This document shows, one piece after another, positions 1 to 61,307 of a DNA stretch of 61,307 nt. Where the stretch lies: the NCBI GenBank assembly GCA_937951345.1, contig CALFCF010000022.1, positions 1-61,307 on the forward strand. The letters run 5' to 3'. This DNA comes from an uncultured Granulosicoccaceae bacterium. Lineage in GTDB: Bacteria; Pseudomonadota; Gammaproteobacteria; Granulosicoccales; Granulosicoccaceae. The translations under genes were made by a program, and so were the position numbers. Numbering within the stretch: position 1 is the first letter of the stretch; each line of letters begins with the position of its first letter. The notes beneath the pieces are model-generated. The model saw only the letters and a list, made by a program, of their open reading frames with translations. It was not told the DNA's origin and did no database searches.

Positions 1-1
1 T

Positions 2-1669
2 CTATTTAAGCTCTCTGAGTTCGCGGCGCAGTATTTTACCGACATTGGTCTTCGGTAATTCCTCTACAAATTGCACAACGCTTGGACGCTTGTAGCCGGT
101 TAAGCGTTCTTTGCAGTAGGCCAGAACCTGTTCTTCAGTCAGGCTCGGGTCTTTACGGGTAATAACAACCTTGACGGCCTCACCGGAATGATCGTCGGGT
201 ATACCGATAGCACCCACTTCCAGAACTTCAGGCATTTGCGATATCACGCCTTCAATCTCGTTGGGATAGACATTGAAACCGGATACCAGAATCATGTCTT
301 TCAGACGATCGACAATTTTGAAATACCCCTGGGGATCCATTACGGCGACGTCACCGGTATGCAGCCAACCATCCTTGTCGATGGTTTTGTCTGTCGCTTC
401 CTGCATCTGCCAATAACCCTTCATGACCTGAGGACCTTTGATACACAGTTCGCCTTCCTCACCTTGGGGCAACTGCTCGCTTTGCTCATTCATGACACAA
501 ACATCTGTCGACGAGATCGGTAAACCGATGGCGCCATTGTAGTCGGGCAAGTTCAGCGGGTTAATGCAGGCTGCTGGCGAAGTTTCTGTCAGACCGTATG
601 CCTCAACGAGCGTTGTTCCGGTAACTTCTTTCCATTCGTTAGCAACGGACTCCTGAACTGCCATACCTCCACCCAACACAAGTTTCAGCGGGCTGAAGTC
701 GATCTGTCGGAATTTTTCATCGTTGAGCAATGCATTGAATAGTGTGTTGACACCGGTTATCGCAGTAAACGGATATTTGCTGAGGTCTTTGACAAAAGCC
801 GGAATGTCGCGCGGGTTGGTGATCAGCAGGTTTTGAGCGCCCAGTTTCATAAACACCATACAATTCGCCGTCAGTGCGAAGATGTGATAGAGCGGCAGCG
901 CGGTTACGATGAATTCCTGGCCTTTTTTTACTTCAATTGCACTAATCCAGGCGAGTGCCTGCACAGCATTGGAAACCATATTTTGGTGTGTCAGCATCGC
1001 GCCTTTCGCTACACCGGTGGTTCCGCCGGTGTACTGCAGAAACGCCAGATCATCGAGCGAGAGATCTGCGTCTGCGTCGTAATTATTCACTGGAGCAGAA
1101 ACAATAGATTTGAATTCGGTTGCAGTGGGTAAAGAGAACGGCTTGACCATTTTCTTCACTTTTCGAATAACGAAGTTAACGATCGCACCTTTCGGGAAAC
1201 CGAGCATGTCACCAAAGCGCGTTGTAACGATGGTGTTGATCTGCGTATCCCCGACGACTTCTTCGAGCGTTGAGGCGAATGCTTCAACCACGACTATTGC
1301 TTTAGCACCGGAATCCGTAAGTTGGTGCTTCAGTTCGCGAGCTGTGTACAAGGGGTTGGTATTGACCACAACCAGGCCGGCGCGCAGTGCTCCAAATACC
1401 ACAACCGGGTATTGCAGCAAATTTGGCATCATGACAGCGATGCGGTCACCTTTTTGTAAATTCGTTTCTGTTTTTATCCAGTGAGCGAAACTGCGAGTCA
1501 ATTTATCCAGCTCACCATAGGTAATCGTCTTACCCATGTTGGTGTACGCTGGCCGATCAGCAAATTCACCAACCGCTTCCCTGTACATATCCACCAGAGA
1601 TTGATAGTCCCCGGTTGATATTTCGTGAGGAACATTTTTCGGATATTGCTCAAGCCAGGGTCTTTGCAT
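2..1669 (-). CDS. fadD: Long-chain fatty-acid--CoA ligase
   Basis: Activates free long-chain fatty acids to acyl-CoA (via an acyl-AMP) for beta-oxidation or lipid synthesis. The 555-residue protein is full length for the FadD family. It shows the AMP-binding loop YTGGTTGVAKGA near residues 213-224, the LVEAYGLTETSPA motif, the GWLHTGD motif near residue 435, and a C-terminal PKTNVGKILRREL segment with the lysine typical of the adenylate-forming superfamily. The stop codon (TAG) lies at the very edge of the window, so anything downstream is unseen. A medium-chain or other acyl substrate cannot be excluded from sequence alone, but overall similarity to FadD is strong. Confidence 0.95.
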   Translation of the reverse strand: MQRPWLEQYPKNVPHEISTGDYQSLVDMYREAVGEFADRPAYTNMGKTITYGELDKLTRSFAHWIKTETNLQKGDRIAVMMPNLLQYPVVVFGALRAGLVVVNTNPLYTARELKHQLTDSGAKAIVVVEAFASTLEEVVGDTQINTIVTTRFGDMLGFPKGAIVNFVIRKVKKMVKPFSLPTATEFKSIVSAPVNNYDADADLSLDDLAFLQYTGGTTGVAKGAMLTHQNMVSNAVQALAWISAIEVKKGQEFIVTALPLYHIFALTANCMVFMKLGAQNLLITNPRDIPAFVKDLSKYPFTAITGVNTLFNALLNDEKFRQIDFSPLKLVLGGGMAVQESVANEWKEVTGTTLVEAYGLTETSPAACINPLNLPDYNGAIGLPISSTDVCVMNEQSEQLPQGEEGELCIKGPQVMKGYWQMQEATDKTIDKDGWLHTGDVAVMDPQGYFKIVDRLKDMILVSGFNVYPNEIEGVISQMPEVLEVGAIGIPDDHSGEAVKVVITRKDPSLTEEQVLAYCKERLTGYKRPSVVQFVEELPKTNVGKILRRELRELK

Positions 1670-1704
1670 TATGTGCTCCGCATTAGTCGTCAGGCGACAG
1701 TTGA

Positions 1705-2205
1705 TCAGTTATTCGCACCACAACACTTCTTGAATTTCTTTCCGCTACCACAGGCGCAAGCTTCGTTTCGCCCCTGCTTGGGCTGATCGCGCTTGAATTG
1801 TCTGACTTGCGGCACTTCTGCATCCCTGAAGTACCAGTCACCTTCGAGTTTCTCGAACAAAGCCATTTCATAATGCTCATGACGTTTTCCCTGCGCATCA
1901 CGGTACTTGGCTACAAATTCAACAGCACCGCTACCGTCGTTTTTCCCTCCTTCCTCTACATCACGTATCTCGAGCCCAAGCCACTGAGACTCTTCTGCCC
2001 AGCGTTTGGTCGTGTCCCTGTCAATTTCACCCCGTGTGGCCGGATGGTGAGATTGAATAATAAAGTCAATGTCGCCCTGGGCGTGTGCGGTATAACGAGC
2101 CCGCATAAGCGTTTCCGCTGTTTCTGCTTTTGCCAGACCACTGATAATCGGGTGGCAGCATTCCATGTCGTTCTTGCCTGAATTGCAAGGACAAAGGGAA
2201 CTCAT
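1705..2205 (-). CDS. YchJ-like SEC-C motif protein (UPF0225)
   Basis: A 166-residue protein with an N-terminal CPCNSGKNDMECC zinc-binding SEC-C motif, a central NTF2-like segment (about residues 28-130), and a second SEC-C motif at the C terminus (ACACGSGKKFKKCC). This two-ended arrangement is that of the YchJ/UPF0225 family, whose cellular role is not established; SEC-C motifs bind zinc and often mediate protein contacts, as in SecA. It lies downstream of the DUF3301 gene on the same strand and upstream of fadD. In many gammaproteobacteria these small genes neighbour each other, so co-transcription is plausible. Confidence 0.9.
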   Translation of the reverse strand: MSSLCPCNSGKNDMECCHPIISGLAKAETAETLMRARYTAHAQGDIDFIIQSHHPATRGEIDRDTTKRWAEESQWLGLEIRDVEEGGKNDGSGAVEFVAKYRDAQGKRHEHYEMALFEKLEGDWYFRDAEVPQVRQFKRDQPKQGRNEACACGSGKKFKKCCGANN

Positions 2206-2311
2206 ATCGCGGTTAGACTCCAGGTTGGTTGATCGTGTGGTGGTGCGTCAGACCTGTAGTTTAGCCTGCTTCTTTGGTGAAGGCGAAATACGGGTGCCTC
2301 TCAAGGGTTCA
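2206..2311. other. Intergenic gap with a possible decayed element end
   Basis: Gap between the DUF3301 and SEC-C genes (both minus strand). From 2262 the plus strand reads TAGCCTGCT, and from 2279 GAAGGCGAAA. These two blocks match, at nearly the same spacing, the GGCGAAA-side end of the 250-bp element found at 19640 and 60001. The intervening eight bases match poorly and no opposite end is seen, so this could be a remnant or chance. Confidence 0.2.
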
Positions 2312-2689
2312 TCATTGAAAGTAGATACGATTGCCATCTTCGTCTCTGACGAAAGGCAAATGCACACGCAGCAGCTGAGAGCCGGACAGAAATATGCTGC
2401 CCCGGTCCCGGTGTTTAGTGTCAGTAGCCGAGGCATTTGCAAGGTCCAGCTGTTCCTTGCCCGTATATTCGAATTCATACTCCCGTTGCCAGGCCAGCTG
2501 GCCACGCGAATTCCGCGCGAGTCCAAGTTTTTTCAGCGCCACGGTTTGGTCCAGCAGCTGAAGCTGATGCGTTCGGCAGCACTGCCGGGCATGCCGGGTG
2601 GCGATTTCCTTTGCCTGAGTGCTGCTCCACCAGATCAACGCGATGCTGGCGAGAATGATCAACAGTACAAGGTGCGAGTTGGCTATCAT
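2312..2689 (-). CDS. DUF3301 family membrane-anchored protein
   Basis: A 125-residue protein with a single N-terminal hydrophobic segment (about residues 6-20, LVLLIILASIALIWW), followed by a polar cytoplasmic or periplasmic region with a double-cysteine-like RQCCRTHQLQLLDQTV stretch. This layout fits the DUF3301 family, which has no assigned function. The conserved part of the family is the region after the anchor with QLLDQTVAL and a following REYEFEYT block, both present here. It is upstream of the YchJ-like gene on the same strand. The membrane placement is predicted from the hydrophobic stretch only. Confidence 0.8.
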   Translation of the reverse strand: MIANSHLVLLIILASIALIWWSSTQAKEIATRHARQCCRTHQLQLLDQTVALKKLGLARNSRGQLAWQREYEFEYTGKEQLDLANASATDTKHRDRGSIFLSGSQLLRVHLPFVRDEDGNRIYFQ

Positions 2690-2725
2690 GAGCAGGCTGT
2701 TATTGGACAGATCAGGGTGCGCTAG

Positions 2726-2917
2726 TCAGGCATCATTGCCTGTCGTAGGCCCGGCTGCGCAGAATCTTGTCAGGTCTATGTTATTGATTGTAGTAACGGC
2801 AAATTCAATCATGTTGGCACTTCCCGGTAGGTGTTTCGCGGTCGCGAAGTAGGTGTAATCTTGTGCGACCTGCTGCTCAATCGCCAGATATAGCCGCAAT
2901 CGTACCGGTTTCTGCAT
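2726..2917 (-). CDS. Possible small unrecognised protein
   Basis: A 63-codon open frame starting at an ATG and ending 36 bases before the DUF3301 start, on the same strand, so it could be the first gene of that small operon. The predicted protein has no recognisable motif, signal peptide or membrane segment, and no convincing Shine-Dalgarno sequence precedes its start. It occupies most of a 320-base gap that must also carry the promoters of the two divergent neighbours. It may be a chance frame. Confidence 0.25.
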   Translation of the reverse strand: MQKPVRLRLYLAIEQQVAQDYTYFATAKHLPGSANMIEFAVTTINNIDLTRFCAAGPTTGNDA

Positions 2918-3009
2918 AATTGGGTGCGTTGCATTCTTTATAATGGCTTGATTAATCTCAGTGTCGCAAGTCCCTTAACGTACAGCGGCACAACCACTGA
3001 GGAGACTTC

Positions 3010-3306
3010 ATGGACCCATCCAAGCAAACAGAACTGGAAGCTGCTGCCTTTCGAGCCCTGGTCGCACATTTTCGTAAACGTACCGATGTGCAGAATATCG
3101 ATCTGATGAATCTTTCCGGATTCTGCAGAAACTGTCTGTCCAAATGGTACCGTGCCGCGGCTGAAGAGAACGGTATCGACATGGACTACGATCAGGCACG
3201 GGAAATTGTCTACGGTATGCCCTACAGCGAATGGAAAGAGAAGCATCAGCTTGAAGCTACAGCTGAACAAAAAGCTGAGTACGCAGCCAAACACGGTGAC
3301 AGCTGA
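3010..3306 (+). CDS. DUF1244 family protein
   Basis: A 98-residue soluble protein of the DUF1244 family, recognised from the helical core with NLSGFCRNCLSKWY (conserved FCRNCL-KW), followed by the YDQAREIVYGMPYSEWK segment. Function unknown; the family is short, alpha-helical and widespread in proteobacteria. The start at 3010 is supported by a good Shine-Dalgarno GAGGAG ending six bases upstream. The protein has near-normal length for the family. It precedes a DUF6231 gene on the same strand, a pairing I know from other gammaproteobacteria. Confidence 0.9.
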   Translation: MDPSKQTELEAAAFRALVAHFRKRTDVQNIDLMNLSGFCRNCLSKWYRAAAEENGIDMDYDQAREIVYGMPYSEWKEKHQLEATAEQKAEYAAKHGDS

Positions 3307-3390
3307 AGCAACAGCGCGTTTCCTGCTCCGGTGTTTTGTCCATCGCCTGGGCATCTGGCATCTGTCGCTGAGTTTGGAGCGTGTGCGGTA

Positions 3391-3957
3391 GTGTCATCAC
3401 ATCAGGACCAGACTGCGCCCCCGCTACCGGTCGATGATCTCAGCGGAGATATTCTGATTGTTGACGAATCATCTGTATTCGCCGACCAGCTTCAAAAGAA
3501 CACGGCTGGCAGGCTACGAGTCTGGTTTTTGGACCCGACTGATATGCCGAGGGCGGCTGTGCTGGATCATACCCTGTGCTTGCCGCCTGAGTTTCCGCCG
3601 ATCAGTTCACTACGAGCACTTTATCTGGCAAGCCCGGTTGCCCTTGCACGTCAGCTTATTATCGGCCGGGATTCAAGTGCTGGTGATGTTGATCTCAGGC
3701 AGCAGGTGCTGCATTTGTTCGCGGTGTGCAGAGATCGGGTGGGTGGTCGTGTGGTGGTGCTACTGGATCAGGAATGTTCAAGACTGAACATTGCGCGCGA
3801 TGATCTTTTTTCACTCGGTTTTCATCGATTCAATAACACGTTGCATGAGCGATTGTTCATGTTCAGTTTGTCGGGATACAAAACGGTGCCGCAGTGGCTC
3901 AATTCCAGATACTGGGCAAATCCTGAGCGTTTTCATCTGGTTGATGGTAGTGACTAA
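3391..3957 (+). CDS. DUF6231 family protein
   Basis: A protein of about 189 residues assigned to DUF6231 by its overall pattern, including the C-terminal FHRFNNTLHERLFMFSLSGYK-type region (shortened here), a motif in which a phenylalanine-rich strand precedes YKTVPQWLNSRYWANPERF. Function unknown. The frame is open from a GTG at 3331, but the GTG at 3391 is preferred here because GGAG lies about 11 bases upstream and the added N terminus is not family-like. It sits directly downstream of the DUF1244 gene, likely in the same transcript. Confidence 0.7.
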   Translation: MSSHQDQTAPPLPVDDLSGDILIVDESSVFADQLQKNTAGRLRVWFLDPTDMPRAAVLDHTLCLPPEFPPISSLRALYLASPVALARQLIIGRDSSAGDVDLRQQVLHLFAVCRDRVGGRVVVLLDQECSRLNIARDDLFSLGFHRFNNTLHERLFMFSLSGYKTVPQWLNSRYWANPERFHLVDGSD

Positions 3958-4078
3958 TTGCCGCCGGTGGCTGTAGCGCAATTTCTGCTCGCGCTATTTC
4001 AACAGAATTACACAAATCATCTATCTGATTCGTTTATCATTCAAGCGGTAAACCCGTGAGCCCAAGACCCAGTCAATT

Positions 4079-5122
4079 ATGGATAAAATCGTAATCACCG
4101 AACTTGAAGGCGATGGTATCGGACCCGAGCTGGCCGAATCGCTTCACACAGTGGCGGAGTCGTTACCGGCAGATTTTGAGTTCAAGGCGATCGACTGGTC
4201 GCTTGAGAATCGTGAGCGTCTGGGTGACGAGATTATCGATGCCGCCGAGCAATCAATGCGGCAGACCAAGCTGGCTATCAAGTACCCGACAGTTACGCGC
4301 AAACGCAGCCCCAATGCCCTCATTCGCAGACGTTGTAATTTCAGTGTTATATATCGTCCGGCAATTTCGATCCCGGGTATACATTCCAATTTCAAGGAGA
4401 ATGTAAATCTGCACATCGTACGCGTAGCGACAGGTGGAACATACGATGATCCCGGGCAACTCGTTGGTCGTGATGCTGCCGTATCTTTGCGCATGGTGGA
4501 ACGTCAGCCTTGTATGCAGGCAGCCAACTTTGCGTTTCGACTGGCGAAGCGTAAAGGTATGCGTTATAGCGACGGTTTTTATTCGATGACATCATCGTCC
4601 AAGCACACGATCCAGCGAGTGACCGATGGACTGTTTGAAGATGTCGTGTCTGAAGTCGCTGAGCAGTTTCCGAACGTTGAGCACCATGTCGAGCTTTTCG
4701 ATGCACTGCTGGCGAAAATTATTCTCAATCCCGACGCTTTTGAGGTTGTTCTGGTGCTCAATGAATACGGTGATTTCCTGTCCGATATGGCATCGGGTCT
4801 GGTGGGTAGTCTGGGTACCGGCGCGAGTGGAAATTATTCATTCGACTCTGAAAATAATGTCGACATTGCGATGTTTGATCCCGCCGGTGGCACGGCTCCT
4901 GATATTGCAGGCAAGAATATCTGTAATCCAGCGGCAGTTTTACTCGCATTTGGCATGCTGCTTGATCATGTTGATAGATATGACCTGGGGCATGCATTGC
5001 GGCTCAGCTTGTTGCATGCACTAAAAACCGGCCAGTCAACACGTGATCTTGGTGGCAAATTGAATACCGATGAATTCACGCGTGTAGTGACAGAGGGTAT
5101 ACCGCAGCATCTGGAAAACTAA
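4079..5122 (+). CDS. Divergent isocitrate/isopropylmalate dehydrogenase family protein, likely NAD-dependent
   Basis: A 347-residue member of the beta-decarboxylating dehydrogenase family (isocitrate, isopropylmalate, homoisocitrate). Aligning by eye with E. coli Icd, the substrate and metal residues are kept: S77, N79, R83, R93, R115, Y122, K175, D208, D232 and D236. The cofactor loop is GGTAPDIAGK (270-279): the usual histidine is glycine, and D275-I276 replace the NADP-type Lys-Tyr pair, which points to NAD. The stretch after R115 (VATGGTY) differs from the usual ENTEGLY. It sits 116 bases upstream of sucA, so it may supply 2-oxoglutarate; another 2-hydroxyacid substrate is possible. Confidence 0.8.
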   Translation: MDKIVITELEGDGIGPELAESLHTVAESLPADFEFKAIDWSLENRERLGDEIIDAAEQSMRQTKLAIKYPTVTRKRSPNALIRRRCNFSVIYRPAISIPGIHSNFKENVNLHIVRVATGGTYDDPGQLVGRDAAVSLRMVERQPCMQAANFAFRLAKRKGMRYSDGFYSMTSSSKHTIQRVTDGLFEDVVSEVAEQFPNVEHHVELFDALLAKIILNPDAFEVVLVLNEYGDFLSDMASGLVGSLGTGASGNYSFDSENNVDIAMFDPAGGTAPDIAGKNICNPAAVLLAFGMLLDHVDRYDLGHALRLSLLHALKTGQSTRDLGGKLNTDEFTRVVTEGIPQHLEN

Positions 5123-5143
5123 CGACAGACTGCGCGCTCAAGC

Positions 5144-5190
5144 GTACCTGTACTTACGAGTACCTGCACCTACGAGTACCTGCACAAATG
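5144..5190. repeat. Three 16-bp tandem repeats upstream of sucA
   Basis: Three head-to-tail units starting GTACCTG lie at 5144, 5160 and 5176: GTACCTGTACTTACGA, GTACCTGCACCTACGA and a third that diverges after GTACCTGCAC. They fill part of the gap between the dehydrogenase gene and sucA, about 50 bases before the sucA start codon. The regular spacing of one and a half helical turns could mark a repeated protein-binding site, but no regulator is identifiable. Confidence 0.6.
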
Positions 5191-5238
5191 TGCTTAGTAT
5201 CCGGTACAAAACAGTTTTTACAGTTAACGGGTTTATAA

Positions 5239-8085
5239 ATGAATGACATGAAAGCCCAGCAGTCAACCTCGATGCTGGCCGGGGCGAACACCCCCTATCT
5301 CGAACACATATACGAGGATTACCTCCGCGATCCGAATTCAGTAAGCGAATCATGGCGTGCTTACTTCGAGAAGTTGCCGCTAGTCAACGGTACAAGTCGC
5401 GATATACCTCACTCGGAAGTCCGCCAACATTTCTATCAGCTCACCCGCCGCGGTGGGCGTCGCTCCAATCGTGCGGCAGCTGATGTCAATCAATCACTGG
5501 ACCTTAAACAAATTTATGTCACGCAGCTGATCAATTCGTATCGCGTACGCGGGCATCAGCTGGCATCACTTGATCCACTCGGCAGGCCGCGCAGCACAGT
5601 CGTTCGTGAAATTCAGCTTCACGAAAACGGGTTGTCTGAAGCGGATCTGGACACAGTATTCGCAACGCCTTCTCTGGAGGGAATTGATCACGCCAGTCTT
5701 CGCGACATCATTGCCCATCTTGAGCGCTGTTACTGCAGCACAATCGGGTATGAGTTCATGTATATGGACCATACAACGCAGAAGGATTGGTTGCAGCAGC
5801 GTATTGAAAGTGTGGCATCCCATCCGAACCTTGAGCCGGGAACCAGACGTTGGGTGCTTGAGCGGGTCAATGCTGCCGAGAGTCTTGAGCGGCACCTGCA
5901 CTCGCGCTATGTGGGGCAGAAACGGTTTTCACTCGAAGGTGGTGAAAGTCTGATTGTCATCATGAGTGAGTTGGTTAATCGCGGTGTCTCCCGCGGCGTG
6001 AAAGATATGGTTATCGGTATGGCTCACCGTGGCAGGCTCAACGTCCTGGTGAATATTTTCGGTAAAAATCCGGCAGATCTATTTTCTGAATTTGAAGGTA
6101 AGCATGACGACTCACTTTCTTCCGGCGATGTTAAATACCATCAGGGCTTCTCTTCTGATGTTCGTAATGAAGACGGTCAGATGCACGTGACGCTTGCGTT
6201 TAATCCATCGCATCTGGAGATTGTCTCACCGGTGGTTGAAGGGTCAGTGCGTTCTCGGCAGGATCGATATGGTGATAGTGATGGTGACCAGGTGGTGCCG
6301 GTCGCGATACACGGCGATGCTGCGTTTGCAGGTCAGGGCGTTGTTATGGAAACCTTCAACATGGCGGATTCGCGCGGGTTTTCGACTAAAGGCACTGTTC
6401 ATATCATTGTTAACAACCAGATTGGTTTCACAACAAGTAATGCTGAAGACGCTCGCTCCACCGAATATGCGTCTGATGTTGCAAAGATGATTAACGCACC
6501 CATCTTTCACGTTAACGGTGATGATCCGGAAGCAGTTTTGTTCGCTACCCGCCTCGCCTTTGATTTTCGTATGCAGTTTCACAAGGATGTTGTCATCGAT
6601 ATGGTCTGTTATCGACGCCACGGTCATAACGAAACCGATGAACCGTCGATGACGCAGCCGTTTATGTACCAGCGCATAAAAAAGCTGCCAACCACGCGAA
6701 AATTATATGCAGACAGACTGGTTGCTGACGGTGTTATTGATGCCGCTGAAGCAGACCGAATGGTTGATGATTACCGGCAGGCTCTGGATGATGGTAAGTG
6801 TGTTGCGCCTGACATTGTCGAGGGTTTGAACGATACCTATGAATTGAAGATTGACTGGAATCACTATGTTACTGACGATTGGCGTATCCCTTATGATCAT
6901 CGTGTGTCTATCGCAACCTTGCAGGATCTTGGCACTAAACTAACTACATTGCCGGATGGACTTACGGTTCATTCGCGCGTAAAAAAAATTGTAGAAGACA
7001 GGCGTAAGATGTCCGCCGGCAGTTTGCCGCTTGACTGGGGTTTTGCAGAAACGCTCGCTTACGCAACACTGGTTAATGTTGGTCACCCTGTGCGTTTATC
7101 AGGTCAGGACTGCGGTCGTGGTACGTTCTCTCACCGGCATGCGGTGCTGCACAACCAGACCGAGCGCGAAGCCTATGTGCCGCTGCGACAGATCGGTAAC
7201 GACAAAGCAAACTTCCTGGTTATCGATTCTGTTTTATCAGAAGAAGCGGTGCTCGCGTTTGAATACGGCTACGCCACAACGGATCCTCATACACTGGTTA
7301 TCTGGGAAGGTCAGTTTGGTGATTTTGCCAACGGTGCGCAGGTTGTTATCGATCAATTTATCAGCTCCGGTGAAACTAAATGGGGCCGTTTGTGTGGTCT
7401 GACTTTATTGTTACCGCACGGTTACGAGGGGCAGGGGCCGGAGCACTCCTCAGCACGGCTTGAGCGATTTATGCAGCTATGTGCTGAAGATAACATGCAG
7501 GTAGTTGTGCCGAGCACCCCCGCGCAGTGTTATCACATGTTACGTCGTCAGGTTTTGCGACCGCAGCGCCGACCGTTGATTGTCCTTTCGCCGAAGAGTC
7601 TGCTGCGTCATCGACTGGCGGTATCGACGCTTGAAGATCTGGCTGAGGGTCAGTTCCAGGCGGTTATCGATGAGACTGAGCAGTTTGATCCAGCGGGTAT
7701 TGAACGTGTAGTGCTGTGCAGTGGCAAGGTGTATTACGACCTCTATGAAAAACGAGCCAGCGAATCACTTCAGAATGTTGCGCTTATTCGCATGGAGCAA
7801 CTCTACCCGTTTCCCTACGATGAAATGAAATCGATACTCAGTCGTTACCCTAACGCCGGGTCGGTTGTCTGGTGTCAGGAAGAACCACGCAATCAGGGCG
7901 CATGGCGAGCTAATCGTCATCGAATCGAGCGGTGCTTCTCTGCCGGTTACCCGGTTGAATTCTGTGGCCGTGCACCATCAGCATCCCCCGCCGTCGGATA
8001 TGCCAACGAGCATCAGATACAACAACAGATGCTGGTTGACGAGGCTTTGGGTCTGGTTGCCAATAGTCAGGTGCGCAATCGATGA
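5239..8085 (+). CDS. sucA: 2-oxoglutarate dehydrogenase E1 component
   Basis: Thiamine-diphosphate-dependent E1 of the TCA-cycle 2-oxoglutarate dehydrogenase complex; it decarboxylates 2-oxoglutarate and passes the succinyl group to the SucB lipoyl domain. At 948 residues it is full length. Recognisable parts are the N-terminal YLEHIYEDYLRDP segment that binds the E2 core, the GMAHRGRLNVL motif, the ThDP-binding region around GDAAFAGQGVV and IIVNNQIGFTT, the RRHGHNETDEPSMTQP segment, and the C-terminal pyrimidine domain with HGYEGQGPEHSSARLERF. It is the first gene of sucA-sucB-lpdA, whose gaps are 111 and 69 bases. Confidence 0.98.
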   Translation: MNDMKAQQSTSMLAGANTPYLEHIYEDYLRDPNSVSESWRAYFEKLPLVNGTSRDIPHSEVRQHFYQLTRRGGRRSNRAAADVNQSLDLKQIYVTQLINSYRVRGHQLASLDPLGRPRSTVVREIQLHENGLSEADLDTVFATPSLEGIDHASLRDIIAHLERCYCSTIGYEFMYMDHTTQKDWLQQRIESVASHPNLEPGTRRWVLERVNAAESLERHLHSRYVGQKRFSLEGGESLIVIMSELVNRGVSRGVKDMVIGMAHRGRLNVLVNIFGKNPADLFSEFEGKHDDSLSSGDVKYHQGFSSDVRNEDGQMHVTLAFNPSHLEIVSPVVEGSVRSRQDRYGDSDGDQVVPVAIHGDAAFAGQGVVMETFNMADSRGFSTKGTVHIIVNNQIGFTTSNAEDARSTEYASDVAKMINAPIFHVNGDDPEAVLFATRLAFDFRMQFHKDVVIDMVCYRRHGHNETDEPSMTQPFMYQRIKKLPTTRKLYADRLVADGVIDAAEADRMVDDYRQALDDGKCVAPDIVEGLNDTYELKIDWNHYVTDDWRIPYDHRVSIATLQDLGTKLTTLPDGLTVHSRVKKIVEDRRKMSAGSLPLDWGFAETLAYATLVNVGHPVRLSGQDCGRGTFSHRHAVLHNQTEREAYVPLRQIGNDKANFLVIDSVLSEEAVLAFEYGYATTDPHTLVIWEGQFGDFANGAQVVIDQFISSGETKWGRLCGLTLLLPHGYEGQGPEHSSARLERFMQLCAEDNMQVVVPSTPAQCYHMLRRQVLRPQRRPLIVLSPKSLLRHRLAVSTLEDLAEGQFQAVIDETEQFDPAGIERVVLCSGKVYYDLYEKRASESLQNVALIRMEQLYPFPYDEMKSILSRYPNAGSVVWCQEEPRNQGAWRANRHRIERCFSAGYPVEFCGRAPSASPAVGYANEHQIQQQMLVDEALGLVANSQVRNR

Positions 8086-8196
8086 TCGTATGTTGTTTCA
8101 CCACATACCGCTGAATAGTTATTAACCATTTTCAAATAAATGAGACTGAGCAGTGATTACTGCTTTACAAACGGAGCAAGGCTTCGCGGATAAAAC

Positions 8197-9456
8197 ATGA
8201 GCGTTGAAATTAAAGTACCCACATTACCTGAATCAGTAGCGGATGCCACTATCGTTGCCTGGCACAAGCAGCCCGGTGATGCCATAAGCCGTGATGAAGT
8301 GCTGGTCGATATTGAGACCGACAAAGTGGTGCTGGAAGTGCCTGCATCAGAAAGTGGCGTTATGGGGGAAATACTCCATCAGGAAGGTGCAACGGTGGTT
8401 GCACAGCAAGTCATTGGTCGCATGGAAGCGGGTGCCGCTGCAACACCGGCAGCCGCACCAGCACCAGCACCAGCGAACACTGAAACCTCAGAAACCGCGG
8501 CCGGTGATGGCCAGACAAGTCCATCAGTGCGTCGACTGCTGGCAGAGCACGGTGTAGAGGCGTCTGCAGTTAAAGGTTCCGGCCCGAACGGACGGATTAC
8601 ACCGGAAGATGTTGAGCGACACGTTGCTGCAAGCACAGCGACGGTAGCAGCATCCGCCGGTATGGCGGCTGGTGCAGCCGGTATTGCGGCAACCGGTAGT
8701 AGCACTTCGGCTCAAACACCGGCTACGGTAGCACCTGTGGCGCTGGATGAATCAGAACGCTCGGAAAGACGGGTTCCCATGACCCGGTTGCGTGCCCGGA
8801 TTGCTGAACGTTTGTTGCAGGCAACTCAAACCACAGCCATGTTGACCACGTTTAATGAAGTCAACATGCAGGCCTTTATGGATTTGCGCAGCAAGCTCAA
8901 GGATGATTTTCAGAAAACACACGGTATTAAGTTAGGGTTCATGTCGATCTTTCTTAAAGCATCGACCGAAGCCTTAAAACGTTTTCCGGACGTGAACGCG
9001 TCTATTGACGGTGATGACATTGTCTATCACGGATTTTGTGACATTGGTGTAGCAGTTTCATCTGACAGAGGACTTGTTGTTCCGGTACTGCGTAACACAG
9101 AGTTTATGAGTCTTGCTGAAATGGAAACAACGTTGTCAACTTTCGCTGATCAGGCGCGCGACGGTAAGTTAGCGATTGAAGATATGACTGGTGGTACTTT
9201 TACGATATCCAATGGCGGCGTATTCGGCTCGCTGCTTTCAACACCGATACTCAATCCACCTCAGAGCGCGATTCTGGGTATGCACAGTATTCAGCAGCGC
9301 CCGGTTGTTGAAAATGGAGAGATAGTGATTCGGCCGATGATGTATCTGGCCTTGTCATACGATCACAGAATAGTAGATGGAAAGGGAGCAGTGACTTTCC
9401 TTAAAACCATCAAAGAACTGATAGAGGATCCGGCAAAGATTCTTTTTGATGTGTAG
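8197..9456 (+). CDS. sucB: Dihydrolipoyllysine-residue succinyltransferase (E2)
   Basis: E2 core of the 2-oxoglutarate dehydrogenase complex, transferring succinyl groups from lipoyl-lysine to CoA. Domains in order: one lipoyl domain (residues 1-77, with lipoylated lysine in [13 protein letters not shown] near residue 43); an Ala/Pro-rich flexible linker; a peripheral subunit-binding domain ([16 protein letters not shown], about 108-143, ending GRITPEDV); a second Ala-rich linker; and the catalytic domain ending with the active-site [14 protein letters not shown] motif. Length 419 is typical. It follows sucA and precedes lpdA in the same direction. Confidence 0.98.
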
Positions 9457-9525
9457 TTAATATCTGAAGTCTTTGTCTGGATATGTTCAAGATCAGTTTG
9501 AAAACAAACGGAACAACTTTTAAGC

Positions 9526-10962
9526 ATGTCTTCTAATTACGATGTAATTGTCATTGGCGCTGGTCCGGCGGGCTATGTGGCGGCTATTCGAGCCGCACAG
9601 CTAGGTCTTAAAACGGCTTGCGTGGAAAAATGGATTAATAAACAAGGTAAGCCGGCATTGGGTGGTACATGCCTTAATGTTGGGTGCATTCCTTCCAAAG
9701 CTCTGCTTGAGTCGACGGAACTCTACGATCAGGCTCGCCACAAGTTTGCCGATATTGGGATCCAGACGGGTGCATTGTCTATGGATGTACCAACAATGAT
9801 TGCGCGTAAAGACAAGATCGTGCAGGAGTTGACTGGTGGCATCCAACAATTGTTTAAAGCGAATGGTATTGACTGGTTGCAAGGCAGTGGCAAGTTGATG
9901 GCAGATAAGCGGGTACAAGTCACTGCATCCGACAGTAGCGCACAGGAGTACACTGCCGGTAACGTTATTATTGCAACGGGTTCTGTACCAATTGAACTTG
10001 ATGCAACACCACTACATACGGATATTGTTGTTGATTCAGCCGGTGCGCTCGACTGGGAATCCGTGCCCGAGCGGTTGTGTGTCATAGGTGCTGGTGTCAT
10101 CGGGCTTGAACTGGGTAGTGTCTGGCGCCGTTTAGGTAGTGAAGTGGTGGTGCTCGAGGCGTTTGACACCTTTCTGCCGATGGTCGACACAGCAGTCGCG
10201 CGCGAAGCAATGAAGATATTTAAATCGCAAGGGTTGGATATTCGACTTGGCAGTCGGGTTATGGGAAGTAAGGTCAACGGTCAGGAAGTCGAGATCAGCT
10301 ATAAGGACGCAAACGGTGATGCGACGCTGAAGGCCGATAAATTAATCGTAGCTGTCGGACGACGCGCATACAGTAACGAGGTTGTGTCCGCCGAGGCCAA
10401 CATCGGGATGGATGAAAGGGGATTGGTGCATGTTAATGAGCATTGCGAAACCAATATTCCCGGTGTTTACGCGATAGGTGATGTTGTTCGTGGTCCGATG
10501 CTCGCGCACAAAGGTTCTGAAGAAGGTGTCATGGTCGCAGAGTTGATCTCAGGTGGTTACGGCCATGTTAATTATGATGTGATGCCGAACGTTATTTATA
10601 CCCACCCTGAAGTTGCATGGGTCGGCAAAACCGAGCAGCAATTAAAGAGCGAGGGCGTGGATTATCAGGCTGGTAGCTTTCCGTTTGCTGCAAGTGGACG
10701 CGCGAAAGCCAAAGGTGACACAGGTGGTATGGTCAAGATTTTGCGCGACAAGGCTTCGGATCGGTTACTGGGCGCGCATGTAATCGGCCCCGGTGCGTCT
10801 GAACTGCTTGGTCAATCGGTGCTCGCGATGGAATTTGATGGCACTATTGAAGATATTGCGCGAACAATTCATGCGCATCCAACACTATCTGAGGCGATGC
10901 ATGAAGCGGCTTTAAGTGCTGATGGGCGGGCGATTCATATCGCTAATCGAAGGCGCTCGTGA
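9526..10962 (+). CDS. lpdA: Dihydrolipoamide dehydrogenase (E3)
   Basis: FAD-dependent E3 that reoxidises dihydrolipoyl groups of the 2-oxoglutarate dehydrogenase complex with NAD. The 478-residue protein has the N-terminal FAD-binding GAGPAGYVAAIRAAQLG motif, the redox disulfide GGTCLNVGCIPSK, a second Rossmann motif GAGVIGLELGSVWRRLG for NAD, the FAD motif YAIGDVVRGPMLAHKG, and the C-terminal HAHPTLSEAMHEAAL with the catalytic His-Glu pair. It is the last gene of sucA-sucB-lpdA, ended by the hairpin at 11030. Lpd may also serve pyruvate dehydrogenase or glycine cleavage, encoded elsewhere. Confidence 0.98.
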   Translation: MSSNYDVIVIGAGPAGYVAAIRAAQLGLKTACVEKWINKQGKPALGGTCLNVGCIPSKALLESTELYDQARHKFADIGIQTGALSMDVPTMIARKDKIVQELTGGIQQLFKANGIDWLQGSGKLMADKRVQVTASDSSAQEYTAGNVIIATGSVPIELDATPLHTDIVVDSAGALDWESVPERLCVIGAGVIGLELGSVWRRLGSEVVVLEAFDTFLPMVDTAVAREAMKIFKSQGLDIRLGSRVMGSKVNGQEVEISYKDANGDATLKADKLIVAVGRRAYSNEVVSAEANIGMDERGLVHVNEHCETNIPGVYAIGDVVRGPMLAHKGSEEGVMVAELISGGYGHVNYDVMPNVIYTHPEVAWVGKTEQQLKSEGVDYQAGSFPFAASGRAKAKGDTGGMVKILRDKASDRLLGAHVIGPGASELLGQSVLAMEFDGTIEDIARTIHAHPTLSEAMHEAALSADGRAIHIANRRRS

Positions 10963-11029
10963 ATCGTGGGTATTGGCGACTTTCAGTAGTTGGACCGTAG
11001 TTGGACTGCAAAAACAATGTACAGAAAGA

Positions 11030-11055
11030 AAAAAGCCGGCTTTCGCCGGCTTTTT
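11030..11055. terminator. Bidirectional rho-independent terminator, lpdA / DUF481 gene
   Basis: AAAAAGCCGGC, loop TTTC, GCCGGCTTTTT: an 11-bp perfect stem with a T run on each strand. It lies between the convergent lpdA and the DUF481 gene and can terminate both. Confidence 0.95.
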
Positions 11056-11091
11056 CGTTCTATTGCTTAGCTTATTAGCATCACACACTGC

Positions 11092-11895
11092 TTAGATATC
11101 GAATACTAGTCCAGCTGTAAATACCTGGTTGAAATCCGTATCCAGAGGATTGTCAAGATTTTCTAAACCGGTATTTCCGTAGAGAAGCAGGGACAGATTG
11201 ACTGCAAGACGACTGGATACTTTAAACGAATATCCCAGGTTAAGATCAAGCGACTCATTGTCATCACCAAAATCGGCTCTCAGATTTGAGTAGAACGTAG
11301 AAGTCTCTGTGATCTGATTTCTGTAGTTTAATCCAAGATACAAGATTCCGCTGTCTGCATTGGCGCCCTCTACCGGCTCGAGTGAACGGTTACCAATACC
11401 GACTTCACCGTTGAAGAAGCTACCCTCTCCTCTTTCCCAGAACTTGTGCCCGATGCCGACTATTTGTCGAGTTGATGAATCTATGTTTCCGGGCTCGTCC
11501 TGTTCAAAATCAAGAATACCGAAAAAATAGGTACGTGGTCGCCAGTAGAATTTTGGTTGATAGCCGAGAAGAATACGTTCCGCATTGTCAGCCGTGTCCA
11601 CGGTGGACACCCCGGTGACCGGATTTACTGTTATTACCGTTGATGAGCCTCGAAGCAAGGAACCAAATACCAGGTGTTCCCACTTTCCTGCAGTCTTGCT
11701 CAGACTTATGTTGCCGTATGTACTATCGGCTTCTACATCCCCACGGGCTATCGTTGTGCCGAATGCGGCGGAACCACTCCACCCACCTGTGATGCTGTTT
11801 ATTGCATCAGTTTGTGCGTACGCGGTTCCTGCCAGCATCAAAGCCGCGCCGGCCGCAGCTGCTGTCAACTTTCTCATTGTGTTATTCCTCAACAT
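11092..11895 (-). CDS. DUF481 family outer-membrane protein
   Basis: A 267-residue exported protein with a signal peptide (residues 1-27, ending AYA|QTD) and alternating beta-strand sequence through the rest, ending in FTAGLVFDI with a C-terminal hydrophobic/aromatic residue pattern typical of beta-barrels. The strand pattern GNISLSKTAGKWEHLV, RILLGYQPKFYWRPRTYFFGILDFEQD and RQIVGIGHKFWE fits the DUF481 (YdiY-like, salt-induced outer membrane) family; the second of these is given here in shortened recognition only as residues in the middle third. Function unknown. The first ATG or the one five codons later (MRKLTAAAAG) may be the start. It is a single gene, convergent with lpdA. Confidence 0.8.
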   Translation of the reverse strand: MLRNNTMRKLTAAAAGAALMLAGTAYAQTDAINSITGGWSGSAAFGTTIARGDVEADSTYGNISLSKTAGKWEHLVFGSLLRGSSTVITVNPVTGVSTVDTADNAERILLGYQPKFYWRPRTYFFGILDFEQDEPGNIDSSTRQIVGIGHKFWERGEGSFFNGEVGIGNRSLEPVEGANADSGILYLGLNYRNQITETSTFYSNLRADFGDDNESLDLNLGYSFKVSSRLAVNLSLLLYGNTGLENLDNPLDTDFNQVFTAGLVFDI

Positions 11896-12385
11896 TTAAA
11901 ATTAATTTTAGGACCAGAGTCCGTTGCGATTACTCAAGAATACAGACTAGTAAAGAAAATAGTTTTTGGTAGTTAAAAATGATGATTACCAAACTTCCGA
12001 TATTTCAGGTGTAGTTAACCTCTGTTGTTCGCAAAAACCACCGACCCATTTTCTTGTTTGCAATTACTACAGGTTAATCTCTGCTGCAGGTGATGTGCGT
12101 TGCTGCATTGACCGAAAGCAGAGTACTCAGTGTTCATGAATGAGCGCTGAACGGTGTAGGTTGGAAAACAACGTGGTTACAACCGGTCGAAATCTGCTCA
12201 CTTCGACTGGAAGAAACCAAAAACGTTTTAGCTGTGTTTTGGATTCTCCCGCAGAGCAACGGACTATAGCTGAATCTGGAAAAATAACGCGTATCAATGT
12301 GTAATTTTTTGTTGCCGACAAAACGACAATTGCGTTTCGTCATTCAAGCTGAACAAGCGCTGAATATTTAATGAAGAAGTTTTTT
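11896..12385. other. 490-base gap without a supported gene
   Basis: Separates the DUF481 gene and the glycosyltransferase, both on the minus strand. The only open frames are of about 65 codons, in overlapping frames and without family features. The stretch 11940-12000 is A+T-rich and could hold the DUF481 gene promoter. No hairpin with a T run was recognised. Confidence 0.5.
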
Positions 12386-13420
12386 TTAACCGGCGATTAT
12401 GTAGTCTTCTATTTCGTTGAAGTCATTCTCTTTGAACCAGATTCTTAAATTTTCTCTTGCACCAAATCGGGTGATTACACTCAATAAAAGTGCATCACCG
12501 TGCTCACGGTTAGCCAGCGCTGCATAGTTGGTGACGGGTTTGCCGCGCAGAGTCTTTTTTTTGACAGTCTGATGCACATCAACGAATGCCTGTACATTGA
12601 CCTGCCAGTGGTTTAGTGCATCGAACATGCGTTTCGCGTTACGTCCTGTACCTACAACCACGGCATCACGTTGCCTGAGATGCGATTGCGCCAACGCCCA
12701 CGCCTTGGCCGCTATGAATTGCTCTTTGCTATAGCGGGGATTGCAGCGTGTCAGCCGGTTGTTATGGTCGCGCCATTTCAGTAAAGGACCTGTGGTGGGT
12801 TTGCCCATTTGAATACCTGCCAGATCGGCTCTTAGTAGAAAGTCATAGTCTTCGGCCCACGAACAATCGCGGTAGCCGTCGAGTTGCTGCCAGACTTCGC
12901 GTTTCATCATCCATGTCGGGTGTGGGCAGGGGCTTTCGACGTATAGATTTTCTCTAATCTGCAAGGGATCTCGCACGGCGTTTAGCCAGCGCATATATTC
13001 AATGTTGCCGCGACCCAGTGTCTCGCCGCCGTTGTCAATTTCTACAATGGTGGCACTGAGACCGATGTCCGGGTTGGTCTTCATGTACCGTAACTGGGAA
13101 TTCAAACGTTCAGGGTGGGCGACATCGTCAGCATCCATGCGGGCGATGAATTCGCCTTTTGCATACGCAAAGCCATCATTCAACGCGGCTACAATGCCGG
13201 GGTGCTGGCGACGGATCCTGTGAACTCGTGTATCGGTGCACCGTATTGCCGCTTCAGGCCAGTGCCCCGAACCGGCGGCTGGACCAACCAGGATAATTTC
13301 GAAATCCTGCCATGTCTGTCGTGCCAGACTGTCCAGGCACTGCTGCAACCACTGATTCGCGATGGCTGATTTGGCTATGTCGGGGGCAAGCGGCAGAATT
13401 ACTGACAAAAGCGACGCCAT
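12386..13420 (-). CDS. Family 2 glycosyltransferase with C-terminal nucleotide-fold domain
   Basis: The N-terminal 240 or so residues form a GT-A glycosyltransferase of family 2: SVILPLAPD start, a QQCLDSLARQTWQDFEIILV segment, and the metal/nucleotide-binding RMDADDVAHPERL. Residues from about 245 (RQRDAVVVGTGRNAKRMF) look like a separate Rossmann-type domain similar in outline to the N-terminal domain of PglD-like sugar acyltransferases. The sugar donor and acceptor are unknown; surface polysaccharide synthesis is the usual role. It stands alone, with no other polysaccharide genes nearby. Length 344. Confidence 0.85.
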   Translation of the reverse strand: MASLLSVILPLAPDIAKSAIANQWLQQCLDSLARQTWQDFEIILVGPAAGSGHWPEAAIRCTDTRVHRIRRQHPGIVAALNDGFAYAKGEFIARMDADDVAHPERLNSQLRYMKTNPDIGLSATIVEIDNGGETLGRGNIEYMRWLNAVRDPLQIRENLYVESPCPHPTWMMKREVWQQLDGYRDCSWAEDYDFLLRADLAGIQMGKPTTGPLLKWRDHNNRLTRCNPRYSKEQFIAAKAWALAQSHLRQRDAVVVGTGRNAKRMFDALNHWQVNVQAFVDVHQTVKKKTLRGKPVTNYAALANREHGDALLLSVITRFGARENLRIWFKENDFNEIEDYIIAG

Positions 13421-13630
13421 TAAAATATCCAGAACTGCGTGTTTTGGAGGCGACGTAAAAATATAATGCTACATATTGTTGAAGACACCGGTATCCAGCC
13501 TGCTAATCTTTATTTACGCAGCGAGTTATTATTGGAAATGTGGTCTTGCATTTGATTCATGTTTTCAAGTGATCTCGATAGTTAGCTAATACCTAATACG
13601 TCGTACGGATTTTCTCACCGGTTTTGACCC

Positions 13631-14248
13631 ATGAATGTCAAAGGTAACGTTTTTATTGTGTCTGCCCCGTCGGGCGCTGGTAAGACCAGTCTTGTCAAAC
13701 GCCTTATTAATGACACAGACAATATTCAGGTGGCTGTTTCTCACACGACCCGACCGGCTCGCCAGGGTGATGTCGACGGACAGGATTATTATTTCGTTGA
13801 GCGCCCGACGTTTGAGCAGATGATGACGAACGGGGATTTCGTCGAGTACGCTGAGGTCTTTGGAAACTATTATGGTACCAGTCATCTGGCGATAGAGCGT
13901 TGTCTGGGTAGCGGATCGGATGTGATCCTGGAGATCGACTGGCAGGGTGCAGCCCAAGTCAGGCAGAAGATGAGTGACGTTTGCTCGGTTTTTATACTGC
14001 CGCCGTCGCGTGACATTCTGCTGCAACGACTGCGTGGTCGTGGAACGGATAGTGACGAGGTCATTGAGCGCCGTACCCTTGAAGCGGTCGAAGAGATGAA
14101 ACACCTGCGGCAGGCCGATTTCCTGCTGATAAACGATGATTTTGAAACGACTTTGGCTGAATTACAGGCCATTGTCCTTGCCGGGCGTCTTCGAATGGAG
14201 CGCCAGACGGGGAAACATCGTGACCTTATCGAAGAACTACTGCGCTGA
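13631..14248 (+). CDS. gmk: Guanylate kinase
   Basis: Phosphorylates GMP to GDP, feeding GTP and (p)ppGpp synthesis. The 205-residue protein shows the P-loop SAPSGAGKTSLVKRL at residues 9-23, the GMP-binding HTTRPARQGDVDGQDYYF region, and FVEYAEVFGNYYGTS, all in the usual order. It starts the conserved gmk-rpoZ-spoT series. The usual upstream yicC gene is not adjacent here. Confidence 0.97.
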   Translation: MNVKGNVFIVSAPSGAGKTSLVKRLINDTDNIQVAVSHTTRPARQGDVDGQDYYFVERPTFEQMMTNGDFVEYAEVFGNYYGTSHLAIERCLGSGSDVILEIDWQGAAQVRQKMSDVCSVFILPPSRDILLQRLRGRGTDSDEVIERRTLEAVEEMKHLRQADFLLINDDFETTLAELQAIVLAGRLRMERQTGKHRDLIEELLR

Positions 14249-14407
14249 CGCTTCTGTGTAATTTACACCCAAACGTTGGCTGAGAATCACTGACCACGTG
14301 ATGTGGCCGGCAATCAGCGGCGCGCGGCTGGACAGACGTCAAACGATGGCATAGCATCCGACGTACCTATTTTGCTTTTATTTTGCTTTTTTAACGGAAT
14401 CTAACTG

Positions 14408-14674
14408 ATGGCTCGCGTAACCGTAGAAGACAGTCTCGAAAATGTTGGCAACAGGTTTGACCTGGTGCTAATAGCAGCCAAACGTGCGCGCAACCTGTCA
14501 CTGGGTGCCGAGCCGCTGCTGCCCACCGATAATGACAAGCCTTCTGTTATTGCCTTACGAGAAATTGCTGAAGGTTTGGTTGGCGAGGAAATCCTCAATG
14601 AAGCGCCGCCTCCTCCGCAGCCCGCTCCGGTAGAGCCGTCGGCTTATAACAAAGACGTCCGCGACGATTACTGA
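14408..14674 (+). CDS. rpoZ: RNA polymerase omega subunit
   Basis: Small subunit that assists assembly of the RNA polymerase beta' subunit and forms part of a ppGpp site in gammaproteobacteria. The 88-residue protein starts [20 protein letters not shown] and has the conserved [14 protein letters not shown] and [15 protein letters not shown] segments. It lies between gmk and spoT, its usual place. The C-terminal 20 residues are Pro-rich and variable, as in the family. Confidence 0.97.
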
Positions 14675-14957
14675 GGTCCGCTTTCAATATACAGAATTTC
14701 ACCCGACGGGCCGTAATGCCGGCCCGCTCACACAAAATCCCCGCTGTCACCTTAGCCACTCAAGCCGTAGTAGCTAAAGTGGCCAGACGGGAGACTGCGC
14801 ATAGCGATTTACCGCATACTTCTTTGGTGACACTTCTCATCAGGAAATCGTTTTCCAGAGAAGCCTGGCTCAAGTCTGTTGCTCATTCAGTCGATGGCTT
14901 GATTATGCGCTGCCAGATTACGTCATCAGTGTTCCCTGTGTGTGGCTCGTCGATAAC
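14675..14957. other. 283-base rpoZ-spoT gap with a GC-rich hairpin
   Basis: A 7-bp perfect stem CGGGCCG / CGGCCCG at 14707-14726 with a six-base loop sits just after rpoZ. It has no T run, so it may be an attenuating or mRNA-stabilising structure rather than a terminator. An 81-codon frame through the gap (14716-14961) shows no family features and is not annotated as a gene. Confidence 0.5.
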
Positions 14958-17267
14958 ATGAGCGCACCAGATGATCGTGCTGTACAACCGGGTTTGCCTG
15001 ATAAGGGCGATGATCAACACCCGGCTTGGCCATCCGCATCGCTGGCAGCAATTGCACAGCGGGGTCATTCGCGGCTGGCTGCTGATGAATTAACGAGCAC
15101 AGACAATCCCTCATCACCGGTTTTTGATCCTGACGCCGTCGCTGACGCACACTATGCGCAGTTGCGAGAGCGTCTGACAAGTGAATTCAATACATCTCAG
15201 ATCGAACTAATCGATAGTGCGTATCAACTGTCGCGTCGTTCACATGCGCACCAGATTCGTAGCTCGGGATTGCCCTATATAACGCATCCAATTGCTGTCG
15301 CTTCGCTGGTTTTGGATATGAAGCTGGATGCGGTGAGTATCATCTGTGCGTTGTTGCACGATGTTGTTGAAGATACATCGGTGACGATTGAAACCATTGC
15401 AAAAGAATACGGGCAGGACGTCGCCGAGATAGTAGACGGTTTAAGTAAACTCAATAAAACAGAATTCAGAACACGCGAACAGGCGCAAGCTGCCAGTTTG
15501 CGAAAAATGTTTTTAGCAATGGTTTCCGATGTCAGAGTCATACTGATCAAGCTTGCTGATCGTCTTCACAATATGCAAACGCTGGATGCTTTGGATCCGC
15601 TCAAAAAGAGGCGAATAGCACGTGAAACACTCGAAGTCTATGCGCCGATAGCGAATCGATTGGGTTTATATAGCATTAAGGAAGAGCTCGAGGACATCGG
15701 TTTTTCCGCTCTTCATCCACTAAGAAAACGTTTGCTCGATGATGTGGTTAACAATGCCGAGAAGAACAACAGTCATGTGCTTCGACAGTTAATCGCACGG
15801 ATAAAATCCAATTTCAATGAAATGGGGATCGAGGCGCGGGTGTTTGGTAGACGCAAAAGTGCATACAGCCTTTACCGAAAGAAAAAAGAAAAACAAATTC
15901 CATTTGACAGTATTCTCGATATTTTCGCGTTACGGATCGTTGTTGAGCAAGTAGATCATTGTTATCGTGCACTGGGTGTCGTGCATCATTTATATACGCC
16001 ACTACCGCGTCGCTTCAAGGATTTCATTGCCGTACCAAAAGAAAACGGTTATCAGTCTCTGCATACCGTTTGTGCGAGTAGCCATAACATACCGATCGAA
16101 GTGCAAATTCGCACTGAAGATATGGATACTCAGGCAGAGGCCGGGTTTGCGGCTCACTGGATATACAAAGATGGAGAAGCGAACGCCCCTGATTATCGTG
16201 CCCGGCAATGGATAGATGGTTTGATGGAGCTGCAGAACAACACGTCCGACAGCAACGATTTTATTGACCAGGTTAAAATCGATTTGTTTCCTCGGGAAAT
16301 TTTTGTTTTTACACCGAAACGACGCATCATTCAGTTGCAAAGCGGATCGACACCTGTCGACTTTGCGTTTGCGGTTCACTCTGAGGTAGGGAATAAATGT
16401 GTCTCTGCATTGGTTGATAATAAACTGGTTTCGCTGAGCGCAGAATTGCGTTCCGGTCAGACCGTGGAGATACAAACTTCAAATACAGCATCTCCTCAAC
16501 CTGCGTGGCTGAACTTTGTAGTCAGTGGTAAAGCGCGATCAGCTATTCGCCACTTTTTGCGCAATCTTGATAGATCACAAGCTCGTCATTTCGGTGAACG
16601 CCTGATTGAACGATCTTTGGCAAGCTATAATCTGGCACTTGGTGAGGTTCCTGAAAAAGCACTTGAGATGCTGCGCGCGGAATTTCGATTTCAGAGTAAC
16701 GACGAGTTATTTATCGATGTCGGTCTCGGTAATCACATGCCTAGTCAGATTTCCGAGCGTTTGCTTGGCCTGCTTAACGCTGAGTCGAGTTCTCAGCCGG
16801 CAAAGACCCGACAGCAACAAGAGATAGCACCCCTGTTAATCGAAGGTGTAGAAGGCTCGGTGCTAACCCTTGCGAGCTGCTGCCGACCGGTACCCGGAGA
16901 TTCAGTCGAAGGAATGATGAGCAAAGGCCGTGGTGTTGTTGTTCACCGTGCACAATGCAAAAATCTGGGCCGGATGCGTCGCAAGCGCAAAGAGTGGGTC
17001 AGAGTCGCCTGGCCGATTGAGACGCATGGGCTCTATCAGACATCCATAATGATCGGTTTGGAGAACCGCCCGGGTGCGTTGGCAAGGGTATCGACTGTAA
17101 TATCAGGAACCGGAAGTAATATCGAAGGTATTCATTTCGACAATCGGGGTGAAGATCATATTGAGATACAATTTTTGATTTCGGTCCGTGATCGTCAACA
17201 CATCGCCAAGCTGGTAAGGCGCCTCCGCAATGTCGGTTCGGTGCACAAGGTGGCGCGTGAAATTTAA
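14958..17267 (+). CDS. spoT: Bifunctional (p)ppGpp synthase/hydrolase
   Basis: Makes and degrades the stringent-response alarmone (p)ppGpp. Domains in order: HD hydrolase with ALLHDVVEDTSV (HDxxED near residue 134), the synthetase domain with GRRKSAYSLYRKKKEKQ and RFKDFIAVPKENGYQSLHT, a TGS domain (IFVFTPKRRIIQLQSGSTPVDFAF region, shortened in recognition to TPVDFAFAVHSEVG), a Cys-containing region LASCCRPVPGD, and a C-terminal ACT domain (GLENRPGALARVS). An intact HD motif makes hydrolase activity likely. I prefer ATG 14958; a GTG six codons upstream is possible. The stop codon lies inside the palindrome starting at 17264. Confidence 0.95.
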   Translation: MSAPDDRAVQPGLPDKGDDQHPAWPSASLAAIAQRGHSRLAADELTSTDNPSSPVFDPDAVADAHYAQLRERLTSEFNTSQIELIDSAYQLSRRSHAHQIRSSGLPYITHPIAVASLVLDMKLDAVSIICALLHDVVEDTSVTIETIAKEYGQDVAEIVDGLSKLNKTEFRTREQAQAASLRKMFLAMVSDVRVILIKLADRLHNMQTLDALDPLKKRRIARETLEVYAPIANRLGLYSIKEELEDIGFSALHPLRKRLLDDVVNNAEKNNSHVLRQLIARIKSNFNEMGIEARVFGRRKSAYSLYRKKKEKQIPFDSILDIFALRIVVEQVDHCYRALGVVHHLYTPLPRRFKDFIAVPKENGYQSLHTVCASSHNIPIEVQIRTEDMDTQAEAGFAAHWIYKDGEANAPDYRARQWIDGLMELQNNTSDSNDFIDQVKIDLFPREIFVFTPKRRIIQLQSGSTPVDFAFAVHSEVGNKCVSALVDNKLVSLSAELRSGQTVEIQTSNTASPQPAWLNFVVSGKARSAIRHFLRNLDRSQARHFGERLIERSLASYNLALGEVPEKALEMLRAEFRFQSNDELFIDVGLGNHMPSQISERLLGLLNAESSSQPAKTRQQQEIAPLLIEGVEGSVLTLASCCRPVPGDSVEGMMSKGRGVVVHRAQCKNLGRMRRKRKEWVRVAWPIETHGLYQTSIMIGLENRPGALARVSTVISGTGSNIEGIHFDNRGEDHIEIQFLISVRDRQHIAKLVRRLRNVGSVHKVAREI

Positions 17268-17411
17268 GGAACCTCTGATTTATTGCCTGCGTTGCCAGGG
17301 CTTCGTTGAAATTCGGCTCAAAATGCTCATGTATTCGCATATACACTGCGCTTTTTCGCCAAATTTCGCCTTGCCCTGCCTGCCTCGCCTAATAAATCAG
17401 AGGTTCCTTAA
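17264..17411. mobile_element. 148-bp palindromic MITE-like element between spoT and recG
   Basis: Bounded by a perfect 21-bp inverted repeat, TTAAGGAACCTCTGATTTATT at 17264-17284 and its complement at 17391-17411. The interior is also an imperfect palindrome (CAGGGC, GAAATT and GGC blocks recur in mirrored order), so the whole element could fold as one long hairpin. It contains no coding frame of interest. The outermost TTAA may be the target site; the left one contains the spoT stop codon TAA. It occupies the position where ridA or trmH is found between spoT and recG in related bacteria. Confidence 0.8.
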
Positions 17412-17461
17412 GTAATCTCTGATTGACTGGTTGCGTTTCTCAACGCTATTCCTCTCAACGC

Positions 17462-19561
17462 ATGGTTTCATCCGAAGAACTGACTACAAAAGCGCTGGAG
17501 CAATTACCCGTCACGCGTCTTAAAGGGGTTGGCGAGAAAGTAGCCGCCCGTCTTGAGTCGCTCGGCCTGCTGACAGTGCAGGATGTCCTGTTCCATTTAC
17601 CCTCACGCTATCAGGATAGAACACAGGTGCGAAAGATCGGCAGCCTGTGTTTGGGTGACGAGGTGCTCATCGAACTTACCGTCGATGCAGCTGATGTTGT
17701 TTTCCGGCGTCGTCGATCCTTGCTTTGTAAAGGTTCAGACGGTACCGGTTCCATCACGTTGCGATTTTTCCATTTCAGTCAAAAGCAGGCGGATAGTCTC
17801 AAGCGTGGAGTGAAGTTACGTTGTTTTGCTGAGGTGCGGCGCGGTCCTGCCGGGTTTGAAATGGTACATCCGGAATATACCTTCGTATCTGATTCTTCGT
17901 CATTGTCGGATGCATTAACACCTTTCTATCGATCAACTGACGGGGTTAATCAGTTGACGTTGCGTAAGTTGACTGATCAGGCGCTTGCTTTGCTGGCTGT
18001 ACACGGTATCAACGAGTGTCTGCCGCATCCGCTTCCGGGTAACGATGAACTACCGAAACTTTCCAAAGCACTGCAGTTTATTCATCGACCGCCAGCCGGT
18101 GTTGATATTGACAGTTTGATTGAAGCGTCACACCCGGCTTGCAAGCGCCTGATTCTAGAGGAGCTTGTTGCACATCGAATAGGTATGCAATTGCAGCGTC
18201 TTCGAAGGCGTGAGAAACGAGCACCTGTTGTTTCGCCTTCAGGTGAGTTGTTACAGCAGTTTCTTGATTCGTTGCCGTATTCTCTGACTGGTGCGCAAGC
18301 GCGTGTGTCTGAAGAAATTCGTGCTTCCATAAAATCATCGAATCCGATGTTACGACTGTTACAAGGAGACGTCGGGGCCGGTAAGACAGTTGTTGCAGCG
18401 TATGCTGCCGCTCTTGCGGTTGAGTCAGGTATGCAGGTCGCGCTAATGGCACCGACTGAAATTCTGGCTGAACAACATTTACTTAACTTTAGCGAATGGT
18501 TTGAGCCGTTGGGTGTGCGCATTGGCTGGCTTAGTGGCAAGTTGCGACAGTCGCAGCGACGTGATGCTATCGAGTCAATTGCACTGGGTAATACCCGTAT
18601 AGCGGTTGGTACGCATGCGCTCTTTCAGCAAGACGTTGAATTTCATCAACTTGGACTTGTTATTGTTGACGAGCAACATCGCTTTGGTGTGCATCAACGG
18701 ATGGCGTTACGCAATAAAGGCGCGACCGATGAATTTGTGCCACATCAGCTCATCATGACAGCCACACCAATTCCAAGAACGCTGGCGATGACCGCTTATG
18801 CTGATCTTGATGTGTCGGTGATCGATGAATTACCACCCGGGCGCAAACCTGTAGTTACTGTCGCTATTGATGCCTCGCGACGTCAGCAGGTTGCTGATCG
18901 CATCGCGGAAGCGATACGCGAGGGGCGCCAGGCCTATTGGGTATGTACGCTGATTGAGGAATCTGAAGTATTGCAGGCGCAGGCAGCGCAAGACACTGCT
19001 GAATGGTTAACTGAGTGCATGCAGGATGCGACTGTCGGCCTGATCCATGGTCGCCAGAAAGCGGATGAAAAAGATAAGGTCATGGCGCAGTTTAAAGACG
19101 GTCAGTTGGATTTACTGGTGGCCACTACAGTAATTGAAGTGGGTGTGGATGTTCCCAATGCCTCCTTGATGGTTATCGACAATGCGGAGCGCCTCGGGTT
19201 GTCACAATTGCATCAGCTACGTGGCCGCGTCGGGCGGGGCCAGCAACAAAGTAATTGCATACTGGTTTGTCATGCACCGCTCAGTGAAACTGCACGCAGT
19301 CGTATTGCAATCATGCGTGAAACCAATGACGGATTCGTCATAGCGGAGAAAGACCTTCACCTTCGTGGTGCAGGGGATGTACTCGGAACAAGGCAGACGG
19401 GTCACACTGAGTTCCGCGTTGCAGATCTTGTTCGTGACAGTTACTTACTGGATAACGTTGCAGAGCTAGCCAATCTTATTGTGGCCGACCACCCGCAATT
19501 GGTTTCACAGTTAACGGAACGCTGGATCGGTCGTGAGCGGCGCGAATATGGTGCAGTGTAG
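17462..19561 (+). CDS. recG: ATP-dependent DNA helicase RecG
   Basis: Branch-migrating helicase that rescues stalled replication forks and processes recombination intermediates. About 699 residues from ATG 17462; a TTG 13 codons upstream lies just outside the palindrome and is less likely. Seen in order: N-terminal wedge domain with LPVTRLKGVGEKVAARLESLG start and FHLPSRYQDR, the Walker A motif QGDVGAGKTVVA, MAPTEILAEQH, the Walker B DEQHRFG, MTATPIPRTLAM, and the C-terminal helicase part with VATTVIEVGVDVPNAS and QLHQLRGRVGRG. Full length. Confidence 0.97.
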   Translation: MVSSEELTTKALEQLPVTRLKGVGEKVAARLESLGLLTVQDVLFHLPSRYQDRTQVRKIGSLCLGDEVLIELTVDAADVVFRRRRSLLCKGSDGTGSITLRFFHFSQKQADSLKRGVKLRCFAEVRRGPAGFEMVHPEYTFVSDSSSLSDALTPFYRSTDGVNQLTLRKLTDQALALLAVHGINECLPHPLPGNDELPKLSKALQFIHRPPAGVDIDSLIEASHPACKRLILEELVAHRIGMQLQRLRRREKRAPVVSPSGELLQQFLDSLPYSLTGAQARVSEEIRASIKSSNPMLRLLQGDVGAGKTVVAAYAAALAVESGMQVALMAPTEILAEQHLLNFSEWFEPLGVRIGWLSGKLRQSQRRDAIESIALGNTRIAVGTHALFQQDVEFHQLGLVIVDEQHRFGVHQRMALRNKGATDEFVPHQLIMTATPIPRTLAMTAYADLDVSVIDELPPGRKPVVTVAIDASRRQQVADRIAEAIREGRQAYWVCTLIEESEVLQAQAAQDTAEWLTECMQDATVGLIHGRQKADEKDKVMAQFKDGQLDLLVATTVIEVGVDVPNASLMVIDNAERLGLSQLHQLRGRVGRGQQQSNCILVCHAPLSETARSRIAIMRETNDGFVIAEKDLHLRGAGDVLGTRQTGHTEFRVADLVRDSYLLDNVAELANLIVADHPQLVSQLTERWIGRERREYGAV

Positions 19562-19639
19562 TGATTGCGATGCGACGATGCCGTCCAGTCTGTGTCGGTC
19601 ATCCGGACAATACCGATTCACGTCGTTCACCGGTTGTTG

Positions 19640-19886
19640 CTAGCCTGCTCTATTCATGAAGGGTTCGCCACCAGAGTCTGGCTACCTAAGCAGGTCGCAC
19701 GATTGAGCGAAATTCGTAGAAATACGGGTTGAGCTCAATCGAGTGAGCTGCGACGGCAGACGGGCACTGGTGGTGAATAGAAAACAGTGTGCGAATACCC
19801 ACAGCGACGCTAATACTGCTTTTCTAACTGGAAATTGCTTAGTTTTCAGTGTCACTGTTTTCGCCTTCGCGAATTGAGCAGGCTAG
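19640..19886. mobile_element. 247-bp structured MITE-like element, copy 1
   Basis: Bounded by near-perfect 23-nt terminal inverted repeats CTAGCCTGCTCTATTCATGAAGG (right end with C for T). Inside are nested inverted repeats: a CACCACCAG-type pair with CTGGTGGTG, GAAAACAGTG with CACTGTTTTC, and a GAGCTC-centred palindrome. It matches the reverse complement of 60001-60250 with 10 substitutions and one 3-base indel by hand alignment. No protein is encoded. The right-hand CTAG carries the stop codon of rrtA (minus strand). Confidence 0.9.
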
Positions 19887-20503
19887 GTGTCACCCCGATC
19901 GAGGTTGCTCGCAGTTGCAGCAGCTGAGGTTTTGATCTTCCGGTATGCCAGCAACGGGATTGCGACCAGTAAACCGGTTATGCCCCCGTAGAGATGCGAG
20001 TTCACAATGACACGCCCGCCGGCCGCTGATTCACTGCCCGGTACGGCGCCATAGACCTGTTCCCAGACAAGCTTCGCGATTACGACCAGCAGTAGAATTG
20101 CAGCATTTACCGGGAAGCGTCTCAGGTCTGCAAGTGCGCCTGCGATGATTAATCCGTGCAAGGTGCCGGAAAACCCCACATACCACGAAACCTCCGGATC
20201 TCTCAGATACAGGCCAATACCAACGCCCAGTGAACTTACCAGAACGATAAGTACCCATTCGCTGGCCTGGAAATTGACCCACACTAACAGAACGACCAAT
20301 AGCAGACCGGTCATATTGAGCAGCAGGTGATTCCAGTTGAGGTGTACGAAATTGCCTGTAAGCAGCAGCCACCACTTGCCAGTTTGCAATGCTTGTCGAT
20401 CGAACCTAAGTATTTCCTCGAGTCCAAATAGCTGGAGGCCGATACATAGAGACGCGAGTAGTATTGCGAACTGAATAGCGCGGTTATGCAATATTGCCGG
20501 CAT
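19883..20503 (-). CDS. rrtA: Rhombosortase (rhomboid-family intramembrane serine protease)
   Basis: A 206-residue polytopic membrane protein with about six hydrophobic segments. It has the rhomboid-type HLNWNHLLLNMTG segment, the catalytic serine in GFSGTLHG (S112) and the catalytic histidine in NSHLYGG (H170). The GFSGxLHG form of the motif is the mark of rhombosortases, which process proteins carrying a GlyGly-CTERM tail, often type II secretion substrates. It is divergent from the gsp operon, which fits that role. No GlyGly-CTERM protein is encoded in the window. The TAG stop lies within the end of the adjacent mobile element, so the original C terminus may have differed slightly. Confidence 0.85.
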   Translation of the reverse strand: MPAILHNRAIQFAILLASLCIGLQLFGLEEILRFDRQALQTGKWWLLLTGNFVHLNWNHLLLNMTGLLLVVLLVWVNFQASEWVLIVLVSSLGVGIGLYLRDPEVSWYVGFSGTLHGLIIAGALADLRRFPVNAAILLLVVIAKLVWEQVYGAVPGSESAAGGRVIVNSHLYGGITGLLVAIPLLAYRKIKTSAAATASNLDRGDT

Positions 20504-20593
20504 TGTAAGGTGTCAATCCTCAGGTCTTTATTATGCTGGGTTTTGAAACATTCAGCGGATTTGGCTTGTGGTTGATGTGCGTGATGCTGACTG

Positions 20594-20627
20594 TTGACAT
20601 GCTATTCTCTTACCACTTGTTTATTAA
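20594..20627 (+). promoter_or_regulatory. Candidate promoter for the gsp operon
   Basis: A perfect -35 hexamer TTGACA at 20594-20599 lies 66 bases upstream of gspG. Downstream is the A+T-rich TTGTTTATTAAT; no -10 box at ideal spacing is clear (TGTTTA at 18 bases is poor, TATTAA is too far). Tentative. Confidence 0.3.
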
Positions 20628-20659
20628 TTTTTTTTTCAGTAGTACCTGGAGCCTAGAAC

Positions 20660-21148
20660 ATGATTGCCAAACGGTTTGCACAACGACGTGATATGCCTGT
20701 CGTCAAACCCGGGTTGATGTACCGCCCCGCAAAACCCCGCGGATTCACCCTGATCGAGATAATGGTTGTTGTAGCGATTATCGCGATACTGGGGGCAGCT
20801 GTTGTGCCGTTGATACTCGATCGTCCGGAACAGGCGCGTCAGGTTAAAGCCAAGCAGGATATTCAGTCTATCGCTGCCGCTCTGGACCTTTATCGACTGG
20901 ATAATTTTAATTATCCATCGACCGATCAAGGGCTTGAAGCACTGGTCGAGAAGCCCACTGGGGATCCAGAGCCCGTGAACTGGAAAGACAGCGGCTACCT
21001 TAAAAAAGTACCCAAGGATCCCTGGGGCCGTGATTACATCTATCTGAGCCCTGGTGAAACCGGGGAATTTGACATTGTTTCTCTCGGACGTGACGGTCAG
21101 GAAGGCGGTGATGGTTTTGACGGAGATCTGTCCCAGTTGTCAGATTGA
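20660..21148 (+). CDS. gspG: Type II secretion major pseudopilin GspG
   Basis: Main subunit of the periplasmic pseudopilus that pushes folded exoproteins through the secretin. The prepilin peptidase site is RG|FTLIEIMVVVAIIAIL with Glu at +5, followed by the long N-terminal helix, and by the GspG signature NYPSTDQGLEAL and the Asp-rich calcium-binding C terminus (DPWGRDY, GDGFDGDLSQ). From ATG 20660 (GGAG eleven bases upstream) the leader is 28 residues; an internal ATG at 20717 would give a 9-residue leader more like its neighbours. First gene of gspGHIJKLMN. Confidence 0.96.
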   Translation: MIAKRFAQRRDMPVVKPGLMYRPAKPRGFTLIEIMVVVAIIAILGAAVVPLILDRPEQARQVKAKQDIQSIAAALDLYRLDNFNYPSTDQGLEALVEKPTGDPEPVNWKDSGYLKKVPKDPWGRDYIYLSPGETGEFDIVSLGRDGQEGGDGFDGDLSQLSD

Positions 21149-21195
21149 TTATTCCGGTCGAACAAATTCGCCTTAAATCACAACGTGCCGCTTCG

Positions 21196-21753
21196 ATGCC
21201 AGCCAGCAAAGTGCCGTATAGACACAGGGGCTTCACACTGCTCGAAATTATGGTGGTTATCGCGATTGTCGCGATACTCACCGGGTTCGTTGTAGTAAAT
21301 ATTGATTTGCGCAATACGCCTAAAACTGTTCGGGAACAATCACAACGTTTAGGGCTACTGATGCAACTTGCGTCTGATCAGGCGATCTATTCAAAAGTAC
21401 AATTCGGCATTCGCTTCCACCCCGAAAATTACGAGTTCTACTTTCTGGGTGCTGAGGAAGACAGTGAACCGGTCTGGCAGTTGCTTGCGGACGATCGTCT
21501 GACATTTCGCGAGAGTAACGAAGAGCTCGAATTCACGGTTGATATTGCCGGTGTGCCGATAGTGCTTGAGACGCTGGAAGAAGAGTTGGCCGGTTTATCT
21601 GAGGACGAAACATTGAAGCCGCACATTCTGTTTCTTTCCAACGGCGAAATCATACCGGATTTTTCCATTACGGTTTCCGACAGTGAGGCTGATTTTCGTC
21701 ATCAAGTGTATACCGGTGTTGATTTGCCGGTGGTCGTTGAACAGTTGGAGTAA
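21196..21753 (+). CDS. gspH: Type II secretion minor pseudopilin GspH
   Basis: Minor pseudopilin with the prepilin site RG|FTLLEIMVVIAIVAIL (Glu at +5). The start is uncertain: the frame is open from a TTG at 21145 that overlaps the gspG stop, while ATG 21196 gives a 12-residue leader of normal length; the latter is used here. The C-terminal domain carries the GspH-like FGIRFHPENYEFYFL segment and acidic stretches. It lies between gspG and gspI, the conserved order. Confidence 0.9.
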   Translation: MPASKVPYRHRGFTLLEIMVVIAIVAILTGFVVVNIDLRNTPKTVREQSQRLGLLMQLASDQAIYSKVQFGIRFHPENYEFYFLGAEEDSEPVWQLLADDRLTFRESNEELEFTVDIAGVPIVLETLEEELAGLSEDETLKPHILFLSNGEIIPDFSITVSDSEADFRHQVYTGVDLPVVVEQLE

Positions 21754-21765
21754 CAAGTACCCGCG

Positions 21766-22158
21766 ATGTTTTTAAAAAACCGTCAGTCAGGATTTACGCT
21801 AATGGAAATGATGGTCGCGATGACCATTCTGGCCGTTGGCATGGGTGCGATTATCAAAGCATCAGCCAGTTCTGCGCATAACGCTTCCGTTTTGCGTGAT
21901 AAAGAAGTGGCTCGCTGGGTGGCACTCAATAAATTAACAGAGATGCAGGTGTTGCAGGAATGGAGTACATCGACCAAAACCGGTGATGTTGAAATGTTGA
22001 AAACCCGTTGGTACTGGACGGCAAAGTTTCAAAAGGTGCAGGACCCTGATTTGCGCCGTGTTGATGTTGAAGTAAGACGTAATCCGGATGCAGAGTCCTA
22101 TATTTACTCGATAACCGGTTTTGTAGGGAATCCGGAAATTGTTTCAACCTTCCAATAA
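21766..22158 (+). CDS. gspI: Type II secretion minor pseudopilin GspI
   Basis: A 130-residue minor pseudopilin, one of the I-J-K tip complex. MFLKNRQSG|FTLMEMMVAM shows a 9-residue leader and Glu at +5. Conserved GspI features are the AxxxWVALNKLTEMQ helix and the YYWTAKFQKV-like strand (here RWYWTAKFQKVQDPDL). The normal length for the family is 120-130. It begins 12 bases after gspH and its end overlaps the region upstream of gspJ. Confidence 0.93.
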   Translation: MFLKNRQSGFTLMEMMVAMTILAVGMGAIIKASASSAHNASVLRDKEVARWVALNKLTEMQVLQEWSTSTKTGDVEMLKTRWYWTAKFQKVQDPDLRRVDVEVRRNPDAESYIYSITGFVGNPEIVSTFQ

Positions 22159-22192
22159 ACCCTGTATCTGTATGTTCTGTAAATCACCGACA

Positions 22193-22810
22193 ATGCACGT
22201 AAAAAACCGGGCTGCAGGTTTTACGTTGTTTGAACTGTTGATTGCCATGGTGATTTTCGCTGTACTGGGTTCAGCGGCTTATCAGGGTTTGTTTCAAACA
22301 CAGCGCGTCAGGGACAGTGTGCTGGAGCACAGCGATCAGTTAGCTGATCTCAGGCGTGCGTTTTTCTGGATGTCGGATGACATTGCGCAAATGACTCAGC
22401 GACCGGTACGCAGTGCTGTCGGAAGTCTGGAGCCTGCGTTGGTTTTCAGCGAGGCAGGTGATGCCATGCTCAGCTTCACACGTGCTGGCTGGATTAATCC
22501 GGCGGCTGATGTCATGCCACCACGTTCGAACTTACAGCGGGTTTCCTACCTGCTTGAGGGAGATCGGCTATTGCGGCAATACCACTACCATCTCGATCTT
22601 GCTGATGACGGCACACAGCGACAACGTCGTCTGTTATCAGGTGTGGATTCGGTCACCATGCGATTCCTTGCAGGCTCAGGAGATTGGCACGATCAATGGC
22701 CGCCCGCCAATGTAGATTCTGAAGAGCCGGTATCATTGCTGGCAATCGAATTTACGTTTGAATTGCAAGAGGTGGGTGATGTGGTTCGTCTGTTTTCTTT
22801 ACCCGGATGA
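22193..22810 (+). CDS. gspJ: Type II secretion minor pseudopilin GspJ
   Basis: Minor pseudopilin of the tip complex. The start at ATG 22193 gives MHVKNRAAG|FTLFELLIAM with a 9-residue leader; the frame is open further upstream (ATG 22172, TTG 22139). The GspJ pattern LRRAFFWMSDDIAQMTQRPVR (conserved D-DL-Q---R-VR) is visible in the first third, and RVSYLLEGDRLLRQ and LLSGVDSVTMRFL in the second half. The stop overlaps the gspK start in an ATGA, indicating translational coupling. Confidence 0.93.
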   Translation: MHVKNRAAGFTLFELLIAMVIFAVLGSAAYQGLFQTQRVRDSVLEHSDQLADLRRAFFWMSDDIAQMTQRPVRSAVGSLEPALVFSEAGDAMLSFTRAGWINPAADVMPPRSNLQRVSYLLEGDRLLRQYHYHLDLADDGTQRQRRLLSGVDSVTMRFLAGSGDWHDQWPPANVDSEEPVSLLAIEFTFELQEVGDVVRLFSLPG

Positions 22811-23928
22811 TGGCCATGACGAAGCGTAACCATCAGTTGTCTTTTTATACAAAACCAGCACCGCTATATGACGGACGTCCAGCGCAACAGGGGATTGCCA
22901 TTATCACTGTGCTGTTGGTGATCGCGCTGGCGACCATCACAGTTGCGTCGCTCGCCGGTCGTCAGCATATCGATATTCAGCGTGAGGTTAATGAGGCTGG
23001 TTTGCAGCAGGCACGATCGCTAGCGATCAGTGGTGAGCGGTTTGCGGCGGTTTTGCTATACCGTGACTTTCAGGATGGTGATCGCGAAAACACAGATTCG
23101 CTCGAAGACGACTGGGCTCAGACACTGCCACCGGTGCCTGTAGGTAATGCCACCTTGACTGGTTGTGTGGTCGATATGCAGGGCAAATTCAATCTGAATA
23201 ACCTGGTTAACGCCGAAGGTCAGGCAAATGTACCGTATGTCGAGCAATTTACACGTTTGTTACAGGTACTCAATATCGACGCCAGCAAGGCGCAGGCGGT
23301 AGTAGACTGGATTGATACAGATGTCAACGCAACGCTGCCGGATGGCGCCGAGGATGACTACTACACAGGTCTGGAAGTCCCCTATCGTGCAGCCAATGCC
23401 GGTATTTCCAGTATTTCCGAACTACAGTTAGTAAAAGGCTTTAGTCCATCGGTTGAAGAAGAGCAGGCAGACTACGAATTACTGGTGCCGCATGTGACCG
23501 CGTTGCCGATCGAATTTGGTGAAGTGCCGTTGAATGTCAACACAGCTACGCCTGAGTTGCTATCTTCTTTATCAGACTTTATGCGTGAGCTGGGGCCGGA
23601 ACTATCGCGCTGGGACACAAATGCGTATCAGGATTATCCGGTTTGCGAGAATATCTTTGATCTTGAGGCAGAAGACGTTGAGGGCACATTAACGCAGGAA
23701 CGCGATTTTGACCCGTACTTGAGCACGTTGCTGTTTGAGGACGAAGCCGATCCGGGACAAACCGGTGAGGAAATCGCAGCGCCGGGTTCGATAACGGTCA
23801 GCTCGAATTATTTTCAGGTGCGCATTGATATCGGGATGGAAGGCGTAGCATTGTCACAATATGCATTAATGGAACGTGATGAGCAGGGACAAATCCGCGT
23901 GCTGTCGCGATCACGTGATGCGCTGTGA
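22807..23928 (+). CDS. gspK: Type II secretion minor pseudopilin GspK
   Basis: The large tip pseudopilin (373 residues). The prepilin site QQG|IAIITVLLVIALATI lacks Glu at +5, as is normal for GspK. The extra alpha domain inserted in the pilin fold is typical of the family and contains GKFNLNNLVN and VVDWIDTD. The C-terminal region includes the PLNVNTATPELL segment of the family. Its N-terminal leader of about 30 residues is longer than usual; other starts (MAMTKRNH at the second ATG) change little. Confidence 0.94.
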   Translation: MMAMTKRNHQLSFYTKPAPLYDGRPAQQGIAIITVLLVIALATITVASLAGRQHIDIQREVNEAGLQQARSLAISGERFAAVLLYRDFQDGDRENTDSLEDDWAQTLPPVPVGNATLTGCVVDMQGKFNLNNLVNAEGQANVPYVEQFTRLLQVLNIDASKAQAVVDWIDTDVNATLPDGAEDDYYTGLEVPYRAANAGISSISELQLVKGFSPSVEEEQADYELLVPHVTALPIEFGEVPLNVNTATPELLSSLSDFMRELGPELSRWDTNAYQDYPVCENIFDLEAEDVEGTLTQERDFDPYLSTLLFEDEADPGQTGEEIAAPGSITVSSNYFQVRIDIGMEGVALSQYALMERDEQGQIRVLSRSRDAL

Positions 23929-24029
23929 TCATTTGTAACCGGTACTTCGGACACGTTTACCGGCAACTATAGTTATTACAACAGTTATACAACCGCACGG
24001 CATGTAATCGCCGGCACAACAAGAAAAGC

Positions 24030-25247
24030 GTGGCAAAAGACTGCATCATATATCTCCCGGAGATCGGGGCAGATCTGGCTTACTGGGCAATGGCCAGTGG
24101 CGATGGCAGGCTTTCGTCTTCAGTATCGTCAGGAAAGTTGTCGGAAGCGGCCTCGTCCGCCGGTGGGCGCAAATGCATCGTCGTTTTGCCCGGTGACTCC
24201 GTTTTGTTGGCTGAAGCCAGACTTCCCGGCAATGCTGCGCGTGCGCATCAAGCGATTCCCTATGCGCTTGAGGATCAGGTCGCGGACGACATTGATGATT
24301 TGCACTTTGCGCTCGGCAGGAAGGATAAATCCGATAACTACCCGGTGGCCATCATTGATCGCGAGTCGATGGACAGCTTACGCAAGCAATTTGATGAGGC
24401 TGGATTCCGTCCGACGGAAATCGTGCCCGAAGTGTTAGCTCTGCCAAAACTTGATCCCGCAAGTGAAGGTCCTGTCTGGAGTGCCTTCTCGGATCACGAA
24501 AAAACGGTTGTCAGATTAAACGGCTATCGAGGTTTTGCGGCCGATCCGGAGACCGCCGATCTAATGCTCAGTGGTGCGGGTCAGGAGTACGAAGAAGAGT
24601 TCGAACGCGGCATTGTTGTTTATCACACAGATGCCGATGCACATCAGCCGGCAGTTGATCAACTTAACGTTGAATTTAAACACTGTGATAACAGGCTGGA
24701 GATCTACGCGGCTGGTTTATCCAACTCGCCGCGAATCAACCTGTTGCAGGGTGAGTACAGTTATCGCCAACAAATGAACATGGCCTGGCGGCCGTGGCGA
24801 TGGAGCATGATTCTGGGTGCGGTTCTGCTGGGGACCGTCTTTGGGAACAAGTTCATTGATTACAAGCGTCTTGAACGCCAGGAATCTCAACTACAGCAAC
24901 AAATTACGGGCGTCTGGACTGAAACCTTTCCCAATGTGAAAGCAAGGCGACCGGTATCGCAGATGAAGTCCAGGTTACGCCAGCTGGGTGATGCCCAACC
25001 GGTAGGTGGTTTTACGGCAGACCTTGCGACTATCGCATCAGCCTTTAAAACTCAGCCGCAGAGTACGATCAACTCGCTGGGATATCGCCCTGGACGTTTC
25101 GATTTGGATGTATCAACCGATGCCATACCTTCTCTGGATAAGCTGAAAACGGAAATTGAAAAGAACGGCAGCCTGAGTATGAACGTGCAGTCGGCTCGCA
25201 GGCAAAAAGATGCTGTGCGAAGTTCAGTGCGCCTGGAGAGTCGTTGA
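24030..25247 (+). CDS. gspL: Type II secretion inner-membrane assembly protein GspL
   Basis: Bitopic protein that links the GspE ATPase in the cytoplasm to GspM in the membrane. A 405-residue product starting at GTG 24030. The cytoplasmic actin-like domain covers about residues 1-240 (with VVLPGDSVLLAEARLPG and the AIPYALEDQVADDIDDLHFA motif), a transmembrane helix lies near 258-275 (WSMILGAVLLGTVFG), and the periplasmic ferredoxin-like domain follows. It overlaps gspM by four bases. Confidence 0.93.
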   Translation: MAKDCIIYLPEIGADLAYWAMASGDGRLSSSVSSGKLSEAASSAGGRKCIVVLPGDSVLLAEARLPGNAARAHQAIPYALEDQVADDIDDLHFALGRKDKSDNYPVAIIDRESMDSLRKQFDEAGFRPTEIVPEVLALPKLDPASEGPVWSAFSDHEKTVVRLNGYRGFAADPETADLMLSGAGQEYEEEFERGIVVYHTDADAHQPAVDQLNVEFKHCDNRLEIYAAGLSNSPRINLLQGEYSYRQQMNMAWRPWRWSMILGAVLLGTVFGNKFIDYKRLERQESQLQQQITGVWTETFPNVKARRPVSQMKSRLRQLGDAQPVGGFTADLATIASAFKTQPQSTINSLGYRPGRFDLDVSTDAIPSLDKLKTEIEKNGSLSMNVQSARRQKDAVRSSVRLESR

Positions 25248-25723
25248 TGAAAGACTGGTTTTTGGCAAAGTCAGCGCGTGACCGGCTTATTCTGGTATGC
25301 CTTGGTGTGCTGATAATGGCAGCAATGATATACGTACTGGCCTGGCATCCGCTGGCAAACGCAGTTGAGCGTAAACAGCAAAATATCGGCAATGCTAAAA
25401 AAGATCTGCAATACATGGTTGAAGGTCAGGCGCGTATCCGGGCGAGTGGTGGGAATGTCGGTGCGGGGCAGCTCCTTACAACGGATAAGGCGCCTTACCT
25501 GTTAATTGACGACATCATCCGCAAGGCAGGTATAAAGTTACCGGAACGTGTTGAACCTACAGGTAAAGACGGTGCGCGCGTGCAATTCTCTGAGGTTGAA
25601 TTCGACAAATTAGTAGCGGTGATCGCAGAGATCGAGCGCTATGGTTTGAATGTGACGACGCTGAATGTCAGTCGCAAAGCGAACGGTATAGTCAGTGCGC
25701 GATTCAACATGGAGCGTGGTTAA
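25244..25723 (+). CDS. gspM: Type II secretion protein GspM
   Basis: A 159-residue bitopic partner of GspL. Structure: short cytoplasmic N terminus with the family feature KSARDRLILVCLGVL, one membrane helix (about residues 15-33), and a periplasmic ferredoxin-like domain. It overlaps gspL at the start (ATGA) and abuts gspN at the end (TTAATG), so all three are translationally coupled. Confidence 0.92.
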   Translation: MMKDWFLAKSARDRLILVCLGVLIMAAMIYVLAWHPLANAVERKQQNIGNAKKDLQYMVEGQARIRASGGNVGAGQLLTTDKAPYLLIDDIIRKAGIKLPERVEPTGKDGARVQFSEVEFDKLVAVIAEIERYGLNVTTLNVSRKANGIVSARFNMERG

Positions 25724-26499
25724 TGTTCCGTGTCATTCGCCTGTTGTTGCTTGGACTGCTGGTCTATATCGTCTCGATCGTGTGGTTATTCCCGGTAGCG
25801 CCGATCATTGATCGGGTTAAGCCGCAAATTCAACCCATCCAACTTGCCGGTGTATCCGGTCGCCTGTTTAAAGGCAATGTTGATCAGGTAACCTATCCTG
25901 ATGACTTGTTACCGCTATCTGCAACCAATGTGAACTGGCGCCTTATGCCGCGCAAGCTTTTTGCAGCAGCTGCAGGTGTGGATTTTTCGTTCGATGCTTA
26001 TGGTGGTTCCGGTGCCGGAGAGTTTTCGCGTTATTTCAGTGGTGATATGGCGGTTGAAAATTTCGTGTACCAGGGGCCAGCTAAGGGGCTCGAGCCATTG
26101 TTACCACTACCGATTGCAGAATTCACGGGTGATCTGGATGCCAGGCTCGATAATGTCGAGATAGAAAATCAGCTTTTAAAATCCATGCGCGGGCAGTTTA
26201 ACTGGCGTGGTGCCAGGCTTGAGTCACCGATAACAGCCTTCCTCGGCAATGTGGAAATACAGATTGAACCCGCTGGTAGTGATACACATCGTGGCATCAT
26301 CGAAGCGAACGGTGGTGAGGTTGAAGTCTCCGGCAATATCGAAATTGCGCTCAATGGTGACTTCAAAAGTGATGTTGTGATAACCCCCACTGACGAAGCT
26401 ACGCCTGAACTTATCAATGCAATACGCTCATTTGCACGCCCTGAGCGTGACGGGCGATACCGATTGCAACGTAACGGTAACGTTAACCGGCTGCTGTAG
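25723..26499 (+). CDS. gspN: Type II secretion protein GspN
   Basis: A 258-residue inner-membrane-anchored protein of the accessory GspN family, present only in some type II systems. One N-terminal membrane helix (residues 5-25, LLLLGLLVYIVSIVWLFPVAP) is followed by a periplasmic beta-rich region with the family-like LAGVSGRLFKGN and NVNWRLMPRKLF. It is the last gene of the run; gspC, D, E, F and O are not in the window and must lie elsewhere. Confidence 0.88.
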   Translation: MFRVIRLLLLGLLVYIVSIVWLFPVAPIIDRVKPQIQPIQLAGVSGRLFKGNVDQVTYPDDLLPLSATNVNWRLMPRKLFAAAAGVDFSFDAYGGSGAGEFSRYFSGDMAVENFVYQGPAKGLEPLLPLPIAEFTGDLDARLDNVEIENQLLKSMRGQFNWRGARLESPITAFLGNVEIQIEPAGSDTHRGIIEANGGEVEVSGNIEIALNGDFKSDVVITPTDEATPELINAIRSFARPERDGRYRLQRNGNVNRLL

Positions 26500-26637
26500 C
26501 TGGCGACGTTTGGCTTTTCATTGCCCTTTCGAAATGCCTTTGTTTGGAACTTGCACTTCCACGGCCACTCAAATTATCACTAAAGAAATAAATTTCTTGA
26601 CCGATTTAACACTTATAGCGAGGTGTTTTAGTCGAAT

Positions 26638-26669
26638 CGGTATTTATATTTGAATTACTGTAAATACCG
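26638..26669. promoter_or_regulatory. Inverted repeat upstream of the CysQ-like gene
   Basis: A perfect 9-bp inverted repeat CGGTATTTA / TAAATACCG with a 14-base A+T-rich spacer lies 76 bases before the cysQ-like start. A second palindrome, AAGAAAT-AA-ATTTCTT, is at 26583-26598. These could be an operator or simple hairpins; the T run needed for a terminator is absent. Confidence 0.4.
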
Positions 26670-26745
26670 CCTGAACGCCATTGCAGTCCGGATCGATGAT
26701 CCGTATGTTGAGATCACACACCAGTTTAAATCTATATTGACGTAG

Positions 26746-27585
26746 ATGCCTTTAGACGATGACACGATGGGACACCTGATTGAGCAGTGTTTGCTCATTG
26801 CACGTGTTGCCGGTGAGCGTATCATCGATGTGTACAACGGCAGTTTCGAGATCATGCAAAAAGAGGATGACACGCCTCTTACCACAGCTGATCTTGAGGC
26901 CAATGCGATCATCACAGAAGGACTGGAAGCATTGTCCTTCGACGCCCCCATCCTTTCTGAAGAATCTGCAGCGATCTCATTCAGCGAGCGCACGAGCTGG
27001 GATACCTATTGGCTAGTAGACCCGCTCGATGGCACGCGCGAATTTATCCGGCGTAACGGTGAGTTCAGTGTCAATATTGCGCTTATTCAACAAGGTCGCC
27101 CTGTTCTGGGTGTTGTCTATGCCCCGGTACTGAATGTTGCTTATTATGCAGCGACCGGGCGTGGTGCCTGGAAACAGCAGGGTGATGAAAAACCGCAAAA
27201 GATTCACGTCCGAGATCGTGCGCCGGGTGAAACGGTCGTTGTTGCGCGTAGTCGATCGCCGGTTACCGGTCCGCTAATGAAGCGCTTTCTTGAGAAACTG
27301 GGTCGGCACAGCGAAGTACCGATGGGCAGTGCGCTGAAATCCTGTCTCGTAGCCGAAGGTGCGGCAGATGTTTATCCGAAACTCGGGCCAACGTCTGAAT
27401 GGGATACAGGTGCGGCTCAGTGTATTGTTGAAGAAGCGGGTGGACGAATAACTGATCTGGCGCTCGAAGACCTGCGCTACAACACCCGTGAGTCTTTGAT
27501 TAATCCGCATTTTCTGGTTTTCGGTAGCGAACAGCATCAGTGGCGCAACTACCTGCCAAGCGGGATCTCCATGTACCCCGGCTAA
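26746..27585 (+). CDS. cysQ: 3'(2'),5'-bisphosphate nucleotidase
   Basis: Inositol-monophosphatase-fold enzyme that removes the 3' phosphate from PAP, a by-product of sulfate assimilation and acyl-carrier activation. The 279-residue protein has the metal-binding motifs DDTPLTTADLEAN, the LSEESA acidic loop, WLVDPLDGTREFIRRNGEF (signature DPLDGT) and the C-terminal SEWDTGAAQCIVEEAGG. REFIRRNGEFSVNIALI is characteristic of CysQ rather than SuhB. An ATG seven codons downstream is a possible alternative start. Monocistronic, downstream of gspN. Confidence 0.93.
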   Translation: MPLDDDTMGHLIEQCLLIARVAGERIIDVYNGSFEIMQKEDDTPLTTADLEANAIITEGLEALSFDAPILSEESAAISFSERTSWDTYWLVDPLDGTREFIRRNGEFSVNIALIQQGRPVLGVVYAPVLNVAYYAATGRGAWKQQGDEKPQKIHVRDRAPGETVVVARSRSPVTGPLMKRFLEKLGRHSEVPMGSALKSCLVAEGAADVYPKLGPTSEWDTGAAQCIVEEAGGRITDLALEDLRYNTRESLINPHFLVFGSEQHQWRNYLPSGISMYPG

Positions 27586-27838
27586 TCAATTTGATCTGAA
27601 CGCGCTGCAAAAAGCACGCGATCAAAGTCATATTACTTTTCAGTCTTGTATAAACGCCTGCCTTGCGCGCGTCCTGCGCAAACCCGTGAAACAATTTTTT
27701 TTCGACCGGCTTGCAAACTCCACTGTCCAATACTGTCGTCATCACTGCATTTATCGCCCCAAAGGCGACACGCTAGCTGATCGACAACTTCGGTTAGGGT
27801 ATGATGAATTCAAAGGATGCCACCCGCCCCAGGTTGTG

Positions 27839-28279
27839 ATGATAAAAAAATACCTCTCTCCGGAAGAAGCTGAAAATGCATTTTATGATGCGATGGGACG
27901 TAGCGATCTTGAAGCCATGATGGGTATTTGGCTGGACAGTGACGATACTGTCTGCGTGCATCCCGGTGCTTGCCGGTTAGAAGGCACAACAGATATCCGT
28001 CAAGCATTTGAGCAGATTTTCGAAGAGCCTACACCCGAGTTGGATTTCACCGTCTCTGACAAGCAGTGTCAGCACTTGGGAAATGTGGCAATTCACACAT
28101 TGCGAGAAGAAATCGAAATCGCCGGACAGTTGGTCAGCGTTATGCTGGCGACGAACATCTATATGCAAACAGAGGCGGGTTGGCGCATGTTGCTTCATCA
28201 CGCGTCACCGGAACTGGACTTTGATATGGATGACCTGGATCTGACCATGGAGCACAGCACACCTATTGTGTTGCATTAA
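27839..28279 (+). CDS. SnoaL/NTF2-like protein of unknown function
   Basis: About 146 residues from ATG 27839 (AGG six to nine bases upstream). The frame stays open 51 codons further upstream, but that part is not family-like. The protein has the NTF2-like pattern SPEEAENAFYDAMGRSDLEAMMGIW, then DDTVCVHPGACRLEGTTDIRQAFEQIF with a conserved HPG, and WRMLLHHAS near the end. This is the DUF4440/SnoaL-like arrangement seen in polyketide-cyclase-like and ketosteroid-isomerase-like folds. The substrate, if any, is unknown. The C terminus is acidic (DMDDLDLTMEH). Confidence 0.8.
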   Translation: MIKKYLSPEEAENAFYDAMGRSDLEAMMGIWLDSDDTVCVHPGACRLEGTTDIRQAFEQIFEEPTPELDFTVSDKQCQHLGNVAIHTLREEIEIAGQLVSVMLATNIYMQTEAGWRMLLHHASPELDFDMDDLDLTMEHSTPIVLH

Positions 28280-28439
28280 CCTGTTGGATCAACAGGTTAT
28301 CGGGTTCCGCACCGAATATACGTCCCTTTATTGCGCGTCCCTTTACTGTGCTTAAAACCCGCGTTGTATGCGAGGGCTGATTACGCGTGTAGCTCGCGGT
28401 AGCTCCTGTATTCAAGGGTGATTAGAGTCGCTAAGAGGC

Positions 28440-29003
28440 GTGGAAGCTTCTACAATCAGTGACATGCAGACTGCCCAACCCCCCACCGATCCCGACGAAA
28501 TCCTGCTCCGCGAAAAAAATATCACGGTCACGGGAACGCGCCTCGATATAGACAACAAAACCTACGCACTACACTACATTTCAACCGTCGTTCAGGATGA
28601 GTCGCACCCGCCGCGCGGAGAGGCATTGTTTGTAATGGCAGTTGCTTTGGTGGCTATCGTGATGTCGATTGTTTATGTGGTCGCCGGTAAGCTGACAACG
28701 CTCGGATTTATGGTGTTTTTACTGTTATCGATGTGTGCATTTGTTATCGGTGTGCTTGTCTATCGCCTTGATCCCTCCCGGTATTCACTGACGCTGACGA
28801 TGTTGAATGGTGAGGAAGTCAATATCAACAGCAGATCGGAGTCATATATCCAGCGCGTGCACCACGCGTTGAACCATTCTCTTGCACTGAGCAGGCAATC
28901 TATCGCGGTTCAGAATGCCACCGGTGTTGTACCTGTGCAGACAGCACAAGCTGCGAATCAACCCGTAGTTCCTGCCAAAGTTCCCACCAGCATAGATCAG
29001 TAG
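28440..29003 (+). CDS. DUF6232-like protein with two membrane segments
   Basis: A 187-residue protein with a short N-terminal beta domain (EKNITVTGTRLDIDNKTYALHYIS), two adjacent transmembrane helices (about residues 62-82 and 86-108) and a C-terminal domain beginning SRYSLTLTMLNGEEVNIN. The pattern matches the DUF6232 family by eye; function unknown. The start is GTG 28440 or the ATG at 28464. The tail is rich in Ala, Gln, Val and Pro and is probably disordered. No operon partner is evident. Confidence 0.6.
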   Translation: MEASTISDMQTAQPPTDPDEILLREKNITVTGTRLDIDNKTYALHYISTVVQDESHPPRGEALFVMAVALVAIVMSIVYVVAGKLTTLGFMVFLLLSMCAFVIGVLVYRLDPSRYSLTLTMLNGEEVNINSRSESYIQRVHHALNHSLALSRQSIAVQNATGVVPVQTAQAANQPVVPAKVPTSIDQ

Positions 29004-29050
29004 CCACACTACCTGGTGTTATCCTTGTGGTTTATCGCTGATTAATCCCG

Positions 29051-29299
29051 ATGAAAGTTTCGAATACCGTCGCAGTGTTTGTTCTGTTGCTTGCAGGACT
29101 GACATGGTTTTTTGACAAAGAGCTGAAGCGAAAGCGTGATCGTTGCGTGGATTTCTGTGCAAATTACGAGGCACCACGTAATGCAAATGAATCAGCAGTG
29201 AGCGCCGACCAGTCATTGGGAAACAATCCAGACTCAAGCAACCCCCACGAAATGAAATATTTTCAGTGTGGTTGTGATGCGATTGGTAAGCATCTGTAG
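29051..29299 (+). CDS. Small membrane-anchored cysteine-containing protein
   Basis: An 82-residue unrecognised protein. One N-terminal hydrophobic helix (residues 8-21, VAVFVLLLAGLTWF) is followed by a basic stretch (KELKRKRDR), then CVDFC and, near the C terminus, CGC. The four cysteines in CxxxC and CxC pairs on an exported tail could bind a metal or form disulfides; this is inference. It lies 47 bases after the DUF6232-like gene on the same strand. Confidence 0.5.
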   Translation: MKVSNTVAVFVLLLAGLTWFFDKELKRKRDRCVDFCANYEAPRNANESAVSADQSLGNNPDSSNPHEMKYFQCGCDAIGKHL

Positions 29300-29426
29300 A
29301 CTAGGTATGAAAGTCGATATTTCATCTGACTGAGTATGACAAGTGCACTACTACCGCTATCGGCGGCGCAGCGGTCATCGTATCTCGATCAAATCTGGGA
29401 TGTATCGCAAGGTCACTTATGATCTA

Positions 29427-31226
29427 TCACAACTTGGCGGGATGCAGCGTACGTAAAATAGCATCACGAAGCTCACCCGGCAGTACAGGTTTGTTGAGAA
29501 GCTCAAAGCCTTCAAGGTCCATTTCGTCGATAAAATCTCTTGAGGTATCACCGGATATCACCAATGCCGGGATGTGCTTGTTGTACTCATCGCGTAGATA
29601 CTTGATGACCTGAACGCCATTGTCGCCGTTCTTCAATTGATAGTCGGCAATGATCAGCATCGGATCAATAGTGTCTTTGAACAGTGTGTCTAGCAACTCT
29701 TGCCGGCTTTGACCCGCCACCACTCTACATCCCCATCCGGTCAGTATTTCTTTCATCCCTTCGAGTACTTGCGCGTTGTCATCGATGACAATCAACGGCA
29801 AGCCGTGTAAATCGGATGCCTCCCATTGGGTATCTGGCTGAAGGATGCTGTCCGGATTGCCAATGGGAAGAGTCAATGTAAATTCGCTCCCACTGTTCTC
29901 TTTTGAGACCACATTGATTTTCGTATCGGTCAAATCGCACATCTTTTTGACGATACTTAAACCGAGTCCCAGTCCTGACGGGTTGCTGCCGTGGTTGTAT
30001 TCAACACGATGGTACTCATTGAACACGAGTTCTAACTCAGATGCTGGAATACCGATGCCGGTGTCTTTCACACTGAGTAGAATTTCTTCATTTTCGACTT
30101 TCCATTCGACCCTGATGCTGCCGGCTTGCGTGAATTTAATGGCATTGGAGACCAGGTTTCTTAAGATGCGGTCGAGCAGCAGTGGGTCAGCCTGAACCGC
30201 TACCTGCGGACCATTGACGGTGAATTCCAGATTGCGAGCAGTTGACTCAAATCGAAAGGGTTCGACGCGACTTGCAATGAAATCGTGAAGATCAAAAACC
30301 TCTTCATTAACGTCAACGCGCTCTGAATTCAGATTGGCGATGTCGAGTAGTCCTGAAAATGAATGGTCAAGTGCTCGTAGTGAGATCTGCATGCTTTCAC
30401 GAATATTGTTTCCTTCTTCAGAGGCAACATGCTTTTTAATCGCTTCAAGGAAAAGTCCGAACGCGTGCAGGGGTTGTCGTAAATCATGGCTGGCAGCAGC
30501 GATGAATTGATCTTTATCTCGTAAGGATTGTTGTGCAAGTTCGTACAGTTGTACCGAATTGTTTCTTTCGATTTCCAACTCGCCAACAAGGCGTTTATTG
30601 CGATGCTGCTCCCGATAAAGTGTTGTTGAATTTTGATTATTAACATGTACCAATCGGCTATGAATAAGCAGGATAAAAAACAGCGTGAATAACAATAGGA
30701 AACCATGAGTAAAATCAGCACTAAGTATCAGGTAGATTGGAGGTATTGAAAGGCCGGAAAATATGGAGATATAAGCTGGCCAGTAATAAGTTGATCCAGC
30801 GGCAAGAACTAATACAACACCACCAAACACCAACAGCATTTGGATGACTATGAAATTGCTGGAAAACTCCAGCATTGGCGGAAAGAACAAAAAGAAAGAC
30901 CAGACAAATCCAGTAAAGAAGCCAGCCACCCATACGAACACACGGAAAAAGGCGGAATCCGGGGGTACCAGGATTTTTCGTCTATAGAGAACAATAACAA
31001 CAGACTCTAAGAAATGAATAACACATAGCGTTTTAAACCAGATATCAACCAGACGCGTTTCCAAGTCACGTAACAACAGGAATATAAGCGAAGAAGCAAC
31101 GACGAAAACGAACACAGCGAGATGGCATTCCCGCATGATCATATCGATCTGATGTTTTTCCAAGCCTTGCATAGGCTGTTTGAACAGCTTTTGAACAAAA
31201 GCCGACGAAGTGATAAAGGACACCAT
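29427..31226 (-). CDS. Hybrid sensor histidine kinase
   Basis: A 599-residue membrane sensor. Six or so transmembrane helices occupy residues 33-193, with no large periplasmic domain; a coiled linker (195-240) leads to HisKA with the phosphoacceptor H247 in ASHDLRQPLHAFG. HATPase_c motifs are NLVSNAIKFT (N box), DTGIGIP and GLGLGLSIV. A C-terminal receiver domain has the DD pair (VIDDN, 490s), acceptor D528 in IIADYQLKNGDNG, and the lysine in NKPV. No response regulator or output gene is adjacent, so its pathway is unknown. Confidence 0.92.
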   Translation of the reverse strand: MVSFITSSAFVQKLFKQPMQGLEKHQIDMIMRECHLAVFVFVVASSLIFLLLRDLETRLVDIWFKTLCVIHFLESVVIVLYRRKILVPPDSAFFRVFVWVAGFFTGFVWSFFLFFPPMLEFSSNFIVIQMLLVFGGVVLVLAAGSTYYWPAYISIFSGLSIPPIYLILSADFTHGFLLLFTLFFILLIHSRLVHVNNQNSTTLYREQHRNKRLVGELEIERNNSVQLYELAQQSLRDKDQFIAAASHDLRQPLHAFGLFLEAIKKHVASEEGNNIRESMQISLRALDHSFSGLLDIANLNSERVDVNEEVFDLHDFIASRVEPFRFESTARNLEFTVNGPQVAVQADPLLLDRILRNLVSNAIKFTQAGSIRVEWKVENEEILLSVKDTGIGIPASELELVFNEYHRVEYNHGSNPSGLGLGLSIVKKMCDLTDTKINVVSKENSGSEFTLTLPIGNPDSILQPDTQWEASDLHGLPLIVIDDNAQVLEGMKEILTGWGCRVVAGQSRQELLDTLFKDTIDPMLIIADYQLKNGDNGVQVIKYLRDEYNKHIPALVISGDTSRDFIDEMDLEGFELLNKPVLPGELRDAILRTLHPAKL

Positions 31227-31551
31227 AATTGGATAACTTCCTTGCTAGTTTAGCCGTGTTCAAGCGTGTAAAACGAAACAGGCAATCCGTAGATGCTGGC
31301 AGTATAACGCAGTTCGATTAGTAGACAAATCGCGTACGAAGTCTCTTATAGAACCTTTGTAAGATAGAGTATCTGAGAGTTAAACAGCTTTTAAGTTACT
31401 GATGTTTGGTTAGAAATACCCAATGCATCATTCATAGAGCGGTAGTCGGATTGAAGGTTCTGTCTAGACTGGAGGGCATATCTTCGTTTGATGTGTGTGA
31501 ACACATCGATAGTTGAGTGTGTTGATACTGCTAATAACCCGGTGGCTCAGA
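31227..31551. other. 325-base gap without a gene
   Basis: Lies between the kinase start and the stop of the DMT transporter (both minus strand). It should contain the kinase promoter. No convincing open frame, hairpin terminator or repeat was seen. Confidence 0.5.
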
Positions 31552-32427
31552 TTATTTTTCGGGAAGCGTTTCTTTTTGATTGACTATAACTAGCAGTGTC
31601 GCAGCAACTACAAGAATGCATGCAACGTAGAACGACACATGAGGTACTTCACGATAGATAAGATAGCCTGTAATACCCGCAACGATAAACTGACTCATAT
31701 TTATTATTGATACCGTCTGCCCTCTGAGTTTCTGCATCGCGAAGTTAAGAGCTGTGTGTCCGAGCACAGTGGAGACAATTGCAAGGCTTAGTATCATAGA
31801 CAGGTTGTACATTGAGTACGCGTGTATAGGAGACGAGAAAAAACATGCGATTATGAAAGTTGATACACCGGCTACCAGATAAACCGGTACGACATATAGC
31901 CAGATCGACGGCAGATGTGCATAAGCGCGTGCCACTGCAAGATAGGCTGCGAATAGCAGCATGGATACAAACGACAATAAATCTCCTGCGGCAGATAGTG
32001 GGCTTATCACTAAATCAGTGGCCGTCAACACCAGCATGCCAATTAGTGCTAAAGCGGTTGCAAGAATTTCTTTCTTCAATAAGCGTTCTTTAAAAAACCA
32101 TAACATCAGAAAGGGCATTACCACCGGCACCAAGTTGACGATCAGCGTAGCATTGGCGGCGCTTGTCATGCGCGCACCCATGACCCACGCGATGAAGTGT
32201 ATGCCCAGTATCAGCCCGGGAAGAATCGATCTCCCTATTACTGCTTGTATTGGACTGTCACCTAACTTTTTTCTGTCTCTTAGATACCACGGAAGTAATA
32301 CAAGGCCTGCCAGAAGCACACGGAAAGCGGCAAGCATCGCAGGGGCTTCTGTGCTCTCACGTATAAACACAAAGGAAAGGGCGGATGCAATTACACCGAA
32401 AAACAGAACAAGCAAGGTGACGAACAT
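31552..32427 (-). CDS. EamA/DMT family transporter
   Basis: A 291-residue inner-membrane protein with ten predicted helices arranged as two EamA repeats, the usual drug/metabolite exporter fold (RhaT/YdcZ/RarD type). The first repeat includes FRVLLAGLVLLPWYLRDRKK; the second ends with LRGQTVSIINMSQFIVAGITG. Substrate unknown; amino acids, purines or other metabolites are usual. Single gene. Confidence 0.88.
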   Translation of the reverse strand: MFVTLLVLFFGVIASALSFVFIRESTEAPAMLAAFRVLLAGLVLLPWYLRDRKKLGDSPIQAVIGRSILPGLILGIHFIAWVMGARMTSAANATLIVNLVPVVMPFLMLWFFKERLLKKEILATALALIGMLVLTATDLVISPLSAAGDLLSFVSMLLFAAYLAVARAYAHLPSIWLYVVPVYLVAGVSTFIIACFFSSPIHAYSMYNLSMILSLAIVSTVLGHTALNFAMQKLRGQTVSIINMSQFIVAGITGYLIYREVPHVSFYVACILVVAATLLVIVNQKETLPEK

Positions 32428-32532
32428 AATTGCTGTGATTTACCTGAAGGAGACTATTTGGGTGCCTGGTGCGCGGTGATGATTCGACAATGCCTGGTTT
32501 TGTAGTGCCTTAAAAATTTATCAATTTATTAT

Positions 32533-33327
32533 TTAACGAATTTTGTAACCTGCCGGATAAGTGAAGCTGTAATCAAATACCAGTGGCGCATGATCTGAAA
32601 ACCGCTTGTCACGGTAGATACGTGTCTTTAGGACTGTGTTTTTCAGGCGTGGGCTTAGTATCTGGTAGTCAATCCGCCAGCCCACGTTTTTGTCCCAGGA
32701 TGCTCCTCGATTCGACCACCAGGTATATTCGTGTTCCCGTTGCGGTAATGCGCGGAATGCGTCCACAAACTTGTGGTTATCAAGAAAATTTGTCATCCAG
32801 TTGCGTTCTTCATCCGTGAAACCGGGGCGATTAATATTGCCACGCCAGTTGCGGATATCGCACTCATGATGAGCCAGATTCCAGTCACCGCATACGACCA
32901 GATTCCTACCCTGCTGATGAGATTTCAGTAAATGCGATTCGAGAAGCTTTAACGCTTCAATTTTGAAGTTCTGTCGTATGTCACCGGATGAACCCGACGG
33001 CATATAGAGTGAAACAACCGACAATTTGCCAAACTGGGCTTCCAGATATCTGCCTTCGGAATCAATCGATTCTATCCCCATGCCTGCTATCACTTGATCG
33101 GGTGCGTGCTTGCAGTAAAGTGCGGTGCCGCTGTATCCCTTGCGCTCCGCATCATGGAAAAACGCGTGATAGCCGCGAGGATGAAATACAGGATCAGTCA
33201 GCTGATGCTGCTGTGCTTTGGTTTCCTGAATACAGATGACATCGGCCCGCTGGCGTGTCATCCAGCTAAAAAAGCCTTTCCGCGCAGCAGCTCTAATGCC
33301 ATTGAGATTGACCGATACAATTCGCAT
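32533..33327 (-). CDS. xthA: Exodeoxyribonuclease III
   Basis: AP endonuclease and 3'-5' exonuclease of base-excision repair. The start at 33327 (MRIVSVNLNGIRAAARKG) matches the family; the frame extends 11 codons further upstream. Motifs: NLNGIRAA, CIQETKAQ (catalytic Glu), VVSLYMPSG, GDWNLAHHECDIRNW (Asp and Asn), and the C-terminal RIDYQILS and FSDHAPLVFDY with the catalytic His. About 264 residues, full length. Confidence 0.95.
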   Translation of the reverse strand: MRIVSVNLNGIRAAARKGFFSWMTRQRADVICIQETKAQQHQLTDPVFHPRGYHAFFHDAERKGYSGTALYCKHAPDQVIAGMGIESIDSEGRYLEAQFGKLSVVSLYMPSGSSGDIRQNFKIEALKLLESHLLKSHQQGRNLVVCGDWNLAHHECDIRNWRGNINRPGFTDEERNWMTNFLDNHKFVDAFRALPQREHEYTWWSNRGASWDKNVGWRIDYQILSPRLKNTVLKTRIYRDKRFSDHAPLVFDYSFTYPAGYKIR

Positions 33328-33526
33328 GGTGCATATTAACTCATGTGAAGTGACTCTCATAACTGGCAGGGCAACATCTCAAAATTTCTGATTGACTTCA
33401 GGTGTGGTGGGGGTGGGCTTATATAAACCGCCGGGCTGTCGATACTCAAAAGGAGTGAGGTAGTTTTAACTTTTAAAGTAATGAAATAAAAAAGGCCTTG
33501 GTTTTCCAAGTTCGAAGTCGGCACAA

Positions 33527-34153
33527 ATGGTCATGGTTAGAATCAACAATAAAACGGCTATTATTCGTCCCTGTTTGATGAGTCTTTGTCTGATAGCTGG
33601 TGGTTTATCCACGGTTTCAGCTGATCCCGTCTATAAACTGGAGGAGGGGAGCACTGTAACTTATCAGGACAGAGTACCGAGTTCCAATCAGGATGGTGGT
33701 CATTCCATTCTTAACAAACAAGGTGTCACGTTACGGCAGGTGTTAAGCCGCGAAGAAAGACGTGAAGCTCGTATCCGGGCAGAAGAGTTACGACTGGCGA
33801 AAATTCGTGATCGTGCTCTGCTTGCTACCTTTACCACCGAAGATGATCTGCTCAGAACCCGCGATGATCGTATGGGAATGATCGATAGTCTGATCAGCCG
33901 GCTTGATGACCGTATTGGTATTTTGTCTGATCGCCTGGGTGTCCTTGAAGGTCGTATTTCCAATTTTGAGGAAGAAAAGGGTGAAGGTAATGCGCCGGAA
34001 GGTTTGTATACTGAATATTCCAGCATACAACGTAACATCGAGAATGCCTGGTCACTGATCGATGCCAAGGCTGAAGAGCGACGTACGCTGGTTGATAAGT
34101 TCGATGATGACTTGCAGCGTTACCGCGAACTTAAAGCCGAGCGTAGTGAATGA
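33527..34153 (+). CDS. Exported coiled-coil protein with DUF4124-like N terminus
   Basis: A 208-residue protein with a signal peptide (about residues 1-32, ending VSA|DP). The following VYKLEEGSTVTYQDRVP resembles the start of DUF4124 domains. Residues 70-205 are highly charged and helical, with heptad-like repeats rich in Arg, Asp, Glu and Leu (IDSLISRLDDRIGILSDRL), predicting a coiled coil. Likely periplasmic; function unknown. It is a single gene between xthA and argB. Confidence 0.7.
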   Translation: MVMVRINNKTAIIRPCLMSLCLIAGGLSTVSADPVYKLEEGSTVTYQDRVPSSNQDGGHSILNKQGVTLRQVLSREERREARIRAEELRLAKIRDRALLATFTTEDDLLRTRDDRMGMIDSLISRLDDRIGILSDRLGVLEGRISNFEEEKGEGNAPEGLYTEYSSIQRNIENAWSLIDAKAEERRTLVDKFDDDLQRYRELKAERSE

Positions 34154-34270
34154 TGTATCGATAAATCGCTTGGATTAAATTGATTGTTGACGCATTAAAC
34201 ACTGACAAACAAATACAAAAAAGTCGCTGTAAAGTAAGCATCGATTTTAAGTCGGTTTTTTTTGTTCCAA

Positions 34271-35191
<921 letters not shown>

Positions 35192-35204
35192 TCAGATGGC
35201 GTCA

Positions 35205-36623
35205 TTAGAACGGAATTTCGATACCGTTGTCTACCGCCTTCATAGCATCACTAAACGCTTTCTGGATTTTTGCAATGGCCTCGTCGGATTCCGCCTCGAA
35301 ACGGACAACCAGACAGGGAGTCGTATTAGACGCCCTGACCAGCCCCCAGCCATCCGCGAAATCTGCACGTAATCCGTCAATTGTATTGATGTCTGCGCCA
35401 TCGAAGCTGCTGTTTGCAACAAACTTCTCCATAAACTCATGGTGTGCACCATCAACGTCAAAAGCGATATTGATTTCCGGCGTATTCACGCTGTTGGGTA
35501 TCTCGGCAAAAATTTCACTGACTGATCGATCATCTGCAGAGAGTATTTCAAGGAGCCTGGCCGCTGTGTAGAGCGCGTCATCAAACCCGTACCAGCGTTC
35601 TTTAAAGAAAATGTGCCCACTCATTTCACCACCGAGCTGTGCACCGGTTTCTTTCATACGTTTTTTGATGAAAGAGTGCCCTGTTTTGTACATTTCCGGA
35701 TCACCGCCATCTGCTCTGATTGCATCCGGTAGAAGCTTGGAGCACTTGACGTCATAGATTATTTTTGCCCCCGGCTGGCGCGAAAGTACATCGCGTGCAT
35801 ATAGAATCATTTGTCTGTCGGGCCAGATGATTTCTCCGGTGTTATCAATAACACCTACGCGATCACCGTCTCCGTCGAATGCAAGACCCAGCTCAAGGTT
35901 GTTACCAGTTACGGTTTCGACGATATCTTTCAGGTTCTCTACCTTGGCCGGGTCCGGGTGGTGGTTCGGAAACGTGCCATCAACTTCTACAAACAAAGCG
36001 CTTGATTCACAGCCCAGTCTTTCAAATAGCTGTGGCGCAGCTACGCCGGCAATCCCGTTGCCACAGTCAAATGCGATTTTCATCGGGCGCTTGAGTTTTA
36101 CATCACTGATTATTCGATCGAGGTAGTCTTCAAGCACATTGGCCTCTGAACGCTGCCCATCGCCTTCAGCCAGTTTGCCGTCCATTAATCTTTGATAAAG
36201 CGCAGTAATGCCGTCACCGAAAAGAGCACCACCGTCGACGACCATTTTCAGTCCGTTATATTCTGGCGGATTGTGACTGCCGGTTACCATAACGCCGGTA
36301 CCTGTGCCGAGATGATGCGTCGCAAAGTACAGGACCGGTGTTGGCACCATGCCAATATCAATAACATCGAGTCCGGTAGACGCGATACCTTCACCGAGCG
36401 CAGCGACCAGATCCGGGCCTGAAAGGCGTCCATCGCGTGCCACAACGGCCGCTGTTTGCCCGCGTTCGAGACATTCGCTGCCGAAGGCGCGGCCTATCTC
36501 ACGAACCACATCGGGCGTCAATGCATCACTGACAACACCGCGGATGTCATAGGCTCTGAATATGGTTGACGGTATGTTGATCATGTTCTTGTGGGAATCT
36601 CCAGATAGGGCTGGTGCTGACAT
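35205..36623 (-). CDS. algC: Phosphomannomutase/phosphoglucomutase
   Basis: Interconverts hexose 6- and 1-phosphates for polysaccharide and LPS precursors. The 472-residue protein has all four domains: the N-terminal FRAYDIRGVVSDALTPD and the phosphoserine loop GTGVMVTGSHNPPEYNG, the metal-binding AFDGDGDRVGVID, the sugar-binding GGEMSGHIFF, and the C-terminal phosphate loop VRASNTTPCLVVRFEAES. The gene lies between dut and argB, which is the usual order. N-terminal start may be at the second Met (MINIPSTIFRAYDI). Confidence 0.95.
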   Translation of the reverse strand: MSAPALSGDSHKNMINIPSTIFRAYDIRGVVSDALTPDVVREIGRAFGSECLERGQTAAVVARDGRLSGPDLVAALGEGIASTGLDVIDIGMVPTPVLYFATHHLGTGTGVMVTGSHNPPEYNGLKMVVDGGALFGDGITALYQRLMDGKLAEGDGQRSEANVLEDYLDRIISDVKLKRPMKIAFDCGNGIAGVAAPQLFERLGCESSALFVEVDGTFPNHHPDPAKVENLKDIVETVTGNNLELGLAFDGDGDRVGVIDNTGEIIWPDRQMILYARDVLSRQPGAKIIYDVKCSKLLPDAIRADGGDPEMYKTGHSFIKKRMKETGAQLGGEMSGHIFFKERWYGFDDALYTAARLLEILSADDRSVSEIFAEIPNSVNTPEINIAFDVDGAHHEFMEKFVANSSFDGADINTIDGLRADFADGWGLVRASNTTPCLVVRFEAESDEAIAKIQKAFSDAMKAVDNGIEIPF

Positions 36624-36712
36624 TGACGTTATCCCGAATTAATGGCTTTTGCATTCATTCAGAGTCGCCGCAAATCCTGTGCCTACAGCCGCGCTAAAAT
36701 GCCGATTTCGAT

Positions 36713-37189
36713 TTACTGTCGACCGGTTGATCCGAAACCGCCGGCGCCACGCTCGTCGCTGGCTGTTTCTTCGAATGCCTCGACCTGGCGAAATGTTGCC
36801 TGAATGACCGGTACCACCACCAATTGCGCGATCCGATCACCGACCTCGATCCGAAAAGATTGCTGGCTTCGATTCCAGCAGGAAACAAAAAGCTGACCCT
36901 GGTAGTCAGAATCGATCAGTCCCACCAGATTACCCAGCACAATACCGTGTTTATGCCCCAGGCCGGATCGCGGCAGAATAATAGCGGCAAGATCCGGTCG
37001 CGCGATATGTATGGCCATGCCGGTGGGTATCAGTGTGGTTTCGCCGGGTTGCAGGTCTATCGCAGCATCGAAGCAAGCGCGCAGATCAAGACCGGCTGAT
37101 CCTGCAGTTGTGTATTCAGGTAGCGGAATATCGCTGCCTAGTCGCGGGTCCAGAATTCGGTAGTCAATGATGCAATCAGATGCGTTCAT
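36713..37189 (-). CDS. dut: dUTP diphosphatase
   Basis: Hydrolyses dUTP to dUMP, preventing uracil incorporation into DNA and supplying dTMP synthesis. The 158-residue protein has the five dUTPase motifs: [48 protein letters not shown] and the C-terminal GFGSTG. Trimeric type. It lies directly between coaBC and algC. Confidence 0.97.
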
Positions 37190-37300
37190 GCGTGCATGGT
37201 TTAATTAGTGTGTCGTTTGATTTTCGCGGATTAGAACTGGTTGTTACTTTGCCTAACGCATTAGCTTATTTTTTGTGGGTTGACTTGCGTGTTGCCCTGG

Positions 37301-38551
37301 TTATTTTTTTACATACTGTTTAGCGATTAATGATAACAGCGTATCTGCCACTTGCTGTTTTGGTGCTTTGGCAATAGTGGTATGCCCGTCGTCACGCCAG
37401 AAAACTTCCAGTGAATTGGTATTCGAGCCAAACACGACTTCATCGTTTTGAACCACCGGGTTGGCAGCAATCATGTGCAGGTTCTTCTTTTTTAGTTTTT
37501 CTCTTGCGTAAGCTTCGACGTCGTTCGTTTCAGCAGCAAAACCAACGCAAAACGGAGGCTTGGGCAATGCGGCAACTGTTGCGAGTATGTCTTGCGTGCG
37601 CTTTAGTTGCAGTGTCATATTCGCATGGTTCTTTTTTATTTTGCGATCAGCAATTTCGGCAACACAATAATCGGCTACTGCAGCGACAGCAATGAATATA
37701 TCGCAATCATTGGTTTCAGCCATAACTGCGTCAAGCATATCTGCAGCTGATGAAACATTGATGCGCGTTACTCCTTTAGGTGTATCCATGCAAACGGGGC
37801 CTGATATCAAAAAAACTTCGGCACCGAGTGCTGCTGCACTTTGCGCAACAGAAAATCCCATCTTGCCAGAACTGTTGTTACTTAGAAATCTGACGGGGTC
37901 CAGTTGTTCCTGTGTAGGGCCGGCAGTTATAACAACTTTTACACCGGATAAAACACCATCGGTTGCTGTAGGTTGTGCTCTTGTTCCGTTGCGCGATAAC
38001 AAACCGCTAAGCTCTTGACGAAGCTCTAGAGGTTCAAGCATACGACCTGCGCCGGTCTCTCCGCAGGCCTGATCACCCGACCCTGGACCGAGTATGTGTA
38101 CGCCACGGGTTTTCAGGGTTTCGATATTGCTAGCCGTTGCTGCATTTGCCCACATGACGCGATTCATGGCAGGTGCAACAGCAAGTGGTGCTTCAGATGC
38201 CAGACATACGGTCGAGAGCAGATCGTCTGCCATGCCTTGTGCGAGCTTTGCAATTGTATTGGCAGTTGCTGGCGCTATCAGAATTACATCGGCCCAGCGA
38301 GCCAGTTCAATGTGTCCCATAGCAGCTTCTGCCTGAGGATCGAGCAGATCGGTATGTACTGGATGGGCAGACAGTGCCTGGAAAGTCAGAGGCGTGACAA
38401 ATTCGCGGGCCGCATTGGTCATAACCACGCGCACGAGCGCACCTGCCTCAATCAGTTTGCGAACCAGATCGGCGCTTTTGTATACGCTAATGCCGCCGCA
38501 TACACCAAGCAGTACATGCTGGCCTTGAAGATGATGAAGGTTCTCGTTCAT
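37301..38551 (-). CDS. coaBC: Bifunctional phosphopantothenoylcysteine decarboxylase / phosphopantothenate--cysteine ligase
   Basis: Two steps of coenzyme A synthesis in one polypeptide of 416 residues. The N-terminal flavoprotein half (CoaC) begins LLGVCGGISVYKSADLVRKL and has the active-site PAMNRVMW and the substrate flap GSGDQACGETGAGRM. The C-terminal half (CoaB) carries VVITAGPTQEQLDPVRFLSN and the SSGKMGF motif, then KIKKNHANMTLQLKRTQDIL. It reads away from radC, its usual divergent neighbour. Confidence 0.96.
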   Translation of the reverse strand: MNENLHHLQGQHVLLGVCGGISVYKSADLVRKLIEAGALVRVVMTNAAREFVTPLTFQALSAHPVHTDLLDPQAEAAMGHIELARWADVILIAPATANTIAKLAQGMADDLLSTVCLASEAPLAVAPAMNRVMWANAATASNIETLKTRGVHILGPGSGDQACGETGAGRMLEPLELRQELSGLLSRNGTRAQPTATDGVLSGVKVVITAGPTQEQLDPVRFLSNNSSGKMGFSVAQSAAALGAEVFLISGPVCMDTPKGVTRINVSSAADMLDAVMAETNDCDIFIAVAAVADYCVAEIADRKIKKNHANMTLQLKRTQDILATVAALPKPPFCVGFAAETNDVEAYAREKLKKKNLHMIAANPVVQNDEVVFGSNTNSLEVFWRDDGHTTIAKAPKQQVADTLLSLIAKQYVKK

Positions 38552-38809
38552 CTGGTGATTTTAACAGTCCTGCAGGTGTTGAGACCATGTCAGGTTACAC
38601 CGCAACAGGCGGAGTAACGTGAATTTGCGTGTCGCAATCGTGTTGTGCAATGGCTGTGCCGGTTGTTTATTGCTTGTTCTTGCTGATACCATCGGATCGT
38701 ACCGGCTTTAATTTCACTCATTGATTGACGCCGGGTATTGGATAAGGAAAGCCAATCAGATTTGTCTGATGCTGGTTTTAACGGATTGAAACAACTTCAA
38801 GGATGGATT

Positions 38810-39484
38810 ATGGGAATCATGGATTGGCCTGCGCTCGACAGGCCGCGGGAGAAACTGTCTGCGCTGGGAGCTCGGACACTGAGCGATGCTGAATTAGTCG
38901 CTATCTTGTTGCGTAGCGGCAGTGGCGGTAAAAACGCAGTTGATGTTGCCCGTCATGCACTGATGGAAGCGGGTGGAATTACTCAACTATCGCAACTGTC
39001 GCGACGAAAATACTGTCAAATCCCCGGGCTTGGCCCTGCATCGTTTGCACTGTTACATGCAGCACTTGAAATAGCACGACGCCAGGCACTGGAAACACTG
39101 GAGCGTGGTGATGCGTTGTCTTCGCCTGCTGCAGTTAAACGTTTTTTGGCACTTCAACTAGGCGGCGCTGATTACGAAATATTTGTTGCCTTGTTTCTGG
39201 ACAATCGCCACCGGGTTATTTCCTGTGACGAATTGTTCCGCGGAACAATAGACGGTGCAGCTGTTTATCCGCGTGAGGTGCTTAAGCGTTGTCTGGCGGC
39301 AAATGCAGCAGCAGTTATTTTTGCGCACAATCATCCCAGCGGTGTAGCAGAGCCCTCTGATGCAGATATCAGCATTACAAAAAAACTGTCCGACGCGCTG
39401 GCGCTGATTGACGTACGGGTGCTGGATCACATGATTGTCGGTCGTGGTTCACAGACCTCACTCGCTGAACGTGGTCTCTTGTAG
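38810..39484 (+). CDS. radC: RadC family JAB-domain protein
   Basis: About 224 residues from ATG 38810, which has AAGGA just upstream; a frame from TTG 38738 is open but not family-like. The N terminus begins MDWPALDRPREKL and has a helix-hairpin-helix region (IPGLGPASFALLHAA). The C-terminal MPN/JAB domain has the metal-binding HNHPSGVAEPSDAD and the Ser/Asp that follow, plus VLDHMIVG. The true role of RadC is unresolved; a DNA repair role was not confirmed. Normally rpmB and rpmG follow; they do not here. Confidence 0.93.
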   Translation: MGIMDWPALDRPREKLSALGARTLSDAELVAILLRSGSGGKNAVDVARHALMEAGGITQLSQLSRRKYCQIPGLGPASFALLHAALEIARRQALETLERGDALSSPAAVKRFLALQLGGADYEIFVALFLDNRHRVISCDELFRGTIDGAAVYPREVLKRCLAANAAAVIFAHNHPSGVAEPSDADISITKKLSDALALIDVRVLDHMIVGRGSQTSLAERGLL

Positions 39485-39833
39485 GCAGTTGTTACAGATT
39501 GTATCTGTGAACTACTCGCATGCATTGCCTGTAGGCAACACAACCGGGGCATTTTGGGCCGGTTTTGCCAATAATCGCTGTTTGTGGCGTTTCGCGGTGG
39601 TAATGATTAGTTGCATTAATAATGCTGAGCAATTATTTGCGTCTAAATCCTGTTCATTCGACATATACTCATCCCGATACATAGCTTATCTGTTGGAATC
39701 AGCAAAATTACAACTGGTGAATTTACAGACAGTGAAACTGCTATAAAAAAATTGGCTAAATGCGCAGTGTTGTTTAAATAGTCGATTTAATGATATCGAT
39801 TGGATACTTAGCGCTACATCGTAGATATATACT
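39485..39833. other. 349-base gap with three hairpins after radC
   Basis: Three consecutive short hairpins follow radC: ACAGAT-TGT-ATCTGT at 39494-39508, TTGCC-TGTA-GGCAA near 39525-39538, and AACCGG / CCGGTT at 39542-39564 followed by TTTT. The last may terminate radC transcription. The remainder, to 39833, is A+T-rich and without a supported gene. The ribosomal genes rpmB and rpmG usually found after radC are absent. Confidence 0.55.
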
Positions 39834-40097
39834 TTGAGTTATAAAGCCGTGGAAAATGACAAACCAAAATTGCTGCCATTGATTTTCAGGCGTGATATCG
39901 TCACGCGATCATTAGTCATTGCAGTGGTTGTGGGTACGATACTCAATCTGATCAATCAGGGCGATGTGCTGTCCGGTAGTGTTGCGTTTAACTGGATTAA
40001 ATGTATTCTGACGTATATGGTTCCCTACTGTGTTTCAACTTATGGTGCGGTCACTGCGATCCTGAGTATGAATAAAATGTCTGCCGAGGCTGCGTAA
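39834..40097 (+). CDS. nrtS: NrtS-family nitrate/nitrite transporter
   Basis: An 87-residue membrane protein with two helices (about residues 27-45 and 55-75). The sequence VVVGTILNLINQGD and the second-helix ILTYMVPYCVSTYGAVTAI match the small NrtS family, reported to move nitrate and nitrite. The start is unclear: TTG 39834 opens the frame, while a GTG five codons downstream is an alternative; no strong ribosome-binding site is seen. No nitrate reductase is encoded nearby. Confidence 0.8.
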   Translation: MSYKAVENDKPKLLPLIFRRDIVTRSLVIAVVVGTILNLINQGDVLSGSVAFNWIKCILTYMVPYCVSTYGAVTAILSMNKMSAEAA

Positions 40098-40237
40098 GCT
40101 TCTCGTTAGGCAGTCTTCCAGCAAGATGACCAGGTCTACAATCTTTTCAAGTCCGTCTTTTCCCTGAGCGTGTAACTGAATCTACGCAGACGCGTTTTTC
40201 AGTTGTTGTACCTCCATTGCATTTCAAGCGTAGACAT

Positions 40238-40274
40238 CAACCGGACAGACTCATAGACTGGAGTTGTCTGGTTG
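40238..40274 (+). promoter_or_regulatory. Hairpin in the pdxJ leader
   Basis: CAACCGGACA pairs with TGTCTGGTTG, and an inner CTC with GAG, giving about 14 pairs (two G-U) with one bulge and an 8-base loop. It ends 19 bases before the pdxJ start codon. It could affect pdxJ translation or be an operator; there is no T run. Confidence 0.45.
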
Positions 40275-40293
40275 AATTTCATTAGCTGCAATT

Positions 40294-41034
40294 ATGGCAA
40301 CTGCTCTTTCTGTAAATCTAAACGCGGTAGCACAAATACGTAACCGACGCGATTTACCCTGGCCATCGGTAACTGGCTTAGGTCGAACCGCGATGCGTTG
40401 CGGTGCTCACGGATTAACCGTGCACCCAAGACCTGATCAACGTCATATACGTTTCAGTGATTTACCGGATATACGCAAACTTCTGGACCAGGAATTTCCA
40501 GACGGTGAATTTAATATTGAGGGTTACCCGACACCACAATTCGTTGACCTGGTGATGGACAATCAACCGGATCAAGTAACGCTAGTCCCTGATGATCCCG
40601 CTCAGGCGACGTCTGATCATGGCTGGGATTTCCGCAAAGATGGAGCGATGCTGGCAGATGTAATAGGTACGCTGAAAGCGGCCGGGATGCGCGTTTCTGT
40701 ATTTGTTAATCCTGAGCCGGCTGACATGGCGTTAGCCAGAGGGACAGGTACCGATCGCGTCGAGTTGTACACCGGACCTTACGGCGCCTGCTTTCATGAT
40801 GAGCCGGGTGCAGATGTGCAACTAAAACTGTTGATCGATACAGCCCGTGCAGCCAGAGAGTCAGGTCTTGGTGTAAATGCCGGTCATGATTTGACTGTCG
40901 ACAATTTGCCCGCGCTGTGCCGCGCTATACCGGACATTGCAGAGGTTTCCATCGGTCATGCGCTTACAGCGCTGGCGCTTGAACATGGGATGGCGGGTGC
41001 CGTAAAACAATACCTGAATGTTCTTGGCGGTTAA
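40294..41034 (+). CDS. pdxJ: Pyridoxine 5'-phosphate synthase
   Basis: Condenses 1-deoxyxylulose 5-phosphate with 3-amino-2-oxopropyl phosphate to give pyridoxine 5'-phosphate. The 246-residue TIM barrel starts with [15 protein letters not shown], then [14 protein letters not shown], the phosphate-binding [25 protein letters not shown], and the C-terminal [13 protein letters not shown] and [13 protein letters not shown]. Full length. In many gammaproteobacteria pdxJ follows recO; here it stands alone behind nrtS. Confidence 0.96.
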
Positions 41035-41076
41035 CTGTGTAGTTGGGCTGATCTGTATTGCTACACAACTTCCGCT

Positions 41077-41847
41077 TCAGTGATTATCGCGTCGTTTACG
41101 CAACTCGGTAAATACCTCAAGGTCACTGGCTGATTCCATCCCGAGGTGCTGGCGTATACCACCATCGTTTGCGCGCAAAAACGGGTTGGTTGCCAGTTCT
41201 TCGGATAATGTGGTTGGAATTGTCGGTTGATCTGTGGCGCGGAGGCTCCGCACGTTTTTCATTCTGGTCTTGAGTTCTACGTTCGCTGGATCAACTCCTT
41301 CTGCGAAACTTCCGTTCGTCTCTGTGTATTCATGACTGCAATAGATAACCGTCTCTGCTGGCAGCTGTCTGAGTTTTGCAAGACTGTTGAACATGGTTTC
41401 AGCATCACCTTCGAATAATCGGCCACATCCCATGGCGAAGAGCGTGTCTCCGGTGAATACAACACCTGCTTCAGGCAAATAATAATTAAGCATATCGAGC
41501 GTGTGACCCGGCGTGTGTAGAACGTTTACCTGGTGATTGCCGATCTTGAAAGTTTCTCCGTCGGTCACGGTTTTATCAATGCCACCGAGCTGCGAGGCTG
41601 AATTACCGGGGCCGATTACCGTTGCACCTGTTGCTAATTTCAGTGCATCAAGTCCACCCGTATGATCTGCATGGTGGTGTGTAATCAAAATGTGATCGAG
41701 CTTCCAGCCGGTACTCTCAAGTGCTGCTATGACTGCATCGGCATCACCGCAATCAATACAGGCAGTGGTGGCCGTTTCCGCATCGTGCAGCAACACACCG
41801 TAGTTGTCGGACATGTACGGGAACTGGTGAAATTGGATTGCAGCCAT
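41077..41847 (-). CDS. gloB: Hydroxyacylglutathione hydrolase (glyoxalase II)
   Basis: Releases D-lactate and glutathione from S-lactoylglutathione, the second step of methylglyoxal detoxification. The 256-residue protein has the metallo-beta-lactamase motif THHHADHTGG, the metal ligands in HTPGHT, FTGDTLFAMGCGRLFEG and YCSHEYTETN. It lies downstream of gloA on the same strand with a 79-base gap, so both glyoxalases are likely co-transcribed. Confidence 0.96.
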   Translation of the reverse strand: MAAIQFHQFPYMSDNYGVLLHDAETATTACIDCGDADAVIAALESTGWKLDHILITHHHADHTGGLDALKLATGATVIGPGNSASQLGGIDKTVTDGETFKIGNHQVNVLHTPGHTLDMLNYYLPEAGVVFTGDTLFAMGCGRLFEGDAETMFNSLAKLRQLPAETVIYCSHEYTETNGSFAEGVDPANVELKTRMKNVRSLRATDQPTIPTTLSEELATNPFLRANDGGIRQHLGMESASDLEVFTELRKRRDNH

Positions 41848-41926
41848 AAGTTCTAAATTCTCGATCGTATTTCAATCGTTTGCAGGTGGTCGGTGTGTAT
41901 GAAATGTCTACCTGGTACCGGGTCAG

Positions 41927-42367
41927 TTACCAGCTTCCTGTGTTTTCCATCGAAGACCAGGGCTCCGCAGCGGCAAGTGAATCACCTTCCTGGAGTAACT
42001 CTATAGATATATTGTCGGGTGATTTAATAAATGCCATGCGACCATCGCGGGGTGGTCGGTTGATGACGACGCCCGCGTCCATCAACTTCTGGCAAGTTTC
42101 ATAGATATTATCAACCTTGAAAGCCAGGTGTCCGAAGTTACGCCCGGTATCGTACGATTCCGGTTCCCAGTTGAACGTCAGCTCAAGTTCAGGTGCGTTA
42201 TTTGTTACGGAACTTTGTTCGTCTTTAGGTGCTGCAAGAAATATTAAAGTAAATTTACCTTCCGGCACTTCCTTGCGACGTGTTTCAACCATGCCTAGTT
42301 TGTTGCAGTAAAAATCCAGTGACTCGTCGACATCGCGAACCCGTACCATGGTGTGTAAATAGCGCAT
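41927..42367 (-). CDS. gloA: Lactoylglutathione lyase (glyoxalase I)
   Basis: Isomerises the methylglyoxal-glutathione hemithioacetal to S-lactoylglutathione. The 146-residue VOC-fold protein has the metal-binding [20 protein letters not shown] start (His 5), ELELTFNWE (Glu), the [12 protein letters not shown] motif (His) and SIELLQEG (Glu). Full length for the bacterial Ni-type enzyme. Followed by gloB, a logical pairing that is not universal. Confidence 0.95.
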
Positions 42368-42610
42368 AAATCCAGCCTCTTTATGTCTCTGTGTGTGTAT
42401 GGAAGGCTATGCCGCAACAGCCGGTGGCTTACAGACTGTTCGTTTACCATTGGCAATGCCCTGATATTCTTGATGATAACAGAGTCTGAAAATATGTTGA
42501 GTCCCGCTGTTAAGGGATTTCAGGTTGCTGGTTTGGTAGCAACAACATATCGCTTACGCTGATCAGAATCGAATAAAAAAACCGGACAAACTTTGGATAA
42601 ATCGCAGGCG

Positions 42611-42638
42611 AAAAAAAAGGGCGCCAAAAGCGCCCTTT
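42611..42638 (-). terminator. Rho-independent terminator of the OmpA-family gene
   Basis: On the minus strand the stem GGGCGC / GCGCCC with a five-base loop is followed by a run of eight T residues. It starts 23 bases after the stop of the OmpA-family gene. Confidence 0.9.
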
Positions 42639-42660
42639 CCTTGAAGCGAGGATAGCTACG

Positions 42661-43332
42661 TTAGTTGAAGGTCATGCGCGACACTTCCACGTTGACATCA
42701 ACCCGTCGGTTAGCTGCACGCCCCTCCGGTGTTTCGTTATTGGCGAGTGGTTGCAGCTCACCGAAACCAGCAGAGCTAATAGGTACATCTCCGTAGCTCT
42801 CACCAATTATACCGGCGACAGTTGCCGCGCGGCGTTCAGACAAATCCTGATTGTATTCTTCTGAGCCGGTTGAATCCGTGTGCCCCGCGACTGATATACC
42901 GAGAATACCAGTGAAGTCCTGCATCTTAGCGACCAAGTCGTTAATGCGTGATTCTCCTTCTGCTGTAAGCACATCGGAGTCAGTATCAAACAACCCGAAT
43001 CCGTCGAGGGTCAGCGTTTCAACCTTTGCGACTGGCTGCGGCGCCGGTGTCTCAGTTGCTGGCTCTTCAACCGGTGCTTCGACCACTTCTTCCTTGGGGT
43101 CTTCTATGCCTTCACAGGCGTTTATCGTGTTCTTGCCTTTCTTGTACTGGCCCGTGCGCAGGCAACCACTCGAGGTAATCACACCAACACCACCATTAGC
43201 AGTTACATAGCCGCCACCTTCAACTTCCTGGTCGCCACCGATTTTTACGGGGTGCGCAGATGCGCTCGCAGAGAACAAGGCAACCGCAGACGCGGCCACT
43301 ATCATCACTAAGATATTTGCACTATATTTCAT
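42661..43332 (-). CDS. OmpA-family peptidoglycan-binding outer-membrane protein
   Basis: About 223 residues from ATG 43332, preceded by GAGG; the frame is open 15 codons further. The signal peptide covers roughly residues 1-26 (ending ASA|HP). After a short segment with a CLRTGQYKKGKNTINAC cysteine pair and a Pro/Glu/Ala-rich linker (about 75-100), the C-terminal OmpA domain has GHTDSTGSEEYNQDLSERRA and GRAANRRVDV, which bind the peptidoglycan diaminopimelate. The N-terminal part is too short for a beta-barrel. Probably a peptidoglycan-linked periplasmic or outer-membrane-associated protein. Confidence 0.88.
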   Translation of the reverse strand: MKYSANILVMIVAASAVALFSASASAHPVKIGGDQEVEGGGYVTANGGVGVITSSGCLRTGQYKKGKNTINACEGIEDPKEEVVEAPVEEPATETPAPQPVAKVETLTLDGFGLFDTDSDVLTAEGESRINDLVAKMQDFTGILGISVAGHTDSTGSEEYNQDLSERRAATVAGIIGESYGDVPISSAGFGELQPLANNETPEGRAANRRVDVNVEVSRMTFN

Positions 43333-43634
43333 TTCACTACCTCGGCTAACTATTGTCTTGATTGTCTTCAGAGACATCGTTTTTATTCCCAGCCCACCTG
43401 TCAGTGTTTGACGGCCGGCCCAGTGATACTTATTGTAGTCAATCCTGCGCGCTTGGCTGATAACTTTGCAGATAATTCAGCGCCCAGCAAAGCTTGATGA
43501 CATTGCGATTTATGCGCCACGCGCCTGTGAAGTCACTGTGTCACCGGGTTAATGTCAGCTTAATCGCGGGATTTTCACAACAATGCACCACTGTCTAACT
43601 GTTGATGCCAACCGAAGGAACGGTCTCGTCAATC

Positions 43635-44435
43635 ATGTCATTACCTGCAAACTGGCAATATATTGCCGCTCATCTCTCTCAAGTATGTGCGCGGGGGCAA
43701 GCCCATCTACTCAATTGCCTCAATGCTTTGTGTCAGGCCGATCTGCCTTACGATTGTTGCCTGTGCCGTGAGCCCGAGCCATCGGGAAGTCTATGCGAAA
43801 GTTGCTATCGGCTACTACCGCTCAATGTGCAGCGTTGTGGTGCGTGCGCGATACCCCATTTAACGGAAATGTCTGTTTCGACGCTCTGTACTGCCTGTAC
43901 ATCGGCACCGCCACCTTACCGGCGAGCTACTGTTCCGTTGATTTATGCATTCCCGGCGGATTACATGATCAGTCAATTTAAATATGCCGGTGATGTGGCC
44001 ATGGGGCGGGTTCTCGGGGAAATACTGGGTGACGCCTTGGTGGCTGACCTGGCAAGATCGAGCGATTCTCCCGAAATCATCGTACCCGTACCACAGTCTC
44101 CGGAAAAACTGTCGAAGCGAGGTTTTAATCAGGCGGCTGAACTCAGCCGTTTCGTCTCTATCGCAACCGGGTTACCGGTAGTTGGCGGGTTACTAATCAG
44201 AAGTAATGCCCGGCAGTACACCAGTGGCAGCCACCAGCGGCAACGTTCCAGGTCGGCGCGATTGAAACTCAACCAGCAGGGTTTTGACTGTACGCAGAAG
44301 TTAGCGCAGCGCGTGTTATTGATTGATGATGTGATGACAACAGGGACAACATTGTCGGCCGCAACCCGCGCGTTACACGATGCTGGTGTGAAAGTTGTGG
44401 ATGTAGCAGCGGTTGCGCGTACCCCTTTTGGTTAA
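43635..44435 (+). CDS. comF: ComF family phosphoribosyltransferase-like protein
   Basis: About 266 residues, beginning MSLPANWQY at ATG 43635; an in-frame ATG ten codons upstream is possible. The N-terminal zinc-finger has four cysteine pairs (CCLC, CESC, CGAC, CTAC), and the C-terminal phosphoribosyltransferase fold has IVPVPQSPEKLSKRGFNQA and the PRPP loop VLLIDDVMTTGTTLSAA. ComF/GntX proteins are linked to DNA uptake and use of DNA as nutrient. The small element at 44462 lies 26 bases after the stop. Confidence 0.92.
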   Translation: MSLPANWQYIAAHLSQVCARGQAHLLNCLNALCQADLPYDCCLCREPEPSGSLCESCYRLLPLNVQRCGACAIPHLTEMSVSTLCTACTSAPPPYRRATVPLIYAFPADYMISQFKYAGDVAMGRVLGEILGDALVADLARSSDSPEIIVPVPQSPEKLSKRGFNQAAELSRFVSIATGLPVVGGLLIRSNARQYTSGSHQRQRSRSARLKLNQQGFDCTQKLAQRVLLIDDVMTTGTTLSAATRALHDAGVKVVDVAAVARTPFG

Positions 44436-44461
44436 AAACTGCACGGTAGGGTTAAAACTAC

Positions 44462-44506
44462 CTAGCCTGCTCTATTCACGAACCCTTCATCAATAGAGCA
44501 GGCTAG
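44462..44506. mobile_element. 45-bp remnant: both ends of the 250-bp element joined
   Basis: CTAGCCTGCTCTATTCACGAA is joined directly to CCCTTCATCAATAGAGCAGGCTAG. These are the two ends of the element seen in full at 60001-60250, in the same orientation, with the middle 205 bases missing. The junction falls at GAA, which occurs near both break points, as expected from a deletion between short matches. The result is a near-perfect palindrome downstream of comF that could fold as an mRNA hairpin. Confidence 0.85.
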
Positions 44507-44588
44507 TTGAATGGTAAAACGATCGTACGACAACACGATTGTATGATTACAAGGTCTACGGTGACTTTTGCTGTCGTCGTTATTACTG

Positions 44589-46325
44589 TCAGTTCGCCGG
44601 GTCGTCGCGTTGCCCGGGTATCAGTACGCGTGACATTGTAGGGTCTTCAGCGAGTAATTGCGCACCGGTTCTACCGGTTTGACCACTCGCATCGGGGCTC
44701 ACTGTATTGTCAATTACCTTCTGAATGCTCTCAGGCAACACTTGCCCGATTCCCGACGCCGACTCCAGCAACGACTGTCGCTGCTGCTCCAGCTTGTCAA
44801 ACTGCTTGACTGCTTTGACGGCCGTATCATCAAGAAACTGATCGAGCCCTTGTTGCATTCCCCGTAGAGCGGCTTGTTTGTGAGTAGGTCGCAAATGATG
44901 ATGCAGCAGCCATGGGATAAACCAGGCGCAGCCGGCCAGCATCAAAGTATGCGTTGCAAAGCTGAATCCCAGATAACCGTCAGCAGTACTGGCGTTTACA
45001 AAACGGTAAATCAATTGATAAAGAGCCCATGACAGGACCACTGCCGGCAACAGAATACGGAGCATACGTAGCAACTGACAGATACGACGTTGCAGCGGTG
45101 TGCCCGGTTGTGCAAGGGATTGTTCTGTTGCTTGCCGGATGGCGTCGGTTGCAGGTCCGGCTACCGATACTGACAGCGGGTGCAATGTCTGTTTCGCGGC
45201 ATCGAGTGGAATACCGTGTGCGACGAGGGACTGTACGCCTTTATCTATGCCACTATTAAATGTGTCAACAAATGACTGATCAACTAATTCCTGTTCGGGT
45301 AATGTCGGGACCTTGTAATCATCCTGTTTATCCCGCCTGAACGCGTCGAGTAACCGCGTGAGAAGACTTTTATCGAGAGCGCCGAACGGTTCAGCAAATT
45401 TGCGGAATTTCCACTCCATTGAATTTGCTAACGTTGTTTTTGAGTTGTCCCAGCCTGTTTGCCAAGTGCCTGCGATTTGTGCGATGTCCCGAGCTGATTG
45501 CAAAGGCTGCACGGTTTGTTCTAGCCGGGTAAAAGCCTGTTGAATTCTAACCAGCACACCATGTTGCTCCAGTTTACGGATAATCTGTTTATCTGCAAAT
45601 TTCAAAATGGATGTAGCGAATTCATTAAATTCATCTCCATTAGGTTTGTCTTCATTCTGACTGCAGTCAGTGCAGAATATCAAAGGATCCTGCAATCCAG
45701 CGCTCTGAAGCTGTTGACGAAAACCGTTACGTTGTTCTTCATTGCCGCGATCCCAGTGATTGATCACGAAGGCCCATGCATGACGTTGTGCGTTTTTAAG
45801 TAACAACCGCCAACCGGTGTCGTCACGGTAGCGTTCAGGGCTGACAACGTAAACCAGCATGTCGATATGTGGCATCCAGTCGTTGACCAATGTGTGATTG
45901 CTTGTCTCGACGCTGTCGAAGTCCGGCATATCAATCCACAAAACATTTCGGTAAACATCATTGCTGTGTGTTGCTTTGGATATTTTATCTGTTGGTAATT
46001 CAGGAGGCAGATTGCCGAGAGTGATCTCATGGTGGAAGTACAATGTGATTTCCATGGATGTAGGGCGCACCGCACTTGCCGTTGCTACTGCCTCTTTTGC
46101 CAATCGGTTGAGTAAACTGCTCTTACCCACACCTGTGCCGCCGAAGAACGCGACAACCAGTGGTCTTTCTGCTTGCGTGAATAGTTGGGCAGGGCTGTGC
46201 AAATCCTCTGGTGGGATTTCAGGCATTTGACTGTCCGAGAGCCAACCAGCGGAAACTGCTTTTTGTCCCCAGTCCGTGAGTGATTTACCCAGTGTTGCAA
46301 TCGGATCAGACATGTTGTCAGACAT
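44589..46325 (-). CDS. Dynamin-like membrane GTPase A
   Basis: A 578-residue GTPase. The P-loop GGTGVGKSS is at 62-70, G3 is DMPDF with D132, and the G4 position reads NHWD (189-192) in place of NKxD. Long helical regions follow, with two hydrophobic segments at about 425-450 and 465-490 (LLPAVVLSWALYQLIYRF, LMLAGCAWFIPWLL), an arrangement like bacterial dynamin-like proteins. The start overlaps the stop of GTPase B by eight bases; a second ATG four codons in is possible. Likely acts with GTPase B in the inner membrane. The function is unknown. Confidence 0.75.
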   Translation of the reverse strand: MSDNMSDPIATLGKSLTDWGQKAVSAGWLSDSQMPEIPPEDLHSPAQLFTQAERPLVVAFFGGTGVGKSSLLNRLAKEAVATASAVRPTSMEITLYFHHEITLGNLPPELPTDKISKATHSNDVYRNVLWIDMPDFDSVETSNHTLVNDWMPHIDMLVYVVSPERYRDDTGWRLLLKNAQRHAWAFVINHWDRGNEEQRNGFRQQLQSAGLQDPLIFCTDCSQNEDKPNGDEFNEFATSILKFADKQIIRKLEQHGVLVRIQQAFTRLEQTVQPLQSARDIAQIAGTWQTGWDNSKTTLANSMEWKFRKFAEPFGALDKSLLTRLLDAFRRDKQDDYKVPTLPEQELVDQSFVDTFNSGIDKGVQSLVAHGIPLDAAKQTLHPLSVSVAGPATDAIRQATEQSLAQPGTPLQRRICQLLRMLRILLPAVVLSWALYQLIYRFVNASTADGYLGFSFATHTLMLAGCAWFIPWLLHHHLRPTHKQAALRGMQQGLDQFLDDTAVKAVKQFDKLEQQRQSLLESASGIGQVLPESIQKVIDNTVSPDASGQTGRTGAQLLAEDPTMSRVLIPGQRDDPAN

Positions 46326-48126
46326 TCGCTTGCTCGAATTGCAGCGCTACCGCGCTACGTGCCTTCTCGGCCTGCCCGAGCCATTCCTTTTCTATCGCAA
46401 ACAGGTTTTTGTTATCAAGATTTTGTGGAACCTGTTTTACAGGAATTTCCAGATGATTTTTGTAAAGTACTTTCACTTGTTCTAACTGCTTTTCTTTCAA
46501 TTGTGATTTGACGGTGTCCATGTATTTACCGATTGCGCTCTCGGTTAAAAGCGTAGTGACGGATAGAACGGCAGGCGCAATCAATAAATCACTGGCGGCC
46601 AATCCGCCTGATTTTACGGCAAGTACAATCGCAGCCGCATCAGTTGTGACGCGAGCTGCGCGTAAACCCGCGAGAACTTTGGGTTGCTTCTGAAGCTGAC
46701 GATACAAAGAACGCGCTGCCGCCTCGATTTCCGGTTCGAACTGCGTCTGATAGGTGTCGACTTCGTTAGCAAAGCTCTGTTGAATGCCCGAGTGCTGTTG
46801 CTGTAATTGCTGACTGATGGCTTGCCACAGAATAGTTTCGTCAGATGTGCTTTTTTCGATAGCTGTATTTTGTGCACGTGAAACGAACAATGATGAGTTG
46901 TTCAGGAGCACTTGTTGCTCAGCGTGAGCCGGGTTGCTTTGTCCAGCACCAGCTTGTTGCCCCCCCACACCTGCCATACTCAAAACCTGTCGGGCGGGCC
47001 AGGTCACAAGTTTTCTTACTGATCCCAATGGCTTTGCAAGGCCCGGTAATTCAAGAAGTGTCAGAAGCTCGGCGATAGCACGATTGAACGTATCGTATTT
47101 TTGTGGATGATTCAGGTAGTTGGATTGATACTCATCGATTGCATTGTCTGTGAGTTCAGCGACTGTCTGTTCCCAGGCTAACTGTGCTTGGTTTTCCTGT
47201 CTTACCGGTGTCACCCAACTGTCCCAGTTTTCATCGAAGAGTTGTTGCAGACCGTCACGCTGATTTTGACGCGTTTCGTAAATCGATGATTTTTCGACCG
47301 CATCCCACAGGGATTGAAGTGCAGCATCAGGAACAACGTTCTCAGGGGCGGCATCGCGTCCGGCGTATGGGATATCGATAACAGGTGGGCAGGACGAGCC
47401 GAATGATTCGCTCAGGCGATGATCAAGCGCATCGAGCACAGTTGTCCGGGCACTCTCGTCAAGCTTATTTACGACGAAAATTGATGGCTTGTTGAGTGCG
47501 CGCAGCAAATCAACCATGTTCCAGACCGAGCGATCCGCGTATTTATCTTTGCTGACAACGTAGATTATTACATCTGCCAGGGCGGCTACCTTTAATACAG
47601 CTTCGGAGTAATTTTTAGCTGAAATGGAATCAAAATCTGGGGAGTCCCATACTGCGATTTTGTTTCTAAAGGGTGTCTCAAGTTCAGGGGCAACTGACAG
47701 AGTGTATTGTTTCAGTTCGTCATGTTGTAATTCATCTGTGTTAACCCGTTTGTACGGATCGAATACTTTTGCTGCTGCGTTACTGGTATCGGTGTCTTCG
47801 TTGTCCGAATTTAACAGTATGCCTTGAGCGTGTACGGTATATCCGGCAAGTGCGCTGACGCCAGCTAACCTGGATTGGCTGATAGCGTTGACCAGTGTGC
47901 TTTTACCCGCCTGGGTTGGACCAAGTACAACAAGCTGCAAAGCGTGTTCGCGGTCAGTGGCGTTTGCCTGAAGTTTTTTCCCCTGGGCAATGGCCAACTT
48001 TAGTGAGCTGATGCGCTTCTTGAATTTGGCAGCCTGCTCTGGATCACTGGCTATTTGTGGGTCAGACTGTCGGTATCCTGCGTCCAGTGTGGCCAGGAAA
48101 AGACTTATGTCGAATGGTTTGTCCAC
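46318..48126 (-). CDS. Dynamin-like membrane GTPase B
   Basis: A 602-residue GTPase with P-loop GPTQAGKST (69-77), a switch segment LAGYTVHAQG, G3 DSPDF with D161, and a canonical G4 NKLD (220-223). It shares the xDxPDFDS G3 form with GTPase A, suggesting common origin. Helical middle and C-terminal regions contain a hydrophobic stretch (about 530-560, AAIVLAVKSG and LLIAPAVLSVTTLL) that may insert in the membrane. It lies 12 bases downstream of ubiA and overlaps GTPase A, so the order is ubiA-B-A in one transcript. Function unknown. Confidence 0.75.
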   Translation of the reverse strand: MDKPFDISLFLATLDAGYRQSDPQIASDPEQAAKFKKRISSLKLAIAQGKKLQANATDREHALQLVVLGPTQAGKSTLVNAISQSRLAGVSALAGYTVHAQGILLNSDNEDTDTSNAAAKVFDPYKRVNTDELQHDELKQYTLSVAPELETPFRNKIAVWDSPDFDSISAKNYSEAVLKVAALADVIIYVVSKDKYADRSVWNMVDLLRALNKPSIFVVNKLDESARTTVLDALDHRLSESFGSSCPPVIDIPYAGRDAAPENVVPDAALQSLWDAVEKSSIYETRQNQRDGLQQLFDENWDSWVTPVRQENQAQLAWEQTVAELTDNAIDEYQSNYLNHPQKYDTFNRAIAELLTLLELPGLAKPLGSVRKLVTWPARQVLSMAGVGGQQAGAGQSNPAHAEQQVLLNNSSLFVSRAQNTAIEKSTSDETILWQAISQQLQQQHSGIQQSFANEVDTYQTQFEPEIEAAARSLYRQLQKQPKVLAGLRAARVTTDAAAIVLAVKSGGLAASDLLIAPAVLSVTTLLTESAIGKYMDTVKSQLKEKQLEQVKVLYKNHLEIPVKQVPQNLDNKNLFAIEKEWLGQAEKARSAVALQFEQANV

Positions 48127-48138
48127 GACGTGTATTGC

Positions 48139-49071
48139 CTAACCGGAAAACAAAGGTGATGGATTGATGCTCATGAAATGCCCTGTCATAAAGTCTGCGA
48201 CGATAGCTATAAAAACAATCATGCCCAGATAATGGTTGTTTAAAAAAGCGCGTATGCAGGCAGCGGGCTGACGGCCTTTGATTAAATGAATTTGATAGAT
48301 TATCAGTACAGCGGCGACCAGCAGGCTGGCGAAGTACAGCAAGCCTAGCCCAAGCAAGTATCCGCAGATTGCGAGAATTGTCAGCACACTAAACAGCAAC
48401 ACTGCCACGATCGCCACATCTGCTTTGCCAAACAGAATAGCGGTTGATTTTATGCCAATCTTTAAGTCGTCTTCCCGGTCAGCCATCGCGTACTCGGTAT
48501 CGTAGGCAACTGCCCATATCACTGATGCTAAAAACACTAACCACGCGTCAGCTCGTATTGTTCCTGTCTGCGCAGCGTAAGCCATAGGAATGGCCCAGGA
48601 GAAAGCAATGCCCAGCACAACCTGCGGGAAATGCGTATAACGCTTGGCGAACGGATATATCGATGCAAGAAACAAGGCAACAAAAGACAACATTATGGTC
48701 AATCGATTGGTGAGCAGGACCAGTACGAACGCGAGTGCCATCAGCGCTGCAGCGCATAACAGTGCAGTAGCGGGGGAAATTTCACCGGTTGCCAGTGGTC
48801 GGTTTTTTGTACGAGCTACATGAGCATCGAAATCTCGATCAGCGTAGTCGTTTATGGCACACCCGGCAGAACGGGTCAGTACAGTACCAAGTACAAATAT
48901 CACCAGCACTTTTAAGGATGGAAAACCGCCGGCTGCAAACCATAGCCCCCACAACATTGGCCACATAAGTAACCAGATGCCGATCGGTCGATCCAGCCGT
49001 GTGAGTGCTAGAAAAGCTTTTAGGCCGGGGCGTTGTGGCAGCTGCCTTTTCGATTCAATATTTCCGGTCAT
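48139..49071 (-). CDS. ubiA: 4-hydroxybenzoate polyprenyltransferase
   Basis: Membrane prenyltransferase that attaches the polyprenyl chain to 4-hydroxybenzoate in ubiquinone synthesis. The 310-residue protein has eight or nine helices and both Asp-rich motifs: the first NDYADRDFDAHVARTKNRPL and the second YDTEYAMADREDDLKIGIKS. Full length. The usual partner ubiC is not adjacent; instead two GTPase genes follow closely on the same strand. Confidence 0.96.
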   Translation of the reverse strand: MTGNIESKRQLPQRPGLKAFLALTRLDRPIGIWLLMWPMLWGLWFAAGGFPSLKVLVIFVLGTVLTRSAGCAINDYADRDFDAHVARTKNRPLATGEISPATALLCAAALMALAFVLVLLTNRLTIMLSFVALFLASIYPFAKRYTHFPQVVLGIAFSWAIPMAYAAQTGTIRADAWLVFLASVIWAVAYDTEYAMADREDDLKIGIKSTAILFGKADVAIVAVLLFSVLTILAICGYLLGLGLLYFASLLVAAVLIIYQIHLIKGRQPAACIRAFLNNHYLGMIVFIAIVADFMTGHFMSINPSPLFSG

Positions 49072-49665
49072 ACACTGTTTGGTGCATTGCAGTCAGCCAG
49101 GGTTGTCGGGGCTGAATCTGGTTACATGGTATCACCTGGAGGCATTCGTTGATGAAAGCCATGACAGCACCCGTAGCATTGCTATCAGGTTTGAAGCCAT
49201 CTCATAATCGATCGGGGACGCCGAGTCCTGCATGCAGATCCTTCGTTGTGTGCCGTTCTGCGCTACTCATTTACTGCGTGTAAACTGCGCTGCTCGAGCA
49301 CCACACGTCTTGCCTGAACGAGCAATCTCAATTTTAAGATGGCTTCTAATTGTTAGATGGTGTTGAACTCGCTAACATCAAGAGCGCGATAGTCTGACGC
49401 TTCGTTCGTCGGGGGATTATAATGAGGCCGGGCTGTAAACTTGTAGCACTGATCCATCTCAGGGCCAAGCGACTTGATGCTGGCATAGTTGTGTACCTAT
49501 AAGTGGTGTTGACCGCGGTTCGCGTGGCTTCAAGCTGTCTGCTTTGTCGCACTCTTTCATAATGAATCTGTATTATTTTATTGGCTTGATTTCTTTTTTG
49601 ATCGAATTTTCATTTCATTGGCAGGTAATTTGTAAAATGATGGTTTTATTGCAGGTGGTTTTACG
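49072..49665. other. 594-base gap without a supported gene
   Basis: Separates divergent ubiA and gorA, so it should hold both promoters. The gorA-proximal part (49555-49660) is A+T-rich. Open frames of up to about 68 codons lack family features and ribosome-binding sites. No terminator or known repeat was seen. Confidence 0.5.
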
Positions 49666-51027
49666 ATGAGCAAAGTTAGTACTGATCACTACGATTTGAT
49701 AGCAATCGGCGCTGGCAGTGGTGGCATTGCGACATTGAATCGTGCGGCATCATACGGTGCGCGCTGTGCAATTATTGAAACTGACTCCAAGCTTGGTGGT
49801 ACCTGCGTCAACCGCGGTTGTGTACCCAAGAAAGTCATGTGGTATGGGGCCGCGATGTCGCATGCGCTTGATGATGCGTCGGGCTATGGCTTTGACATAG
49901 AGCGTAAGGGGTTCGACTGGAACAGGCTGGTCACAAGCCGTGAGGAATATATCCGACGCATCAATAAATCCTATGAAAATACGCTGGCAAAAGCACCGGT
50001 AGACGTTTATCACGGACATGGCAGATTGATCGATGCAAATACGGTAGCAGTGAGCGATACCCGTTTAACAGCTGACCGTATCCTGCTTGCAACTGGCGGC
50101 ACGCCAACTTTTCCGGATGTGCCGGGTGCCGAACTGGGTATATCATCGGACGGCTTTTTTGAGTTGCAGTCGCGTCCTGAACGCGTTGCGGTGGTTGGGG
50201 CTGGTTATATCGCGGTGGAGCTTGCCGGGATGCTGGCAGCACTGGGTTCAGCGACAACGCTTGTGTTGCGCAAAGACAAGGTGCTTCGTACTTTCGACAG
50301 CATGCTTTCAGATCGACTGGAGGCGGAAATGCGTGGAGCGGGTGTTTCATTTGTTACCGGATTTCAGCTCGAATCAGTTTCCCGTACTGCAGATGGTATT
50401 GTCATGCATGACAAGGACGGAGGCTCAACTGATCCCGTAGATTGTCTGATCTGGGCAATCGGCAGACATCCGCTGACTGATGATATTGGTTTGACAGAAG
50501 CTGGCGTCAAGACCGACGCAAAAGGCTATGTGCCAGTCGATGAATTTCAGAAAACCAATGTCGATTCAATTTTTGCGGTAGGCGATATTACGGGTGCAGC
50601 ACAACTGACGCCGGTTGCGATTGCGGCTGGACGCCGGCTGGCAGATCGAATTTATAACAATATGCCCGATCGCAAGCTGAATGCCTCACTGATACCTACA
50701 GTTGTCTTCAGTCATCCACCGATTGGTACTGTCGGATTGACTGAGCAGGAGGCGCGAGATCAGTATGGTGATGCAGTTAAAGTTTACAGCGCAGAATTTA
50801 CACCCATGTATGCTGTCTTTGCCGCACATCAACAAAAGACAGCGCTTAAGTTGATAGTGCAGGGGGAGGACGAGACGATAGTCGGCTGTCACATCATCGG
50901 ACTGGGCGCTGATGAAATGTTGCAGGGTTTCGCTGTCGCCATCAGCATGGGGGCGACCAAACGGGATTTTGATGACACCATAGCGATACATCCGACAAGT
51001 TCGGAAGAACTTGTAACGTTGCGATAG
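49666..51027 (+). CDS. gorA: Glutathione-disulfide reductase
   Basis: FAD/NADPH-dependent reductase keeping glutathione reduced. The 453-residue protein has an FAD motif [19 protein letters not shown], the redox disulfide [13 protein letters not shown] (CVNxGC as in GorA rather than Lpd), the NADPH-binding [17 protein letters not shown], the YAVGDITG-type motif ([17 protein letters not shown]) and the C-terminal [15 protein letters not shown]. It fits with the glyoxalase genes at 41-42 kb in a glutathione-based metabolism. Confidence 0.96.
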
Positions 51028-51122
51028 TTTGATGCGCGTGTTTACGTGTTTGTTATTCGCTGACTATTGATTAAGGGTTGTGTCGGTTAAGGGTTGTACC
51101 GTGTTGGTGTCGTGTAATTTAA

Positions 51123-51250
51123 GCCGGAACCCGTTTGATCTGCGAGTGTCTGTGATGCCGACATTCTAACTTTTGCAATCTAACGTTGAAATCAACGTGA
51201 AGCAACACTGACAACGTGACACTGCACTGCAAAAACTGACGGGTTCCGGC
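51123..51250. repeat. 128-bp structured intergenic region between gorA and dodecin
   Basis: Perfect 12-bp inverted repeats, GCCGGAACCCGT at 51123-51134 and ACGGGTTCCGGC at 51239-51250, bound a region that contains a second perfect hairpin ACGTTG-AAAT-CAACGT at 51183-51198. It separates two convergent genes. It could be a transcript end structure or a small mobile repeat; no T run follows the arms and no second copy was seen in the window. Confidence 0.55.
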
Positions 51251-51277
51251 GGGTATATTTGACAGAGTTAATCTGTC

Positions 51278-51481
51278 TTAGTCTTTCAATACAAACGAGA
51301 CTTTCATGGTTACGCGGTATTCGGTGACTTTTCCGTTTTCGACCGTGACCTTCTGGTCTTTAACCCAGGCGCCTTTGACGTTTTTCAGTGTTTTGTCGGC
51401 ACGTGAAATGCCTTGGCTTACTGCATCATCGAAACCCTTGGTTGATGATGATGTGATTTCTGTTACTTTTGCTACTGACAT
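51278..51481 (-). CDS. Dodecin
   Basis: A 67-residue flavin-binding protein that assembles into hollow dodecamers storing or buffering FMN/riboflavin. The sequence matches the family along its whole length: VAKVTEITSSSTKGFDDAVSQG, then the flavin-stacking Trp in KGAWVKDQKVTVENGKV, and YRVTMKVSFVL at the end. Single gene, convergent with gorA. Confidence 0.95.
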   Translation of the reverse strand: MSVAKVTEITSSSTKGFDDAVSQGISRADKTLKNVKGAWVKDQKVTVENGKVTEYRVTMKVSFVLKD

Positions 51482-51825
51482 AAATACAGTCCTATTTAAA
51501 AATGTAAAGTTCAGGTAGTTTGGTTTACAGGTTTAAATCAAGTTCCAGCTCGGGGTTGTCTGAGCTACTATTTTTCAAACCCTCCGTGCAATGTAAAAAA
51601 ATGGATTACATAAACCTTGCACGGACCGGACAAGCTTATCAGAGTACGGATGCTTGTCCCAAGGACAGGGCTTTTCTAGCCGGTTTTCAACCAATGGCTT
51701 GTGTTGCCGCCTGTGTCGCAAGCAAAAATCAATGATAAATGGTGCAGATGAACCTGTATCGTAATAGATAGCCTTTGCCATAAAGAATGGCTTTCATAAC
51801 AAGTTAATATTCAACAAACTGAATT
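51482..51825. other. 344-base gap without a gene
   Basis: Separates the divergent dodecin and patB-like genes. A+T-rich stretches near 51485-51500 and 51790-51820 could carry the two promoters. The single plus-strand frame of 71 codons (51520-51735) has no recognisable features. Confidence 0.5.
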
Positions 51826-52968
51826 ATGACGATTGATTTCGATAAAGTTTGGGAGCGGCGTAATACATCCAGTATCAAGTGGGATAAATACGCAAAGGAT
51901 GTCATCCCGTTGTGGGTCGCAGATATGGATTTCGCCGTAGCGCCTGCAATTACTGATGCGCTGGCTGAACGAATCAAGCATCCTGTTTTCGGATATACGG
52001 CTGCCTCTGATCATCTCCATGATCTGCTAATTAAGCACCTGAGAGATCTCTACAGTTGGGAGGTTGAGAAAGAATGGATAGTCTGGTGCCCCGGTGTGGT
52101 TGCTGCACTCGCTGCCTGCGTCAGAGCGTACGCAACCCAAGGTTCCGGTATTCTTACAAACCCGCCGATCTATCACCACTTCTTCCAGGTACACAATCCG
52201 GATGCACATCGTTTAATTCGGACACCTCTTATCAGGCAGGGACGACGCTGGACTTACGATCAGGCGTTAATTCGCAAAAGTGTAGATACCGATACGTCGA
52301 TGTTCATGCTTTGTTCTCCACATAACCCGACCGGCACGCTGTTTGACGCAACTGAGCTGAAGGAAATTTGTGCGACGGCCAGTGACAATGGTGCAATCGT
52401 CGTTTCGGATGAAATTCACTGTGGTCTGGTGCTGTCCGAGGATAGACAGCATGTACCCATGGCACTCGCGGCACCTGAATATTCGGATTCTATTGTCACT
52501 TTGATGTCTGCGAGCAAGACGTTTAATCTCGCGGGGTTGAACTGTTCTTATGCGATTATTAGTAACCCTGATTTACGACAGAAATACATTGATGCCAGTG
52601 CGGAAGTCATTCCGTTTATCGGAACACTTGCCTATACGGCAACTGAAGCAGCTTTTGAACACGCCGAGCCGTGGCGCCAGGGATTGTTACAATATCTTCG
52701 TGATAACTATGCGTACTTGCAAGATGAATTCAGCGCGATTGACGGTATGGAACTTCAGGATCTGGACGCAACCTATCTTGCCTGGATTGACGCATCAGCG
52801 TTAGGGCTAAATGATACTGCCGGCTTTTTCGAGCAGCATGGTGTAGGTTTTTCCGCAGGAGAGCAGTTTGAGCAAGCTCATCATCTGCGACTTAACTTTG
52901 CTTGTCCGCGGTCAACGTTGGAGCAGGCATTACAGCGAATCAAATCTGCTGTAGCGACGCTTGATTAA
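51826..52968 (+). CDS. patB: PatB/MalY-type cystathionine beta-lyase (C-S lyase)
   Basis: A 380-residue PLP enzyme of the fold-type I aminotransferase family. Motifs: PLWVADMDFAVAPAI near the start, typical of MalY/PatB proteins, FGYTAASD, the LCSPHNPTGTLF motif, VSDEIHCGLVL with the Asp that holds the PLP ring, and the Schiff-base lysine in SASKTFNLAGLNCSY. Such enzymes split C-S bonds of cystathionine or cysteine conjugates. The natural substrate here is not evident; no methionine or sulfur genes adjoin. Confidence 0.92.
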   Translation: MTIDFDKVWERRNTSSIKWDKYAKDVIPLWVADMDFAVAPAITDALAERIKHPVFGYTAASDHLHDLLIKHLRDLYSWEVEKEWIVWCPGVVAALAACVRAYATQGSGILTNPPIYHHFFQVHNPDAHRLIRTPLIRQGRRWTYDQALIRKSVDTDTSMFMLCSPHNPTGTLFDATELKEICATASDNGAIVVSDEIHCGLVLSEDRQHVPMALAAPEYSDSIVTLMSASKTFNLAGLNCSYAIISNPDLRQKYIDASAEVIPFIGTLAYTATEAAFEHAEPWRQGLLQYLRDNYAYLQDEFSAIDGMELQDLDATYLAWIDASALGLNDTAGFFEQHGVGFSAGEQFEQAHHLRLNFACPRSTLEQALQRIKSAVATLD

Positions 52969-53112
52969 CCGTTAACTGTAATTTGCAGCTATCGGGATTC
53001 AGTTGTCGGTGTGCGTTTAAAAGGTGAGTCTAAGAAGTCGGCGTTTGCAAACAACCCTAATAGAAAAATTCCTTCTACAAATTGCTGTTGGCAGGTAGGT
53101 TCCCTAATCTGG

Positions 53113-53799
53113 TCAAGCTCGCCAGCCGGGAATCAGTAAAGTTCCTTGTTTAAGTGCAAGAAGAAAGTTAAGTGTAATTCTTGCGCTCGCACCCCATAGC
53201 ACTTCACCGTCATACTCGTCGAAATACACGACTTGTCGACGTCGCGACACGTCCCGGGTAGTGCCGGATTGTTTTGTATCTTGTTGCCGGTCACGCAGCG
53301 TGTAGTGAGAATCATCAAGCAGCCAGTCCAGAGGAATAGTAAATGCACGTGCGACTTCACTGGTTTGAAGTTTCATCGTACAAGGCCACGCCAGCAATCC
53401 GACAATCGGTGTTACGCGAAAATAGGAGACCGTTTCATAGGCGGGTAGAGTGCCGACAACGGTAATATTATCCCTGCTGATGCCGATTTCTTCTCGAGTC
53501 TCCCGCAGCGCTGTATCGATCGCATCCTGATCACCTCCCTCGCTCGCGCCACCGGGGAAAGCCACCTGGCCGCTATGTCTGTCGTGTAGATTTTTACTGC
53601 GTCGGATATACAGGACATGCCAGTCGTCGTTCTGCTTCAACAGAGGTATAAGCACCGACGCTTCGCGTAGTTGCCGAGATCCGGATGCCGATTCAGGAAG
53701 ATCCGATGTGTAGAAAACTTCACTATGTGCCGTTCGAATGGAGTCTTCGACTGACCGGGGCATCAATGTACCAAGTTGCTTGATCAATACGTCTCCCAA
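53113..53799 (-). CDS. nudL: NUDIX CoA pyrophosphatase
   Basis: Hydrolyses CoA and related compounds to limit damaged or excess CoA. The 228-residue protein has the NudL-type N-terminal segment SVLIPLLKQNDDWHVLYIRR, the RHSGQVAFPGG motif specific to this subgroup, and the Nudix box ending TALRETREEIGI. Full length for the family. Divergent from the GGDEF-like gene. Confidence 0.9.
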   Translation of the reverse strand: MGDVLIKQLGTLMPRSVEDSIRTAHSEVFYTSDLPESASGSRQLREASVLIPLLKQNDDWHVLYIRRSKNLHDRHSGQVAFPGGASEGGDQDAIDTALRETREEIGISRDNITVVGTLPAYETVSYFRVTPIVGLLAWPCTMKLQTSEVARAFTIPLDWLLDDSHYTLRDRQQDTKQSGTTRDVSRRRQVVYFDEYDGEVLWGASARITLNFLLALKQGTLLIPGWRA

Positions 53800-53901
53800 C
53801 CTTGAACGTGTCCACAGTGTAACCTAAACAGATGCAATGTTGTCCTGTCAGATTGTTGGCTGGTTGGCCGATAACTATCTGAACGTGGACTCTTTCGTGC
53901 G

Positions 53902-55272
53902 ATGTCGACCAATCAACGTCAAAACCCTGCCGAACCCTTAGAGGTCCGATCAGAGCTGCAGCAGCCAGCTGATGCCTTGCGGATGAAGTCCGGGCGGCTC
54001 AATGCCATGGAGCGATATTCGGCGACACCTGTTCGCTGCCATTTGATTGCCGATAGCTATCCTGCATTAAACCCTGAATTTTCTTCTCTGATTTCTGCAG
54101 CCGGTAGCATCGATGTGTTCGATGCGAAGGTGCTCGATTCTTCTGCAACAACTATCCTCGTATTACCTGTTGGCGAAAATGATCTGAATCCCAGTGAAAA
54201 TTCGGCAAACCGCGTACTTGAAAAATACAATCGCGCTAGACAAGCGACAGCCTCGTTACAGGTGCCTCTGGTGCTGGTTTGTGATAATCCAACGAGTTTG
54301 CGAAGAATGGGCTATCCGGCAAACACCCTGGCTGCTATTACCAATAGCCCTGATGGTGCTTGTCGTTTGCGTCGCATTATCAATCAGTTTGGTCAGCGCA
54401 GGCATCAGCGAATATGGATTGTTGGCGACGATGGCGCATCTTTGTCTGGTCTTTTTAGCTGTCATGGGTTTGATACGCGACAGATAGATTGTGTTACTGA
54501 GATCGAGAGTGTTGATGTCGGAGTCACCTCGCGCAACTCTGCTGAACATATTCTATTGCTTAGTTGTGGACCGAAATGTTATTCGGATTATGAGAATTTC
54601 CCGCCTCATTTTGTTTCTGCTCTGCAAAGTAACGATTTGCTGTCGATGAACGTGGTACTTGACGAAACAAGTGCTGACATGAAGCCGGCATGGGAAGAAC
54701 GGGGGGCCGCTACGATGATGTTGTCTGACGTCGATCAGCAAGCTTTGATCGATCAGACATCCAGAAAGTTATATCTGCAGCATCAAATAGCTATTTTGCA
54801 TCACGATGCCGTTCGTAATTCCGTCACTGGCATTTACAACCGAACGTATCTGGACGATTGCGGAAGACGTTTGCATAGCATGGCAAGCAGAGGCAGTCTT
54901 TTTTTCGCAGTCGCAGTGATACAGTTTCGTTCTAATGAAGCCGGACAAATTGATTTTGACGGTAACGTATTAAGTCGAGTCAGTTCGTATATAAGCCAAC
55001 ATCTGCGTGAGCATGATGTGGTTGCCCAGCGATTTCCCGGCGAATTAGTCTTTCTTATTACCAACTCCACACCACCAGCGCTGCATTCGTTTTTACAGCG
55101 ATTGTCTGATCATTTGCATGAAGCTTTATCGGAGACGTTGCAGCTTGATGTTGATCTTGCTATAGGTGCTACGGCTGAAAATGGCGTGTCGTTTGATGCG
55201 ATGTTGCATCGGGCAACCATGGCCGCGCTGCAATGCAAAATACCGGGTTCCCGTATACTTTTAACTCTTTGA
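53902..55272 (+). CDS. Degenerate GGDEF-domain protein with receiver-like N terminus
   Basis: A 456-residue soluble protein. Residues 40-290 resemble one or two response-regulator-type Rossmann folds (VRCHLIADSYPALNPEF; RIWIVGDDGASLSGLF) without a clear phosphoacceptor Asp set. The C-terminal third is a GGDEF domain: DAVRNSVTGIYNRTYLDD, then the signature degenerated to FPGELVFLI. An REHD motif resembling the I-site precedes it, offset by one residue. Diguanylate cyclase activity is unlikely; it may bind c-di-GMP or GTP, or be a scaffold. Single gene. Confidence 0.75.
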   Translation: MSTNQRQNPAEPLEVRSELQQPADALRMKSGRLNAMERYSATPVRCHLIADSYPALNPEFSSLISAAGSIDVFDAKVLDSSATTILVLPVGENDLNPSENSANRVLEKYNRARQATASLQVPLVLVCDNPTSLRRMGYPANTLAAITNSPDGACRLRRIINQFGQRRHQRIWIVGDDGASLSGLFSCHGFDTRQIDCVTEIESVDVGVTSRNSAEHILLLSCGPKCYSDYENFPPHFVSALQSNDLLSMNVVLDETSADMKPAWEERGAATMMLSDVDQQALIDQTSRKLYLQHQIAILHHDAVRNSVTGIYNRTYLDDCGRRLHSMASRGSLFFAVAVIQFRSNEAGQIDFDGNVLSRVSSYISQHLREHDVVAQRFPGELVFLITNSTPPALHSFLQRLSDHLHEALSETLQLDVDLAIGATAENGVSFDAMLHRATMAALQCKIPGSRILLTL

Positions 55273-55295
55273 TCGCACCCGGGTTTGATCAGTAT

Positions 55296-56033
55296 TCATT
55301 GCTTCGTGCGCTTTTTGACCACTTTTTTAAGCGGATTGAGGTTTATTTCGTTGATGACGCTGTTATCTGGTGCTGAGAGTAGCTGCAGTACGCACGCAGC
55401 AACAGTCTCCGGATCAATCGCATGCGATGCTTCTTCCCCGGGCTGAAAAGACAGGTTTTCAAAAAAAGTGGTGCGAGTCATGCCGGGATTGATAATCCCG
55501 ACGTGGCAGTTGGAAGCGCTGCATTCGTATTGTAACGATTGCGCAAAACCTCTGAGGCCGGCTTTGCTGGCACTATAAACGGCGCCGTATCTGCCGCCCG
55601 CCAGTGCGTTTTCTGACCCTATAAAAACTATATCGCTGCGCTCGCGTGATTTAAGGGCGGGTAACAGATAACGGCAGAGCAGCACATTAGATAGTAGATT
55701 GACCCCAATCAGTTGCTGAATCTGGTCAGATGAAAATTCCTCGAGTGACCCGAATCTGCCCTGGCCCGCACAGCAAATCAGAGCATCGATGGCGTGCGTT
55801 GCCACTATCTCTTTTATACGAGGCTCTATACTGGACAAGTCTTCTAGATCCAGCGAATACATCGTTAGCTCGGGTGAATCTTCGCTATTGGAAAGCTGTC
55901 GTTGTGTATTCAAACTGCCTGAACGGCTTAGGCCCACCACTTGATGCCCATGGTTGGTCAGTTCATAACAAATAGCGGCACCGATACCGCGACTGGCGCC
56001 GGTCACGAGGATTGTTCGCTGCTTATCCTGCAT
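55296..56033 (-). CDS. Short-chain dehydrogenase/reductase
   Basis: A 245-residue classical SDR. NAD(P) motif TGASRGIG at 11-18, CAGQGRFG in place of NAG at about 88-95, catalytic S140, Y153 and K157 (YSASK), and NPGMTRT after the active site. The substrate cannot be inferred. Its start overlaps the stop of the SPL-like gene by 11 bases, so it is the third gene of a tight operon: nucleosidase, radical SAM enzyme, SDR. Confidence 0.88.
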   Translation of the reverse strand: MQDKQRTILVTGASRGIGAAICYELTNHGHQVVGLSRSGSLNTQRQLSNSEDSPELTMYSLDLEDLSSIEPRIKEIVATHAIDALICCAGQGRFGSLEEFSSDQIQQLIGVNLLSNVLLCRYLLPALKSRERSDIVFIGSENALAGGRYGAVYSASKAGLRGFAQSLQYECSASNCHVGIINPGMTRTTFFENLSFQPGEEASHAIDPETVAACVLQLLSAPDNSVINEINLNPLKKVVKKRTKQ

Positions 56034-57141
56034 GGTGATTGCTGTGATTGATCGGTTGGTCTGACGTATTTTTATTGGGTGATGGTGGTATCAACGAATC
56101 ATCACTGCAGACAAATAGTTGCTTTGCATCGACATACTTTTTTATTTCCTGTGAGCAAAAATCCATAAGACGTGTCTCGACTTGTCGTGGATAGCCAACC
56201 ATCGTTGAACTGTTGCCGTTGTCAGTAAATTTAAACTGCTCAAGTGGAACTGAAAATAACGGCTCTTCCGGGTAAAGCTGCTTGACGGCTTTATGGAAAG
56301 ATTTCGGTAGCCGGAAAGTTCCAAGACTTACCGAATGTATCTTTTCGCAATCGAGTCTGGAAAATACACTTTCAAACAATTCTCTGTACAGTGACTCGTC
56401 ATTGCCAGCGGCGATTACAGGGTCGAATCGCAGCCCAACCGACCATCCGGCTTCTTGCAAAGATGCCAGTGCCCGTATGCGTTTTTCAAGCGAAGGAGTT
56501 TTGTGTTCCAGTTTATTTACTATGCTGTGTGGTGAAAGACTATAAGCAACCACCACGTTGTCTAGTGGATTCCGATTAAGCAGTGAGCGAATTTGTGTGC
56601 TTTTCGTTCGAATTTCCAGTCGAGCCTTATTGTCGTTCTGCGCATTTAGAATTTCGAAATGATCTAGACACTGCTGCATAAAGCCTGTGATTGGCTCTAA
56701 GGCCAGTGAATCGCAGTCGTAGCCGGAGAAAAACCAGCAGGGTTTGTCAAATTGCCGGGCTGTGGATGCAATTTGATCAAAGAAATCGGAATAGTTGGTG
56801 AACACCACATAGTTTGCCGATTGATACATGCCCTGCAAGAAGCAGTAGCGACAGTCGTATATGCAATTTAGCATATGTGAAAAATAGTAGTTAAAGTCAC
56901 CGCCAATATGATAAGCAGGTGGTGTTGGCAGCACATGCTGTTGATGCTTGCGCGCCAGAATCAATGAGGGTTTTTGTTTTTGTAATCGGAAGTTTTGGGA
57001 GCGAGGATTAAATACTTCACTGTATCGATCGATTTCGATGACGTTGGTAGGCGTCGAATTGGTGCGTTCGATAGATGCCAATATGGATCGTGTAACTGGA
57101 TCGTCGATAGCATCCCGCTCTATGTAAACAGTATCAATCAT
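56023..57141 (-). CDS. SPL-family radical SAM protein (spore photoproduct lyase-like)
   Basis: A 372-residue radical SAM enzyme. The [4Fe-4S] cysteines are C93, C97 and C100 in LNCIYDCRYCFLQG. Family motifs are FFSGYDCDSLALEPITG and VAYSLSPHSIVNKLEHKTPS, with SVGLRFDPVIAAG near the middle, as in spore photoproduct lyase and its homologues in non-sporulating bacteria. The UV-lesion repair role is not shown for these homologues, and the cysteine that donates a hydrogen atom in Bacillus SPL could not be placed with certainty. It follows the nucleosidase gene by nine bases. Confidence 0.88.
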   Translation of the reverse strand: MIDTVYIERDAIDDPVTRSILASIERTNSTPTNVIEIDRYSEVFNPRSQNFRLQKQKPSLILARKHQQHVLPTPPAYHIGGDFNYYFSHMLNCIYDCRYCFLQGMYQSANYVVFTNYSDFFDQIASTARQFDKPCWFFSGYDCDSLALEPITGFMQQCLDHFEILNAQNDNKARLEIRTKSTQIRSLLNRNPLDNVVVAYSLSPHSIVNKLEHKTPSLEKRIRALASLQEAGWSVGLRFDPVIAAGNDESLYRELFESVFSRLDCEKIHSVSLGTFRLPKSFHKAVKQLYPEEPLFSVPLEQFKFTDNGNSSTMVGYPRQVETRLMDFCSQEIKKYVDAKQLFVCSDDSLIPPSPNKNTSDQPINHSNHHAG

Positions 57142-57150
57142 GTTGGCAAA

Positions 57151-58101
57151 TCATACATCTGACGTGGGTGGGGCATCTTTACTGGTGATTTTATCGTCTG
57201 TGTGTTGCGGATATTCGGGATAGGCGTCAGATAAATGGTTTTCCAGAAAAACTATCAGTGAGCGAGTATTTGCTAACGCTTCATCAGGTAGTTTTGATGG
57301 TATTTCCCTGTTTAATACGGAGTGTCTTGCGCACAATGCAGTCAGTTGTTGTGTTTGAGAAGCTGTTACGTGCAATGGCTTTCGGTCTGTGCCCGGTCTT
57401 GACTCCATTCTTAATGTATTCGTGTTGTCCAGAAGTGTATTAAGTAAATCTTCGTGATCGTCATTTAAAGAGATGGTTGAAGGTAGTTTCGTTGTCAGGT
57501 GTTGTACGGTGTTCGAAAACTCGGTAATCCCGGGTATATTTCGTTCAACTAAATCGTTAATACTATTTGGATTGATCAGTGACCTATTTAAAGATCCGTC
57601 TCTGTCGTAGAGGCAATTGTCCGGATTATCAGAAATTATTTTCAGACAGTGCGCAAATTCAGCGGACACATAACGACGGGCTGTCGCAACCACTGCAGCC
57701 GCCTCCATATCATAAGCGATATTTCTCTGATACGCCGTCGATGGTTGATCAACCGTCTCGACACGGATGCCGGGTATTTTTCTGACAAAAGGCAGTGATG
57801 GATAAATAACTTTATTACCGTCTGAAATACTGTGAGCGTGGAACATACTACCCGTGGGTTGATCGGAGCCAGCAATACCAACATTCATTACGATTGCCTC
57901 TTTGTTTAATCTGGATAGAGCATGTGCTGTAGCTGCGGCTGCGTTTAGTTTACCGATGCCGGTAATGATCAATTGAATTGTTCCGTCGCCATACAGACGA
58001 AAACCCCGGCCACTGGTGTGTTTTAGCGAGTAATGTTGTATCAGTGGTTGCGCTTCAGCTTGCAGGGCAGTTACAAAGAGTAGGGTGGTGGCGTCTTGCA
58101 T
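57151..58101 (-). CDS. MTA/SAH-nucleosidase-like protein with C-terminal extension
   Basis: A 316-residue protein. Residues 5-165 resemble purine nucleosidases of the MTAN/futalosine hydrolase type: E16 in the QAEAQ turn, TGIGKLNAAAA, NVGIAGS, the ribose-binding YDMEAAAV (E133) and the catalytic IISDNPD (D158). The region usually between GIAG and the MEA motif is shortened. Residues 185-316 are an unrecognised mostly polar extension. MTAN enzymes can also split 5'-deoxyadenosine, a by-product of radical SAM enzymes, which would fit its place upstream of the SPL-like gene. Confidence 0.75.
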   Translation of the reverse strand: MQDATTLLFVTALQAEAQPLIQHYSLKHTSGRGFRLYGDGTIQLIITGIGKLNAAAATAHALSRLNKEAIVMNVGIAGSDQPTGSMFHAHSISDGNKVIYPSLPFVRKIPGIRVETVDQPSTAYQRNIAYDMEAAAVVATARRYVSAEFAHCLKIISDNPDNCLYDRDGSLNRSLINPNSINDLVERNIPGITEFSNTVQHLTTKLPSTISLNDDHEDLLNTLLDNTNTLRMESRPGTDRKPLHVTASQTQQLTALCARHSVLNREIPSKLPDEALANTRSLIVFLENHLSDAYPEYPQHTDDKITSKDAPPTSDV

Positions 58102-58212
58102 GGTTAAACGACTTGTTAATCCTGTATCGTGCGTGCTGCTGTGCTGGTCGCGGTAATGCGACGAAAAAAATCTCTGCTGTACAATAGAGTCTTATCTACC
58201 GGGGATGCAACC

Positions 58213-58551
58213 ATGCTCGTATCAAATCTTGAGTTTTTGCCTGACAGAACAATCGATAGCCACCTGGGCCTTGTGCAGGGCAGTTCCGTACGCAGTAAGC
58301 ATGTCGGTCGCGATATGATGGCCGGGCTGCGAAATATCTTTGGCGGCGAATTAAAAGGATATACCGAACTGCTGCAGGATTCCCGCAAAGAAGCGATGGA
58401 GCGTATGCTGAAGCAGGCGGAGTCCATAGGTGCTGACGCAGTTCTTAATATCCGGTTTTCAACGTCCAGTATTACTGCAGGTGCCGCAGAAATCTATGTT
58501 TATGGTTCGGCGGTTAAATTGGCACCTAAAACCGGCGCTCCATCAAGCTGA
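58213..58551 (+). CDS. YbjQ family protein 1
   Basis: About 112 residues from ATG 58213, with GGGG eight to eleven bases upstream; the frame stays open 28 codons further. It matches the YbjQ/DUF74 family, often annotated as heavy-metal-binding: start LVSNLEFLPDRTIDSHLGLV, the region KHVGRDMMAGLRNIFGGEL and the terminal GADAVLNIRFSTSSI with ITAGAAEIYVYGSAV. These are pentamer-forming small proteins of unknown role. It is followed 17 bases later by a second, membrane-anchored paralogue. Confidence 0.9.
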   Translation: MLVSNLEFLPDRTIDSHLGLVQGSSVRSKHVGRDMMAGLRNIFGGELKGYTELLQDSRKEAMERMLKQAESIGADAVLNIRFSTSSITAGAAEIYVYGSAVKLAPKTGAPSS

Positions 58552-58567
58552 CTGACGGGGCAAGCAC

Positions 58568-59071
58568 ATGATTGAAATAGGCATATTTCTGATACTTTTG
58601 GTTTGCGGTTACCTGTTTGGTAGTCTTGCGGAAAAGCGCCACTACCGATCGATCATAAAACGTGAAGCTGAACTGAATTCATTGCCGGCAATAGCCAGCC
58701 GCTATCCTGCGACGGATAAATGCTACCAGCAACATCTTGTATACGGTGGTGTTGTGGTTGCATCAGATTACTTTAAGTCGTTTCTCGCAGGTCTGGTTAA
58801 CTTTTTCGGTGGAGCGGTTGTTTCATACGAATCGTTGATTGATCGAGCAAGACGTGAAGCAATGTTGCGTATGAAAGCCGAAGCCAAAGCTAAGCAGGCT
58901 GAACTGATATTCAACGTTAAATTTGAAACCATGACCATCGGTTCCGGTCGGCTCGCATCGGTTGAGGTGCTTGCTTACGGGACGGCGTTGGTTCCGCAGA
59001 TACCATCAGATCCACCGGTTATAACTCCACAGTACGCACGTATACTCGCGCTGAATCCGAGTCAGGCTTGA
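58568..59071 (+). CDS. YbjQ family protein 2, membrane-anchored
   Basis: A 167-residue paralogue of the preceding gene with an N-terminal helix (residues 3-20, EIGIFLILLVCGYLFGSL) and then a polar YbjQ-type domain: VYGGVVVASDYFKSFLAG, NFFGGAVVSYESLIDRARREAM, and ELIFNVKFETMTIG, ending VEVLAYGTAL. The linkage of two YbjQ genes and a membrane protease is recurrent in gammaproteobacteria as far as I recall, but its role is unknown. GGGG lies upstream of the start. Confidence 0.85.
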   Translation: MIEIGIFLILLVCGYLFGSLAEKRHYRSIIKREAELNSLPAIASRYPATDKCYQQHLVYGGVVVASDYFKSFLAGLVNFFGGAVVSYESLIDRARREAMLRMKAEAKAKQAELIFNVKFETMTIGSGRLASVEVLAYGTALVPQIPSDPPVITPQYARILALNPSQA

Positions 59072-59143
59072 TCAACACTAACTTTGCGTTTTCAGCAGGC
59101 TCTTCGCAGAGATAGCGGGTGATTGCCTGCATTACCATTGTCT

Positions 59144-60004
59144 ATGGAATATCAGAACAAACAACCTGACGAAGGTGTCAATATCACACGGCACAATCCG
59201 GTAATTCACTTGCTGAAGTTATTGGTTGCTGCGCTGATTGTGATTGTGGTTCTTGTCGTTACTGTAAATATGTTCGCTTCGCGTGTCGGGCGCTCAGTGC
59301 CGTTCAAGTACGAATTGTCATTGATGAGTCACATTAACTATGACTTTGGTGGCAATGCATCTTCTGATCAGATGCAGACGTATCTGAGTGATCTGGCGAC
59401 ACGTTTGATGAGGCACATGAATATTCCAGAGGGAATGTCTGTGACGGTTCATCATAACCACGATGATGTATTCAATGCGTTTGCGACCTTAGGCGGAAAT
59501 GTGGTCTTTTATTCAGGTTTGTTAAAGAACCTGCCGCACGAGAATGCCATAGCAATGGTTATGGCGCATGAAATAGCTCACGTTCTGCACCGTGATCCTG
59601 CTGCAGGTCTGGGTGGTGGTCTTGCGACTATGATGGCCTTGATGGCATTAACCGGAAACGCCGGAACCGGAGCGGTAGGTAATGTTTTGAATCAAACCGG
59701 TGCAATAACGCAAACGAAATTCAGTCGTGATATGGAGCGTGCTGCAGATAACGCAGCGTTGGGTGCTGTTGCCATGGAGTATGGGCACGTAGCGGGTGCC
59801 AGTGAATTGTTCAAGGTACTTCAGAACAAAGTGTCCAGCTCGAACGGCGATCGTGATGATGAATGGTACGAAACGTTTATTTCCACTCATCCGCTTAATG
59901 TTGAGCGAATAAATTCCATACTAGATCTGGCGAGATACAACAATTGGCCGCTGGCGGGTGAGATAACGCCTCTGCCTGTCGGCTTTCATACCTGGTTGAA
60001 CTAG
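59144..60004 (+). CDS. M48-family membrane metallopeptidase
   Basis: About 286 residues from ATG 59144; a TTG seven codons upstream is possible. One N-terminal helix (about residues 25-45, LLVAALIVIVVLVVTVNMF) anchors a protease domain with the zinc motif HEIAHVLHRD (H142, E143, H146) and the third-ligand region SRDMERAADNAALGAVAM. M48 proteases of this type (HtpX/BepA-like) degrade misfolded envelope proteins or lipoproteins. It forms an apparent operon with the two YbjQ genes. The TAG stop lies within the adjacent element's end. Confidence 0.88.
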   Translation: MEYQNKQPDEGVNITRHNPVIHLLKLLVAALIVIVVLVVTVNMFASRVGRSVPFKYELSLMSHINYDFGGNASSDQMQTYLSDLATRLMRHMNIPEGMSVTVHHNHDDVFNAFATLGGNVVFYSGLLKNLPHENAIAMVMAHEIAHVLHRDPAAGLGGGLATMMALMALTGNAGTGAVGNVLNQTGAITQTKFSRDMERAADNAALGAVAMEYGHVAGASELFKVLQNKVSSSNGDRDDEWYETFISTHPLNVERINSILDLARYNNWPLAGEITPLPVGFHTWLN

Positions 60005-60250
60005 CCTGCTCTATTCACGAAGGCGAAAACAGTGACAATGAAAACTACGCAATTTCCAGTTAGAAAAGCAGTTTTAGCGTCGCTGCGGGTGTTCGCACAC
60101 TGTTTTCTATTCACCACCAGTGCCCGTCTGCCGTCGCAGCTCACTCGATTGAGCTCAACCCGTAGATTTTCTACGAATGTCGCTCAATCGAGCGACCTGC
60201 TTAGGTAGCCAGACTCTGGTGGTGAACCCTTCATGAATAGAGCAGGCTAG
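60001..60250. mobile_element. 250-bp structured MITE-like element, copy 2
   Basis: Same element as at 19640 in the opposite orientation; 23-nt terminal inverted repeats begin CTAGCCTGCTCTATTCA. Inner inverted repeats are GAAAACAGTG (60025-60034) with CACTGTTTTC (60098-60107), and CACCACCAG (60112-60120) with CTGGTGGTG (60216-60224), plus short palindromes around TTGAGCTCAA and GCTCAATCGAGC. No transposase frame. The left CTAG contains the TAG stop of the M48 gene. Confidence 0.9.
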
Positions 60251-60298
60251 CGGCTGGTCCGTTGTTTGTTGTTCGCCGTTCGTCGGACGTTCGTTTTA

Positions 60299-61216
60299 TC
60301 AGTTGGTTTGTGTTTTTGTGCGCTGCTCGCGGTACATCACATATAGGCTGCTCAGAATAATAACTGTCCCTCCTATCAGTGTTGTGGTTGATGGCATTAG
60401 GTGCCAAATCAACAGATCAAGTCCAACTGCCCAGACTATTGCCGTGTACTCCAGCGGTGCAACAAGAGATGCCTGTGCTTTGGCAAACGCCAGTGTCACC
60501 AGATAGTGTCCACAGACTGCTAATGCACCCACTGCGGCGATTGCCAGCAGTGTATCGGTTGAAGGCAGTTGCAATAAATGATTGGCAAACAGCAGTATCC
60601 ACAGTGTTGAAGTAACACCTACACCAAAATTGAAGTAAAACACCAACGAATATACGGTTTCAGTTTGCGCCAGATAACGCCCACTGAGAAACAGGTAGGC
60701 ATAAGCCATGCTGCCGCCGAACGCCAGAAGATATCCAGTAAGTTCTCCGCCGCCTGTCGGTTTCATTGCTATCACAACACCGATGTACCCGATGCCAACT
60801 GCCGTCCATCGGTGAATACCCACTCTTTCCTTCAGTATCACTGCTGATAACAGAGTTATCGTGAGGGTTGATGTGAAAAATACAACGACAGTATCAGTCA
60901 GAGGAAGGTAGCGAAGTCCAAGAAAAAACAGTAGGGGTGCTAAAATACCTGTCAAAGCACGAATAGCTTGATGAGTTTTATTCACAGGAACCAGATCATT
61001 CATCCTGCCGCGGACTGCAGCAATAAACAGTAGTAACGCAACAATCAGTACGCTACGTATGGCGAGAATATGCAACACGCTTACGTCATGGGTTACCAGC
61101 CACTTAACCAGCGCATCCATAAAATTCAGTAAGGCAATACCGGCGACCATAGCGCCAGCGCCAAGTAAAGCGTTGCTGGATACCTGCAAACGTTTATTTA
61201 TTTCAGCCTTTTGCAT
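60299..61216 (-). CDS. EamA/DMT family transporter 2
   Basis: A 305-residue inner-membrane protein with ten predicted helices and two EamA repeats. Typical features are ALVKWLVTHDVSVLHILAIR, PLLFFLGLRYLPLTDTVVV and the second-repeat ASLVAPLEYTAIVWA. Only distantly like the other DMT protein at 31552. Substrate unknown; S-adenosylmethionine or metabolite export are known for relatives. It is convergent with the M48 gene across the mobile element. Confidence 0.88.
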   Translation of the reverse strand: MQKAEINKRLQVSSNALLGAGAMVAGIALLNFMDALVKWLVTHDVSVLHILAIRSVLIVALLLFIAAVRGRMNDLVPVNKTHQAIRALTGILAPLLFFLGLRYLPLTDTVVVFFTSTLTITLLSAVILKERVGIHRWTAVGIGYIGVVIAMKPTGGGELTGYLLAFGGSMAYAYLFLSGRYLAQTETVYSLVFYFNFGVGVTSTLWILLFANHLLQLPSTDTLLAIAAVGALAVCGHYLVTLAFAKAQASLVAPLEYTAIVWAVGLDLLIWHLMPSTTTLIGGTVIILSSLYVMYREQRTKTQTN

Positions 61217-61307
61217 TTGAATTATTCAGGTTTCAGCAACTTCCGCAAAGTGTCTGCATAGACTGTTGCAGTGGATGAGTGTGGTATGCTGTAAACACAC
61301 GGATGAA

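Follow-up and report, generated by a model that had tools for sequence, protein, structure and literature searches.

The analysed window (the whole 61,307-bp stretch of DNA of an uncultured Granulosicoccaceae bacterium) contains three tightly coupled genes, all located on the minus strand. They encode (i) a compact nucleosidase of the MTAN superfamily (positions 57151-58101; 316 aa), (ii) an SPL-fold radical SAM enzyme (56023-57141; 372 aa) and (iii) a short-chain dehydrogenase/reductase (SDR; 55296-56033; 245 aa). A gap of 9 bases (57142-57150) separates the first two genes, and the SPL-like and SDR genes overlap by 11 bases (56023-56033). The coordinates, strand and spacing all agree with the tight coupling proposed in an earlier, sequence-only reading of this DNA.

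The nucleosidase retains E16, E133 and D158, the residues highlighted in the same reading, which align with the catalytic residues of MTAN. The E/E/D triad is present in 98 of the 98 aligned nucleosidase rows, the alignment excluding 7 partial or decayed ones. The protein has the MTAN fold (Foldseek, 1e-11) and shares this fold and the catalytic residues with both MTAN and futalosine hydrolase, but it differs from them in its compactness (117 residues separate E16 and E133), in the presence of an extra C-terminal helical domain (aa 209-316; positions 57154-57477, minus strand) and in its sub-cut-off scores, i.e. 24.4 bits (cut-off 169) for NF004079 (MTA/SAH nucleosidase) and 43.3 bits (cut-off 124.7) for TIGR03664 (futalosine hydrolase). 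The helical domain persists alongside the SPL-like protein even in loci whose nucleosidase has a decayed catalytic half (L053, L079 and L061/L246).

The third protein scores 139.3 bits against the adh_short profile, above the cut-off of 26.6 bits. Classical SDRs carry a TGxxxGIG motif, a Ser and a YxxxK motif; G12, G16-I17-G18, S140, Y153 and K157 are invariant in the 15 SDR rows compared.

Residues of the SPL-like radical SAM enzyme

The product of the second gene contains the cluster cysteines of the CxxxCxxC motif (C93, C97 and C100; codons within positions 56842-56865, minus strand), and the SPL fold spans its full length (Foldseek E 1e-21, TM 0.75/0.82). The full-length fold, the cluster motif and, according to the alignment, SPL residue Y97 are common to this protein and SplB (PF20903, TIGR04070; PDB 4fhg, 4k9r). 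The sequence-only reading had credited the enzyme with SPL motifs, which holds for the fold and the cluster cysteines but not for the residues of radical transfer. In SPL the H donor is C141; enzymes of the C. acetobutylicum type use C74 instead (PMC5368176). The position of C141 is occupied by Tyr or His in all 122 aligned rows of group 1, with Tyr in the window protein (codons Y141-D142-C143, positions 56713-56721, minus strand), and the C74-type column contains T, A, S or V, with no Cys. Y99 is absent from 121 of the 122 group-1 rows, where Phe is found, as in the window protein; it is retained in the relatives from Fusobacterium and a human faecal contig. In SPL, the substitutions C141A and Y99F reportedly stop SAM regeneration (PMC3742179). 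Since the SPL-like enzyme lacks both residues, regeneration of SAM is not expected.

The window protein has a cysteine (C143) two residues after the Tyr at the C141 site. We rejected the idea that C143 serves universally as a new H donor: it occurs in 119 of the 122 group-1 rows, with Gly in the other 3, and Thr is present at this site in Fusobacterium and the faecal contig. Groups 2 and 3 may use another cysteine donor; a Cys of group 3 falls on the S76C mutant site in one alignment, with which the other alignment disagrees. The region corresponding to the DNA-binding hairpin of SPL looks shortened in the aligned SPL-like proteins, an observation that we did not count as evidence.

TIGR03886, the SPL family of non-sporulating bacteria (e.g. 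Gloeothece), also has PF20903 in common with the window protein, which scores 44 of 437.55 bits against it. Its members, unlike the window protein, keep the complete set of C141, Y97 and Y99, and no nucleosidase is annotated as a neighbour near the Gloeothece gene. Besides the absence of C141 and Y99, the window enzyme differs from SplB in its operon, with a nucleosidase, an SDR and often a GT2 glycosyltransferase as partners.

A role in the repair of nucleic acids, as suggested earlier, would make this protein an SPL relative acting on UV-induced or other photolesions in a non-sporulating bacterium. The full-length SPL fold, the cluster motif and Y97 are consistent with such a function, but C141 and Y99 are gone, the score for the TIGR04070 equivalog is far below the cut-off (108.4 of 400 bits), relatives occur in Fusobacterium and the faecal contig, whose hosts experience no UV exposure, and a nucleosidase, a carbonyl reductase and a glycosyltransferase make up its conserved partners. 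On the grounds of residues, habitat and partners, we therefore rejected UV repair as very improbable.

Conservation and co-inheritance of the enzyme set

In all 30 SPL loci compared from relatives, the nucleosidase gene lies immediately 5′ of the SPL gene; in 16 of them the SDR gene lies immediately 3′. The proposal that the three genes belong together withstood this neighbourhood test, and their functional linkage is supported by conserved order, co-inheritance and fusion.

Co-inheritance was counted in a class draw of 369 genomes of Gammaproteobacteria. An SPL-like member is encoded in 64 of these genomes (61 when only the two main SPL groups are considered). The nucleosidase is present in 58 genomes, all of which also contain the SPL-like gene, even where the two are unlinked. 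A GT2 glycosyltransferase constitutes a fourth partner, found in 59 genomes, every one of them SPL-positive (E<=6e-100), and absent from 5 of the 64 SPL-positive ones; in the genome of the window its gene is located on another contig, unlinked to the operon. This partner had been overlooked in the sequence-only reading. An ortholog of the SDR was identified in 43 of the 64 SPL-positive genomes and in none of 59 SPL-negative ones; three of the 21 SPL-positive genomes without it have an aldo/keto reductase (AKR). The nucleosidase is fused to the SPL-like enzyme in Fusobacterium and to GT2 in three genomes, which have an AKR instead of the SDR. The GT2-fused nucleosidases of two genomes (G110 and G237) escaped the nucleosidase profile search and were detected via GT2 frames of approximately 500 aa. 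The SPL-like enzyme, the nucleosidase, the SDR (or AKR) and GT2 are a co-inherited, partly fused enzyme set.

The SDR gene is not adjacent to the SPL gene in 14 of the 30 loci, as might be anticipated for three unrelated housekeeping genes sharing a transcription unit, but the SPL-positive status of all 58 nucleosidase-positive genomes irrespective of linkage, the fusions, and the confinement of GT2 to SPL-positive genomes at the above E value make chance proximity extremely improbable.

Apart from that of the window's genome itself, a phylum-wide draw of 398 genomes contained no strong SPL match; four weak ones (1e-11 to 1e-15) were obtained, and with so few matches, the four-enzyme set may be thin beyond the families of the class draw. 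The closest SPL-like relatives found outside the class are those of Fusobacterium and the human faecal contig. Anti-phage defence was rejected, PADLOC having returned 0 families for 6 proteins. Carriage as phage or plasmid cargo was likewise rejected: the SPL-like protein (P0002) matched only two unannotated phage-labelled faecal records and five plasmid records, the nucleosidase (P0001) had no plasmid match, and no relative of the Fusobacterium fusion was revealed by a scan of viral_contigs. The plasmid matches of P0002 include a 2.1-Mb Fusobacterium record.

Possible roles of the four-enzyme set

The earlier reading connected the nucleosidase with 5′-deoxyadenosine, a sensible link in terms of chemistry, given an SPL-like enzyme devoid of C141 and Y99. 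The active site of the nucleosidase is intact. The main rival explanation, close to that reading, is that the nucleosidase is dedicated to destroying 5′-deoxyadenosine on the spot. The SPL-like enzyme would abstract H from a sugar- or nucleoside-type substrate and release 5′-deoxyadenosine, the SDR or AKR would reduce a carbonyl arising from the radical step, and GT2 would make or use the substrate. Without C141 and Y99, the enzyme is predicted to form one 5′-deoxyadenosine per turnover, and inhibition of radical SAM enzymes by this compound is described in PMC8102628. None of 62 SPL-positive genomes and 5 of 70 SPL-negative ones have MTAN above the cut-off, and decay of the catalytic half, seen in a few lineages, would be easily tolerated if other enzymes cleared the by-product. 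However, the other 65 SPL-negative genomes also manage without the nucleosidase, which is thus dispensable for ordinary radical SAM enzymes; Fusobacterium, equipped with a classical MTAN, still retains the fused nucleosidase with its E/E/D residues intact; and three genomes fuse the nucleosidase to GT2, not to the radical enzyme. We consider by-product clearance possible, but doubtful. A nucleosidase acting solely as a substitute for a missing MTAN was rejected, since MTAN is commonly lacking where this nucleosidase is absent too, and Fusobacterium has both.

The SPL fold binds thymine dinucleotides and the enzyme set is chromosomal and conserved, which would suit hypermodification of RNA or DNA bases, with the SPL-like enzyme modifying a nucleobase and the other enzymes trimming, reducing and glycosylating the modification. 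This is unlikely, however: neither a nucleic-acid-binding domain nor a methyltransferase partner was recognised, PADLOC returned no match and PHROG nothing relevant, and adenine removal by a small-molecule nucleosidase better suits free substrates.

We tentatively prefer, with a little less than even confidence, to assign the operon to a four-enzyme biosynthetic module with adenosyl transfer, adenine removal, reduction and glycosylation; the set probably makes a sugar-like compound and does not repair DNA. In the proposed route, (i) the SPL-like enzyme would consume SAM stoichiometrically and add the 5′-deoxyadenosyl radical to an acceptor, (ii) the nucleosidase would cleave off adenine, leaving ribose attached to the acceptor, (iii) the SDR or AKR would convert the exposed sugar aldehyde into a polyol and (iv) GT2 would glycosylate this product.

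Such a mechanism would parallel hopanoid side-chain synthesis, with another acceptor and an SPL-fold enzyme. The hopanoid enzymes follow the order HpnH, HpnG, a reductase still to be established and HpnI (PMC12583986). The corresponding order of classes (radical SAM enzyme, adenine removal, reduction, glycosyltransferase) matches the four-enzyme set, and the co-inheritance of the radical SAM enzyme and nucleosidase with a reductase and a glycosyltransferase is as in HpnH/HpnG-type pathways. The ArsS (arsenosugar) and MqnE/MqnB (futalosine) pathways likewise combine radical SAM adenosylation with a subsequent loss of adenine. ArsS and MqnE belong to radical SAM families other than that of the window enzyme, and the arsenosugar glycosyltransferase TIGR04283 is among the weak GT2 matches, far below its cut-off (71.8 of 182 bits).

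The biosynthetic pathway is favoured by the loss of C141 and Y99, the 98 intact active sites, the fusions, the replacement of the SDR by an AKR, the constant position of the nucleosidase gene before the SPL gene, and co-inheritance. The classical MTAN of Fusobacterium, by which general removal of 5′-deoxyadenosine is already on hand, was also counted in its favour. Several observations stand against it: in the above-mentioned loci, decay has affected the catalytic half of the nucleosidase while the SPL-like gene stays, which should be impermissible for a pathway step if no other enzyme had stepped in; the SDR ortholog and GT2 are missing from 21 and 5 of the 64 SPL-positive genomes, respectively; no NCBIfam row for HpnH or HpnG was obtained at E<=0.1 for P0001 and P0002; and groups 2 and 3 possibly have another cysteine donor.

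Implications

With slightly greater reserve, we suggest that this branch of the SPL fold could be an adenosyl transferase heading an undescribed pathway, widespread in Gammaproteobacteria and Fusobacteria, that leads to a glycosylated C5-polyol conjugate. Generic family matches (SPL, phosphorylase superfamily, SDR and GT2) conceal the co-inherited set. If adenosyl transfer is true, it would represent a second chemistry for the SPL fold and an undiscovered metabolite in methanotrophs, other Gammaproteobacteria and Fusobacterium. If by-product clearance is true, the set would provide a clear example of a radical SAM enzyme served by a dedicated 5′-deoxyadenosine hydrolase, to which it may even be fused. 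Under both explanations, such "photoproduct lyases" should not be taken as UV-repair genes.

Operon organisation and co-inheritance of its genes

The operon, encoded on the minus strand, comprises genes for a nucleosidase (57151-58101; PNP_UDP_1, 33.7 bits), a radical SAM protein resembling spore photoproduct lyase (SPL) (56023-57141; SPL, 70.2 bits) and an SDR (55296-56033; adh_short, 139.3 bits; all Pfam). The tight coupling described in the sequence-only reading, i.e. a 9-base gap followed by an 11-base overlap, was confirmed. No NCBIfam family among the rows shown (limited for the SDR to the top 25 of 228) reached its cut-off with any of the three proteins; the best families were futalosine hydrolase for the nucleosidase (43.3 of 124.7 bits) and TIGR04070 for the SPL-like protein (108.4 of 400). 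Proteins of the operon set had no match in PADLOC and nothing informative in PHROGs. Two YbjQ-family genes in tandem and a gene for an M48 peptidase are oriented divergently from the operon (58129-60004; Pfam), and genes related to these flank it in relatives.

An SPL match was detected in 36 of the 57 genomes searched (including the window's own). In the 30 loci from these genomes, one of which is the window's own, the nucleosidase gene lies directly upstream of SPL in every case and the SDR gene directly downstream in 16. A scan of GTDB species genomes for SPL relatives (best 80 of 568 confirmed stretches, some from the same genomes as the 30 loci) yielded Granulosicoccaceae, Methylomonas, Methylobacter, a Nitrosomonas, Chromatiales, Thiotrichales and others. 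The named relatives ranking highest place the window's genome most probably among Granulosicoccaceae. SPL has both neighbours in 34 of these best 80 loci, the nucleosidase only in 16, the SDR only in 29 and neither in one. Nucleosidase genes that are partial or decayed (L066, L079, L103, L129) are counted here, as are six loci with SPL less than 700 bases from the locus start. Conservation in relatives did not contradict the proposed link of the three genes. Adjacency is not needed for retention, since in G283 (5.1 Mb, 2 contigs) the nucleosidase gene is located ~430 kb from the SPL-SDR pair. Both group-1 and group-2 SPL loci (groups defined below) may carry a sodium:solute symporter-like gene after SPL (L089:6983-8419, L184:7624-9072, L205:4345-5787, L208:3998-5437; Pfam tested for L208).

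At 1e-10, SPL matches were obtained in 64 of the 369 genomes examined from the class. They were sorted into group 1 (~330 aa; 49 strong matches, and G303, truncated at a contig end), group 2 (~425 aa; 10 genomes, and G398 with a short fragment) and group 3 (373-396 aa; 3 genomes). The nucleosidase profile gave 58 strong (E<=2.6e-38) and 15 weak matches across all 369 genomes. All 58 strong matches fall within the 61 group-1/2 SPL genomes, and none of the 369 genomes has a strong nucleosidase without SPL (58/3/0/308; Fisher p 1e-64, kinship ignored); the three group-1/2 genomes without a strong match are G086, G328 and G094 (82% complete).

The fourth partner is a GT2 glycosyltransferase, encoded upstream of the nucleosidase in many loci. 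Of 120 loci, 46 have it close to the anchor gene (same strand in 45); identity to the first copy is 52-63% for 15 copies. At 1e-50, GT2 was found in 61 of the 369 genomes: 59 matches (E<=6.8e-100) are all in SPL-positive genomes and two (6.7e-51, 2.2e-52) in SPL-negative ones, while SPL-positive G094, G101, G232, G283 and G335 have none. In the window's genome GT2 is on contig C43, unlinked to the operon. In Granulosicoccaceae without a linked GT2, it follows another conserved gene, whose product looks aspartoacylase-like by reading only (the arrangement is seen at L235:4408-6363, on C43, and is similar in L236). Some loci contain a DSP/PTP-type phosphatase-like gene between GT2 and nucleosidase (L208:7258-7740; similar gene, L089:4665-5147). 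Of the 64 SPL-positive genomes, 43 have the SDR ortholog (E<=6e-74), as against none of 59 SPL-negative ones (best match 3e-45); ten additional Granulosicoccaceae genomes gave one match at this threshold.

Relation to spore photoproduct lyase

The predicted model of the SPL-like enzyme matches SPL crystal structures over its full length (best E 1.4e-21, TM 0.75/0.82; next fold 1.3e-5). The SPL motifs proposed earlier hold as regards the fold and the cluster, but not the radical-transfer residues: C141 (B. subtilis numbering) is replaced in groups 1-3 and Y99 is mostly lost in group 1, whereas Bacillus SplB and a cyanobacterial family protein keep C141, Y97 and Y99. In the 122 aligned group-1 rows, C141 is replaced by Y (121) or H (1) and Y99 by F (121, with Y in 1), Y97 is always kept, and the C74-type column contains no Cys. 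The residues aligned with C141 and Y99 are Q (10/10) and S/T in group 2, and E and F (3/3) in group 3; the Fusobacterium and faecal-contig proteins have Y at C141 and retain Y99. A group-3 Cys falls on the S76C site in one alignment and not in another, and in groups 2 and 3 another cysteine might conceivably be the donor.

According to PMC3742179, C141 is the likely H donor in SPL, and the C141A and Y99F variants form one 5'-dA per repair, i.e. SAM regeneration is lost, although regeneration by SPL itself is described there as not firmly established. PMC5368176 agrees on both residues and reports the use of C74 in the C. acetobutylicum SPL. A 38-sequence tree placed SplB with Gloeothece (support 1.00), groups 2 and 3 together (0.98), and group 1 with the Fusobacterium and faecal-contig proteins (0.94). 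The SPL-like enzyme is no standard SPL.

The nucleosidase, its fusions and the reductases

The best folds for the nucleosidase model (pLDDT 85) are MTANs (1e-11), with futalosine hydrolase further down, and the best PDB sequence match of its profile is also an MTAN (4e-9). The predicted MTAN-type catalytic residues E16, E133 and D158 are present and, like K154 and S157, invariant in all 98 rows of the alignment. These rows comprise 87 full and 9 short sequences, the window protein (possibly also among the 87) and Fusobacterium; seven partial or decayed genes were omitted. The window genome's only strong PNP_UDP_1 match (L001:1480-2232; G000:C5:26948-27667) resembles, by reading only, an MTA/methylthioinosine phosphorylase, so no classical MTAN was seen in this genome.

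Group-2 genomes encode a short nucleosidase (~190-230 aa) lacking the C-terminal domain. Its gene sits in a GT2-nucleosidase-SDR row in most of the loci seen; the SPL gene of these genomes is located elsewhere or, once (L186), adjoins the row. Pseudo-nucleosidases between GT2 and SPL (L053:839-1501, L079:1129-1791, L061:851-1504, the last being the same gene as L246:5253-5906) have a decayed catalytic half and a recognisable C-terminal domain, with SPL retained. Because the domain persists beside SPL in these loci, it probably serves the SPL-like enzyme. A phage-labelled faecal contig, which may be bacterial DNA (MT835514.1, 23482-34435), carries SDR and SPL-like genes of this kind; the gene between them encodes a 160-aa protein whose sole likeness, not significant (E 0.11), is to the C-terminal part of the nucleosidase.

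In Fusobacterium vincentii (NZ_CP084075.1), a single 623-aa frame joins a nucleosidase (105 bits, family profile), with its catalytic E, E and D kept, to an SPL-like enzyme (265 bits), and an SDR gene (133 bits) comes next. This 2.1-Mb record is filed as a plasmid, yet is chromosome-sized and encodes an MTAN. In the group-3 genomes G110, G237 and G339, one frame of ~495-500 aa combines a nucleosidase domain with GT2, the former recognised by the profile in G339 only, by a weak PF01048 match and sequence reading in G110, and by reading alone in G237. SPL is followed in this group (L177:5770-7859, L178:5320-7436, L179:5381-7602) by an aldo/keto reductase gene, assigned by Pfam in L177 and L179 and by likeness in L178, which probably replaces the SDR. 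The occurrence of both reductases in one position suggests that the four-enzyme set includes a carbonyl reduction step.

Possible function of the four-enzyme set

In known radical SAM and nucleosidase sets, the 5'-deoxyadenosyl radical is added to a substrate and adenine is then removed; besides the hopanoid enzymes, MqnE/MqnB and ArsS are such systems. In the hopanoid order given in PMC12583986, HpnH acts first and HpnG second; ribosylhopane is next converted to bacteriohopanetetrol (the enzyme is described there as not yet established), and the glycosyltransferase HpnI follows. The four-enzyme set comprises the same enzyme classes as this pathway. No title or abstract retrieved in searches of open-licence papers, among which subscription papers are largely missing, described the set.

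Alternatively, the nucleosidase would locally clear 5'-deoxyadenosine formed as a by-product, which inhibits radical SAM enzymes (PMC8102628). We regard such clearance as the somewhat less likely reading. The catalytic half has decayed in a few lineages, which is in its favour; Fusobacterium has both the fused nucleosidase and an MTAN, which favours a special substrate. No MTAN exceeded the cut-off in the 62 SPL-positive genomes searched; this does not decide between the readings, because the same holds for 65 of 70 SPL-negative genomes.

We tentatively propose, by analogy and at somewhat below even chance, an adenosyl-transfer pathway, in which the SPL-like enzyme would add the 5'-deoxyadenosyl radical to its substrate and the nucleosidase would then remove adenine, in parallel to the hopanoid side-chain set.
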